From Mogibacterium sp. (GTDB taxonomy: Bacteria; Bacillota; Clostridia; Peptostreptococcales; Anaerovoracaceae): 34,719 nucleotides of DNA. This document shows, piece after piece, positions 1 through 34,719 of the stretch. Under the pieces are notes generated by a model. It had not been told where the DNA came from and ran no database searches. It saw only the letters and a list, made by a program, of their open reading frames with translations. Where the stretch lies: NCBI GenBank assembly GCA_017505405.1, contig JAFVPI010000008.1, positions 1 through 34,719 on the forward strand, given 5' to 3'. The translations under genes and the position numbers were made by a program. How positions within the stretch are numbered: the stretch's first letter is position 1; each line of letters starts with the position of its first letter.

Positions 1-27
1 GTTCTCCTCCCGATTGAAAAACGTTTT

Positions 28-44
28 CTTTGCATATTGCAAAG
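28..44. other. 17-bp perfect inverted repeat in the left intergenic edge
   Basis: CTTTGCA-TAT-TGCAAAG is a perfect 7-bp inverted repeat in an AT-rich stretch (1-144) with no gene. It has no T-tract, so it looks more like a protein-binding palindrome than a terminator. Its target gene would lie left of the window. I see nothing else in 1-144 except a short AGACC/GGTCT palindrome just after the stop codon of the next gene. Confidence 0.3.
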
Positions 45-144
45 CATACATCGTTATCATATCTGTATTAAGCTAAACTAACAAATAGATACGTTCAATA
101 CGTTTGCTAATGAAAATAATTTGATTCTATAAACTAGACCGGGT

Positions 145-1518
145 CTAATATTTTTCTCTGATGTCCCCGTACATTTCTATCAGTTCCCCCGGGTCCGCAC
201 CATGTCTGTAAAGCATGCGGAGATACCACATCAGCATTTCGGTCTTAAGAATACTGACTGTACCTTTTCCGTATCTTCTTGATGATGTCAGGATCCTCCT
301 GCGTGTCATGACCGGTCTGTATCCCAAGCTCTTCATTTTTCTGGAAAACCCATAGTCCTCCATCACAGGCAGTTCAGGGAAGGAACCTGCATCAAAGAAC
401 AGCTTTCTGTCGATAAAGATTCCCTGATCGCCGAAAGCAAGGCCTCTGAACAACGCTCTGTGGTTGGATATTATCCTGTTTGTGAACATGAATAAATTAT
501 GCGAGTCGAATTTTACTCCAAAGCATCCGTACGGTTTTCGCATCATACAGGCTCTGATCTCAGAAAGAAAATCTTCCGGTATAACACTGTCGCAATGCAG
601 AAAGAAAAGCACCTCCCCACCTGATGCAAGGGCGCCTTCGTTCATCTGTCTGCCTCTTCCCTTTTCACAGCAGATCACTCTGAATTCATCGCCTATTTGC
701 GATACAGTGCCATCAGTGCTTTCACCATCCACAAATATGATCTCTGCATCATCTTTATACGGTCTAAGCTGATCCATCATTGAGCCTATATTATGTGACT
801 CGTTGTATACAGGGATGATAATGGAAACCGTCATATTGTTTTTCAGGAAGCGTCCGGTGTCCGGTCCAATAACAGACCGGTCTGCTCTGACCCTGTCCAT
901 CAGACCTTCAATATCCTCTTTTTCGTCTATATCGCTATATTCATCAGCTATTCCGACAGAAAGACCTGAATCCATGATTGAAGCCTTTGTCTCCTCAAAA
1001 ACAGTTGACACACCATACAGCTTAACATCAAAGGCCTCATGGTGCAGGCTGCTCATTCCTATAAGGTAATAGCCTCCGTCTTCTGTCGGACCGAGCACTA
1101 TGTCATATGCATCCAGCATCTCATAAGCTGCATTCACAGTCTTCGCTTTCAGCTCAGGTATATCAGTCCCGGTAAGGATTATCCTGTCATAGCCCATTTC
1201 AAAAGCATCTGCGAAAGCATTTTCCATCTTCTGTCCAAGATCATTCCCCCTCTGAGCGATGTACTTTGCCCTGCTTCCGAAAGTCTCTCTGAGAAAAACA
1301 GGCTCGCTTCCTGTGTATGCAATAATAATGTCCGCATGCACTTTTTTAGCTTCCCCTGCCAGGTCTCTAAGAAAGCATCTGTGCAGCTCAGCGCATTTTT
1401 CCGCAGAATAAAAAGGCATGAGCCTTGTCTTTGTGGCACCTGCCACCGGCTCCCTGGTAAAAATCACATATGCATTCCTGTTATTTTTTTTATTAAAAAT
1501 ATTATGAAGATCCATCAT
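145..1518 (-). CDS. Fused two-domain transferase: TIGR04282 (DUF2064)-like plus TIGR04283-like family 2 glycosyltransferase
   Basis: The 457-residue protein has two transferase halves. Residues about 16-205 match the DUF2064/TIGR04282 nucleotidyl- or glycosyltransferase fold, with FTREPVAGATKTRL near the start and GPTEDGGYYLIGM later. Residues about 228-457 begin TVSIIIPVYNESHNIG and contain a GT-A core (IIFVDGESTDGT, FFLHCDS, FGDQGIFI) like TIGR04283 enzymes. These families are usually encoded by separate neighbouring genes, so the fusion is notable. Substrates are not known from sequence; a role in modifying the glycan or a lipid-linked sugar is inferred from the locus. The ATG overlaps the upstream glf stop codon as ATGA, so translation is probably coupled. 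It is the last gene of the locus inside the window, and only a weak palindrome follows the TAG stop. Confidence 0.8.
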   Translation of the reverse strand: MMDLHNIFNKKNNRNAYVIFTREPVAGATKTRLMPFYSAEKCAELHRCFLRDLAGEAKKVHADIIIAYTGSEPVFLRETFGSRAKYIAQRGNDLGQKMENAFADAFEMGYDRIILTGTDIPELKAKTVNAAYEMLDAYDIVLGPTEDGGYYLIGMSSLHHEAFDVKLYGVSTVFEETKASIMDSGLSVGIADEYSDIDEKEDIEGLMDRVRADRSVIGPDTGRFLKNNMTVSIIIPVYNESHNIGSMMDQLRPYKDDAEIIFVDGESTDGTVSQIGDEFRVICCEKGRGRQMNEGALASGGEVLFFLHCDSVIPEDFLSEIRACMMRKPYGCFGVKFDSHNLFMFTNRIISNHRALFRGLAFGDQGIFIDRKLFFDAGSFPELPVMEDYGFSRKMKSLGYRPVMTRRRILTSSRRYGKGTVSILKTEMLMWYLRMLYRHGADPGELIEMYGDIREKY

Positions 1519-2693
1519 TTCTCTATGAGAGTACGGGAGTCTGCCAGAGCTGAAGCTACAACATCATCCATATCCAGATATCTGAATGTTCCCAGCCTGC
1601 CTCCGAAGTGCACTTTCGGATCAGCATCTGCAAGGTCCCTGTATTTTTTATACAGTCTGAGGTTGTTTTCATCACAGACGGGATACATCGGCTCATTGAT
1701 GCCGTTGCAGCTTTCCGGGTACTCTTTTGTGATTATCGTTAACTTATCCTGCTTTCCTGCATTTTCCGGATCAAAGTGCCTGTGTTCTGTCACTCTGGTA
1801 TATGGAACACTGATATCCGTATAATTCACAACAGCCCTGTCCTGATAATCACCCGATCCGGCTAATCTCGTCTCCTCAAACCGGACGCTTCTGTACTCAA
1901 GTCTTCCGAAGCAATACGAATAGTATCTGTCGATTGGTCCTGTATAGATCAGCCTGCCTGAAATATCATCCTCTTTTCCGCAGCGTCCTGCAGCATCGTA
2001 ATCACAGCCTGTTATTACTTTTATACCTTTCAGCATTTCTTCGATCATGTAAGTGTATCCCTCTGCAGGTATCCCCTGATACCTGTCCTCGAAATAATTG
2101 GTGCTGTGATCGAAGCTGATACGTATGCGTTTTATTATCGATGCGGGAAGGTCCCTGCATTCACGTCCCCACTGCTTCTCGCTGTATCCTTTGATCAGTG
2201 TTTCATATATACCGGTCCCGACCATGCTGATCGCCTGTTCCTCCAGGTTTTCCGGCTCCTTCCCCTTAAGAGCCTCTTCAGCCTGTGACCGGATAAGCTG
2301 CTCAGCTTCAGCAGGATCAGTGATGCCGTAAAGCTGTGTGAAGGTATCAAGGTTGAAAGGAAGCGTATAGCGTCTGCCTCCCGAGACTGCTGCCGGACTG
2401 TTTATGAATTCTCTGAATCGGGCAAATCTGTTTACGTACCTCCATACCTCTTCATTGTCTGTATGGAAAATGTGCGGACCGTATTTATGTACTGTTATCC
2501 CGTTTATTTCCTCAGTAAAACAGTTGCCGGCTATATGGTCGCGCTTCTCCAGCACAAGCACTTTTCTGCCGCAGTCTGTAAGTTCTCTTGCCATGACTGC
2601 ACCGTATAATCCTGCTCCGATAACAACAAAGTCGTATTTTTCAGAATCGATATTACTCAGATTTCTTATCACCATTGATATAGTCCAGGGCAT
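1515..2693 (-). CDS. glf: UDP-galactopyranose mutase
   Basis: Flavoenzyme that converts UDP-galactopyranose to UDP-galactofuranose, the donor for galactofuranose residues. The N-terminus has a Rossmann FAD-binding motif (VVIGAGLYGAVMA), followed by family-typical EKRDHIAGNC and YGPHIFHTDNEEVW; further conserved blocks are GYSEKQWG and FHFGGRLGTFRYLDMD-like text near the C-terminus (VHFGGRLGTFRYLDMD). At 392 residues the length is normal. The start is uncertain: two ATG codons (2693 and 2675) both overlap the upstream gene and neither has a good Shine-Dalgarno, while homologues usually begin close to the YDFVVIGAG segment at residue 20. The neighbouring Gtf3-like and GlfT-like genes fit use of its product. 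Confidence 0.95.
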   Translation of the reverse strand: MPWTISMVIRNLSNIDSEKYDFVVIGAGLYGAVMARELTDCGRKVLVLEKRDHIAGNCFTEEINGITVHKYGPHIFHTDNEEVWRYVNRFARFREFINSPAAVSGGRRYTLPFNLDTFTQLYGITDPAEAEQLIRSQAEEALKGKEPENLEEQAISMVGTGIYETLIKGYSEKQWGRECRDLPASIIKRIRISFDHSTNYFEDRYQGIPAEGYTYMIEEMLKGIKVITGCDYDAAGRCGKEDDISGRLIYTGPIDRYYSYCFGRLEYRSVRFEETRLAGSGDYQDRAVVNYTDISVPYTRVTEHRHFDPENAGKQDKLTIITKEYPESCNGINEPMYPVCDENNLRLYKKYRDLADADPKVHFGGRLGTFRYLDMDDVVASALADSRTLIEK

Positions 2694-3753
2694 TTGTCAC
2701 TGCCTGCTTTATATGTATGCCTTCGCGCATGTCCCGCCCTACGCGGCAGGCGTTGAGTCTCATCTCCTCATATTCATCGTCAGACAGGGAGGATATCAGT
2801 TCAGGGACACAATACAGATCATCCACGATAAGACCGCATTTCTCCCGGCATACAAAATCAGCCATCGCTGCGCCGCTCCAGACTATTACAGGGAATCCTG
2901 AAGCGATGTACAGAGCGATCTTGTGAGGATTGTTGAAAGTCAGATAGTTTCCGTATGCTCCGCTGCATCCCGTGCATGAGTCTCCCTCCCACACAAGTCC
3001 GAAAGAGCCTTCCATGATATCCATGAGAGTCATCGGATCATACACTCCCATGTATCTCACGTTTTCATTTACAGGTCCTGTATAATCCGATCCGTAAAGA
3101 TTGCAGCGGAATCCTTCAGGCAGATCATATTCGAAGGTGGATTTTTCTTTTGTCAGATGGCCGGCATATATCACCGGCTTGTCCTTTCCAATGCGCTCGC
3201 ATGGTTCACTGCTGAGAGGATCATCACGGAGATAGTCCATTACCCCAACGGAGAACATCCTGTCAGTGTCAAAGCCTGCCCCGCCCAGCTTTCTCTTCAT
3301 GACATCGTTATGCACGACTATCGCGTCAGAGTTTCTGAACAGTATTGCTTCAGTGCGTTTTGATGTCATTCGCTTTGCCCGGGCGAACCTTCTGTAATCC
3401 ATCACAAAAAAAGTCTCGAGTTCAAAAGTCAGAGTGATTATTTTTACACCTTTATCATGGATCCTTTTGACCAGTCCCGCATAAGCTAGAAATTTTTCGC
3501 TGTTAGGACTGTGTATTATCAGAGTGTCCCCCGCTTTAAGTTGCCTGAGAGCTTTCTTCCACGCCCTTGTAAGTTCGTATTCAAAGGCAAGCCTTTCCCG
3601 GATAGACATGAACCTGCTCTTTCTGAACGAAGGCACGGATATCCGCGTAAAGCCCATTCTTCGAAGCACCTCAAAATAGTCGTCTCTCCCCTTGCTGAGA
3701 GCGTTCATGAGAGAATCATGGTTGTAGTGAAGTGTTTCAGTATAGTAAATCAT
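2653..3753 (-). CDS. Glycosyltransferase, Gtf3 / beta-1,6-galactofuranosyltransferase-like
   Basis: A 366-residue GT-B type enzyme. The C-terminal half carries blocks typical of Gtf3-like and WbbI-type galactofuranosyltransferases: a glycine/cysteine-rich FGLVWEGDSCTGCSG segment, YGNYLTFNNPHKIALYIASG, then FPVIVWSGAAMADFV. An earlier NEKYMGVYDP-like turn is present as VRYMGVYDPMTLMD. The product probably transfers a sugar, plausibly galactofuranose because glf follows immediately, to a lipid-linked acceptor at the inner membrane face. The ATG is 2 nt downstream of the wzx stop, behind an AAGGAA ribosome binding site. The 3' end overlaps glf by about 41 nt if the longest glf start is used. The precise donor and linkage are inference. 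Confidence 0.8.
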   Translation of the reverse strand: MIYYTETLHYNHDSLMNALSKGRDDYFEVLRRMGFTRISVPSFRKSRFMSIRERLAFEYELTRAWKKALRQLKAGDTLIIHSPNSEKFLAYAGLVKRIHDKGVKIITLTFELETFFVMDYRRFARAKRMTSKRTEAILFRNSDAIVVHNDVMKRKLGGAGFDTDRMFSVGVMDYLRDDPLSSEPCERIGKDKPVIYAGHLTKEKSTFEYDLPEGFRCNLYGSDYTGPVNENVRYMGVYDPMTLMDIMEGSFGLVWEGDSCTGCSGAYGNYLTFNNPHKIALYIASGFPVIVWSGAAMADFVCREKCGLIVDDLYCVPELISSLSDDEYEEMRLNACRVGRDMREGIHIKQAVTNALDYINGDKKSE

Positions 3754-3755
3754 GG

Positions 3756-5153
3756 TTATTCCTTATTGACCCTAATCTGCGTCAAGGCTCCTATCATTCC
3801 AGAAACTGTGCTCCGGTTTAGTATCAGCAGCAGCAGCGGACAGACCATTGCCGGCAGAGGGTTCTCAAGTCTAATTACAGTATATGCTTCTGCCAGAAGA
3901 ATAATGAGATCGATATGGATCATCAGGTATTCAGGCTTAAAATCAAGCAGTCTGCCGGTGTGAATGGTCATTATCAGCCACATACTGTAAAAGGCCATCA
4001 GTTCTGCAGCTGCCGTGCCATGCATACCCAGCCTGGGGGTCATAAAAACGCCTGCGGCGAGCGAAACTGCCGCTCCGGCAAATGAAGTCCACAGCACGCC
4101 GCGGGTCTTTTCACAGACATAATAATTAGCACATACGAATCCGCTTAAGGCAAAGAATGCCGCAGCTATCAGGAGCAGCGGAGCATATCTCCATGCATCA
4201 TCGTATGAATCATCCAGCAGGAGCATCAGCGGTCTTGCAAACAGTATGATCACCGATGCGCCGAAAAAAAACATCGTGCTGTATGATCTGATCGCTGCTT
4301 TATAAAAAGGCTCATAACCGCCGATACTGTGTTGTCTTATTGCTGAAAGCTGCCAGGCCTGATGGAATACGACCGATATGCCGGTTACTACAGCTGACAG
4401 CCTGAATGCTATGGCATAAATACCAGCAGATGAAGCCCCCAGGAACCACATCACAATGTAACGTCCCGAAGAGTCCATTATCCACCACAGTATCGTTGCC
4501 GGCATGAAAGGCAGTGAAAACTTCAGAATGGATCTTATCAGCTCCGCACTGAATGCCTTTGGTTCTATCAGTCTGGAAAGTTTAAGGCTGAAAAACAGAA
4601 ACAGTATCCTTGCAGCAGATGCAGCAGCTATCGACCACAGATACCCTGCGATCCCCACCTTAAGAACGGCAAGCATGATCACATTAAAAGATATCAGCGT
4701 GGCTGCACTCACTATTTCAGATATGGCAAAAGCGGTGTTTTTACCAAGACCTTTTGCTTCAGCCATCATCAGCTTCTCCACCGCTCCTGCAACGGTCATG
4801 ATATACATGATCCCCAGATAGCCGCGCATAAGAGGCATGAATGCAAGCGGGATAAACAAAAGCACTCCTGCCAGCGAGGCTGTAAGCAATACTGCAAAGC
4901 AGTTTGTTACTATGCTCTCGGGCGAATGCTCATCCTTCATTGTGAATCTGATCGCTGCCTCGCTGACACCCAGAAGAAATACCGGATAAAGCAGGTTGAC
5001 TGTGATAGTGACAGTCTCACCTGTTCCGAATTCCGAAGTAGTCAGATAGTAAGTGTATAAAGGCACCAGCAGTATCTTCAGAAGTTTGCTTATTATGTTG
5101 GCACCGGCAAACAGAATGGTTGTTCCGGTGAGTTTTCTGTATTCCTTGTCCAT
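3756..5153 (-). CDS. Wzx-type polysaccharide flippase (MOP/PST superfamily)
   Basis: Polytopic membrane protein of 465 residues with roughly 12-14 hydrophobic segments. It opens with a family-typical pattern (TTILFAGANIISKLLKILLV, then PLYTYYLTTSEFGT), as in oligosaccharide repeat-unit translocases. The predicted role is to flip the undecaprenyl-linked repeat unit across the membrane so that the Wzy-type polymerase encoded upstream can use it. It sits between two glycosyltransferase genes, with only a few bases on each side, consistent with one transcript. No clear Shine-Dalgarno precedes the ATG, so translation may be coupled to the upstream GT2 gene. The transported glycan cannot be read from sequence. 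Confidence 0.88.
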   Translation of the reverse strand: MDKEYRKLTGTTILFAGANIISKLLKILLVPLYTYYLTTSEFGTGETVTITVNLLYPVFLLGVSEAAIRFTMKDEHSPESIVTNCFAVLLTASLAGVLLFIPLAFMPLMRGYLGIMYIMTVAGAVEKLMMAEAKGLGKNTAFAISEIVSAATLISFNVIMLAVLKVGIAGYLWSIAAASAARILFLFFSLKLSRLIEPKAFSAELIRSILKFSLPFMPATILWWIMDSSGRYIVMWFLGASSAGIYAIAFRLSAVVTGISVVFHQAWQLSAIRQHSIGGYEPFYKAAIRSYSTMFFFGASVIILFARPLMLLLDDSYDDAWRYAPLLLIAAAFFALSGFVCANYYVCEKTRGVLWTSFAGAAVSLAAGVFMTPRLGMHGTAAAELMAFYSMWLIMTIHTGRLLDFKPEYLMIHIDLIILLAEAYTVIRLENPLPAMVCPLLLLILNRSTVSGMIGALTQIRVNKE

Positions 5154-5156
5154 ATG

Positions 5157-6053
5157 CTACGGCAGTCTGTCGGGTTCGGGATAAAAGCTCAGCCCTTCAA
5201 ACGTGCCTGTCAGCAATATCCCGATACGCTTCATTTTCTCTTTTCTTTCAAGACTGCTGCGCATTATGCGCAGTATATGAGCAGGCAGCCTTATCGATTC
5301 ATATGCTGCCCCTTTTATGCCCTCCCGTCTGTACAGGAACACATCATTGCGGTAAAGATATCTGAACCTGTGAAGCCTGTCAGGAGCTGCAGTGGATATA
5401 TCCGCCTTGGATTTATCTTTTATAAAGTGCGTGACCTCGCTTGAAGTGATCATCATGCACGGATATTTAAGTGAGATCCGCCTGGTATACTCCCAGTCAT
5501 CCGTCCAGATAAAGAACTGCCTGTATGGGAGCCCAACATCTCTTATGACATCCATTGGTATCAGCAAAGATGCAAAAGAAGCCATTACAACAGGAATAAC
5601 AGCGGGACTCATGTCTTTAACGTTTCTGGTGAGCGTCCTTCGCTGAAGGTTCATGCGGCAGATGCTCCCGTCTTTCCACAGGACCTTGCTCGAAAGGAAT
5701 CCGAAGCTGCCCATATACTCAGAAGCATACTTCAGGAGCTCAGATAACGCCGTTTCTGACGGCACACAGTCGTCGTCCATGAGCCATACAAGATCATATC
5801 CAAGCTCTGCCGCTTTCCGTATACCGAAGGTGAAGCCTCCTGCACATCCGGTATTCAGCCCGGTGCTGAAATAATGGATAGTATCGCAGGCATATCTGGC
5901 ATCTGCTCCCGCAAACAGGTCTGCAGTCCCGTCTGAGCTGCCGTTGTCCACTACAATAATGTCCGTCTGCGCCTTCTGTGACAGTACGGCATCCAGACAG
6001 ATGGTCAGCATTTCTTTTCTGTTATAAGTTAGAATTAAAGCAACGGTCTTCAT
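5157..6053 (-). CDS. Family 2 glycosyltransferase, GlfT-like galactofuranosyltransferase candidate
   Basis: GT-A enzyme of 298 residues. The start (VALILTYNRKEML, then IIVVDNGSSDGT) is the standard GT2 nucleotide-binding region. A metal-binding DDD is at residues 93-95 (WLMDDDCVP). A WTDDWEY motif at 183-189 and a following His in SSEVTHF resemble the acidic base and histidine positions of GlfT2-type galactofuranosyltransferases. It also resembles rhamnosyltransferase-annotated GT2 proteins, so the sugar is not certain. The presence of glf in the same operon makes galactofuranose transfer the favoured reading. It starts at ATG 6053, 14 nt after the DUF4422 gene ends, and is followed after 3 nt by wzx. 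Confidence 0.85.
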   Translation of the reverse strand: MKTVALILTYNRKEMLTICLDAVLSQKAQTDIIVVDNGSSDGTADLFAGADARYACDTIHYFSTGLNTGCAGGFTFGIRKAAELGYDLVWLMDDDCVPSETALSELLKYASEYMGSFGFLSSKVLWKDGSICRMNLQRRTLTRNVKDMSPAVIPVVMASFASLLIPMDVIRDVGLPYRQFFIWTDDWEYTRRISLKYPCMMITSSEVTHFIKDKSKADISTAAPDRLHRFRYLYRNDVFLYRREGIKGAAYESIRLPAHILRIMRSSLERKEKMKRIGILLTGTFEGLSFYPEPDRLP

Positions 6054-6067
6054 ATTTCAATGCATTG

Positions 6068-6841
6068 TCAGCGTCTGAGCGATCTCTTTATACAGGCTTT
6101 TAATTTGCGGGCGCACAGGGCGGCTGCCTTTTTTATCAGATGTTCCCTTCCGATGAAAATATAATCGAGGTCCGTGGTCCGCAGTTTCTTTTCATCGATC
6201 CAGACATCCAGAAGTCTTTCTGCTATGTATCCGTATACTCTTTGATTCTTTTCCGGCTCTGATGATATATCGCGCCTTTTTTCCAGCTCAAAAAGCAAAT
6301 CAAAAAGCCAGGTGCAGTATTCATCCGCAAGCGGTCCTTTAATTACAAACATATTGAACCGGTGGCCGCTCGACATAGACATGCGATTGTCGAAAGCCTC
6401 CAGATACTCAGGGCATTTCTCAGCTATGATCTGTCTTGTAATATCAAGGTCGGTCGCATCATGCGCGTTCGCATACTGCGAATAGTTTGACTCCAGCAGA
6501 TAATCGCGCTGCCTTGGAAGAAGCACATCATAATACTTTATAAGATGTTCCGCTTCCTCTTCTTTTAGAAATGACTTCCTGTTGACAGGCGACGCGAAAA
6601 ACCGCCTGTAGTGACAGATCCCCATAACATCAGCATCCAGGTTTTTCCAGGCCCAGTACAGAGCTGTCAGCTCACAGTATTCCCTGTTTTTGTACGAAAT
6701 GTTATCGCCGCTGTCATCGCGCATATAATCTGCAGGTATGACTGTATTTACCAGCGCTGATCCCGCCATCACAGGCAGGCATCCGGTATCTGAAGGTATT
6801 CTGTTTTCGTTATGTGACACAGAAATGATTATCGTCTTCAA
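6068..6841 (-). CDS. DUF4422 family glycosyltransferase
   Basis: The 257-residue protein matches DUF4422, a family found in capsule and exopolysaccharide loci and described as glycosyltransferases. Visible hallmarks are DNISYKNREYCELTALYWAW, followed by DVMGICHYRRFF, and later a HDATDLDI segment and GHRFNMFVI. The start codon is probably TTG at 6841, preceded by a GAAGGTGA ribosome binding site about 8 nt upstream; no better ATG lies nearby and homologues begin at this point. It lies 7 nt after the phosphoglycosyl transferase gene. The donor sugar is unknown. Confidence 0.85.
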   Translation of the reverse strand: MKTIIISVSHNENRIPSDTGCLPVMAGSALVNTVIPADYMRDDSGDNISYKNREYCELTALYWAWKNLDADVMGICHYRRFFASPVNRKSFLKEEEAEHLIKYYDVLLPRQRDYLLESNYSQYANAHDATDLDITRQIIAEKCPEYLEAFDNRMSMSSGHRFNMFVIKGPLADEYCTWLFDLLFELEKRRDISSEPEKNQRVYGYIAERLLDVWIDEKKLRTTDLDYIFIGREHLIKKAAALCARKLKACIKRSLRR

Positions 6842-6848
6842 AAGCGCG

Positions 6849-7514
6849 TCACCTTCTTTTTATCAGAGAATCGAGAACTGCAGCAGGAGTGAACATCAAT
6901 ATGATCGCATCCAGTATTACAGAAGCATGATCAGCGTAAAACAATTCCATCCTGATCCTTTCGCCGTTCTGATATGTTGCCCGTTTTTTCCCAAACACCT
7001 GCCAGTAGCCTGTCAAACCAGGTCTTGCAGACAGCAGTCTCGTTCTTTCCTCATCCGAGTATAGCTCAAGTTCTTCTTCCGTGACAGGTCTTGGTCCGAC
7101 AAGGCTCATATCTCCCTTCAGTATGTTTATGAGCTGCGGTATTTCATCAAAGTAAGAACGCCTGAGGAAGCGGCCTGATTTTGTAACTCTTGGATCATCC
7201 TTAAGTTTGTACTCCCTGTAGAATGCTTCAAGCTGGTCATCATTGAGAGATGCTTCCAGGTTTTCAGCTCCACTGTGCATGCTTCTGAATTTATAAACTC
7301 GTATCTTCTTTCCGTTTTCTCCTATTCTGTCATGGACAAAAATAACACTTCCCGGAGTCTCTGCTTTTATCGCAGCAGCAGCTGTAAGGACCGCAGGAGC
7401 TGAAACAGCCATCAGTAATACAGAGCCTGCCATGTCGAAGGCTCTCTTTACCGCCCGGTAGTTCCGTAAGCGTTTATTTTTAACATCCGGTTCTTTTCTG
7501 CTCCTGCTAAACAT
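6849..7514 (-). CDS. Sugar phosphate transferase (undecaprenyl-phosphate phosphoglycosyl transferase, initiating enzyme)
   Basis: Small bacterial sugar transferase of the PglC/WbaP-domain family, 221 residues, monotopic with one N-terminal hydrophobic segment (about residues 27-50). Conserved blocks are KRAFDMAGS, VIFVHDRIGENGKKIRVYKF, RSMHSGAE, LKDDPRVTKSGRFLRR, the catalytic Asp-Glu pair in SYFDEIPQLINILKGDMSLV, and GPRPVTEEE, ending with ARPGLTGYWQV. It should transfer a sugar-1-phosphate from a UDP-sugar to undecaprenyl phosphate, the first membrane step of repeat-unit assembly. It lacks the long N-terminal membrane region of WbaP. It is the first gene of the compact block 7514-145, about 36 nt after the hairpin that ends the previous gene. 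No strong Shine-Dalgarno is visible. Confidence 0.9.
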   Translation of the reverse strand: MFSRSRKEPDVKNKRLRNYRAVKRAFDMAGSVLLMAVSAPAVLTAAAAIKAETPGSVIFVHDRIGENGKKIRVYKFRSMHSGAENLEASLNDDQLEAFYREYKLKDDPRVTKSGRFLRRSYFDEIPQLINILKGDMSLVGPRPVTEEELELYSDEERTRLLSARPGLTGYWQVFGKKRATYQNGERIRMELFYADHASVILDAIILMFTPAAVLDSLIKRR

Positions 7515-7550
7515 TTTTATTTATGTGTCCAAAAAGGTGCTCATATAACA

Positions 7551-7579
7551 AAACGGGCAGCGGATATTGTTGCCCGTTT
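7551..7579 (-). terminator. Hairpin terminator after the Ig-like protein gene
   Basis: A perfect 9-bp stem, AAACGGGCA / TGCCCGTTT, encloses an 11-nt loop. On the minus strand the stem ends in GTTTTG, a short T-tract. It lies 32 nt past the stop of the 7611-8411 gene. Because the T-tract is weak, some read-through into the glycosyltransferase block is possible. Confidence 0.65.
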
Positions 7580-7610
7580 CATCTTTTGGTTAAGCTACAG
7601 ATGTTTTTGA

Positions 7611-8411
7611 TTAATTGACTGTAACAGTGATCTGTACATATTTGGTTCCCGGTTCAAAGCCAGCATCGCCGGCAGCAGTTACCTCAAGCTCAAATGTATG
7701 AGTTCCCTGAGCAAGACCCGTTGATATGACTATTTTATCTCCTTCAACGCTGATGCCTTCATCTCCGGAAGTTTTCACGTACGTTACAGCGCCCTTCGCA
7801 TCCTGTACGGTCACCGCGTCGCTTACCGGAATCGTCTTTGCAGCGCTTTCAAGTTCAGCACCTGTAACAGTAATTTCCTTTGCAGTTACTATCATAGGGT
7901 TTGCTGGTTTTACTACCTTGACCGTTACTATTGTTGTAACAGTCTTCTTCTTAAATTTAGAATTGCCTGCAGCTGTTGCGCTGACCTTGACATTGTATGT
8001 GCCTGCCTTAAGACCCTTCTTGGCTGTTATATTGCCGTTCTTTTTGTTTACAGTGATCTTTTTGTTACCGCTCTTTTTCTTGTATGTCACTTTGCCCTTG
8101 GCATCAGCAACTACAATAGCGTACTTTCTTTTTATAGTCTGTGCTTTTTTCTTTACCTTTACAGCAGAGACCTCCACAGTATTTCCGGATATCGTTATCG
8201 TGTTTTCCTGCTTTACTACTTTTTTCTTCTTTTTAGACTTTTTCGAAGGTGCAGGTGCAGGCGGAGTGTAGCCTCCGTCAGAGCCTAATACATAGCTTGC
8301 AACACCCGGAGTCCCAAGCATCTCACATACCTCAAATGTACCTGCGACAAATACAAAAGCAAGTACAAGAGGAAGCAGGCTGCCTAATATTCTTTTGACA
8401 ATCTTCTTCAT
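7611..8411 (-). CDS. Secreted or membrane-anchored protein with two Ig-like repeats of opposite charge
   Basis: 266 residues with no named family that I recognise. An N-terminal KKIVKR followed by one hydrophobic segment (about residues 8-27) acts as signal peptide or anchor. A proline/lysine linker (PPAPAPSKKSKKKKKVVK) comes next, then two related beta-rich domains of about 95 residues. Both share the order xVTYxKxSG, G-I-x-A/V, GLxxGTxxxxVxxTAAGxxxF, then a TTIVTV-type end. The first domain is extremely lysine-rich; the second is acidic. The gene sits between the polymerase and the initiating transferase, so a role at the cell surface with the polysaccharide is inferred, perhaps by binding an anionic polymer. 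An AAAGGAG site lies 8 nt before the ATG. No LPXTG motif or C-terminal anchor is present. Confidence 0.7.
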   Translation of the reverse strand: MKKIVKRILGSLLPLVLAFVFVAGTFEVCEMLGTPGVASYVLGSDGGYTPPAPAPSKKSKKKKKVVKQENTITISGNTVEVSAVKVKKKAQTIKRKYAIVVADAKGKVTYKKKSGNKKITVNKKNGNITAKKGLKAGTYNVKVSATAAGNSKFKKKTVTTIVTVKVVKPANPMIVTAKEITVTGAELESAAKTIPVSDAVTVQDAKGAVTYVKTSGDEGISVEGDKIVISTGLAQGTHTFELEVTAAGDAGFEPGTKYVQITVTVN

Positions 8412-8493
8412 AAGCCGTCTCCTTTTCTATAATACCCTAATGTATATTCTACACTTCTTTATCTATAAGTGACAGTAAAAACAGCACCATAAA

Positions 8494-9792
8494 CTATTCA
8501 AATTTTGAATAGTTCGCTCTGTGTGCTGCGAGACCTAGAAATACAAATTCAAACGGTGTCGTATAGAAAAATGCGAGACCGAATATCGACGATAAAAAGT
8601 ATCCCAGCACAGCATATGCAGCTATTCTGTTTACCGGATCATGTCTCCCGTTCCTTATTCCTTTTATGACCGCCGTGATCACAGCTGCACAATAGAATAC
8701 TGCCGCAGGGATCCCGAAAAACACCGCATAAGTAAGAGGTTCATTGTGAGGACTTGTCGTAAGTGTGTAGTCTTTCATGATATCCGCGATGCCCTCACAG
8801 CCATATCCCCACACAGGATAATCAGCTATGTATTCAGCAACATATTGCCATATTCCCCACCTTCCGTTTCCGGCGTATATATTATTATCCCCTGAAATGA
8901 TCTGCAGGAATTCAGAGGCAGTCTGTATCATGTCCTCTCTTAACGGTCTGACCAGCACCAGGGCTGCTGCAGCGGCAATAGCAAGCACTGCAAGCAATGA
9001 CAGTGCACGGCGTCCCGCATCCCCCTTTCCGGCAGCTGATACGATGATCATTATGGTCAGTACTGAGCCTGCAGCTATGATACCTCCCATACTGCGGTTC
9101 ATTGCCAGAGCCCCCAGACTGATAAAAAGCGACGCTGCACCCATGGCAGCCATTCTGCCTTTATAACTGATAAAGCATCCTGCGGACACCGCTATCACCA
9201 TTACAAGAAAGTATCCGTAATGATTTCCATGATAGAAAATCGCCGCCGGCTCCAGCTTGTCGTTAAAGGCAATGATTCTTCCGGTTGCAAGGTTGAAGAA
9301 GAATGCTGCTGCAATCAGGTCTGATACTGCCATAAAAGACACGAGAAATATCATCTTCAGATCTTTCTTCCATCTGCGTCCGGCTGTGTACATATAGACA
9401 AAAATGAACAGCATCAGATCGTATACTCCGACATATCTGTAAGCTACTCCGAAAATGGCATCATGTGATATCCCGTTAACTGCGGTCGATATCAGCATAC
9501 AGACCGCAAACAAGGCAAGCAGGATATCCTTGAGATCGACATGCAGGCTGTCTGTCTCGAGCTCATCACCGAAGCAGGCTGCCATACAAAGGATGGATAC
9601 AAGTGAGATGATGCGTGCAGCAGCAGGAAATACCACATACTGACCGTTTTTCATTGACGGAATAAAGATATCGAGCAGCAGCATCAGAAGAAGCATCGCG
9701 CACAGCAAAAGCGCGGGCACAGCAGCTATTGTCCCGACTTTATAATGTATACTGCTGAAAAAACCATTCCTCTCTTTTTCCCTTGCTGACAT
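8494..9792 (-). CDS. O-antigen ligase / Wzy-type polysaccharide polymerase family membrane protein
   Basis: 432 residues with about 11-12 hydrophobic segments. A large loop in the C-terminal half has the Wzy_C/O-antigen-ligase pattern: GNGRWGIWQYVAEYI, a WGYGCEGI turn and TSPHNEPLTYAVFFGI. In a Gram-positive locus with Wzx and a lipid-carrier priming enzyme, polymerisation of the repeat unit outside the membrane is the likely role; ligation to another acceptor is the alternative. The ATG is 1 nt after the stop of the Fe-S protein gene (TAA-T-ATG) with no clear Shine-Dalgarno, which suggests translational coupling to it. Confidence 0.85.
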   Translation of the reverse strand: MSAREKERNGFFSSIHYKVGTIAAVPALLLCAMLLLMLLLDIFIPSMKNGQYVVFPAAARIISLVSILCMAACFGDELETDSLHVDLKDILLALFAVCMLISTAVNGISHDAIFGVAYRYVGVYDLMLFIFVYMYTAGRRWKKDLKMIFLVSFMAVSDLIAAAFFFNLATGRIIAFNDKLEPAAIFYHGNHYGYFLVMVIAVSAGCFISYKGRMAAMGAASLFISLGALAMNRSMGGIIAAGSVLTIMIIVSAAGKGDAGRRALSLLAVLAIAAAAALVLVRPLREDMIQTASEFLQIISGDNNIYAGNGRWGIWQYVAEYIADYPVWGYGCEGIADIMKDYTLTTSPHNEPLTYAVFFGIPAAVFYCAAVITAVIKGIRNGRHDPVNRIAAYAVLGYFLSSIFGLAFFYTTPFEFVFLGLAAHRANYSKFE

Positions 9793-9793
9793 A

Positions 9794-10756
9794 TTATTTA
9801 AATCTTGTAAAAACTCTGTTTAGATATGATTTCACCGTGTCAGGCTTCTCGTCCGTTCCAATTATAAGCGGCAGCACATGGTCTATGGATCTGAGACCGC
9901 TTCTCCTGAATCTTCCGGTGCAGGATGCGCAATAAGTAAAAAGTTTATGATCAGTACTTTCACCAAGTTTCTGAACGAAACCGTCGGCGAGCTCCTCCTC
10001 ATGCTTTATAGCACTTCCGCCAAGACCGCAGCATTGTGCTGAATCATTGACCGTTACATTTCCGTCTACAAATAGTTTTATTTCCTCTAACCACTTCTTT
10101 TCGGACCTGTCAGGACAAGGAATATAAAATTCCATATCGCCTTTTAGCAATTTACCTTCACCAAGCTCGCTGAGCTTGTCATAGACACTTCTGACTTTCA
10201 CCCCGAGCCTGTCCCCGAAGAAATTCATACAGTTAGGACATGCGGTAACTATCTCAGTGACCCCGGCATCATTCAGACGTCTTCTGATGCCATCAAGTAT
10301 CCTTTCTTCGTCACCGGCAAGTCCGAGCTCTGCTATCGGCTTGCCGCAGCACTCATATACGGTGCCTATGCCGTGTTCAGAAAACAGCCTGACAAGAGCG
10401 GCATTTGTTTTAGGATACATGGACGGGAAATTGCAGCCCGGAAAGAATACGGTTCCATTAGTCACATTTTTCCAGTTCCGGAATTTATAGTCACGCTTCT
10501 CAGCTATCAGGCCTTTATATTCTTTTTCAATGGCTTGTTTTCCATCCGACACTGCACGCTCACGTCTCATTTCAAGAATGAGTCCTCTTCCGTCTATCCC
10601 GACCGGGCAGACGGAAGAACACCTGCCGCACAGAAAACAATGATACGCGAGCTCTTTCAGCTTCTCAGTATCACAGATATCTATTTTGTATTTTGTCAGA
10701 AAACTGCAGTTATCCCTGCACATATGACAGTGAATGCATGCATCTGTTGAAATCAT
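9794..10756 (-). CDS. (Fe-S)-binding protein with two CCG domains, HdrD/GlcF/LutA-like
   Basis: 320 residues. The N-terminus is a ferredoxin-like region with two [4Fe-4S] motifs: C7, C10, C13, C17 and C40, C43, C46, C50 (CFLCGRCSSVCP). Two cysteine-rich CCG domains follow: FFPGC...ECCGKP...CPNC and then IPCP...QCCGLGGS...YCASC. This layout belongs to the family of heterodisulfide reductase subunit D, glycolate oxidase GlcF and LutA, which pass electrons to flavin or membrane partners. No partner oxidase gene is adjacent. It precedes the polymerase gene by one base, and lies just downstream of two secreted rhodanese-domain genes. Whether it serves sulfur or thiol redox chemistry or the polysaccharide locus cannot be told. 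The ribosome binding site is weak. Confidence 0.82.
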   Translation of the reverse strand: MISTDACIHCHMCRDNCSFLTKYKIDICDTEKLKELAYHCFLCGRCSSVCPVGIDGRGLILEMRRERAVSDGKQAIEKEYKGLIAEKRDYKFRNWKNVTNGTVFFPGCNFPSMYPKTNAALVRLFSEHGIGTVYECCGKPIAELGLAGDEERILDGIRRRLNDAGVTEIVTACPNCMNFFGDRLGVKVRSVYDKLSELGEGKLLKGDMEFYIPCPDRSEKKWLEEIKLFVDGNVTVNDSAQCCGLGGSAIKHEEELADGFVQKLGESTDHKLFTYCASCTGRFRRSGLRSIDHVLPLIIGTDEKPDTVKSYLNRVFTRFK

Positions 10757-10853
10757 AAAAAACGGCCTGCACTTTCATTCTTTATTTTCATTTCAAATAT
10801 CGTATCTATTTTACACGAATTCGGTTTTTATTAATATCAGTATATTCAACATT

Positions 10854-10877
10854 AGGGGCCGGCAAATGCCGGCCCCT
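10854..10877 (-). terminator. GC-rich hairpin after the three-rhodanese protein gene
   Basis: A perfect 10-bp stem AGGGGCCGGC / GCCGGCCCCT with loop AAAT lies 38 nt past the stop of the 10915-13011 gene. Only scattered T residues follow on the minus strand (TAATGTTG), so it is a strong hairpin with a poor T-tract. Confidence 0.6.
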
Positions 10878-10914
10878 CAACAGCATAGTAATTTACATAC
10901 TGCGAATCATTATG

Positions 10915-13011
10915 CTATTTCTCTACTGGGAATTCCTTAGCGTTCCATGCTTTCATTCCGCCATTCGGGCCTTGAGTGAAGTCATCCTGTCCGAGGATGA
11001 AAACATTTTCAGGAGCAATACCGAGTTCATCGGTAAGTATGGCTTTTGCAGTATTAGCATATTTGTTTCCGCTATAGCAGATAAGAACGTATTTCAGTCC
11101 ATCGTCACCTTTGACAGCATTTTCGACATTAGTTTTTGCCTCTGCCTTCTGCTCATCTGTAGGTTCACTGTTAGCCGCTACAGCCGATACATCAGCAGAC
11201 ACAGCAGACTTGATATGCCCTGCCGCAAAGTCATCTGCCTTGCGTGTATCAAGCACCTTGAAGCTTCCGCCTGCAAATTCTTCGGCTTCAATAGCTCTGT
11301 TAAGCTCATCTGCGCTTATGATCTGTGAACCCGGAGTGATTTTAAGTGTGAACGATGCTTCTTTATCATTAGCGTTTGCCTCAGCCTTGATAGTTACCGT
11401 CTTCTCTGCAGAAGCATCCAGAACCTGAACTGTTCCGTCTTCATTAACAGTTGCCACACTCGGATCACTTGATGAGAACTTAACTGACTTCTGAATGTTT
11501 TCCTTAGGAGGCATGAGATTGAATACGTCGTAGTAGTTTCCGGTGAATCTTGCAGTAAGCACTTCCTGATTTGCGGAAAGACCTCTCAGAGGGTTGAAGT
11601 ATTCATCTGCATCCCAGAGCGCCTTTACAGTAGTTTCTTTAACTGCACCCTTTGCCGGGTCGCCGATCTGAACCGGATGGCTGTTGAAGTCTTCACCCTT
11701 TGCAGTTCTGTCACCATAGTTCCATGGGTCAGAGTATGCGCCTGAGTATACATACCAGCCGTCATCCCAAAGCTTCATATTGTCAATGCCCTCTTCATAG
11801 CAGATCAGGAAAGGAATGGTAGCTCTCCAGCCTGTTCCGCAGTAGAAAGCAAGCTCGTTCTTTGTGGATGCTCCATATGGCGCAAGGTATTCATTGATCT
11901 TATCGGTATCAACTGTCTTGCCATTTGCAAAATACGAGCTGTCATCGGTATCATGGCCCCAGATAGCTCCCTTAGGCTCTCCGGCGATATCAATATAAGC
12001 ATATCCTGAATTCTTTCCACAGAACTCATCGTATGAGCGGATACTTACCAGTTTGAAGTTCGAATCGCTCTCTACTTTCTTGAGCATGTCAGCAGTAGAG
12101 ATCACCCATTCAGGATGAAGTGGTTCTGTCCTTCCGAACGAAGCAGCTGTTGGCACAGCAGCTTCTGCTTTTGTGACCATAGGATATCCCTTGTCACCCC
12201 ATGCAGCTACGCCTCCGTCAAGAACTCTTACCTTCTTTACACCCATCATCAGAGCAGCCATTGCAAGTCTTGTCTGGGCTGAACCAGCAGGATCTGCGCC
12301 ATAGCAAATCAGCTCTGTGTCTGTTGTGATGCCGTAGCTTCCAAGTGCAGCAATAAGTTCTTTGTAATTATTGTTGAAGCCTCTGAGATCCCAGAACTCG
12401 TAGCCAAGATCCTGATAGTTGCTTTCAAGATCGTCTGTGTTTACATGGATGGCTCCCTTGATCATATAGTCCGGAGCATACTCCATTGGTCCCCAGGATA
12501 CTTCAGCAATTACGACATTACTTGCACCGCTGTCAACAAGAGCTTTTACATAATCAGCATCTACGAACACCTGTCTGTCAGATATTTCAGGTACCGCAGA
12601 TTTTTTCTGTGTCTTTGCTGAAACTGTCTTGCTGAATTTGCCTTTCTTCTTGCCGTTGATCGCTCTTACCTTGAAGTAATACTTTTTGTTGGCTTTAAGA
12701 GCTTTTTTGTTGTACTTCTTAACGGTATAGGATCTCGCTGAAGCCTTGACTGTAGCGGCTCTTTTGAAATTCTTCTTCGCATTTGTGGATACATAGATCT
12801 GATACTTTTTGGCATTTTTCGCCTTTTTCCAGGTCACTTTGACTGAAGACGAAGACACCGCCTCTGCCTTCACTCCGGTGACTTTAGCAGGCTTCTTTGC
12901 CTTTGCAGCAGCATAAGCCTGGTTCACCGGCATCACTGAATATGTGAATACTACAGCGAGTGCCAGAATGAATACCATGACCTTGCTCATCCAGGATGAT
13001 CTTTTAGTCAT
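10915..13011 (-). CDS. Secreted FN3 protein with three rhodanese-like domains and a Big_2-type domain
   Basis: 698 residues from ATG 13011, chosen because GGAGGG lies 5 nt upstream. A signal peptide (residues 1-34, ending near QAYA) precedes a lysine-rich FN3 domain (about 41-134). Residues about 145-280 and 300-425 form a tandem rhodanese pair like thiosulfate or mercaptopyruvate sulfurtransferases. The first has a degenerate loop (ICYGADP, C236). The second has C391 in CGTGWRAT and keeps the expected Cys-x4-Arg. A Big_2-like Ig segment follows (about 480-558, SSSDPSVATVNEDGTV). A third rhodanese (565-698) has C645 in CYSGNKYA. Rhodaneses move sulfane sulfur onto thiols; extracellular substrates are unknown. 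There is no LPXTG or SLH anchor. The N-terminal 134 residues and the third rhodanese are paralogous to the next gene upstream. Confidence 0.85.
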   Translation of the reverse strand: MTKRSSWMSKVMVFILALAVVFTYSVMPVNQAYAAAKAKKPAKVTGVKAEAVSSSSVKVTWKKAKNAKKYQIYVSTNAKKNFKRAATVKASARSYTVKKYNKKALKANKKYYFKVRAINGKKKGKFSKTVSAKTQKKSAVPEISDRQVFVDADYVKALVDSGASNVVIAEVSWGPMEYAPDYMIKGAIHVNTDDLESNYQDLGYEFWDLRGFNNNYKELIAALGSYGITTDTELICYGADPAGSAQTRLAMAALMMGVKKVRVLDGGVAAWGDKGYPMVTKAEAAVPTAASFGRTEPLHPEWVISTADMLKKVESDSNFKLVSIRSYDEFCGKNSGYAYIDIAGEPKGAIWGHDTDDSSYFANGKTVDTDKINEYLAPYGASTKNELAFYCGTGWRATIPFLICYEEGIDNMKLWDDGWYVYSGAYSDPWNYGDRTAKGEDFNSHPVQIGDPAKGAVKETTVKALWDADEYFNPLRGLSANQEVLTARFTGNYYDVFNLMPPKENIQKSVKFSSSDPSVATVNEDGTVQVLDASAEKTVTIKAEANANDKEASFTLKITPGSQIISADELNRAIEAEEFAGGSFKVLDTRKADDFAAGHIKSAVSADVSAVAANSEPTDEQKAEAKTNVENAVKGDDGLKYVLICYSGNKYANTAKAILTDELGIAPENVFILGQDDFTQGPNGGMKAWNAKEFPVEK
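12611..13010 (-). repeat. 400-bp near-identical repeat, copy 1 (signal peptide plus FN3)
   Basis: This stretch matches 15014-15413 almost base for base, with scattered mostly synonymous differences and no gaps. The part nearest the start codon (about 12838-13000) differs at only one or two positions. Both copies encode the same roughly 134 residues, apart from Thr versus Ala at position 2. This indicates recent duplication or ongoing gene conversion between the two secreted-protein genes. Confidence 0.92.
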
Positions 13012-13037
13012 AAATCCCTCCAAATTTTACCTATATT

Positions 13038-13065
13038 GTATTAACTGGTACTGTGATTCTACCAA
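13038..13065 (-). promoter_or_regulatory. Promoter of the three-rhodanese gene (TTGGTA-16-TAATAC)
   Basis: On the minus strand TTGGTA (13060-13065) and TAATAC (13038-13043) are separated by 16 nt, with TAATAC 26 nt before the ATG. The same arrangement, preceded by the same CTTTTTTTATTG stretch, occurs before the paralogous gene. An alternative, TTGACT with TTTTAT, lies further upstream. Confidence 0.55.
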
Positions 13066-13133
13066 TAAAAAAAGTGTGCATAAAATTGATAGAGTATATA
13101 ATAGTCAACCAGTATATTGCATTATTTAATGCT

Positions 13134-13171
13134 AAAACAGCATTTCCGCATTATTGCGGAAATGCTGTTTT
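13134..13171 (-). terminator. Terminator after the transglutaminase/rhodanese gene
   Basis: A perfect 17-bp stem (AAAACAGCATTTCCGCA and its complement) with loop TTAT lies 32 nt past the stop at 13204. The arm ends in TTTT on either strand, so it could work in both directions. Confidence 0.8.
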
Positions 13172-13203
13172 TATCAGGAACTAGCATTTATACAGCGTTT
13201 TAT

Positions 13204-15414
13204 CTAGAAGTTTGTTGCTCCTCCGATAAGATATGTAATTTTGCTCATATCAACACCCTTATCAGCGTAGTAAAGAAGTGCTTTCTTAGCCATAGCATTA
13301 CCCGTATAACATACGATCACTATTCTTTTACCCTGCGCAGCTTCAAAAGCAGCGTCAAGGTTTGCAGCAACTTTATCATCCGCTTTTACAGGCGCTGAGT
13401 ATGCTCCCTCTACGGCAGGCTCAGAACCGGCGTCTCTTACATCAACCAGGAAATCTTCTGCCTTAACTTCACTCTTAGCAATTCCGAGGAAACTTGCAGG
13501 ATACTTAGCCGACCATGCTTTCATGCCGCCATTTGCGCCCTGTGTTCCGTCGTCCTGTGCAAGGATCAGAATGTTGTCATTCTTTGCACCAGCTTCCAGG
13601 AGCAGTTCTCTTCCGGCATTTGCAAATTTGTTGCCTGTGTAGCAGATAAGTGCATATCTCTGTGATGCAAGGTCATCCTTCTCGATTACTTTGGCAAGAT
13701 TTGCTGCAGCAGCAGTCTTGTCATTATTGTCAACATATGGTCCCATGTCTGCACTTACTGCAGTTACGATATGTCCTGCAGAATAGTCAGCTGCACGGCG
13801 GAGGTCGACGACCTTGATACTTCCTGCTTTCATCTCACTCATCAGTGCTTCTGCAGTAATAGTTTGTGCAACTTCTTCAGGCTGTTCAGGTGCTGCCTCA
13901 GCGCATGTGATCGTGTACTTGAAGTCTTTGTACTTAGTGCAGTCGATATCTTTGCCTGCAGCATCCTTCTGAACGCCGTCCACTTCAGCATAAGGATATC
14001 CGAATGTATTTCTGACATCACCCTTCTGTGCAGGTTCAAGCACGAGGTCGCGGCCTCTGCTCAGAACGACTCTGTTGTTGTCTACACCGCACCAGAGAGC
14101 TTTCTTCTTATCGAGTACGGACTGATCCTTTCTTGCAGCTTCGATAGCTTCTTTCGATCTGTCAGCTGCTACCGATCTTGCCTGCTTGAGTACATCACCA
14201 GGGTCTGCGAATGTCCAGCCTTCGCCCGGCAGATAGAACTCAGCCCAGCAGTGCTGTCCGTCACTGGATGTATCGTTGAGACGGATACCAAACATTTCTC
14301 TTGCAGCGATGCCGTTGGCACGGCAGAGTGCTACGAAGCAGGAGTTGAGGTCTGTGCAGTGGCCACCCCATCTTCCGTACTTTTCGAATCTCTCAAGGAG
14401 ATTGCCAGGGTTACCTTCTCCGCATCCGGTTGCATTGAAGAACTCAACTTCTTTGCCATCCTTATCCTTGAATTTGTCGCCGATATCAAATCTCTCAAGA
14501 TTATCAATTACCCAGTTGTAGATATTCTCAGCTTTGCCGAGAGTTGTTGTAGCATCGCCGGCAGCGATCTTTGCATACTTCTGTACAAAAGCATTATCAA
14601 GATCGATCGCACTGCTTTCAAGGCTGATGAACTTCTCTGCATCAGCAGGGATAGTTGCGGAAGCATCTTCCTTAGGATCAGGACGGCTAACGGCTTTCCT
14701 CTCAACATCAAACTTAACTGTAGCCTTTCTGTCCGCAGGTTCCGCATTCTCGTCCCAAACGAAATGAGCCATCTGGTTGCTCCAGCCGCTGTTTTTCTCA
14801 ACAGTGAATTCACTGGCAACTACTCCATCGGCTTTTAAATCATAGTTGCTGACGACCTGATAAGATTCGCTGCTTGGCACAGGTACCCAGACTTCTACCT
14901 TGTGTCCCTTAGGGTATCTTGTCTCATCGGTCATATCCACCTCGATCGTCATCGTTCTTGACTTGGCTTCACCGACATTAGGGTCTTTTTCAACAATGTT
15001 TTCTTTCTGCTTGGTCTTTGCTGAAACTGTTTTGCTGAACTTGCCTTTCTTCTTGCCGTTGATCGCTCTTACCTTGAAGTAGTACTTTTTGTTGGCCTTC
15101 AAAGCCTTTTTGTTGTACTTCTTAACGGTATAGGATCTCGCTGAAGCCTTGACCGTAGCGGCTCTTTTGAAATTCTTCTTCGCGTTTGTAGATACATAGA
15201 TCTGATACTTCTTGGCATTTTTCGCCTTTTTCCAGGTCACTTTGACTGAAGACGAGGACACCGCCTCTGCCTTCACTCCGGTGACTTTAGCAGGCTTCTT
15301 TGCCTTTGCAGCAGCATAAGCCTGGTTCACCGGCATCACTGAATATGTGAATACTACAGCGAGTGCCAGAATGAATACCATGACCTTGCTCATCCATGAT
15401 GATCTTTTAGCCAT
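13204..15414 (-). CDS. Secreted FN3 protein with transglutaminase-like and two rhodanese-like domains
   Basis: 736 residues from ATG 15414, set by GGAGGAG 4-5 nt upstream. The first 134 residues (signal peptide plus lysine-rich FN3) nearly equal those of the neighbouring paralogue. Residues about 150-245 look like the beta-sandwich that often precedes bacterial transglutaminase domains (VEVWVPVPSSESYQVVSNY). The transglutaminase-like core follows with C353 in WGGHCTDLNSCF, H388 in GQHCWAEFYLPG and D404 in TFADPGD, so the catalytic triad is intact. Two rhodanese-like domains close the protein: about 515-640 with C591 in CYTGNKFA, and about 645-736 with C702 in CYTGNAMA. The role may be protein cross-linking, proteolysis or thiol/persulfide chemistry at the cell surface; this is inference. 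There is no wall-anchor motif. Confidence 0.85.
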   Translation of the reverse strand: MAKRSSWMSKVMVFILALAVVFTYSVMPVNQAYAAAKAKKPAKVTGVKAEAVSSSSVKVTWKKAKNAKKYQIYVSTNAKKNFKRAATVKASARSYTVKKYNKKALKANKKYYFKVRAINGKKKGKFSKTVSAKTKQKENIVEKDPNVGEAKSRTMTIEVDMTDETRYPKGHKVEVWVPVPSSESYQVVSNYDLKADGVVASEFTVEKNSGWSNQMAHFVWDENAEPADRKATVKFDVERKAVSRPDPKEDASATIPADAEKFISLESSAIDLDNAFVQKYAKIAAGDATTTLGKAENIYNWVIDNLERFDIGDKFKDKDGKEVEFFNATGCGEGNPGNLLERFEKYGRWGGHCTDLNSCFVALCRANGIAAREMFGIRLNDTSSDGQHCWAEFYLPGEGWTFADPGDVLKQARSVAADRSKEAIEAARKDQSVLDKKKALWCGVDNNRVVLSRGRDLVLEPAQKGDVRNTFGYPYAEVDGVQKDAAGKDIDCTKYKDFKYTITCAEAAPEQPEEVAQTITAEALMSEMKAGSIKVVDLRRAADYSAGHIVTAVSADMGPYVDNNDKTAAAANLAKVIEKDDLASQRYALICYTGNKFANAGRELLLEAGAKNDNILILAQDDGTQGANGGMKAWSAKYPASFLGIAKSEVKAEDFLVDVRDAGSEPAVEGAYSAPVKADDKVAANLDAAFEAAQGKRIVIVCYTGNAMAKKALLYYADKGVDMSKITYLIGGATNF
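15014..15413 (-). repeat. 400-bp near-identical repeat, copy 2 (signal peptide plus FN3)
   Basis: Partner of 12611-13010 at the same position in the paralogous gene. Beyond the repeat the two proteins diverge, except that their CYxGNK rhodanese domains are related at protein level. The similarity also touches the upstream promoter elements. Confidence 0.92.
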
Positions 15415-15445
15415 AAAACTCCTCCATAGACATAAAAGAATAAAT

Positions 15446-15473
15446 GTATTAGCGTACATGTAAATGATAGCAA
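15446..15473 (-). promoter_or_regulatory. Promoter of the transglutaminase/rhodanese gene (TTGCTA-16-TAATAC)
   Basis: TTGCTA (15468-15473) and TAATAC (15446-15451) lie 16 nt apart on the minus strand, 31 nt before the ATG. The layout equals that of the paralogue, including the flanking CTTTTTTTATTG, whose T-run is also the tail of the preceding terminator. A second possibility is TTTACA with TATTCT a few bases downstream. Confidence 0.5.
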
Positions 15474-15514
15474 TAAAAAAAGCCCGAATAAAATCATTAC
15501 ATTTTATACGGGCT
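15474..15514 (-). terminator. Terminator after the C_GCAxxG_C_C gene
   Basis: AGCCCGAATAAAAT and ATTTTATACGGGCT pair over 14 positions with one mismatch around a CATTAC loop. Seven T residues follow on the minus strand. It insulates the secreted-protein gene from the gene at 15565-16020. Confidence 0.85.
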
Positions 15515-15564
15515 CCTTAACAGATATTAATTTTCAATATGTTCCGGGGATTTTTTTTCTTATA

Positions 15565-16020
15565 CTAATTTATTTCTTCCTCTTCCGGTTCCGAAACAAT
15601 ATCTTCAAGTATTTCTATCGCTTCAAGAACAAATTCCGGACAAAGTGAGAACAGTTTGCCGGATTCGATTATCCTGCTGAAGCCTTCCGGCGTTGAGATA
15701 TCGTCTTCAAGCAGATCCCTGCACATACATGAGCCTCTTACGGCTTTCCATTTATCAATGAATTCGCGGCGCTTTGCAATCAGCACATCTCTTTGTTCCA
15801 TATCATCAGGACCGCTGTGACCATATCGCATCCCGATCACCATGAGCGCTCCGACGACAGCTCCGCAGGTCTCTCCAATACCGGATCCGCCTCCGAATGC
15901 GGCAGCAAGCCTGTTGGCTTTGTCATATGGGATCCCCAGCTCATCCGCGTAATGACTGAGCACCACCTGGCTGCAGTCCTGGCCTTTCATAAAAAGATCA
16001 GCGATTTGTTCTTTCTCCAT
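15565..16020 (-). CDS. C_GCAxxG_C_C family protein
   Basis: 151 residues matching the C_GCAxxG_C_C (TIGR01909) family of small cysteine proteins from anaerobes. Visible marks are a first Cys in GQDCSQVVL, GGGSGIGETCGAVVGALMVIG with the central GxTCGAxxG motif, a Cys pair in GSCMCRDLL, and a late Cys in FSLCPEF. The conserved cysteines suggest metal or cluster binding, and the function is not established. The C-terminus is unusually acidic (EPEEEE). A GAGGGAT ribosome binding site lies 5 nt before the ATG. It stands alone between two terminators. Confidence 0.88.
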   Translation of the reverse strand: MEKEQIADLFMKGQDCSQVVLSHYADELGIPYDKANRLAAAFGGGSGIGETCGAVVGALMVIGMRYGHSGPDDMEQRDVLIAKRREFIDKWKAVRGSCMCRDLLEDDISTPEGFSRIIESGKLFSLCPEFVLEAIEILEDIVSEPEEEEIN

Positions 16021-16038
16021 AGTTATCCCTCATTTCAT

Positions 16039-16068
16039 AAAAACTCCGGTTCTACGGCCGGAGTTTTT
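16039..16068 (-). terminator. Terminator of the infC-rpmI-rplT operon
   Basis: An 11-bp perfect stem AAAAACTCCGG / CCGGAGTTTTT with an 8-nt loop, just after the stop of the small membrane-protein gene. The 3' arm ends with a T-tract on the minus strand. It reads equally well on the plus strand. Confidence 0.8.
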
Positions 16069-16071
16069 ATG

Positions 16072-16260
16072 TTATTCGTTTTTATCTGATTCAGTATCCT
16101 TATGCTGCGAAGCAGCTTCCGCGGCTTTGCGTCTCGCCTCCGCCCTCTGTCTGATGAGCGCGGCGTTTCTTTCGGTCAGGTACCACCAGCCGACTGCGCA
16201 CACAGCAACGAATGCCGCAGCCATAAAGATTATTCCTAAATGGCTGACAAAATAACTCAT
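16072..16260 (-). CDS. Small single-pass membrane protein coupled to rplT
   Basis: 62 residues, family not recognised. One hydrophobic helix (about residues 7-28, IIFMAAAFVAVCAVGWWYL) is followed by a charged alanine/arginine-rich helix (RQRAEARRKAAEAASQ) and an acidic tail, so N-out/C-in topology is likely. Its ATG shares one base with the rplT stop codon (TAATG), the classic arrangement for translational coupling, and the operon terminator follows within 4 nt. This positional support makes it a real gene despite its size. A link to ribosome biogenesis is only suggested by location. Confidence 0.65.
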   Translation of the reverse strand: MSYFVSHLGIIFMAAAFVAVCAVGWWYLTERNAALIRQRAEARRKAAEAASQHKDTESDKNE

Positions 16261-16613
16261 TAGTTGAACTTCTTAGCTGTTTCGCAGAGTTCAGCGAATC
16301 CTGCTGCATCAAAGATAGCCATCTCAGAGAGCATCTTGCGGTTGATCTCGATGCCTGCCTTCTTAAGGCCGTTCATGAGCTTGCTGTAGCTGAGTCCGTT
16401 TGCTCTCGATGCTGCGTTGATTCTTGCGATCCAGAGTCTTCTGTACTCTCTCTTCTTGTTCTTGCGGCCAACATATGCCGATCTCAGGCTTCTCATTACT
16501 GCCGGGTTGGCTGCTCTGAATGTATTCTTTCTTCTTCCGTAGAAGCCCTTAGCCTGCTTCAGGATCTTTTTATGTCTCTTGTGCGCGTTTACGCCCTTCT
16601 TTACTCTTGCCAT
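16260..16613 (-). CDS. rplT: 50S ribosomal protein L20
   Basis: 117 residues, the usual length. It starts [19 protein letters not shown] and continues with [16 protein letters not shown] and [10 protein letters not shown], all standard for L20. It binds 23S rRNA early in large-subunit assembly, and in Firmicutes it is the repressor that acts on the infC leader. GGGGAGGTG lies 8 nt before the ATG. It is the third gene of the operon, with an 18-nt gap after rpmI. Confidence 0.98.
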
Positions 16614-16630
16614 TTGTTACACCTCCCCGA

Positions 16631-16831
16631 TTATTTAGCCATTGATCTCAGCATACGCTTCAGATCTGCACTTGTAAGAGTAGTAGCCTTGCGAAGGCCT
16701 CTTTTTCTCTTAGCGGTCTTCTTTGTGAGAATGTGGCTCTTATAAGCCTTGTTTCTCTTGACCTTGCCGGAGCCTGTAACGTGCAGACGCTTCATGGCGC
16801 CTCTGTGTGACTTCATTTTGTTCTTAGCCAT
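16631..16831 (-). CDS. rpmI: 50S ribosomal protein L35
   Basis: 66 residues from the ATG at 16831, giving [20 protein letters not shown], the family's standard start. AGGAGG lies 9 nt upstream. A longer reading from 16840 would add three residues and place the start on the ribosome binding site, so I rejected it. The protein is lysine/arginine-rich and typical of L35. It lies between infC and rplT. Confidence 0.97.
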
Positions 16832-16857
16832 TTGGGTCATCCTCCTGTATGTAAATC

Positions 16858-17394
16858 TTATTTTTTGTCTTTCTTAGGTGCGAGGAACATGTTCATCCTG
16901 CGTCCTTCCATTTTTGGTTCTTTCTCGATCACGCCGTAGTCAGATACCATGTCGGCGAACTTCTTCATTGCGTCAAAACCGAGCTGCGTGTAGTCACGCT
17001 CCCTGCCGCGGAATCTGAGCGATACCTTTACCTTATCTCCATCCTGCAGGAACTTGGTCGCAGCTTTTGCCTTGACCTCTACATCATGGTCTTCGATCGA
17101 AGCACTGAGTCTGATTTCCTTGATCTCAGTCACGTGCTGATTCTTCTTGGCGTTCTTCTCTTTCTTCTGCTGCTCATAACGGTATTTGCCGTAGTCAAGG
17201 ATCTTGCATACCGGCGGATCCGCGTTTGGCGAAATGTTTACCAGATCGAGATCTGCTTCTTCAGCGAGCGAAAGAGCTTCGTCAATACTCACGATGCCGC
17301 GCATCACTCCTTCTTCGTCGATGAGACGTACAACATCAGCCCTGATTTCATCATTGATCTGGGTCTGATTCTTTTTATTATCCCTGGCGCTAAT
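16858..17394 (-). CDS. infC: Translation initiation factor IF-3, AUU start
   Basis: 178 residues. The N-domain has [20 protein letters not shown] and the C-domain contains [20 protein letters not shown] and [11 protein letters not shown], all normal for IF-3. No ATG/GTG/TTG fits the expected start. An ATT codon at 17394, giving [12 protein letters not shown], lies 9 nt after GGGAGG and yields the standard length. AUU initiation is well known for infC, where it lets IF-3 limit its own synthesis. The in-frame ATG 93 nt further upstream (17487) falls inside the leader and has no support. infC begins the operon with rpmI, rplT and a small membrane-protein gene. Confidence 0.95.
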
Positions 17395-17556
17395 GGTTCT
17401 GTTCCTCCCTTTCCGAATAGAGCACCTGAATCTTTTTAGTGTCCGTAATAAAAATTGCGGACGCACAAGCATCCGCAAATAAGACATTCTGTAATCTTAT
17501 GTGGCCCTACCAACGCTAGTCTGTAAGGCGAGAAGCGGATAACTTCTGCTTTGACC
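17395..17556 (-). ncRNA. L20-type leader (autoregulatory 5' UTR of infC-rpmI-rplT)
   Basis: About 160 nt separate the predicted transcription start from infC. The stretch contains AGCAGAAGTTATCCGCTTCT, which I recognise as characteristic of the L20 leader (Rfam RF00558-type) in Firmicutes, and a downstream terminator-like hairpin. The known mechanism is that free L20 binds the leader and stabilises the terminator, stopping transcription of the operon. The family assignment is from memory and a covariance search would confirm it. Confidence 0.75.
17444..17478 (-). terminator. Attenuator hairpin in the infC leader
   Basis: TTGCGGA and TCCGCAA (17455-17461 and 17472-17478) pair, with an inner GC/GC extension across one mismatch. 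On the minus strand the stem runs into TTTTTATTA. It lies about 60 nt before the infC start, as expected for premature termination in an L20-controlled leader. Confidence 0.75.
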
Positions 17557-17562
17557 TCGGTT

Positions 17563-17591
17563 ATTATATGCACCGCACAATGTAATGTCAA
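17563..17591 (-). promoter_or_regulatory. Consensus sigma-A promoter of the infC operon
   Basis: TTGACA (17586-17591) and TATAAT (17563-17568) both match consensus perfectly, with a 17-nt spacer. The -35 box overlaps the maf stop codon, so the promoter begins where the preceding gene ends. Confidence 0.9.
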
Positions 17592-18166
17592 CAGTTTTCG
17601 AGTATTTTTTTGATCCTGTAGTAAGGCAGCCCCACAACATTCTCATAGTCGCCTTCTATGCGGTCAATGTATCTGCCGAAATATCCCTGTATAGCGTAGG
17701 CGCCTGCTTTATCATATGGCTCCGCCATTGATATATAGTTCTCAATATCCTCATCCGTGTAGTCTTTGCACCAGACTTTTGTAATATCACTCAGCACCTC
17801 TTCATTACCGCTGTCTACATCTATGAGGGTGATCCCTGTTACCACGTAGTGAAAGGTGCCTCTGTAAGACCGCAGCATGCGTCTTGCATCCTCTGCGTCT
17901 TCAGGCTTGCCCATTATTCCGTCCTTATAGACTATGGTGTCTGCTGCAACAATGATATGCCCTGCATATCTGTTGTCATCCTTTACTATTTCATAGCATG
18001 CCAGAGCCTTTCGGTGCGACAGGTCTTCCACGACTTCAGTCATGGAAGGGTCTCCCGTAATGGTCTCATCCGCGGCTGTCGGCATCACGACCGGTTCCAG
18101 CCCGTGCTTATTCATTATTTCCAGGCGCCTCGGAGATGCCGAAGCAAGGATCACTTTTCTTTTCAT
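17588..18166 (-). CDS. maf: Maf family nucleoside triphosphate pyrophosphatase
   Basis: 192 residues. It starts KVILASASPRRLEIMNKHGL, the Maf signature with the SASPRR loop, and carries VAADTIVYKDGIMGKP, then the YVVTGITLID block and DKAGAYAIQGYFGRYIDRIE. Maf proteins hydrolyse non-canonical or modified nucleoside triphosphates to monophosphates. Its ATG directly follows the stop of the DUF308-type gene, so it ends a four-gene transcript starting near 20467. Its own terminator is not evident; the infC promoter overlaps its end. Confidence 0.95.
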   Translation of the reverse strand: MKRKVILASASPRRLEIMNKHGLEPVVMPTAADETITGDPSMTEVVEDLSHRKALACYEIVKDDNRYAGHIIVAADTIVYKDGIMGKPEDAEDARRMLRSYRGTFHYVVTGITLIDVDSGNEEVLSDITKVWCKDYTDEDIENYISMAEPYDKAGAYAIQGYFGRYIDRIEGDYENVVGLPYYRIKKILENC

Positions 18167-18709
18167 TTACTGTATGTACGGTACCGCCGTCCTCCTGAAA
18201 GCATTTGTCATGCGCATTATCCCTGTGTAAGCAACACCGAGTGCATAAATGTATATCACGTTAAATATATTATCTCCGGTAAATCCGAATACTATCGCCA
18301 GCACGCCGAGGGTCAGATTTCCAAGACCGGTAAGCAGTTTTATCCTCCACGATCTGCTTTTCAGACGCCTGGCCCGTAAGGCTACCATGATATCAGTTGC
18401 GCCATAAAAAGAATGGATCACAAGCAGATAGATCATGATATATACCGGAGGAAAGCTTTGCATCATATATGCGCACACACCTAGATCAATCAGTATTATT
18501 CCGTAAATCAGCGAATTTTTTCCTCCTACCATGTGTCTGGCCATCGAGAAATAGAAATACAGGCTTCTGATTCCAAGAAGCAGAAGCGTAGCGGTCATGA
18601 CAATTGAGATCATGTCAACTCCCATAAACGGAGCCATGTACAGGGCATAACCGAAAAAGACTGTTAACAGGCCTCCGACGAAGGAGTTGAATCTCTGTAA
18701 CTTACTCAT
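18167..18709 (-). CDS. DUF308/HdeD-like multi-pass membrane protein
   Basis: 180 residues from ATG 18709, chosen because AGGAGG lies 6 nt upstream; the start overlaps the end of the preceding gene by 8 nt. Six hydrophobic helices arranged as paired segments (VGGLLTVFFGYALYMAP, IVMTATLLLLGIRSLYFYF and so on) resemble the HdeD/DUF308 family of short membrane proteins, whose function is poorly defined. The assignment rests on topology and the repeated FGxxLYxAP / GIxSLYFYF pattern, so it is moderate. It is transcribed with maf. Confidence 0.65.
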   Translation of the reverse strand: MSKLQRFNSFVGGLLTVFFGYALYMAPFMGVDMISIVMTATLLLLGIRSLYFYFSMARHMVGGKNSLIYGIILIDLGVCAYMMQSFPPVYIMIYLLVIHSFYGATDIMVALRARRLKSRSWRIKLLTGLGNLTLGVLAIVFGFTGDNIFNVIYIYALGVAYTGIMRMTNAFRRTAVPYIQ

Positions 18710-19868
18710 CAGCTGCCTCCTTTTCCTGCAGGAGTCTTGCATAGTCTCTGATGCCTCTGGATCCCTTCTCGCCGATGTCGATAGAATAACCTGCTGCCCT
18801 GTTGCCGGACTTGTATATTCTGTTAGTCACCATGCTTTTCTGAGACATGGCAGCCAGTATGAATCTGCCGATAACCGTTTTATTTCTGCTATCTTTATCC
18901 GCAGCCATATATTCATCCTTATATTTATTTATATCAAAATCCCCGATCGTGCATCCCGAGAGCTTTTCTGCGAAAGCCTTCCAGTCAGCGCAGGCATCCA
19001 CCTGCCTTTTACAAAGAATTCCGAGGATCTCATCCCTGTATGGAGCGATAGTGTCCATATCATATTTTTCTGTATCAAACTCCTCTATATCTCCTCTGAG
19101 ATACTTCAGGGCATATATCATCTGTGTAAAAGCCCGGAGGTAATCCGCCGGATTGTCCTTGACCACTTCATTGTAATCCGCCCATGCCGGCATGTATCTG
19201 TATCTTGCATAGCTGTAATCAGGAAAATGCCCTGCTCTTCCGTGCCCGAGATTCATTACGGAGTTCTCGCTGCTCTGGAATATTGTATTGGTATATTCCA
19301 TTTTCTCAGGATCATCAGCTGTAGCGGGGTTATGATTAAACCTGATTTTATATTCCTCTTTCATGCCATCCCTGCAGATTATCTCATAGAAATATTCGTT
19401 TACGTTGTTTATTACTATGGAAGGAGTCCCCGCGAAGTACTGATGTGCCCAGGTGTCAGCAATAACGTGCATGGCAAGTCCGGCAGCCTCAAGGCCCTTT
19501 CCCCTGGCAAGCCTGACCGTTTCAGCTGCAAGTTCTCCGTTGGGACCGCATATGAGGCGGTATTTCCTCCTGTAAGCGCGTGAACAGCGCACTTTAGGGT
19601 TTCTGTGCAGATCGCGGGGAAGGAAATGGAATGAGGCCCATATCCTCGTTATATCCTGAAGGCCGAGCAGGTCCGTCCTGGCATCTGCCATCTCCTCCTG
19701 AAGCTGTGTAGTGGCAGCTGAAAGCGGCCCTTTTATGCCCCTTAGAAACGTCTTGCTGCACTCATCCACAAACTGCGCACTATAGCATATGATCATGCTT
19801 TCTTCATGGCTGTATCCGGCAAGATAAGCTGCAGCATATGTAGCGTAATAGTGAAAGTCCATCTGCAT
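18702..19868 (-). CDS. DUF6765-like protein with a histidine/aspartate-rich, phospholipase C-like core
   Basis: 388 residues, soluble. The start MQMDFHYYATYAAAYLAGY, then YSAQFVDECS, fits the DUF6765 family as I remember it. A cluster of possible metal ligands is seen in MHVIADTWAHQYFAG (His, Asp, His), in DFHYY near the N-terminus and in NLGHGRAGHFPDYS. These resemble zinc sites of phospholipase C/S1-P1-type helical proteins, but no activity is established. No signal peptide is present, so a cytoplasmic location is expected. Its start overlaps the preceding stop codon by one base (TGATG), with AGGAGG 9 nt upstream. It is probably co-transcribed with flanking membrane-protein genes. Confidence 0.65.
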   Translation of the reverse strand: MQMDFHYYATYAAAYLAGYSHEESMIICYSAQFVDECSKTFLRGIKGPLSAATTQLQEEMADARTDLLGLQDITRIWASFHFLPRDLHRNPKVRCSRAYRRKYRLICGPNGELAAETVRLARGKGLEAAGLAMHVIADTWAHQYFAGTPSIVINNVNEYFYEIICRDGMKEEYKIRFNHNPATADDPEKMEYTNTIFQSSENSVMNLGHGRAGHFPDYSYARYRYMPAWADYNEVVKDNPADYLRAFTQMIYALKYLRGDIEEFDTEKYDMDTIAPYRDEILGILCKRQVDACADWKAFAEKLSGCTIGDFDINKYKDEYMAADKDSRNKTVIGRFILAAMSQKSMVTNRIYKSGNRAAGYSIDIGEKGSRGIRDYARLLQEKEAADE

Positions 19869-20467
19869 CAGACATTTCCTCCTGTTTCCGCAGCCTCCAG
19901 CTCATCTCTTACTTTTCTTAATCTGAATGCGGAAGCTATCAACTCACACACAATAATAAGCGAGGTAGCGTCGAAAACGAATCTGAGGACATCCTGTGCG
20001 TCCGTACCTTTCCAGACTGCCTGATATATGAAGGAAGCGACTTCATATAAGTCATAGGCTAAAAGAATAATTGCGCATGCAATATATCCGTTCCTTTTCC
20101 GCCCGCTGTCTGCTTCCTTGCGGGCACCCCTCCATATCATGTACCTGAACGAGATTCCGATCACGAAAAAAAGCGCAAATGCAAACACACTTCCGAAAAT
20201 GGCTATTAAAACCGGGATACCGCCGGCTATAAGCTCACTTCCCATATCACTCAGTGTTTCCATATAGCCCTTTATGAGACTCCAGATACCCATTATCAGA
20301 GTCCCGTCCGCAGTCAGCTTAAGAATGCCGGCATAGCGCCTTTCATCCACGTGAGCCTTGTCATTTCTTGCTTCTGTGAATGAGCCATATGTATTTATCA
20401 GATAATCATGTTCTTTGTATTCTTTTCTCAGTTTCAACGGGTTCGCCCTCTCTGCCGTTCTGTTCAA
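19868..20467 (-). CDS. Membrane protein of unknown function
   Basis: 199 residues, family not recognised. The N-terminal 45 residues are charged and probably cytoplasmic. Four hydrophobic segments follow (about 50-68, 80-107, 125-147 and 160-182). It opens a four-gene run with the DUF6765-like gene, the DUF308-like gene and maf, with starts overlapping or abutting. The start is uncertain: TTG at 20467 has no good ribosome binding site, while TTG at 20437 has GAGAGGG about 8 nt upstream and would drop ten residues. Its promoter would lie right after the lexA terminator. Confidence 0.55.
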   Translation of the reverse strand: MNRTAERANPLKLRKEYKEHDYLINTYGSFTEARNDKAHVDERRYAGILKLTADGTLIMGIWSLIKGYMETLSDMGSELIAGGIPVLIAIFGSVFAFALFFVIGISFRYMIWRGARKEADSGRKRNGYIACAIILLAYDLYEVASFIYQAVWKGTDAQDVLRFVFDATSLIIVCELIASAFRLRKVRDELEAAETGGNV

Positions 20468-20484
20468 ACTTTATAAAGTATACA

Positions 20485-20520
20485 TAAAAAACGGGCTGAT
20501 GAGAATAACTCAAATGCCCG
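20485..20520 (-). terminator. Terminator after lexA
   Basis: CGGGC (20492-20496) pairs with GCCCG (20516-20520), with an inner TGAG/CTCA pairing, and seven T residues follow on the minus strand. A second small hairpin (GTCCG...CGGAC, 20564-20580) lies between it and lexA and has no T-tract. Confidence 0.7.
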
Positions 20521-20593
20521 CTGTAACACCGTACAGAAAATTGGCTGCACAGTGGGATGAAACAGTCCGCGGCAACGGACCATTTTGGCTAAA

Positions 20594-21226
20594 TCAGTTG
20601 AAGTATCTGAATACTCCCTTTACTTTTCCGACTACCGTTACATCCCTTGCAATTATAGGATCCATGTAGTCGTTTTCAGGCTGGAGCCTGATATGATCAG
20701 CCTCCCTGAAAAACCTTTTTACCGTTGCTCCGGTCTCATAATCATCATTCACGAGCGCAACGACGATCTCGCCGTTCGATGCTTCATGGGACTCCTGTAC
20801 GATCAGATAATCTCCGTCGTTGATGCCGACGTTCACCATGCTGTCTCCGTGGACCGTCAGGATGAAGTTTGTACCCGATCCGATGAAACGCGCAGGTACA
20901 GGCATCTCATCAACTATATTCTGCTCCGCAAGTATAGGCTCGCCTGCTGCGACCCTTCCTATAACAGGAAGCGCTACGGTATCATATGAAACCTCGGATG
21001 TCTTTATATATTCATTCTCTACGGGAAGCACTGTTCTCGGCTTCGCAGGGTCTTTTCTGACCAGGCCTTTATCTTCGAGTGCCTTGATGTCGCTGTGCAC
21101 TGTGGATGTTGACTTGATCTCGAGTGCTGCACAGATTTCCCTGACAGTCGGGGAATAACCTTTGGCGGCTATGGTTTTTTTCATAAACGCGAGGATGTCG
21201 TTCTGGCGCTGTTCACTCTTTTTCAT
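20594..21226 (-). CDS. lexA: LexA SOS repressor
   Basis: 210 residues. A winged helix DNA-binding domain (residues 1-65) contains GYSPTVREICAALEIKSTST. The C-terminal self-cleaving domain has the Ala94-Gly95 scissile bond in RVAAGEPI, catalytic Ser129 in HGDSMVNVGI and catalytic Lys170 in ETGATVKRFF, so all parts needed for RecA-stimulated cleavage are present. GGAGG lies 6 nt before the ATG. It is 12 nt downstream of a radical SAM gene with no promoter between, so the two should share a transcript and the LexA-box-like promoter at 22129-22157. Confidence 0.97.
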   Translation of the reverse strand: MKKSEQRQNDILAFMKKTIAAKGYSPTVREICAALEIKSTSTVHSDIKALEDKGLVRKDPAKPRTVLPVENEYIKTSEVSYDTVALPVIGRVAAGEPILAEQNIVDEMPVPARFIGSGTNFILTVHGDSMVNVGINDGDYLIVQESHEASNGEIVVALVNDDYETGATVKRFFREADHIRLQPENDYMDPIIARDVTVVGKVKGVFRYFN

Positions 21227-21238
21227 GGCTTTCCTCCG

Positions 21239-22069
21239 CTATTTGTACTGATGATCGACAAGATCATTTATATTAAGCTCATGGCCGTATTCATTCCAGT
21301 CGTCGTAGATGCGTCCTGTCTGTCTGATAATAATGTCTCCGACAATGCCGTCTACCTTGGCAAACGGAAGCGTTTTGTGATATGTGATTTTGCTGCCTTC
21401 GCGTTCGAATACGAATCCGGTTCTGAAGCGCTCTTTCTCAAGCGGATATTTGTACTCGCAGATCTCTGAGATCAGCTTGAAGAGATTGTCGTTCTCGGTG
21501 TCAAAAACGTTCTCAAGAGTAAGGAACGAATAGTTGGCTCTGAGCTGTATCTCATGGCCTTTGAATCTGTCGAGGAACTTTATCAGCTTCTCCTTCGTAG
21601 CAGGATCTTTCGCATCCTCAAACACCACGCAGTTGATTCTCGTTCTGAACTTAAGAAGACCAAAGATCTCATCCGGGCATTCCCTTACGTAATGTCTGAG
21701 ATGTCTTGATACGTTTATGCAGCTTATGCGGTCGGCATACTTGTTGAGCACTGCAGCTACGTCTTCTATGGTCTGGCCTTCCCCTACCGGCATCGTAGTA
21801 TTTATATAGATATGATGGCCTTCCTCGATGTGATCGAGAATGTCCTGAAGAGCTTCGAGCTCAGCCAGAGGCTCTCCGCCTGTAAGAACGATATCGTTAT
21901 TCGGAAATATCCTGTTCAGAAGATCGAGTGACCTGTAGCATCTCTGAAGGTCGAAACCCGATGTGTCTCTGTATTCCTGCTTATTTACACAAAACGGACA
22001 TGCATTATTACAGTCATACGGTACAAACATGGTAACCGTAGGACCGATCTTTGGAAAATCTTTTTTCAT
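21239..22069 (-). CDS. Radical SAM protein co-transcribed with lexA
   Basis: 276 residues. The [4Fe-4S]-SAM motif is C20-x3-C24-x2-C27 (DCNNACPFC), followed by the SAM-contacting VLTGGEPL loop, a YINTTMPVGEG strand and CINVSRHLRH. Only the core barrel is evident: there is no SPASM or other auxiliary-cluster cysteine set. Substrate and reaction are unknown. The gene is the first of a two-gene unit with lexA and lies directly behind a promoter with a LexA-box-like operator, so it may be induced by DNA damage. That link is inference; random adjacency is the alternative. Its ribosome binding site (GGGAT, about 9 nt away) is weak. Confidence 0.85.
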   Translation of the reverse strand: MKKDFPKIGPTVTMFVPYDCNNACPFCVNKQEYRDTSGFDLQRCYRSLDLLNRIFPNNDIVLTGGEPLAELEALQDILDHIEEGHHIYINTTMPVGEGQTIEDVAAVLNKYADRISCINVSRHLRHYVRECPDEIFGLLKFRTRINCVVFEDAKDPATKEKLIKFLDRFKGHEIQLRANYSFLTLENVFDTENDNLFKLISEICEYKYPLEKERFRTGFVFEREGSKITYHKTLPFAKVDGIVGDIIIRQTGRIYDDWNEYGHELNINDLVDHQYK

Positions 22070-22128
22070 CTACTTGTATCCCTGTCGTTAACGGTCTCTG
22101 ATATGAATTAAATGTGCTTTACCCGTAA

Positions 22129-22157
22129 ATAATAGCACTTGAACATCTGTTTGTAAA
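22129..22157 (-). promoter_or_regulatory. Promoter of the radical SAM-lexA unit (TTTACA-17-TATTAT)
   Basis: TTTACA (22152-22157) and TATTAT (22129-22134) are 17 nt apart on the minus strand, 59 nt before the first start codon. A LexA-box-like palindrome overlaps the spacer and the -35 element. Confidence 0.75.
22140..22153. promoter_or_regulatory. Candidate LexA (SOS) operator
   Basis: On the minus strand the site reads CAAACAGATGTTCA. It fits 12 of 14 positions of the Bacillus/Clostridium SOS box CGAACRNRYGTTYG. Its place between -35 and -10 of the lexA-unit promoter is where a repressor would block RNA polymerase, which fits lexA autoregulation. Confidence 0.7.
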
Positions 22158-22185
22158 TAAAGCGCATAATAGTTTATAAAATAAC

Positions 22186-22216
22186 TTGATACGACATATG
22201 CTGCAGGTGTTACAAT
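22186..22216 (+). promoter_or_regulatory. Possible proC promoter
   Basis: TACAAT (22211-22216) is preceded by TGT, giving an extended -10 element (TGTTACAAT). TTGATA (22186-22191) lies 19 nt upstream, a long spacer that the extended -10 could offset. It is divergent from the lexA-unit promoter. Confidence 0.45.
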
Positions 22217-22260
22217 GGTAATGCAATCATTACATCAATTTGAACACGGAGGCAACAAAT

Positions 22261-23061
22261 ATGAAAATTGGATTTCTCGGCGCAGGCGCGATGGGCGGTG
22301 CCATCCTGTCCGGTGCCATCAAGGCAGGCGTTGTAAAGCCGGAGGACGTTTATGTAAGCGATGTTTCGAAGGCTATCACAGACAAGTACGCTGAACTGGG
22401 CTGCAACGTTGCAGCAAGCAACAGTGAACTCGGAGAAAAGGTCGACATCCTTCTTGCATGTGTAAAACCTCAGTATGCTGCCGGAGCCCTCGCAGGACTC
22501 GGAGACTCACTCGACGGCAAAGCGATGATCTCCATCATGGCAGGACTCACCACCGAAACGATCCGTAAGATGACCGGCGGAAACTTCAGATTACTGAGGC
22601 TCATGCCTAACACACCTGCCCTTGTAGGCATGGGAGCTTTCGCGCTCGATTCAGGCACTGACCTTACAGATGAGGAGAAGGCTTTTGCTCAGAAACTTTT
22701 CGAATCTCTCGGTATCGTCGAGTGGATGTCTGAAGATCTCATCGATACAGCCTGCGGTCTGTCAGGCGCCGGCCCTGCATACATCTATCTTGTGATCGAA
22801 GCTCTCGCAGACGGCGGAGTCGCTAAGGGACTTCCGCGCAAGACTGCGCAGAACCTTGCAGCACAGACAGTCATGGGCGCCGCAAAGATGGTTCTTGAAA
22901 CAGGTCAACATCCGGGATTCCTGAAAGATCAGGTCTGCTCGCCGGGCGGCAACACCATTGTCGGCATCAAGACTCTTGAGGAGCACGGAGTCCGCGGAGC
23001 ATTCATCGATACAGTAATAAAATCGACAGAGCGTACAAAGGAGCTCGGCAAAGGCAAGTAA
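22261..23061 (+). CDS. proC: Pyrroline-5-carboxylate reductase
   Basis: 266 residues from ATG 22261, chosen for GGAGG 8 nt upstream; a seven-residue longer reading has no ribosome binding site. The Rossmann start MKIGFLGAGAMGGAIL and the ProC signature region (LSGAGPAYIYLVIEALADGG, then QTVMGAAKMVLETG and CSPGGNTIVGIKTLEE) are clear. It performs the NAD(P)H-dependent last step of proline synthesis. It stands alone on the plus strand, with a hairpin terminator just downstream. proA and proB are not in the window. Confidence 0.96.
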   Translation: MKIGFLGAGAMGGAILSGAIKAGVVKPEDVYVSDVSKAITDKYAELGCNVAASNSELGEKVDILLACVKPQYAAGALAGLGDSLDGKAMISIMAGLTTETIRKMTGGNFRLLRLMPNTPALVGMGAFALDSGTDLTDEEKAFAQKLFESLGIVEWMSEDLIDTACGLSGAGPAYIYLVIEALADGGVAKGLPRKTAQNLAAQTVMGAAKMVLETGQHPGFLKDQVCSPGGNTIVGIKTLEEHGVRGAFIDTVIKSTERTKELGKGK

Positions 23062-23077
23062 AGATCCACGCCACAAC

Positions 23078-23123
23078 AAAACCCGGTCCTGTTGAAACCA
23101 GTTCATCAGCAGCCGGGTTTTTT
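23078..23123 (+). terminator. Terminator between proC and the convergent small membrane-protein gene
   Basis: AAAACCCGG (23078-23086) pairs with CCGGGTTTT (23113-23121), with an inner CTG/TGA pairing, followed by a six-T run on the plus strand. On the minus strand the stem ends in GTTTTG, so it may act weakly in that direction too. Confidence 0.8.
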
Positions 23124-23133
23124 ATTGTCTTTT

Positions 23134-23589
23134 TCAGAACAGCGCGCCCGCTCCGTATGTCACCGTAGTCACTATCACTCCTGCGATCAGCACGCCGAGT
23201 ATAATGGCAGGCATTGCCCTCTTGAGCCTCATGTCCATCATCGCAGCCACGAGAGCTCCGGTCCATGCTCCGGTTCCCGGAAGCGGTATCGCTACAAGAA
23301 GCACAAGTCCCCAGAATTCGTATTTCTGAACAACTTCCTTGTTTTTCTCGGCCTTAGCCTCAAGCCTGCTGACGAATCTGTCAAGGCCTTTGCTTATCGT
23401 TCTCAGCCATTCGAAAACCTTTCGCGTGAAAACGACCAGCACCGGGATAGGCACAAGGTTGCCGACAACGGCTATGATAAACGCCGTGGGTACACTAAGA
23501 CCGGCGATCACCCCGTAAGGGATAGCGCCTCTGAGTTCCACTACCGGAACCATTGCCATAAGAAATGTGATTACAGCCGCCTTAAACAA
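23134..23589 (-). CDS. Small multidrug-export-family membrane protein (COG2426 type)
   Basis: 151 residues. About four hydrophobic segments surround the family-typical PVVELRGAIPYGV at the start and LVAIPLPGTGAWTGALVAA in the second half; the mirrored proline-rich loops are characteristic of the Sm_multidrug_ex family. The transport role implied by the family name is weakly supported. The start is TTG 23589 (MFKAAVI), with an AGGGGGAAG ribosome binding site about 6 nt upstream. It follows the M18 peptidase gene by 21 nt and is probably co-transcribed with it. Confidence 0.85.
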   Translation of the reverse strand: MFKAAVITFLMAMVPVVELRGAIPYGVIAGLSVPTAFIIAVVGNLVPIPVLVVFTRKVFEWLRTISKGLDRFVSRLEAKAEKNKEVVQKYEFWGLVLLVAIPLPGTGAWTGALVAAMMDMRLKRAMPAIILGVLIAGVIVTTVTYGAGALF

Positions 23590-23610
23590 ATACTTCCCCC
23601 TGTTATACGG

Positions 23611-24990
23611 CTAACACTCGATCAGGAATGCCTTGTAGCCTTTGTATGCCTCATACAGATCGCTCTTGCTGATAGTCTCCCAAGGAGCATGCATGGAAAG
23701 AACAGGAACTCCGCAGTCTACTACCTGCATGCCGTACAGGGACAGAATATATGCGATCGTTCCGCCGCCACCTGCATCGACCTTGCCAAGCTCGGAAGTC
23801 TGATAGACAACGCCATGCTTATCCAGAGCCTGTCTGATGATACCAAGGTATTCAGGGTTAGCGTCATTTGCGCCTGACTTTCCCCTTGATCCCGTGTATT
23901 TATTGAAAGCAAGTCCATGTCCGAATTTTGCCGAATTCTTCTTTTCAAACCTGTCAGCATACAGCGGATCAAATGCTGCACTGACATCCGAGCTGAGCAT
24001 GCGGCTGTTCCTCAGGCACCTTACGAGATTGATCTCACTGTAAATGCCCATTCTGTCAAGGATCTCTCTCATCATGTCTTCAAAGAAATGAGATTCCATG
24101 CCTGTAGCGCCCACGCTCCCGATCTCCTCCTTATCCACAAAGAGACCGCAGGAAGTCGTCTTCGGATCAGCTACATCGAGCATCGCTGCGGCTGAAGGAT
24201 ATGCGCAGCATCTGTCATCATGCCCGTATCCGGCTATCATGGAGCGGTCAAATCCCGCTTCCCTTGCCCTGCCGGCAGGAACCGCCTCGATCTCGGCTGA
24301 GATAAAGTCATCCTCTTCGATGTCATACTCCTTTTTAAGCAGATCAAGTATAAACGCCTTTACAGCATCTTTATCCTTGCCCTTGAGCGGCTTGCTTCCG
24401 ACAAGGATATCAAGGGATTCTCCCTCGATCGCTGTTGCAACGACCTTCTTCATCTGCTCAGCGGAGAGATGGATAAGGATGTCACTTATGATGAACACAG
24501 GATCATCATCCTTTTCGCCAATGCTTATCTTTACCTTTGTGCCGTCAGTCTTCACTACTACTCCGTGGAGCGCGAGAGGCATTGTAACATACTGATACTT
24601 CTTGATACCTCCGTAATAATGAGTATCCAGGTATGCGAGCTCATCAGACTCATAAAGCGGATTCTGCTTGATATCGAGCCTTGGAGAGTCGATGTGCGCT
24701 CCCAGAATATTCATTCCGTCTCCAATGATGTCATCCCCTATATTGAGCATCATTACCATTTTATCCATGTTGACGGCGTACACTTTATCGCCACTTGCCA
24801 GCTTTTCATCATTTGCGATGATATCAGCAAGATCTCTGTATCCCTTTTCCTTAGCCATTTCGACAAGCTGTGCAGCACATTCGCGCTCAGTCTTGCCGTT
24901 GTTTAAAAAGTCAATATAATCAGCGCTGAGTTTCTCAAGTTTCTCAAGATCCTCCGCGCCGTATATTGTCCAGGCATTATCGTGTATCAT
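23611..24990 (-). CDS. M18 family aminopeptidase (aspartyl aminopeptidase-like, ApeA/LapA type)
   Basis: 459 residues from ATG 24990, set by GGAGG with 5 nt spacing. Conserved metal and catalytic motifs are visible: AHIDSPRLD (H99, D101), YGHDDRCCAYP, DKEEIGSVGATG with the Glu pair, and SMHAPWE near the end. M18 enzymes are cytosolic, dodecameric, two-zinc aminopeptidases that remove N-terminal residues from peptides. Family members in Firmicutes are common single-gene peptidases. A promoter with an extended -10 is visible about 55 nt upstream. It is followed by the small membrane-protein gene. Confidence 0.94.
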   Translation of the reverse strand: MIHDNAWTIYGAEDLEKLEKLSADYIDFLNNGKTERECAAQLVEMAKEKGYRDLADIIANDEKLASGDKVYAVNMDKMVMMLNIGDDIIGDGMNILGAHIDSPRLDIKQNPLYESDELAYLDTHYYGGIKKYQYVTMPLALHGVVVKTDGTKVKISIGEKDDDPVFIISDILIHLSAEQMKKVVATAIEGESLDILVGSKPLKGKDKDAVKAFILDLLKKEYDIEEDDFISAEIEAVPAGRAREAGFDRSMIAGYGHDDRCCAYPSAAAMLDVADPKTTSCGLFVDKEEIGSVGATGMESHFFEDMMREILDRMGIYSEINLVRCLRNSRMLSSDVSAAFDPLYADRFEKKNSAKFGHGLAFNKYTGSRGKSGANDANPEYLGIIRQALDKHGVVYQTSELGKVDAGGGGTIAYILSLYGMQVVDCGVPVLSMHAPWETISKSDLYEAYKGYKAFLIEC

Positions 24991-25044
24991 TTTTTCCTCC
25001 GTAGTGACAGTTATTTGCGCCTTGTCAGACGCCAGATAATTGTA

Positions 25045-25073
25045 CCACAACGGTATGCTTTTTTAAACGCAAA
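25045..25073 (-). promoter_or_regulatory. Probable promoter of the M18 aminopeptidase gene
   Basis: On the minus strand TTTAAA is followed after 17 nt by TACAAT, which is preceded by TGG as an extended -10. It lies about 50-80 nt before the start codon and downstream of the structured element at 25083-25256. Confidence 0.5.
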
Positions 25074-25082
25074 CATCTTAAT

Positions 25083-25256
25083 AGAGGCGGAATAAAAGCT
25101 TTCGCTCGTGCCTCGTTGTCTCGAAGCACAAGCCGCTTCATCGCTCCTCCATTGGCCCCGGGAATAAGTTCCCGGGTTCCTTTCGCTGTCAGAGCGCTGC
25201 CGCGGTGTGCTTCAGTTCCGCCTCGGACCATCTCGCTGCAACTTTTTTCCGCCTCT
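25083..25256 (-). other. Highly structured intergenic element (ncRNA or palindromic repeat candidate)
   Basis: The 302-bp gap 25051-25352 contains no credible gene. Its core is bounded by a 10-bp inverted repeat, AGAGGCGGAA at 25083-25092 and TTCCGCCTCT at 25247-25256. Inside are a perfect hairpin CCCGGGAA-TAAG-TTCCCGGG (25157-25176) and a 12-bp helix between 25104-25115 and 25122-25133. In that helix two positions are G-U pairs if the minus strand is transcribed but C-A mismatches on the plus strand, which favours a minus-strand RNA. TTCCGCCTC recurs near 25216. A 68-residue open frame on the minus strand has no ribosome binding site and resembles no protein I know. It may be an RNA or a mobile palindromic repeat. 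Confidence 0.5.
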
Positions 25257-25270
25257 GTCAGTCGTCTCTA

Positions 25271-25302
25271 AAAAAAGCTGCCCCGCCTGTGCGGAGCAGC
25301 TT
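25271..25302 (-). terminator. Terminator of the hydCBA operon
   Basis: A 12-bp stem, AAGCTGCCCCGC with GCGGAGCAGCTT (one G-T wobble), has a 4-nt loop and is followed by six to seven T residues on the minus strand. It lies 50 nt past the hydA stop. Confidence 0.9.
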
Positions 25303-25352
25303 CGTTTGTTGTTATTAAGTAAAGCGCAGGATATTTCGATCCAGAGAGAGCC

Positions 25353-27113
25353 TTACTCGTGATCTGCGTTGACCTTACGAGCTACGTAAGTCGTGTGCAG
25401 AACTTCGTGAGCCCTGTGGCTTCCGTATGATCCGAAGTAATCATCGTAAACCGCCTTGATGCTTGGGTTCTCGTGAGATCTTCTCAGAGGTCTTGCAGCA
25501 TCGAGGTCATACAGACCCTTAGCTCTTACTTCACGAACATCCATGAAGTTCTTGATCTTGGATGGTACGTGTGGCTGTCCGCCGCCGTTTACGCATCCGC
25601 CAGGGCAAGCCATGATCTCGATGAATGTGTAGTTCTTCTCGCCTGACTTTACCATCTCAAGTACTTTACGTGCGTTAGCAAGTCCGGAAGCTACGGCAAC
25701 GCTTACCTCGAGGTCGCCTACCTTGTAGCATGCTTCCTTGACGCCCTCAACTCCACGGACATCCTGGAACTCGAGCAGATCCTTGCCGAGCTGCTTTCCT
25801 GTGATCCATTCAACAGCTGTTCTGAGAGCAGCTTCCATAACTCCGCCTGTTGCGCCGAAGATTACAGCAGCACCTGTGCTCTCGCCCAGAGGATCATCAT
25901 ATGGTTCGTCCGGCAGGTTGACGAAGTCGATACCGGCCTCGTTGATGAGTCTGCCGAGCTCTCTTGTTGTCAGAGCATAATCTACATCAGGAACTCCTGC
26001 TGCAGACTGATCTTCTCTGCCGCACTCGAACTTCTTGGCTGTGCAAGGCATGATCGATACGGAAACGATGTCCTTAGGATCGATACCCTTCTTCTCAGCC
26101 CAGAAGGTCTTGACTACAGCGCCGAACATCTGCTGCGGCGACTTGCAGGACGATACGTTCGGGAGAAGCTCAGGATAGTAGTGCTCGATGAACTTGATCC
26201 ATCCCGGTGAGCAGGATGTGATCATAGGGAGTACTCCGCCCTTTGTAACTCTTTCGATCAGCTCGTTTGCTTCCTCAACGATAGTGAGGTCTGCAGAGAA
26301 GTTGGTGTCGAATACTGCGTCGAATCCGAGTCTTCTCATTCCTGCAGCCATCTTGCCTTCTACCTCAGCGCCGATTGGCATGCCGAAGCACTCGCCGAGT
26401 CCGACTCTTACGGAAGGAGCAGCCTGAACGACTACTGTCTTCGAAGGATCTGCAAGAGCAGCCTTTACAGCCTGAGTAGCATCTACCTCATGCAGCGCGC
26501 CTACCGGGCATGCAACGATGCACTGTCCGCAGTTTACGCAGCTTGTCTCTGCAAGAGGAAGCTCGAAAGCGCTGCCGATATGTGTAGCGAAGCCTCTGTC
26601 ATTGGCGCCGATAACGCCGATGCTCTGGTACTTCTCGCAGGCAGCAGTACATCTTCTGCAGAGGATGCACTTGTTGTTGTCTCTTACGATCGAAGCCGAA
26701 GAAGCATCGATAGCGAACTCATTCTTTACGCCTTCATAGTAATCAGTCTTCTCAACGCCATAGCGTTTGCAGAGAGCCTGAAGTTCACAGTCTGTGGATC
26801 TTACGCAGCCGAGGCAGTCCTGATCGTGATCGGACAGGATCAGCTGAAGAGTTTTACGTCTGTAGTCTTTGATTTTCTCGGTATTGGTATATGCTACCAT
26901 ACCGTCTGTGCATGGGTATACGCAGGCAGCGACAAGAGCTCTAGCTCCAACTACCTCACATACGCACATTCTGCAGGCACCGATCTCATTGATACCTCTC
27001 AGATAGCATAATGTAGGAACGTCGATGCCCGCCTTATGAGCTGCATCCAGCAGGGTGGAACCTTCCGGAACAGTTACAGTAATATTATCAACTGTTACTT
27101 TGATATCTGCCAT
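25353..27113 (-). CDS. hydA: [FeFe]-hydrogenase catalytic subunit, NAD-dependent bifurcating type
   Basis: 586 residues from ATG 27113 (GGGGAGG 8 nt upstream). Order of cofactor sites: [2Fe-2S] (C36, C47, C50, C64); His-ligated [4Fe-4S] (H96, C100, C103, C109); two [4Fe-4S] (C149-C159 and C192-C202); then the H-cluster domain with L1 TSCSPGW (C301), L2 MPCTAKKFE (C357) and L3 MACPGGCVNGGGQP (C503, C507). A small-subunit-like tail follows (HENPSIKAVYDDYF, HELL-like HEVLHTTY). The enzyme makes or consumes H2 in the cytoplasm. One key residue differs: the second Cys of the usual TSCCP motif is Ser302 (codon TCA at 26208-26210). It is the last gene of the hydCBA operon. Confidence 0.96.
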   Translation of the reverse strand: MADIKVTVDNITVTVPEGSTLLDAAHKAGIDVPTLCYLRGINEIGACRMCVCEVVGARALVAACVYPCTDGMVAYTNTEKIKDYRRKTLQLILSDHDQDCLGCVRSTDCELQALCKRYGVEKTDYYEGVKNEFAIDASSASIVRDNNKCILCRRCTAACEKYQSIGVIGANDRGFATHIGSAFELPLAETSCVNCGQCIVACPVGALHEVDATQAVKAALADPSKTVVVQAAPSVRVGLGECFGMPIGAEVEGKMAAGMRRLGFDAVFDTNFSADLTIVEEANELIERVTKGGVLPMITSCSPGWIKFIEHYYPELLPNVSSCKSPQQMFGAVVKTFWAEKKGIDPKDIVSVSIMPCTAKKFECGREDQSAAGVPDVDYALTTRELGRLINEAGIDFVNLPDEPYDDPLGESTGAAVIFGATGGVMEAALRTAVEWITGKQLGKDLLEFQDVRGVEGVKEACYKVGDLEVSVAVASGLANARKVLEMVKSGEKNYTFIEIMACPGGCVNGGGQPHVPSKIKNFMDVREVRAKGLYDLDAARPLRRSHENPSIKAVYDDYFGSYGSHRAHEVLHTTYVARKVNADHE

Positions 27114-27128
27114 TGTGTTCACCTCCCC

Positions 27129-29006
27129 TTACTTTCTGCTTATTGCACCGAATGCGCAGTTCTCCATGCAGGCACCGCACTTGATGCATTTAGCCGGATC
27201 AATAACGTGTGGCTGCTTGACAGCGCCTGAAATAGCGCCGACCGGGCAGTTGCGGGCACACTTTGTGCAGCCCTTGCACTTCTCAGGATCGATCACGTAG
27301 TTGAGCAGTGCCTTGCAGACGCCTGCAGGACATCTCTTGTCGATGATATGAGCTTCATACTCATCTCTGAAGTGCTCGATCGTCGAGAGGATCGGGTTAG
27401 GTGCTGTCTGGCCGAGTCCGCAAAGAGCGTTTGCCTGGATGTAGTGAGCGAGCTCATCGAGTTTGTCGAGGTCTTCGATCTCACCTCTGCCGGCAGAGAT
27501 CTTCTCAAGGATCTCAAGCATGCGCTTTGTGCCGATACGGCATGGTGTGCACTTTCCGCAGGATTCGCTTACTGTGAATCCGAGGTAGAACTTAGCGATA
27601 TCTACCATGCAGTTGTCCTCGTCGAGTACGATCATTCCGCCGGATCCCATCATGGAGCCGATGGCCTTGAGTGATTCATAATCGATAGGAACATCATATG
27701 ACTTAGCAGGGATGCATCCGCCGGAAGGTCCGCCTGTCTGTGCAGCCTTGAACTTCTTTCCGTTAGGAACTCCGCCGCCGATCTCTTCAACTACCTGTCT
27801 CAGGGTAGCTCCCATAGGAACCTCTACGAGACCTGTGTTGTTTACCTTGCCGCCGAGAGCGAATACTTTTGTTCCCTTTGATGTCTCAGTACCATACTGA
27901 TTGAACCAGCTTGCGCCGTTGAGAATGATCTGAGGAATGTTTGCATAAGTCTCAACGTTGTTGAGTACTGTAGGCTGAGCGAACAGACCCTTTACTGCAG
28001 GGAATGGCGGACGAGGACGAGGCTCGCCTCTGTTGCCCTCGATGGATGTCATCAGAGCTGTTTCTTCGCCGCATACGAACGCTCCTGCGCCGAGTCTGAG
28101 ATCTACATCGAAGTCGAATCCCGAACCGAAGATGTTCTTGCCGAGCACGCCGTAATCTCTGGCCTGATCGAGAGCGATCTTCAGTCTGTCAACAGCGATA
28201 GGATACTCAGCTCTTACATAGATGTAGCCCTGGTTAGCGCCGATAGCATATCCGGCAATAGCCATAGCTTCGAGAACTGAATGAGGGTCTCCCTCAAGGA
28301 TGGATCTGTCCATGAATGCGCCCGGGTCGCCTTCGTCAGCGTTGCAGGCTACGAACTTCTGAACTTTTCCTCTGTTTGCAGATGCGAACATCCACTTCTT
28401 ACCGGTCGGGAATCCGCCGCCTCCACGGCCTCTGAGTCCCGAATCAACGACTTCCTTGATAACATCGTCAGGTGTCATCTCGAGAAGAGCCTTGGCAAGA
28501 GCCTGATAACCGTCTCTTGCGATGTACTCGTCGATGTCTTCAGGGTCGATCTTTCCGCAGTTGCGGAGAGCCATTCTCAGCTGGTCTTTGTAGAACGGGG
28601 AGTCAACGTAGTGGATCTTCTCACCGTTTGGAAGTTCTTCTACCATGAGATATTCGTCGACAGGTGTTCCGCCGAGGATATGCTCATTGAAGATTCTCTC
28701 AACCATATCAGGCTTTACTTCCTGATAGAAGATGTTGCCCGGATGAACTACCATGATAGGTCCCTTAGCGCAGAGTCCCTGGCAGCCTGTCTGGATGATC
28801 TGGATCTCATCCTTCTTGCCGGCAGCATCGATCATCTTGTTGAGTTCGTCCATGACCTCTACGCTGTGGTTCGACTGGCAGCCGGTACCTCCGCATACGA
28901 GGACGTAGGTCTTGACGGCCTCTTCAGCAGTGTCAGGATTGAATCTGATGTCGACCTGACCGCCCTTTGCCGCCTTGATGTCTTTTAATTCTTGCAGTGT
29001 TTTCAT
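27129..29006 (-). CDS. hydB: Bifurcating hydrogenase beta subunit, NuoF-like
   Basis: 625 residues. A thioredoxin-like [2Fe-2S] domain (about 30-125; CGGTGCQSN and TGCQGLCAKGP) leads into the NuoF core with the FMN/NADH site (GRGGGGFPTGKKW, CNADEGDPGAFMDR), an SLBB-like section, and a [4Fe-4S] site (SCGKCTPCRIGTKRM). The C-terminus has two ferredoxin-type [4Fe-4S] motifs (CKGCTKCARNCP and CIKCGACMENCAFGA). This domain order is that of HydB in NAD/ferredoxin-coupled electron-bifurcating hydrogenases, where the flavin couples NADH and reduced ferredoxin to H2. GGAGGG precedes the ATG by 7 nt. It lies between hydC and hydA with short gaps. Confidence 0.96.
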   Translation of the reverse strand: MKTLQELKDIKAAKGGQVDIRFNPDTAEEAVKTYVLVCGGTGCQSNHSVEVMDELNKMIDAAGKKDEIQIIQTGCQGLCAKGPIMVVHPGNIFYQEVKPDMVERIFNEHILGGTPVDEYLMVEELPNGEKIHYVDSPFYKDQLRMALRNCGKIDPEDIDEYIARDGYQALAKALLEMTPDDVIKEVVDSGLRGRGGGGFPTGKKWMFASANRGKVQKFVACNADEGDPGAFMDRSILEGDPHSVLEAMAIAGYAIGANQGYIYVRAEYPIAVDRLKIALDQARDYGVLGKNIFGSGFDFDVDLRLGAGAFVCGEETALMTSIEGNRGEPRPRPPFPAVKGLFAQPTVLNNVETYANIPQIILNGASWFNQYGTETSKGTKVFALGGKVNNTGLVEVPMGATLRQVVEEIGGGVPNGKKFKAAQTGGPSGGCIPAKSYDVPIDYESLKAIGSMMGSGGMIVLDEDNCMVDIAKFYLGFTVSESCGKCTPCRIGTKRMLEILEKISAGRGEIEDLDKLDELAHYIQANALCGLGQTAPNPILSTIEHFRDEYEAHIIDKRCPAGVCKALLNYVIDPEKCKGCTKCARNCPVGAISGAVKQPHVIDPAKCIKCGACMENCAFGAISRK

Positions 29007-29026
29007 GACTTGCCCTCCATTATGCG

Positions 29027-29515
29027 TTATTCGTATTTCGCAAGGATGCCCTCGACTCTGTCAGGGGTCATCTTACCATATACATCTCCAGCAACGATCA
29101 TAACAGGTGCCAGTCCGCATGCGCCTACGCAGCGGCAAACCTCGAGAGAGAACTTGCCGTCAGGGGTGCATTCGCCGTCGCCGATTCCAAGCTTGGCCTC
29201 GACTTCTTCGAGAACCTTGCCTGCGCCCTTAACATAGCAAGCCGTACCAAGACATACTGCTACGATATACTTGCCCTTAGGCGACATCGAGAACTGCGCA
29301 TAGAAAGTAGCTACACCGTAAATCTTTTCGATCGGAATTCCCGTCTCATCGGAAATGATCTTCTGTACCTGGTAAGGAAGATATCCGTAGATATTCTGTG
29401 CCTCCTGCATGATAGGCATCAGGGCTCCCTTCTGGCCCTTGTACTTGGCGATCACTTCGAGCAGTTTGGCTTCCTGATCTTTAGTTCCCTTGAAAGGAAC
29501 GCTCGATACTTTCAT
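29027..29515 (-). CDS. hydC: Bifurcating hydrogenase gamma subunit, NuoE-like
   Basis: 162 residues of the NuoE/thioredoxin-like ferredoxin family. The [2Fe-2S] ligands are in VCLGTACYVKGA and EVCRCVGACGLAP. The N-terminal helical part has GALMPIMQEAQNIYGYLP and IPIEKIYGVATFYAQF, as in HydC and NuoE. It passes electrons between the NADH/flavin subunit HydB and the rest of the complex. It is first in the operon; AAAGGAGG lies 9 nt before the ATG. A promoter at 29611-29639 and a possible Rex operator lie upstream. Confidence 0.95.
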   Translation of the reverse strand: MKVSSVPFKGTKDQEAKLLEVIAKYKGQKGALMPIMQEAQNIYGYLPYQVQKIISDETGIPIEKIYGVATFYAQFSMSPKGKYIVAVCLGTACYVKGAGKVLEEVEAKLGIGDGECTPDGKFSLEVCRCVGACGLAPVMIVAGDVYGKMTPDRVEGILAKYE

Positions 29516-29610
29516 CTGCTAGTGCCTCCTTTATACTTTATAATTCCTACAAACTTAATGGGGATTATCGCTGAAATTTCAATATATTCAGGTCTCCACC
29601 ACTCATAGTT

Positions 29611-29639
29611 ATTGTACCTTATTGTTATAATTCTGGCAA
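29611..29639 (-). promoter_or_regulatory. hydCBA promoter (TTGCCA-17-TACAAT)
   Basis: TTGCCA (29634-29639) and TACAAT (29611-29616) have a 17-nt spacer on the minus strand, giving a 5' leader of about 90 nt. The whole -35 and most of the spacer are covered by the palindrome-like sequence annotated next. Confidence 0.65.
29622..29639. promoter_or_regulatory. Possible Rex (NADH/NAD sensor) operator
   Basis: The 18 bases TTGTTATAATTCTGGCAA keep the outer TTG...CAA, the AATT centre and six of seven bases of one half-site of the consensus TTGTTAANNNNTTAACAA; the other half-site matches at four of seven. Its position over the -35 and spacer suits repression. The degenerate half-site keeps confidence low. 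Confidence 0.35.
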
Positions 29640-29856
29640 TGTTTTACTTTATTTATTAAAGATTGACCGTTTAGGTATCGTTATTGTGTTCTGTAATTTA
29701 TTAAGTGGTTCTGAAAGACTAACTCCTGCTTTGTTCTTTTTGACAATTATTTAACACGCATTTTATTTACTGCCTTAATAATAAGTCCGTATCTACTTCT
29801 TTTCTGACAGGCCTGTGCTTATGTTTTTTTTTCTGAACGCAGCTGACTTCACTATG

Positions 29857-29865
29857 TGCTATAAT
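29857..29865 (+). promoter_or_regulatory. Extended -10 promoter element of the S66 peptidase gene
   Basis: TGCTATAAT is a perfect extended -10 (TGnTATAAT). It lies 74 nt before the chosen ATG. No good -35 is seen at the proper distance. Confidence 0.6.
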
Positions 29866-29939
29866 CTTCTTTATGACTGAGCCGGCAATGGCGTCATATG
29901 GCCAGCCGGATTCAAATTACAGAAACGGAGAAACTATCT

Positions 29940-30965
29940 ATGATCTACCCTGAATTTCCGCAAGAAGGTTCTTATATAGGAATATGCGCACCTAGTGCCG
30001 GCGTAGGATTCAAGCTTGATTTTTTCGATATGTCTCTTGATATACTCGAGCAGACCGGACTCATACCATGTGAGACTGAAAGCGTAAGGAATGATGACTG
30101 CCCTTCCGCTCCTGCTGAAGTACGCGGCAGCGAGTTCAATGAGCTGTATGCTGATGATGATATCGATATGGTTCTCTGCGCTTCAGGCGGAGATTATGCA
30201 GTTGAGATGCTGCCTTACATTGACTGGGATCTCGTAAAAAGCCATCCTAAATGGTTTGCGGGCTATTCAGACCCTACTGCCATACAGATGCTTCTCACTA
30301 CAGTTTTTGATATAGCAAGCATTTACGGTGTAAATGCAGGTGCCTGGGACTGGAGACCGCTTCATGAGTTCCAGTTCAATGCCCTGTCGGTCCTTTTCGG
30401 CGACATGCCTGTGCAGCATTCATATGAGCTGTACAACTCAACAGGATACAACGAAGAGACTGAAGAATACGAAATGGATGCTCCTGTTGAATGGCTGCTT
30501 TTCAGAGGCGATCCCGAAGAGCGTGAACTGCACGAAGAAAACGAGCTTGATGTCACCGGAAGGCTTATAGGCGGATGCATCGATGTCATAGACGAGTGCA
30601 TAGGAACGCCGTACATAGACCTGAACGGGTTTGCCGAAAGATATAAGGATGACGGTCTTATCTGGTTCTTCGATAATTTCGAGCTCACACCGATGGGACT
30701 TATGTACTCAATGAACAGGCTGAAGCAGATGGGACTGTTTGAGAACGCCGAAGCCGTTGTGATCGGCCGCACATGCTTCACCGGAGACGCAAGTGATGAC
30801 GATTATCTCGAGCAGCTCGAGAGAGTGTTCGGCGATATGGATGTGCCGCTCATCTGGAACGCGGACATAGGACATACAAAGCCTTCATTCACCCTGGTAA
30901 ACGGTGCCATCGGTCATCTGGAATTTGAGGACGGATACGCTGAACTCAGCATGGAACTCAAATGA
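29940..30965 (+). CDS. S66 family peptidase (LD-carboxypeptidase / MccF-like)
   Basis: 341 residues from ATG 29940, preceded by a GGAG site about 9 nt away; an upstream ATG at 29898 lacks support. Family features are the start GSYIGICAPSAGVG, an LCASGGDYAVEMLPYIDWD block, the likely nucleophile Ser110 in FAGYSDPTAI, LIGGCIDVIDECIGTPY, and the catalytic-type His312 in IGHTKPSFTLVNGA. S66 enzymes either trim murein tetrapeptides (LdcA) or cleave microcin C-type acyl-sulfamoyl adenylates (MccF). The sequence does not decide between these, though the GVNAGAWDW stretch and length are MccF-like. No signal peptide, so cytoplasmic. Single-gene unit with its own terminator. Confidence 0.88.
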   Translation: MIYPEFPQEGSYIGICAPSAGVGFKLDFFDMSLDILEQTGLIPCETESVRNDDCPSAPAEVRGSEFNELYADDDIDMVLCASGGDYAVEMLPYIDWDLVKSHPKWFAGYSDPTAIQMLLTTVFDIASIYGVNAGAWDWRPLHEFQFNALSVLFGDMPVQHSYELYNSTGYNEETEEYEMDAPVEWLLFRGDPEERELHEENELDVTGRLIGGCIDVIDECIGTPYIDLNGFAERYKDDGLIWFFDNFELTPMGLMYSMNRLKQMGLFENAEAVVIGRTCFTGDASDDDYLEQLERVFGDMDVPLIWNADIGHTKPSFTLVNGAIGHLEFEDGYAELSMELK

Positions 30966-30969
30966 AAAC

Positions 30970-31006
30970 ACGCTTCCGGAGCGCATGTCCGGAAGCGTAT
31001 TTTTTC
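30970..31006 (+). terminator. Terminator of the S66 peptidase gene
   Basis: A perfect 11-bp stem ACGCTTCCGGA / TCCGGAAGCGT with a 7-nt loop is followed by A and a T-run on the plus strand. Confidence 0.92.
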
Positions 31007-31025
31007 TGATCATATTTAACATGTT

Positions 31026-32804
31026 CTACAGCTCTGCTGTCTCAGAAGCCAGCCAGACTGCAGTCTCCTTATCGAGCAGCGGAGTCAGCGTTTCCCTGAC
31101 CCACTTATGATAATCATTGACATAGCTGAGTTCCTTTTCAGTAAGCAGCTCCCTTTTGATCGCCTCTCTTTCATAAGGAACACATGTCAGCGGTTCATTA
31201 ACAATAAACCCCTCCCCGTCATTTTTAAAGAGAACAAGGTTTTCTATCCGTACGCCGAATCCGCCTTCAATATAAACACCCGGTTCATTCGACATTATCA
31301 TGCCCGGCTTCACAGGATATGAAGGTGAAGACGTTCCTGCTTTCTTTATGCCGTTAGGGCCTTCATGCACGCTCAGCACATGACCTACTCCATGTGAAAT
31401 GCCGTGATTGAACCCCAGCCCTGCAGCAGACAGTTCAGCTCTGGCTGCCTTGTCGATCTCCGAACTGTCCATATCAGGAGCGAGCCTGAACATAGCCATG
31501 GCGAGATGAGCTTTGAGCACATATGTATAATCAACCTTCATCTCCTCAGTCAGAGGTCCGACTGCAATAGTCCTGGTTATATCCGTGGTCCCGCCTGTAT
31601 ACTGTCCGCCGGAATCAACAAGCAGGAAACCTTCGGGCTTTACTTCGGCATCGCTCTCCGGTGTAGGCGCATAGTGTATGATGGCTCCGTCAGGGCCGTA
31701 TCCCGCAATGGTCTCGAATGAAAGGTCAAAGCACTCATCGCTGCTGAGTCTCAGATCCTTAAGCTTCTCAGAAACACTGAGTTCTGTTTTAGGAACTGTA
31801 TGACTTGTATCCTTCAGCCATTTTATGAGTTTAGTGACCGCGATACCGTCAAGCACGTGCGCACGTCTCATGCCCTCTATTTCCGCTTCATTTTTGATGA
31901 TCTTCATCAAAGCTGCAGGAGTAAACGCCTCATGTGTGCTGACTCCCTCAGGCACGGAATCATACAGTGCGCAGTTGCATGTTGCCGGATCCAGCCACAG
32001 TGTGCTTCCCGCAGGAACAGCTGAAACATCCCCGTAAACATCTTCATACGGCCTGACTTTGAGGAACGAGAGCCTCTCAGGCAGCCCGTCAGCCAGTGTT
32101 CCGTCCATTACATAAAGATACGTGTTATCCTGTGTCAGCAGAATGAATGAGAAGAATACCGGTGTATACAGGATGTCATCAGCGCGCAGGTTAAGCAGCC
32201 AGGCGGATTCCATAAGGTCTGTTATGAGCAGATGATCTGCACCTGTCGCTTTCATCTCTTTTCTTACTGCTTTGAGTTTGTCTGATGTATCGATACCTGC
32301 AGCACTGACCGGAAGCTCCCACACCTTGCTTGGCCTTATCTCAGGCCTGTCCTTCCAGATAATGTCTCCGAGATCCTTCTCTATCATGAAGCTGAACTGT
32401 CTGTCAGATTCGCTCAGCTTCTCTTTGAGCGCCTTGAAGAACTTCGATGAGACCACCCTTCCGTCAAAACCTATCACATACTCCTTATCTGAAGAGTCCA
32501 CCAGGCTCCTGATGAAATCAGTTACTGCAGGTACGCCTTCTTCCCCGGATCTCATGAGCTCGATCCCGCTGCCTTCAAGCTGTTTTGCAGCCTGCAGAAA
32601 ATACCTTCCATCTGTCCAGAGCCATGCTCCGTCCCCGGTAACCAGAAGTTCTCCTGCTGATCCTGTAAATCCACTGAGGAATGCACGCATTCTGAAAAAC
32701 GCGTTAACATATTCAGATCCATGAAAGTCTCCCGACGGCACAAAATAAGCGTCAATGCCCTCCTTTGCCATCAGCTTTCTTAACTCTATGATCTCTCTTT
32801 TCAT
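31026..32804 (-). CDS. Aminopeptidase P family protein (Xaa-Pro aminopeptidase, M24B)
   Basis: 592 residues, the long three-domain form. Two creatinase-like N-terminal domains (FLSGFTGSAGELLVTGDGA, LWTDGRYFLQA; second domain from about 180) precede the pita-bread catalytic domain. Metal ligands are visible in LLVDSGGQYTGGTTDITRTI (two Asp), HGVGHVLSVHEGP (His), SNEPGVYI (Glu) and VRIENLVL (Glu). It removes N-terminal residues ahead of proline, in the cytoplasm. AGGAAG lies about 9 nt before the ATG. Convergent with the S66 peptidase gene and divergent from pgi. Confidence 0.94.
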   Translation of the reverse strand: MKREIIELRKLMAKEGIDAYFVPSGDFHGSEYVNAFFRMRAFLSGFTGSAGELLVTGDGAWLWTDGRYFLQAAKQLEGSGIELMRSGEEGVPAVTDFIRSLVDSSDKEYVIGFDGRVVSSKFFKALKEKLSESDRQFSFMIEKDLGDIIWKDRPEIRPSKVWELPVSAAGIDTSDKLKAVRKEMKATGADHLLITDLMESAWLLNLRADDILYTPVFFSFILLTQDNTYLYVMDGTLADGLPERLSFLKVRPYEDVYGDVSAVPAGSTLWLDPATCNCALYDSVPEGVSTHEAFTPAALMKIIKNEAEIEGMRRAHVLDGIAVTKLIKWLKDTSHTVPKTELSVSEKLKDLRLSSDECFDLSFETIAGYGPDGAIIHYAPTPESDAEVKPEGFLLVDSGGQYTGGTTDITRTIAVGPLTEEMKVDYTYVLKAHLAMAMFRLAPDMDSSEIDKAARAELSAAGLGFNHGISHGVGHVLSVHEGPNGIKKAGTSSPSYPVKPGMIMSNEPGVYIEGGFGVRIENLVLFKNDGEGFIVNEPLTCVPYEREAIKRELLTEKELSYVNDYHKWVRETLTPLLDKETAVWLASETAEL

Positions 32805-32879
32805 TTCATATCTTCCTTTATCCGTTTTTTGTTGTGCAGCTGCAGGTCTCTGAGTTTTGATGCCGCCGCACTAAGAAAT

Positions 32880-32908
32880 ATTTTACAACTGTTTGATGCG
32901 CATCTCAA
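32880..32908 (-). promoter_or_regulatory. Promoter of the aminopeptidase P gene (TTGAGA-17-TAAAAT)
   Basis: TTGAGA (32903-32908) and TAAAAT (32880-32885) are 17 nt apart on the minus strand, about 75 nt before the ATG. Confidence 0.6.
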
Positions 32909-32954
32909 CTTTCACTTATGGGCATAATAATCGGTGAGATTCCCATTTTTTTCG

Positions 32955-32982
32955 TTACATGCAGCTCTTTTTATTGTAAACT
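32955..32982 (+). promoter_or_regulatory. Tentative pgi promoter
   Basis: TTACAT and TAAACT with a 16-nt spacer lie about 70 nt before pgi. The match to consensus is modest, and T-rich sequence around it allows other choices. Confidence 0.35.
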
Positions 32983-33052
32983 AATGGGTGAGAAAGAATA
33001 ACATAAAGCATCGTGTTTCTTGCGAAACCAGTCTTCATAGGAGGATATACTA

Positions 33053-34636
33053 ATGGCAAAATGGAAAAACCTTGATACTCTTGACACTTACAAAGCCCTC
33101 ATGGAGTCGGATCACAGGGTTGATCTGAGAGAAGTACTCGCAGGTGATGCCAGCGGAGAGCGTGTAAAGAAATATTGTGTGCCTATGGCATGCGGATTAA
33201 CATTTAACTATGCTTCCAGGCAGGTTGATGAAGAAGTGCTCGGCATGCTCACAGCTCTTGCTGAAGAATCGGATCTTGAAGGCAAGTTCAGAGAGCTGTA
33301 TAACGGAGCAATGATCAATACAGGTGAAAAGAGACTTGTGCTTCACCATCTTACACGAGGCCAGCTCGGTGATGATGTCATCGCAGACGGCACGGACAAG
33401 AGAGCCTTTTATACAGGCGTGCAGGCAAAGGTAGCTGACTTTGCAGCTAAGGTGCATGCCGGTGAGATCTGCAATGCTGATGGCGAAAAATTCACAACTG
33501 TCGTGCAGATAGGAATAGGCGGCAGCGACCTTGGTCCCCGCGCCATGTACATAGCTCTTGAGAACTGGGCGCGCGCCAACGACAAGCTTCTGATGGAGGC
33601 AAAGTTCATAAGCAACGTTGACCCTGATGATGCTGTAAGCGTTCTGAAATCCATCGATGTTGCCCACTCGCTGTTCATTCTGGTTTCCAAGTCAGGGACA
33701 ACTCTTGAGACTCTTACCAACGAAGCCTTTGTAAAGAACGCCCTTGAGGCTTCGGGACTCGATCCGTCAAAGCACATGGTAGCTGTCACCAGTGAAACAT
33801 CACCTCTTGCAAAGAGCAGTGACTATCTTGCTGCATTCTTCATGGACGATTACATCGGCGGAAGATACTCTTCAACATCCGCTGTGGGCGGAGTTGTTCT
33901 GTCGCTCGCTCTTGGTTCCGATGTGTTCGACGCTTTCCTTGCCGGTGCGGCTGAAGCTGACAAGCTTGCTGCTCAGGCAGATCCTATGTCAAATGCCGCC
34001 ATGCTGGATGCTCTCATTGGAGTTTATGAAAGGAACGTGCTCGGCTATGAATGTACCGCTGTACTTCCATATGCGCAGGCTCTTGCAAGATTCCCTGCCC
34101 ACCTCCAGCAGGCTGACATGGAATCCAACGGCAAGTCTGTCAACCGCTTCGGAGAGCCGGTAGATTATAAGACGGGTCCTGTTCTCTTCGGAGAGCCGGG
34201 GACAAACGGTCAGCACTCCTTCTATCAGCTCCTGCATCAGGGCAAGAGCATCGTTCCGCTGCAGTTCATTGCATTCAGAGAAAACCAGACAGGAACTGAC
34301 GTAGATATCCAGGGCAGCACAAGCCAGAAAAAGCTCGAAGCAAATGTTGCAGCTCAGATCGTCGCCTTTGCCTGCGGTAAGTCAGACGAAAATCTCAACA
34401 AGTATTTCGAAGGCAACAGGCCTTCAAGCATCATCGTTGGCGACAAACTGACGCCGGAGGTTCTCGGCGCTCTCCTCGCCCACTATGAAAACAAGATCAT
34501 GTTCCAGGGCTTCCTGTGGAATCTCAACAGCTTCGATCAGGAAGGCGTTCAGCTCGGAAAGGTGCTTGCCAAGAAAGTGCTTGCTCATGAGACCGACGGC
34601 GCTCTGGCAGAGTATTCAAAACTGCTCGACATCTAG
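33053..34636 (+). CDS. pgi: Glucose-6-phosphate isomerase
   Basis: 527 residues. Clear PGI blocks are QIGIGGSDLGPRAMYIAL, the phosphate-binding SKSGTTLET loop, ADMESNGKS with the catalytic Glu, the GTNGQHSFYQLLHQG signature with catalytic His, and FLWNLNSFDQEGVQLGK with the catalytic Lys near the C-terminus. It interconverts glucose-6-phosphate and fructose-6-phosphate in glycolysis, and supplies precursors for nucleotide sugars such as those used by the locus at 145-10756. AGGAGG lies 8 nt before the ATG. No separate terminator is seen in the 26 nt before the intron-like sequence. Confidence 0.97.
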   Translation: MAKWKNLDTLDTYKALMESDHRVDLREVLAGDASGERVKKYCVPMACGLTFNYASRQVDEEVLGMLTALAEESDLEGKFRELYNGAMINTGEKRLVLHHLTRGQLGDDVIADGTDKRAFYTGVQAKVADFAAKVHAGEICNADGEKFTTVVQIGIGGSDLGPRAMYIALENWARANDKLLMEAKFISNVDPDDAVSVLKSIDVAHSLFILVSKSGTTLETLTNEAFVKNALEASGLDPSKHMVAVTSETSPLAKSSDYLAAFFMDDYIGGRYSSTSAVGGVVLSLALGSDVFDAFLAGAAEADKLAAQADPMSNAAMLDALIGVYERNVLGYECTAVLPYAQALARFPAHLQQADMESNGKSVNRFGEPVDYKTGPVLFGEPGTNGQHSFYQLLHQGKSIVPLQFIAFRENQTGTDVDIQGSTSQKKLEANVAAQIVAFACGKSDENLNKYFEGNRPSSIIVGDKLTPEVLGALLAHYENKIMFQGFLWNLNSFDQEGVQLGKVLAKKVLAHETDGALAEYSKLLDI

Positions 34637-34661
34637 GCAGGCTGCATTAAACAGAACACGA

Positions 34662-34719
34662 ATCGAATAGGGCGGATTTCCTCCGCCCTTTCACACCACC
34701 GTACATGCCGTTCGGCATA
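34662..34719 (-). mobile_element. 3' end (domains V-VI) of a group II intron, cut by the window edge
   Basis: Read on the minus strand, the edge carries TGCC-GAAC-GGCA, a 2-nt bulge, and TACGGTGG, which fits the distal helix, loop and 3' strand of domain V. GTGTGAAA then joins a domain VI-like hairpin (GGGCGGA / TCCGCCC, 34669-34689) and the ending CTATTCGAT, similar to CCTACTCGAT ends of many bacterial introns. The inferred 3' splice boundary is 34662. The maturase gene would lie beyond the right edge on the minus strand. On its own the domain VI hairpin could be mistaken for a pgi terminator, and may also act as one on the plus strand. Confidence 0.6.

Follow-up and report, generated by a model that had tools for sequence, protein, structure and literature searches.

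Two neighbouring open reading frames on the minus strand of the window, a 34,719-nt stretch of contig JAFVPI010000008.1 from Mogibacterium sp., encode proteins that bring together five rhodanese domains and a transglutaminase-like (TG) domain behind an exported type of N-terminus (Table 1), and TG domains of the same family lie near rhodaneses in distant bacteria more often than background predicts. We propose, with a probability of about 0.5, that proteins A and B form the exported half, probably associated with the wall, of a unit that handles sulfane sulfur; the TG-like thiol enzyme of this unit would act on the sulfur acceptor or supply it. None of the domain families is new; in the literature searched, which misses most subscription journals, we came across neither a function for this TG-like family nor a description of a TG–rhodanese pairing, and the earlier statement of a sequence-only reading that no such system has been described stands for that literature. 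The accessible parts of PMC10318531, PMC1779556 and PMC4502522 contain nothing on the pairing. The nearest printed hint that we found is in Table 1 of PMC5322559, where a transglutaminase-like enzyme of Slackia stands among the STRING partners of YedF.

Table 1. Features of the A–B locus and the adjoining gene, with positions in the window.
Feature	Position	Strand	Basis
4Fe-4S / CCG cysteine-rich protein, possible cytoplasmic partner	9794..10756	(-)	Pfam CCG 7e-13
Protein A, 698 aa: signal-peptide-like N-terminus, FN3, YnjE-like tandem rhodanese, Big_2, single rhodanese	10915..13011	(-)	ORF + Pfam
A rhodanese 3, loop CYSGNKY, paralogue of B rhodanese 1	10939..11316	(-)	44.8 bits
A Big_2 (Ig-like) stretch	11359..11502	(-)	Pfam 3.8e-6
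A rhodanese 2 (active-type half), loop CGTGWRA as in YnjE	11743..12093	(-)	21.7 bits alone, 22.2 with neighbours
A rhodanese 1 (tandem N-terminal half), without catalytic Cys	12193..12558	(-)	39.2 bits; YnjE alignment; no C-x-x-G loop
A FN3 module	12619..12885	(-)	Pfam fn3 1.9e-10
Protein B, 736 aa: signal-peptide-like N-terminus, FN3, transglutaminase-like domain, two rhodaneses	13204..15414	(-)	ORF + Pfam
B rhodanese 2, loop CYTGNAM	13207..13464	(-)	21.2 bits alone against cut-off 22.2; second Pfam stretch
B rhodanese 1, loop CYTGNKF, GlpE-like	13507..13857	(-)	38.2 bits; NCBIfam GlpE 2.8e-5, below its cut-off
B Transglut_core	14200..14562	(-)	Pfam 4.2e-18
B TG catalytic codons	C353 14356-14358; H388 14251-14253; D404 14203-14205	(-)	alignment, residue table
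B C389, directly after catalytic His	14248-14250	(-)	residue table
B FN3 module, near-identical to that of A	15022..15288	(-)	Pfam fn3 4.8e-11; DNA identity

The sequence-only reading had placed five rhodanese domains and one TG-like domain on two adjacent exported proteins, and the Pfam search confirmed both the arrangement and the two assignments. Against Rhodanese PF00581 (cut-off 22.2 bits), whole protein A matched in three stretches (E 7e-27, 94.3 bits) and whole protein B in two (E 1.9e-13, 51.2 bits). Taken as single domains, four of the five exceed the cut-off, one of them only with its neighbours in frame, and B rhodanese 2 lies under it. A catalytic-type Cys is present in A rhodaneses 2 and 3 and in both rhodaneses of B, that is, in four of five. 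The best PDB match of the A tandem is YnjE (2wlr, E 9.1e-37, residues 155-437), and the alignment shows two rhodanese domains with the active-type Cys in the C-terminal one; A rhodanese 1 has no Cys at the corresponding YnjE position, and it resembles the NCBIfam rhodanese-related (seleno)protein NF041203 (5e-8, below the curated cut-off). A rhodanese 3 and B rhodanese 1 are 50% identical.

Known extracytoplasmic rhodaneses provide points of comparison. Wolinella Sud is a periplasmic single-domain rhodanese. Sud and PspE resemble A and B in extracytoplasmic sulfane-sulfur transfer, which is predicted for A and B, and differ from them in being single domains with no TG. E. coli YnjE (2wlr/3ipo), a periplasmic multi-domain thiosulfate sulfurtransferase, shares with A the tandem and the CGTGWR loop in the C-terminal half, and it is exported, as is predicted for A; in A, an FN3, a Big_2 and a GlpE-like rhodanese come in addition, with a TG protein alongside. 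According to the accessible part of PMC10215317, PspE and YnjE of E. coli lie in the periplasm and the latter contains at least two rhodanese domains, which contradicts the earlier generalization that rhodaneses are normally cytosolic or single-domain.

A and B share 99% identity over their first ~134 residues. DNA identity runs from the ATG to the end of the FN3 module at 25-30 per 30 bases and drops to 13-16 per 30 just outside the 3' end of this shared module; both ATGs are preceded by a GGAGG-type ribosome site. The hydrophobic N-terminus, read by eye in A and by a hydropathy rule in B, is signal-peptide-like and predicts export, consistent with the earlier call of two exported proteins. 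The same reading had spoken of domains swapped between them: the near-identical secretion and FN3 module is indeed shared, but rhodaneses occur on both proteins and the TG on B alone. Weaker copies of the FN3 module are present elsewhere in the genome.

The TG domain of B matched Transglut_core PF01841 at 66.1 bits (cut-off 23), and alignment and residue table bear out the intact C353/H388/D404 triad noted earlier. B shares with the PF01841 superfamily the Cys-His-Asp order and the family model; it differs in belonging to a subfamily with a Cys right after the catalytic His position and recurrent rhodanese company. By profile, the nearest solved structure is 3isr, titled putative cysteine protease (E 6.9e-7), followed by 6g49, titled protein-glutamine gamma-glutamyltransferase; sequence alone cannot tell a true transglutaminase from a hydrolase or other thiol chemistry here.

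Within the genus, a survey found the B-type TG in 9 of 36 congeneric genomes, the rest being without it, and in all nine it shares an open frame with at least one Pfam-confirmed rhodanese. In three (G009, G015, G026) the frame also holds a CGTGWR (YnjE-type) tandem. Domain order differs between congeners and FN3 or Big_2 modules are exchanged, Big_2 being the module in G008, G028 and G029. A second TG type of the genus, found in six genomes, has Asn in place of the catalytic His and also lies near a secreted rhodanese.

A genome scan yielded 352 confirmed relatives, of which the best 80 were kept, so that the counts describe nearest relatives only. Of 99 TG domains (repeat loci counted separately), 93 keep the whole triad, and all 99 have a Cys directly after the His position. 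Conservation of the catalytic Cys and Asp is partly the result of selection because the two scan patterns hold these residues; the His and the Cys after it are in neither pattern. A rhodanese lies within 2 kb of the TG in 16 of 71 outside loci, fused in 5 and separate in 11, and the Pfam model confirmed it in all 16; L105, for instance, encodes a TG-RH-RH fusion. The other 55 loci have no rhodanese within 2 kb, and therefore the TG can work without a rhodanese beside it. A contig-edge rhodanese in L073, found by our own model, would have made a further fusion; Pfam did not confirm it, and L073 was excluded from the five fused loci. Near-copies exist among the loci (L075 with L130, L072 with L073), and in L075 and L130 the rhodanese is on the strand opposite to the TG.

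Rhodanese ORFs are concentrated around the TG, with 16 in 344 kb near it versus 2 in 512 kb far from it (binomial 2.8e-5), one of the far two being that of L073. Our rhodanese model was seeded from domains of the genus, mostly TG-linked, and iterated on the fetched loci; because it could thus favour linked rhodaneses, we added a whole-genome Pfam background over 35 of the 71 outside genomes (every second from L070 to L140, without L130), with complete counts for each genome. Seven of the 35 have a TG–rhodanese link, where ~0.46 rhodanese domains are expected (Poisson; 289 domains in ~119 Mb). The fused TGs do not group as a single clade (AU p 1.8e-68, from a quickly built tree that contains two long branches), and the fusion label needs five changes on the tree with L073 left out, or six with it. 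This repeated joining in distant bacteria is a testable lead to an extracytoplasmic thiol enzyme involved in sulfane-sulfur handling. Of the earlier reading, the pairing of a TG fold with rhodaneses and the theme of a thiol or persulfide system are supported.

The CCG gene beside A adjoins TG or rhodanese genes in nine congeneric genomes, its own included, and in a tenth (G005) its kin is fused to three rhodaneses (L052:9156-10910). The start of the CCG protein has no hydrophobic segment, which would put it on the opposite side of the membrane from A and B. Over the 71 outside loci, further neighbours of sulfur or selenium type lie within 2 kb; as raw counts with no background, they include 6 TtrA-like and 5 other molybdopterin oxidoreductases, 6 double-cubane reductases, 3 YedF/TusA-like proteins and 12 LysR proteins. 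For three of these kinds one neighbour each was compared with a curated family: the double-cubane reductase of L108 exceeded the cut-off of NF040772 (485.7 versus 350 bits), the L115 neighbour fell below that of TtrA NF011567 (584.6 versus 1750) and is TtrA-like only, and the L098 LysR fell below that of the selenium-metabolism LysR NF040786 (158 versus 250). TusA/DsrE-type and exported molybdopterin oxidoreductase genes, kinds present near some TG loci, also make up the YTD and MOLY clusters of sulfur disproportionators described in the accessible part of PMC12998232, a likeness by gene type only; the word transglutaminase does not occur in that part.

In the unit that we propose, the YnjE-type tandem of A would load its CGTGWR Cys with sulfane sulfur, the source being thiosulfate, polysulfide or a mercapto donor, and the GlpE-like rhodaneses of A (CYSGNK) and B (CYTGNK) would hand this sulfur on as persulfide, as the named families suggest. 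The TG domain would serve the acceptor side: by cleaving or forming an amide or acyl bond in a thiol compound or protein it would produce or free an acceptor thiol, or else the sulfur may pass to the active Cys of the TG itself. The FN3 modules would keep the enzymes at the surface, and the CCG Fe-S protein would be the likely cytoplasmic redox partner; these roles, that of the TG and the direction of flow are conjectural. In favour of the unit count the YnjE match, the catalytic-type Cys of four rhodaneses, the conserved TG residues, the recurrent rhodanese linkage, the neighbouring genes, the position and fusion of the CCG gene and the YedF listing for Slackia. Several observations count against such a unit: the 55 unlinked loci, the Asn-type TG near a secreted rhodanese, the opposite strands in L075 and L130, and the side of the membrane of the CCG protein. 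Two published results are counted with them, each from the accessible part of its source: with thiosulfate as the source, YnjE brought about only a slight rise in cellular sulfane sulfur, and the error bars overlapped (PMC10215317), and SseA-type rhodaneses had no apparent link with sulfur disproportionation (PMC12998232). More tentatively, and at somewhat less than an even chance, the exported TG-like subfamily with Cys after the catalytic His may be a general extracytoplasmic sulfane-sulfur enzyme of gut anaerobes, Geobacter and Desulfobulbus-type bacteria, with rhodaneses loading or unloading sulfur on its product acceptor or active-site Cys. If true, this would add a step to thiosulfate, polysulfide or tetrathionate use by ruminant-gut and sediment anaerobes.

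The TG might instead be a peptidase or amidase that hydrolyses glutathione-like or gamma-glutamyl peptides and frees Cys, the rhodaneses detoxifying or capturing sulfane sulfur released there and passing none to the TG. The title of 3isr points this way, and a single TG copy, found in 33 of the 35 whole-searched genomes, would fit a plain hydrolase; hydrolysis alone, however, leaves the repeated rhodanese fusion unexplained, and we consider this account rather unlikely. Less likely still is surface cross-linking, in which B would join surface proteins or anchor A and B to the wall through the very Lys-rich FN3 modules, whose Lys would be the amine donor, and the active Cys would be under the control or protection of the rhodaneses. 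The intact triad, the same module on both proteins and the composition of the A FN3 stretch (29 Lys, 3 Arg, 0 Asp and 1 Glu in the 98 residues counted) are consistent with it. Against it, FN3 is absent from the TGs of the outside loci scanned with Pfam, most of which come from Gram-negative sulfur bacteria by title, Big_2 takes the place of FN3 in three congeners, and the module has its weaker copies elsewhere; for the cysteine-based cross-linking suggested earlier we found no direct support.

It is also improbable that the unit handles selenium rather than sulfur compounds outside the membrane. The accessible part of PMC5322559 links YedF, a LysR subfamily and 2-hydroxyglutaryl-CoA dehydratase-like genes to selenium, and YedF-like, double-cubane and LysR-type genes are found beside the TG in some loci; there is also a likeness of the CCG protein to NCBIfam diclust_near_Sec NF045663 (7.6e-32, positions 310-639 of 759), below its curated cut-off. 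The single LysR compared is under the selenium LysR cut-off, and SelD is found in 22 of 22 congeneric genomes searched, 16 of them without the TG of B; co-occurrence therefore cannot discriminate, and we rejected it as a selenium link.

Equally improbable is that the genus's surface proteins gain and lose domains freely and that TG and rhodanese keep company with no joint function: the exchanged FN3 and Big_2 modules, the variable domain order and the low identity of the A tandem to its G026 counterpart (40%, against 64-74% for TG and CCG) fit such shuffling, but other groups, whose rhodaneses are of other types, show linkage above background.

Proteins A (FN3, a YnjE-type rhodanese tandem, Big_2 and a single rhodanese) and B (FN3, a transglutaminase-like (TG) domain and two rhodaneses) are encoded by adjacent, co-directional genes, as an ORF check of the window showed. 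The sequence-only reading had assigned FN3, five rhodaneses and a TG domain to this pair; Pfam supports all of these and adds the Big_2 stretch of A. In single-domain Pfam scoring, the last rhodanese of B falls just under the cut-off; the other four are marked above it, one of these only together with its neighbours. The first two rhodaneses of A form a YnjE/TST-type tandem: the best PDB match of A is YnjE (E 9.1e-37, residues 155-437), with a CGTGWR loop in both. Because the N-terminal half of this tandem has no Cys at the corresponding place in the YnjE alignment, a catalytic-type Cys is found in four of the five rhodaneses of A and B.

Locations of the features discussed (G, genome, G000 being that of the window; C, contig; L, locus)
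Feature	Location	Strand	Remarks
Protein B	window 15414-13204	minus	ATG preceded by GGAGG-type ribosome site
Protein A	window 13011-10915	minus	ATG preceded by GGAGG-type ribosome site
Redox protein	window 15565-16020		C_GCAxxG_C_C putative redox protein (PF09719, 4.2e-27), directly upstream of B
CCG neighbour	window 9794-10756		4Fe-4S protein with CCG domains (Pfam)
Small protein	window 7611-8411		Lys-rich, hydrophobic N-terminus
CCG-rhodanese fusion	G005, L052:9156-10910		CCG 4Fe-4S protein and three rhodaneses as one protein, no signal peptide
Second TG-like protein	G000:C76, L054:4222-6577		Asn for His, CGC end; adjoins secreted rhodanese with two-Cys loop CGFTKCQRS
selD	G000:C43:31455-32393		in-frame TGA
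L078 (Lachnospiraceae)			fused rhodanese-TG-tandem, CGTGWR

Across 134 residues, which take in the signal-peptide-like N-terminus and FN3, A and B share 99% identity. At the DNA level the identity runs from the start codon to the end of FN3: each 30 bases in this span hold 25-30 identical ones, a 300-base stretch reaches 95%, and just beyond the 3' end the figure drops to 13-16. This secretion-plus-surface module looks, from its sequence, like a recent duplication or conversion. Three further, weaker FN3-module matches occur elsewhere in the same genome. In G028, a congeneric genome, an adjacent TG-rhodanese protein and tandem-rhodanese protein both carry a Big_2 module; the shared module is thus exchanged, yet stays alike within a genome.

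The TG type of B is present in nine of 36 congeneric genomes, its own included (G000, G006, G008, G009, G015, G021, G026, G028 and G029), and in all nine shares a frame with at least one rhodanese (Pfam). No match to the TG part was found in 24 same-order genomes outside the genus, the sole match (G043) falling in FN3. In G009, G015 and G026, a single polypeptide combines FN3 and TG with a CGTGWR tandem and additional rhodaneses; in G026, the nearest relative, the order is FN3-tandem-TG-rhodanese-rhodanese. Identity between G026 and the window is 64-70% in the TG part and 74% in the CCG protein. The G026 tandem is only 40% identical to that of A, and thus A and B are not simply the G026 protein split in two.

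Beyond the genus, we scanned genome contigs with the TG alignment and took the best 80 of 352 loci. Nine (L061-L069) belong to the same genus; the other 71 come from Bacillota, Actinomycetota and mostly Desulfobacterota-type bacteria, a few being titled only delta proteobacterium or otherwise. By a custom rhodanese model, TG has a rhodanese ORF no farther than 2 kb away in 16 of these 71 outside loci, and the Pfam model confirmed all 16; the remaining 55 have no rhodanese neighbour within 2 kb. Five of the 16 (L078, L105, L106, L108 and L129) are fused, with TG and rhodanese in one open frame. L105, L108 and L129 have the TG-rhodanese-rhodanese order of B with other loops (CNSGGRS in the second rhodanese, CNGVKCGKS in the first rhodanese of L105). 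The other 11 are adjacent and unfused, with the rhodanese on the opposite strand in the near-copies L075 and L130.

This linkage exceeds background. Within the same loci there were 16 rhodanese ORFs in 344 kb within 2 kb of TG versus 2 in 512 kb farther away (binomial 2.8e-5). Searched whole, 35 of the 71 genomes total about 119 Mb, with 289 rhodanese domains and 38 TG matches, TG being single-copy in 33; a hand calculation from these counts gives about 0.46 rhodanese domains expected within linkage distance, and the link was found in seven (L078, L102, L106, L108, L110, L112 and L120; Poisson 5.8e-7). A quick ML tree built from 91 TG domains requires five changes of the fused label, at least four of which follow necessarily from well supported branches, and the grouping of all fused TGs in one clade was rejected (AU p 1.8e-68). 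Therefore, the TG-rhodanese union arose, or was transmitted, on more than one occasion.

The TG triad reads C-H-D in 93 and C-N-D in 6 of 99 domains (L061-L068 duplicate L043-L050), and a Cys directly follows the His position in all 99. Since the Cys and Asp lie within the scan motifs, only the His and the following Cys escape this selection. By a simple hydropathy rule that was generous in admitting possible starts, a hydrophobic N-terminal segment occurs in 87 of 89 TG ORFs versus 135 of 388 other long ORFs. The individual parts of the A/B system are already known; neither the recurrent TG-rhodanese union nor the TG subfamily signature has a published description in the literature searched, outside which lie most subscription journals and preprints.

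Six congeneric genomes, the window's own (contig C76) included, carry a second TG-like protein, encoded close to a distinct gene for a secreted rhodanese (by Pfam in five, by the custom model in the sixth, L058). In all six the catalytic His is replaced by Asn, the Cys and Asp are kept, and the protein ends in CGC (five by alignment, plus that of the window's genome). Acyl transferase activity may be absent from these proteins, a point against every TG of the group being a working enzyme. On C76, the TG/rhodanese pair is followed by a PAP2 gene (Pfam) and, by our reading, a gene resembling that of an MscS channel.

Neighbours within 2 kb at the 71 loci, identified by BLAST (one or two query sequences per family) and counted without a control, included a TtrA-like subunit (6), other molybdopterin oxidoreductases (5), a double-cubane reductase (6), a YedF/TusA-like protein (3) and a LysR regulator (12). 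Of one member each submitted to model naming, the double-cubane protein scored above its cut-off, TtrA and LysR below theirs. The YedF/TusA-like protein is TusA plus DsrE at L108 and TusA alone at L125. This company fits Table 1 of a comparative study (PMC5322559), where YedF of Slackia heliotrinireducens has a transglutaminase-like enzyme among its STRING partners. In two Eggerthellaceae loci (L072, L073), the TG protein has two tandem TG domains of the same family, and DmsB-like and molybdopterin oxidoreductase genes adjoin.

By virtue of their rhodaneses, A and B most likely form a sulfurtransferase unit outside the membrane. Sulfur would enter via the YnjE-type tandem and be relayed via the GlpE-type rhodaneses. 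That rhodaneses occur in the periplasm is established: one study (PMC10215317) describes PspE as producing sulfane sulfur from thiosulfate, and YnjE, likewise periplasmic, as increasing it only slightly. The TG-like domain is a predicted thiol enzyme, in often sulfur-related company in distant bacteria; we infer that it might make or release the sulfur acceptor, or itself accept sulfur. A thiol-peptide amidase, the foremost rival, would agree with many of the data. Wall cross-linking by the TG-like domain would suit the Lys-rich FN3 but not the TG members that have no FN3.

A possible cytoplasmic partner of the sulfurtransferase unit is its CCG neighbour, which scores under the cut-off of NCBIfam diclust_near_Sec. 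Lacking a hydrophobic N-terminus, it is predicted to act in the cytoplasm. It has matches at E 1e-20 in 16 congeneric genomes. Going by coordinates, eight genomes have the CCG gene no more than about 0.5 kb away from a TG or rhodanese gene: G000, G004, G008, G009, G015, G026, G028 and G029 (truncated by the contig end in G015 and G028, on the opposite strand in G008 and G028). In G007, match coordinates place a CCG gene, broken by a stop, some 1.3 kb away from a tandem rhodanese; at the listed match positions, no TG or rhodanese stands beside CCG in G001, G010, G012, G021, G032 or G034. The G005 fusion is predicted to be a cytoplasmic version of the CCG-rhodanese partnership. The selD gene has its in-frame TGA in 21 of 22 congeneric genomes searched, our own included, as expected for a Sec-containing SelD. 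The gene of the small Lys-rich protein adjoins an O-antigen-ligase-like gene (Wzy_C, Pfam) and, by eye, other exopolysaccharide-type genes; similar small proteins occupy like positions, again by eye, at L045, L049, L051 and L053.
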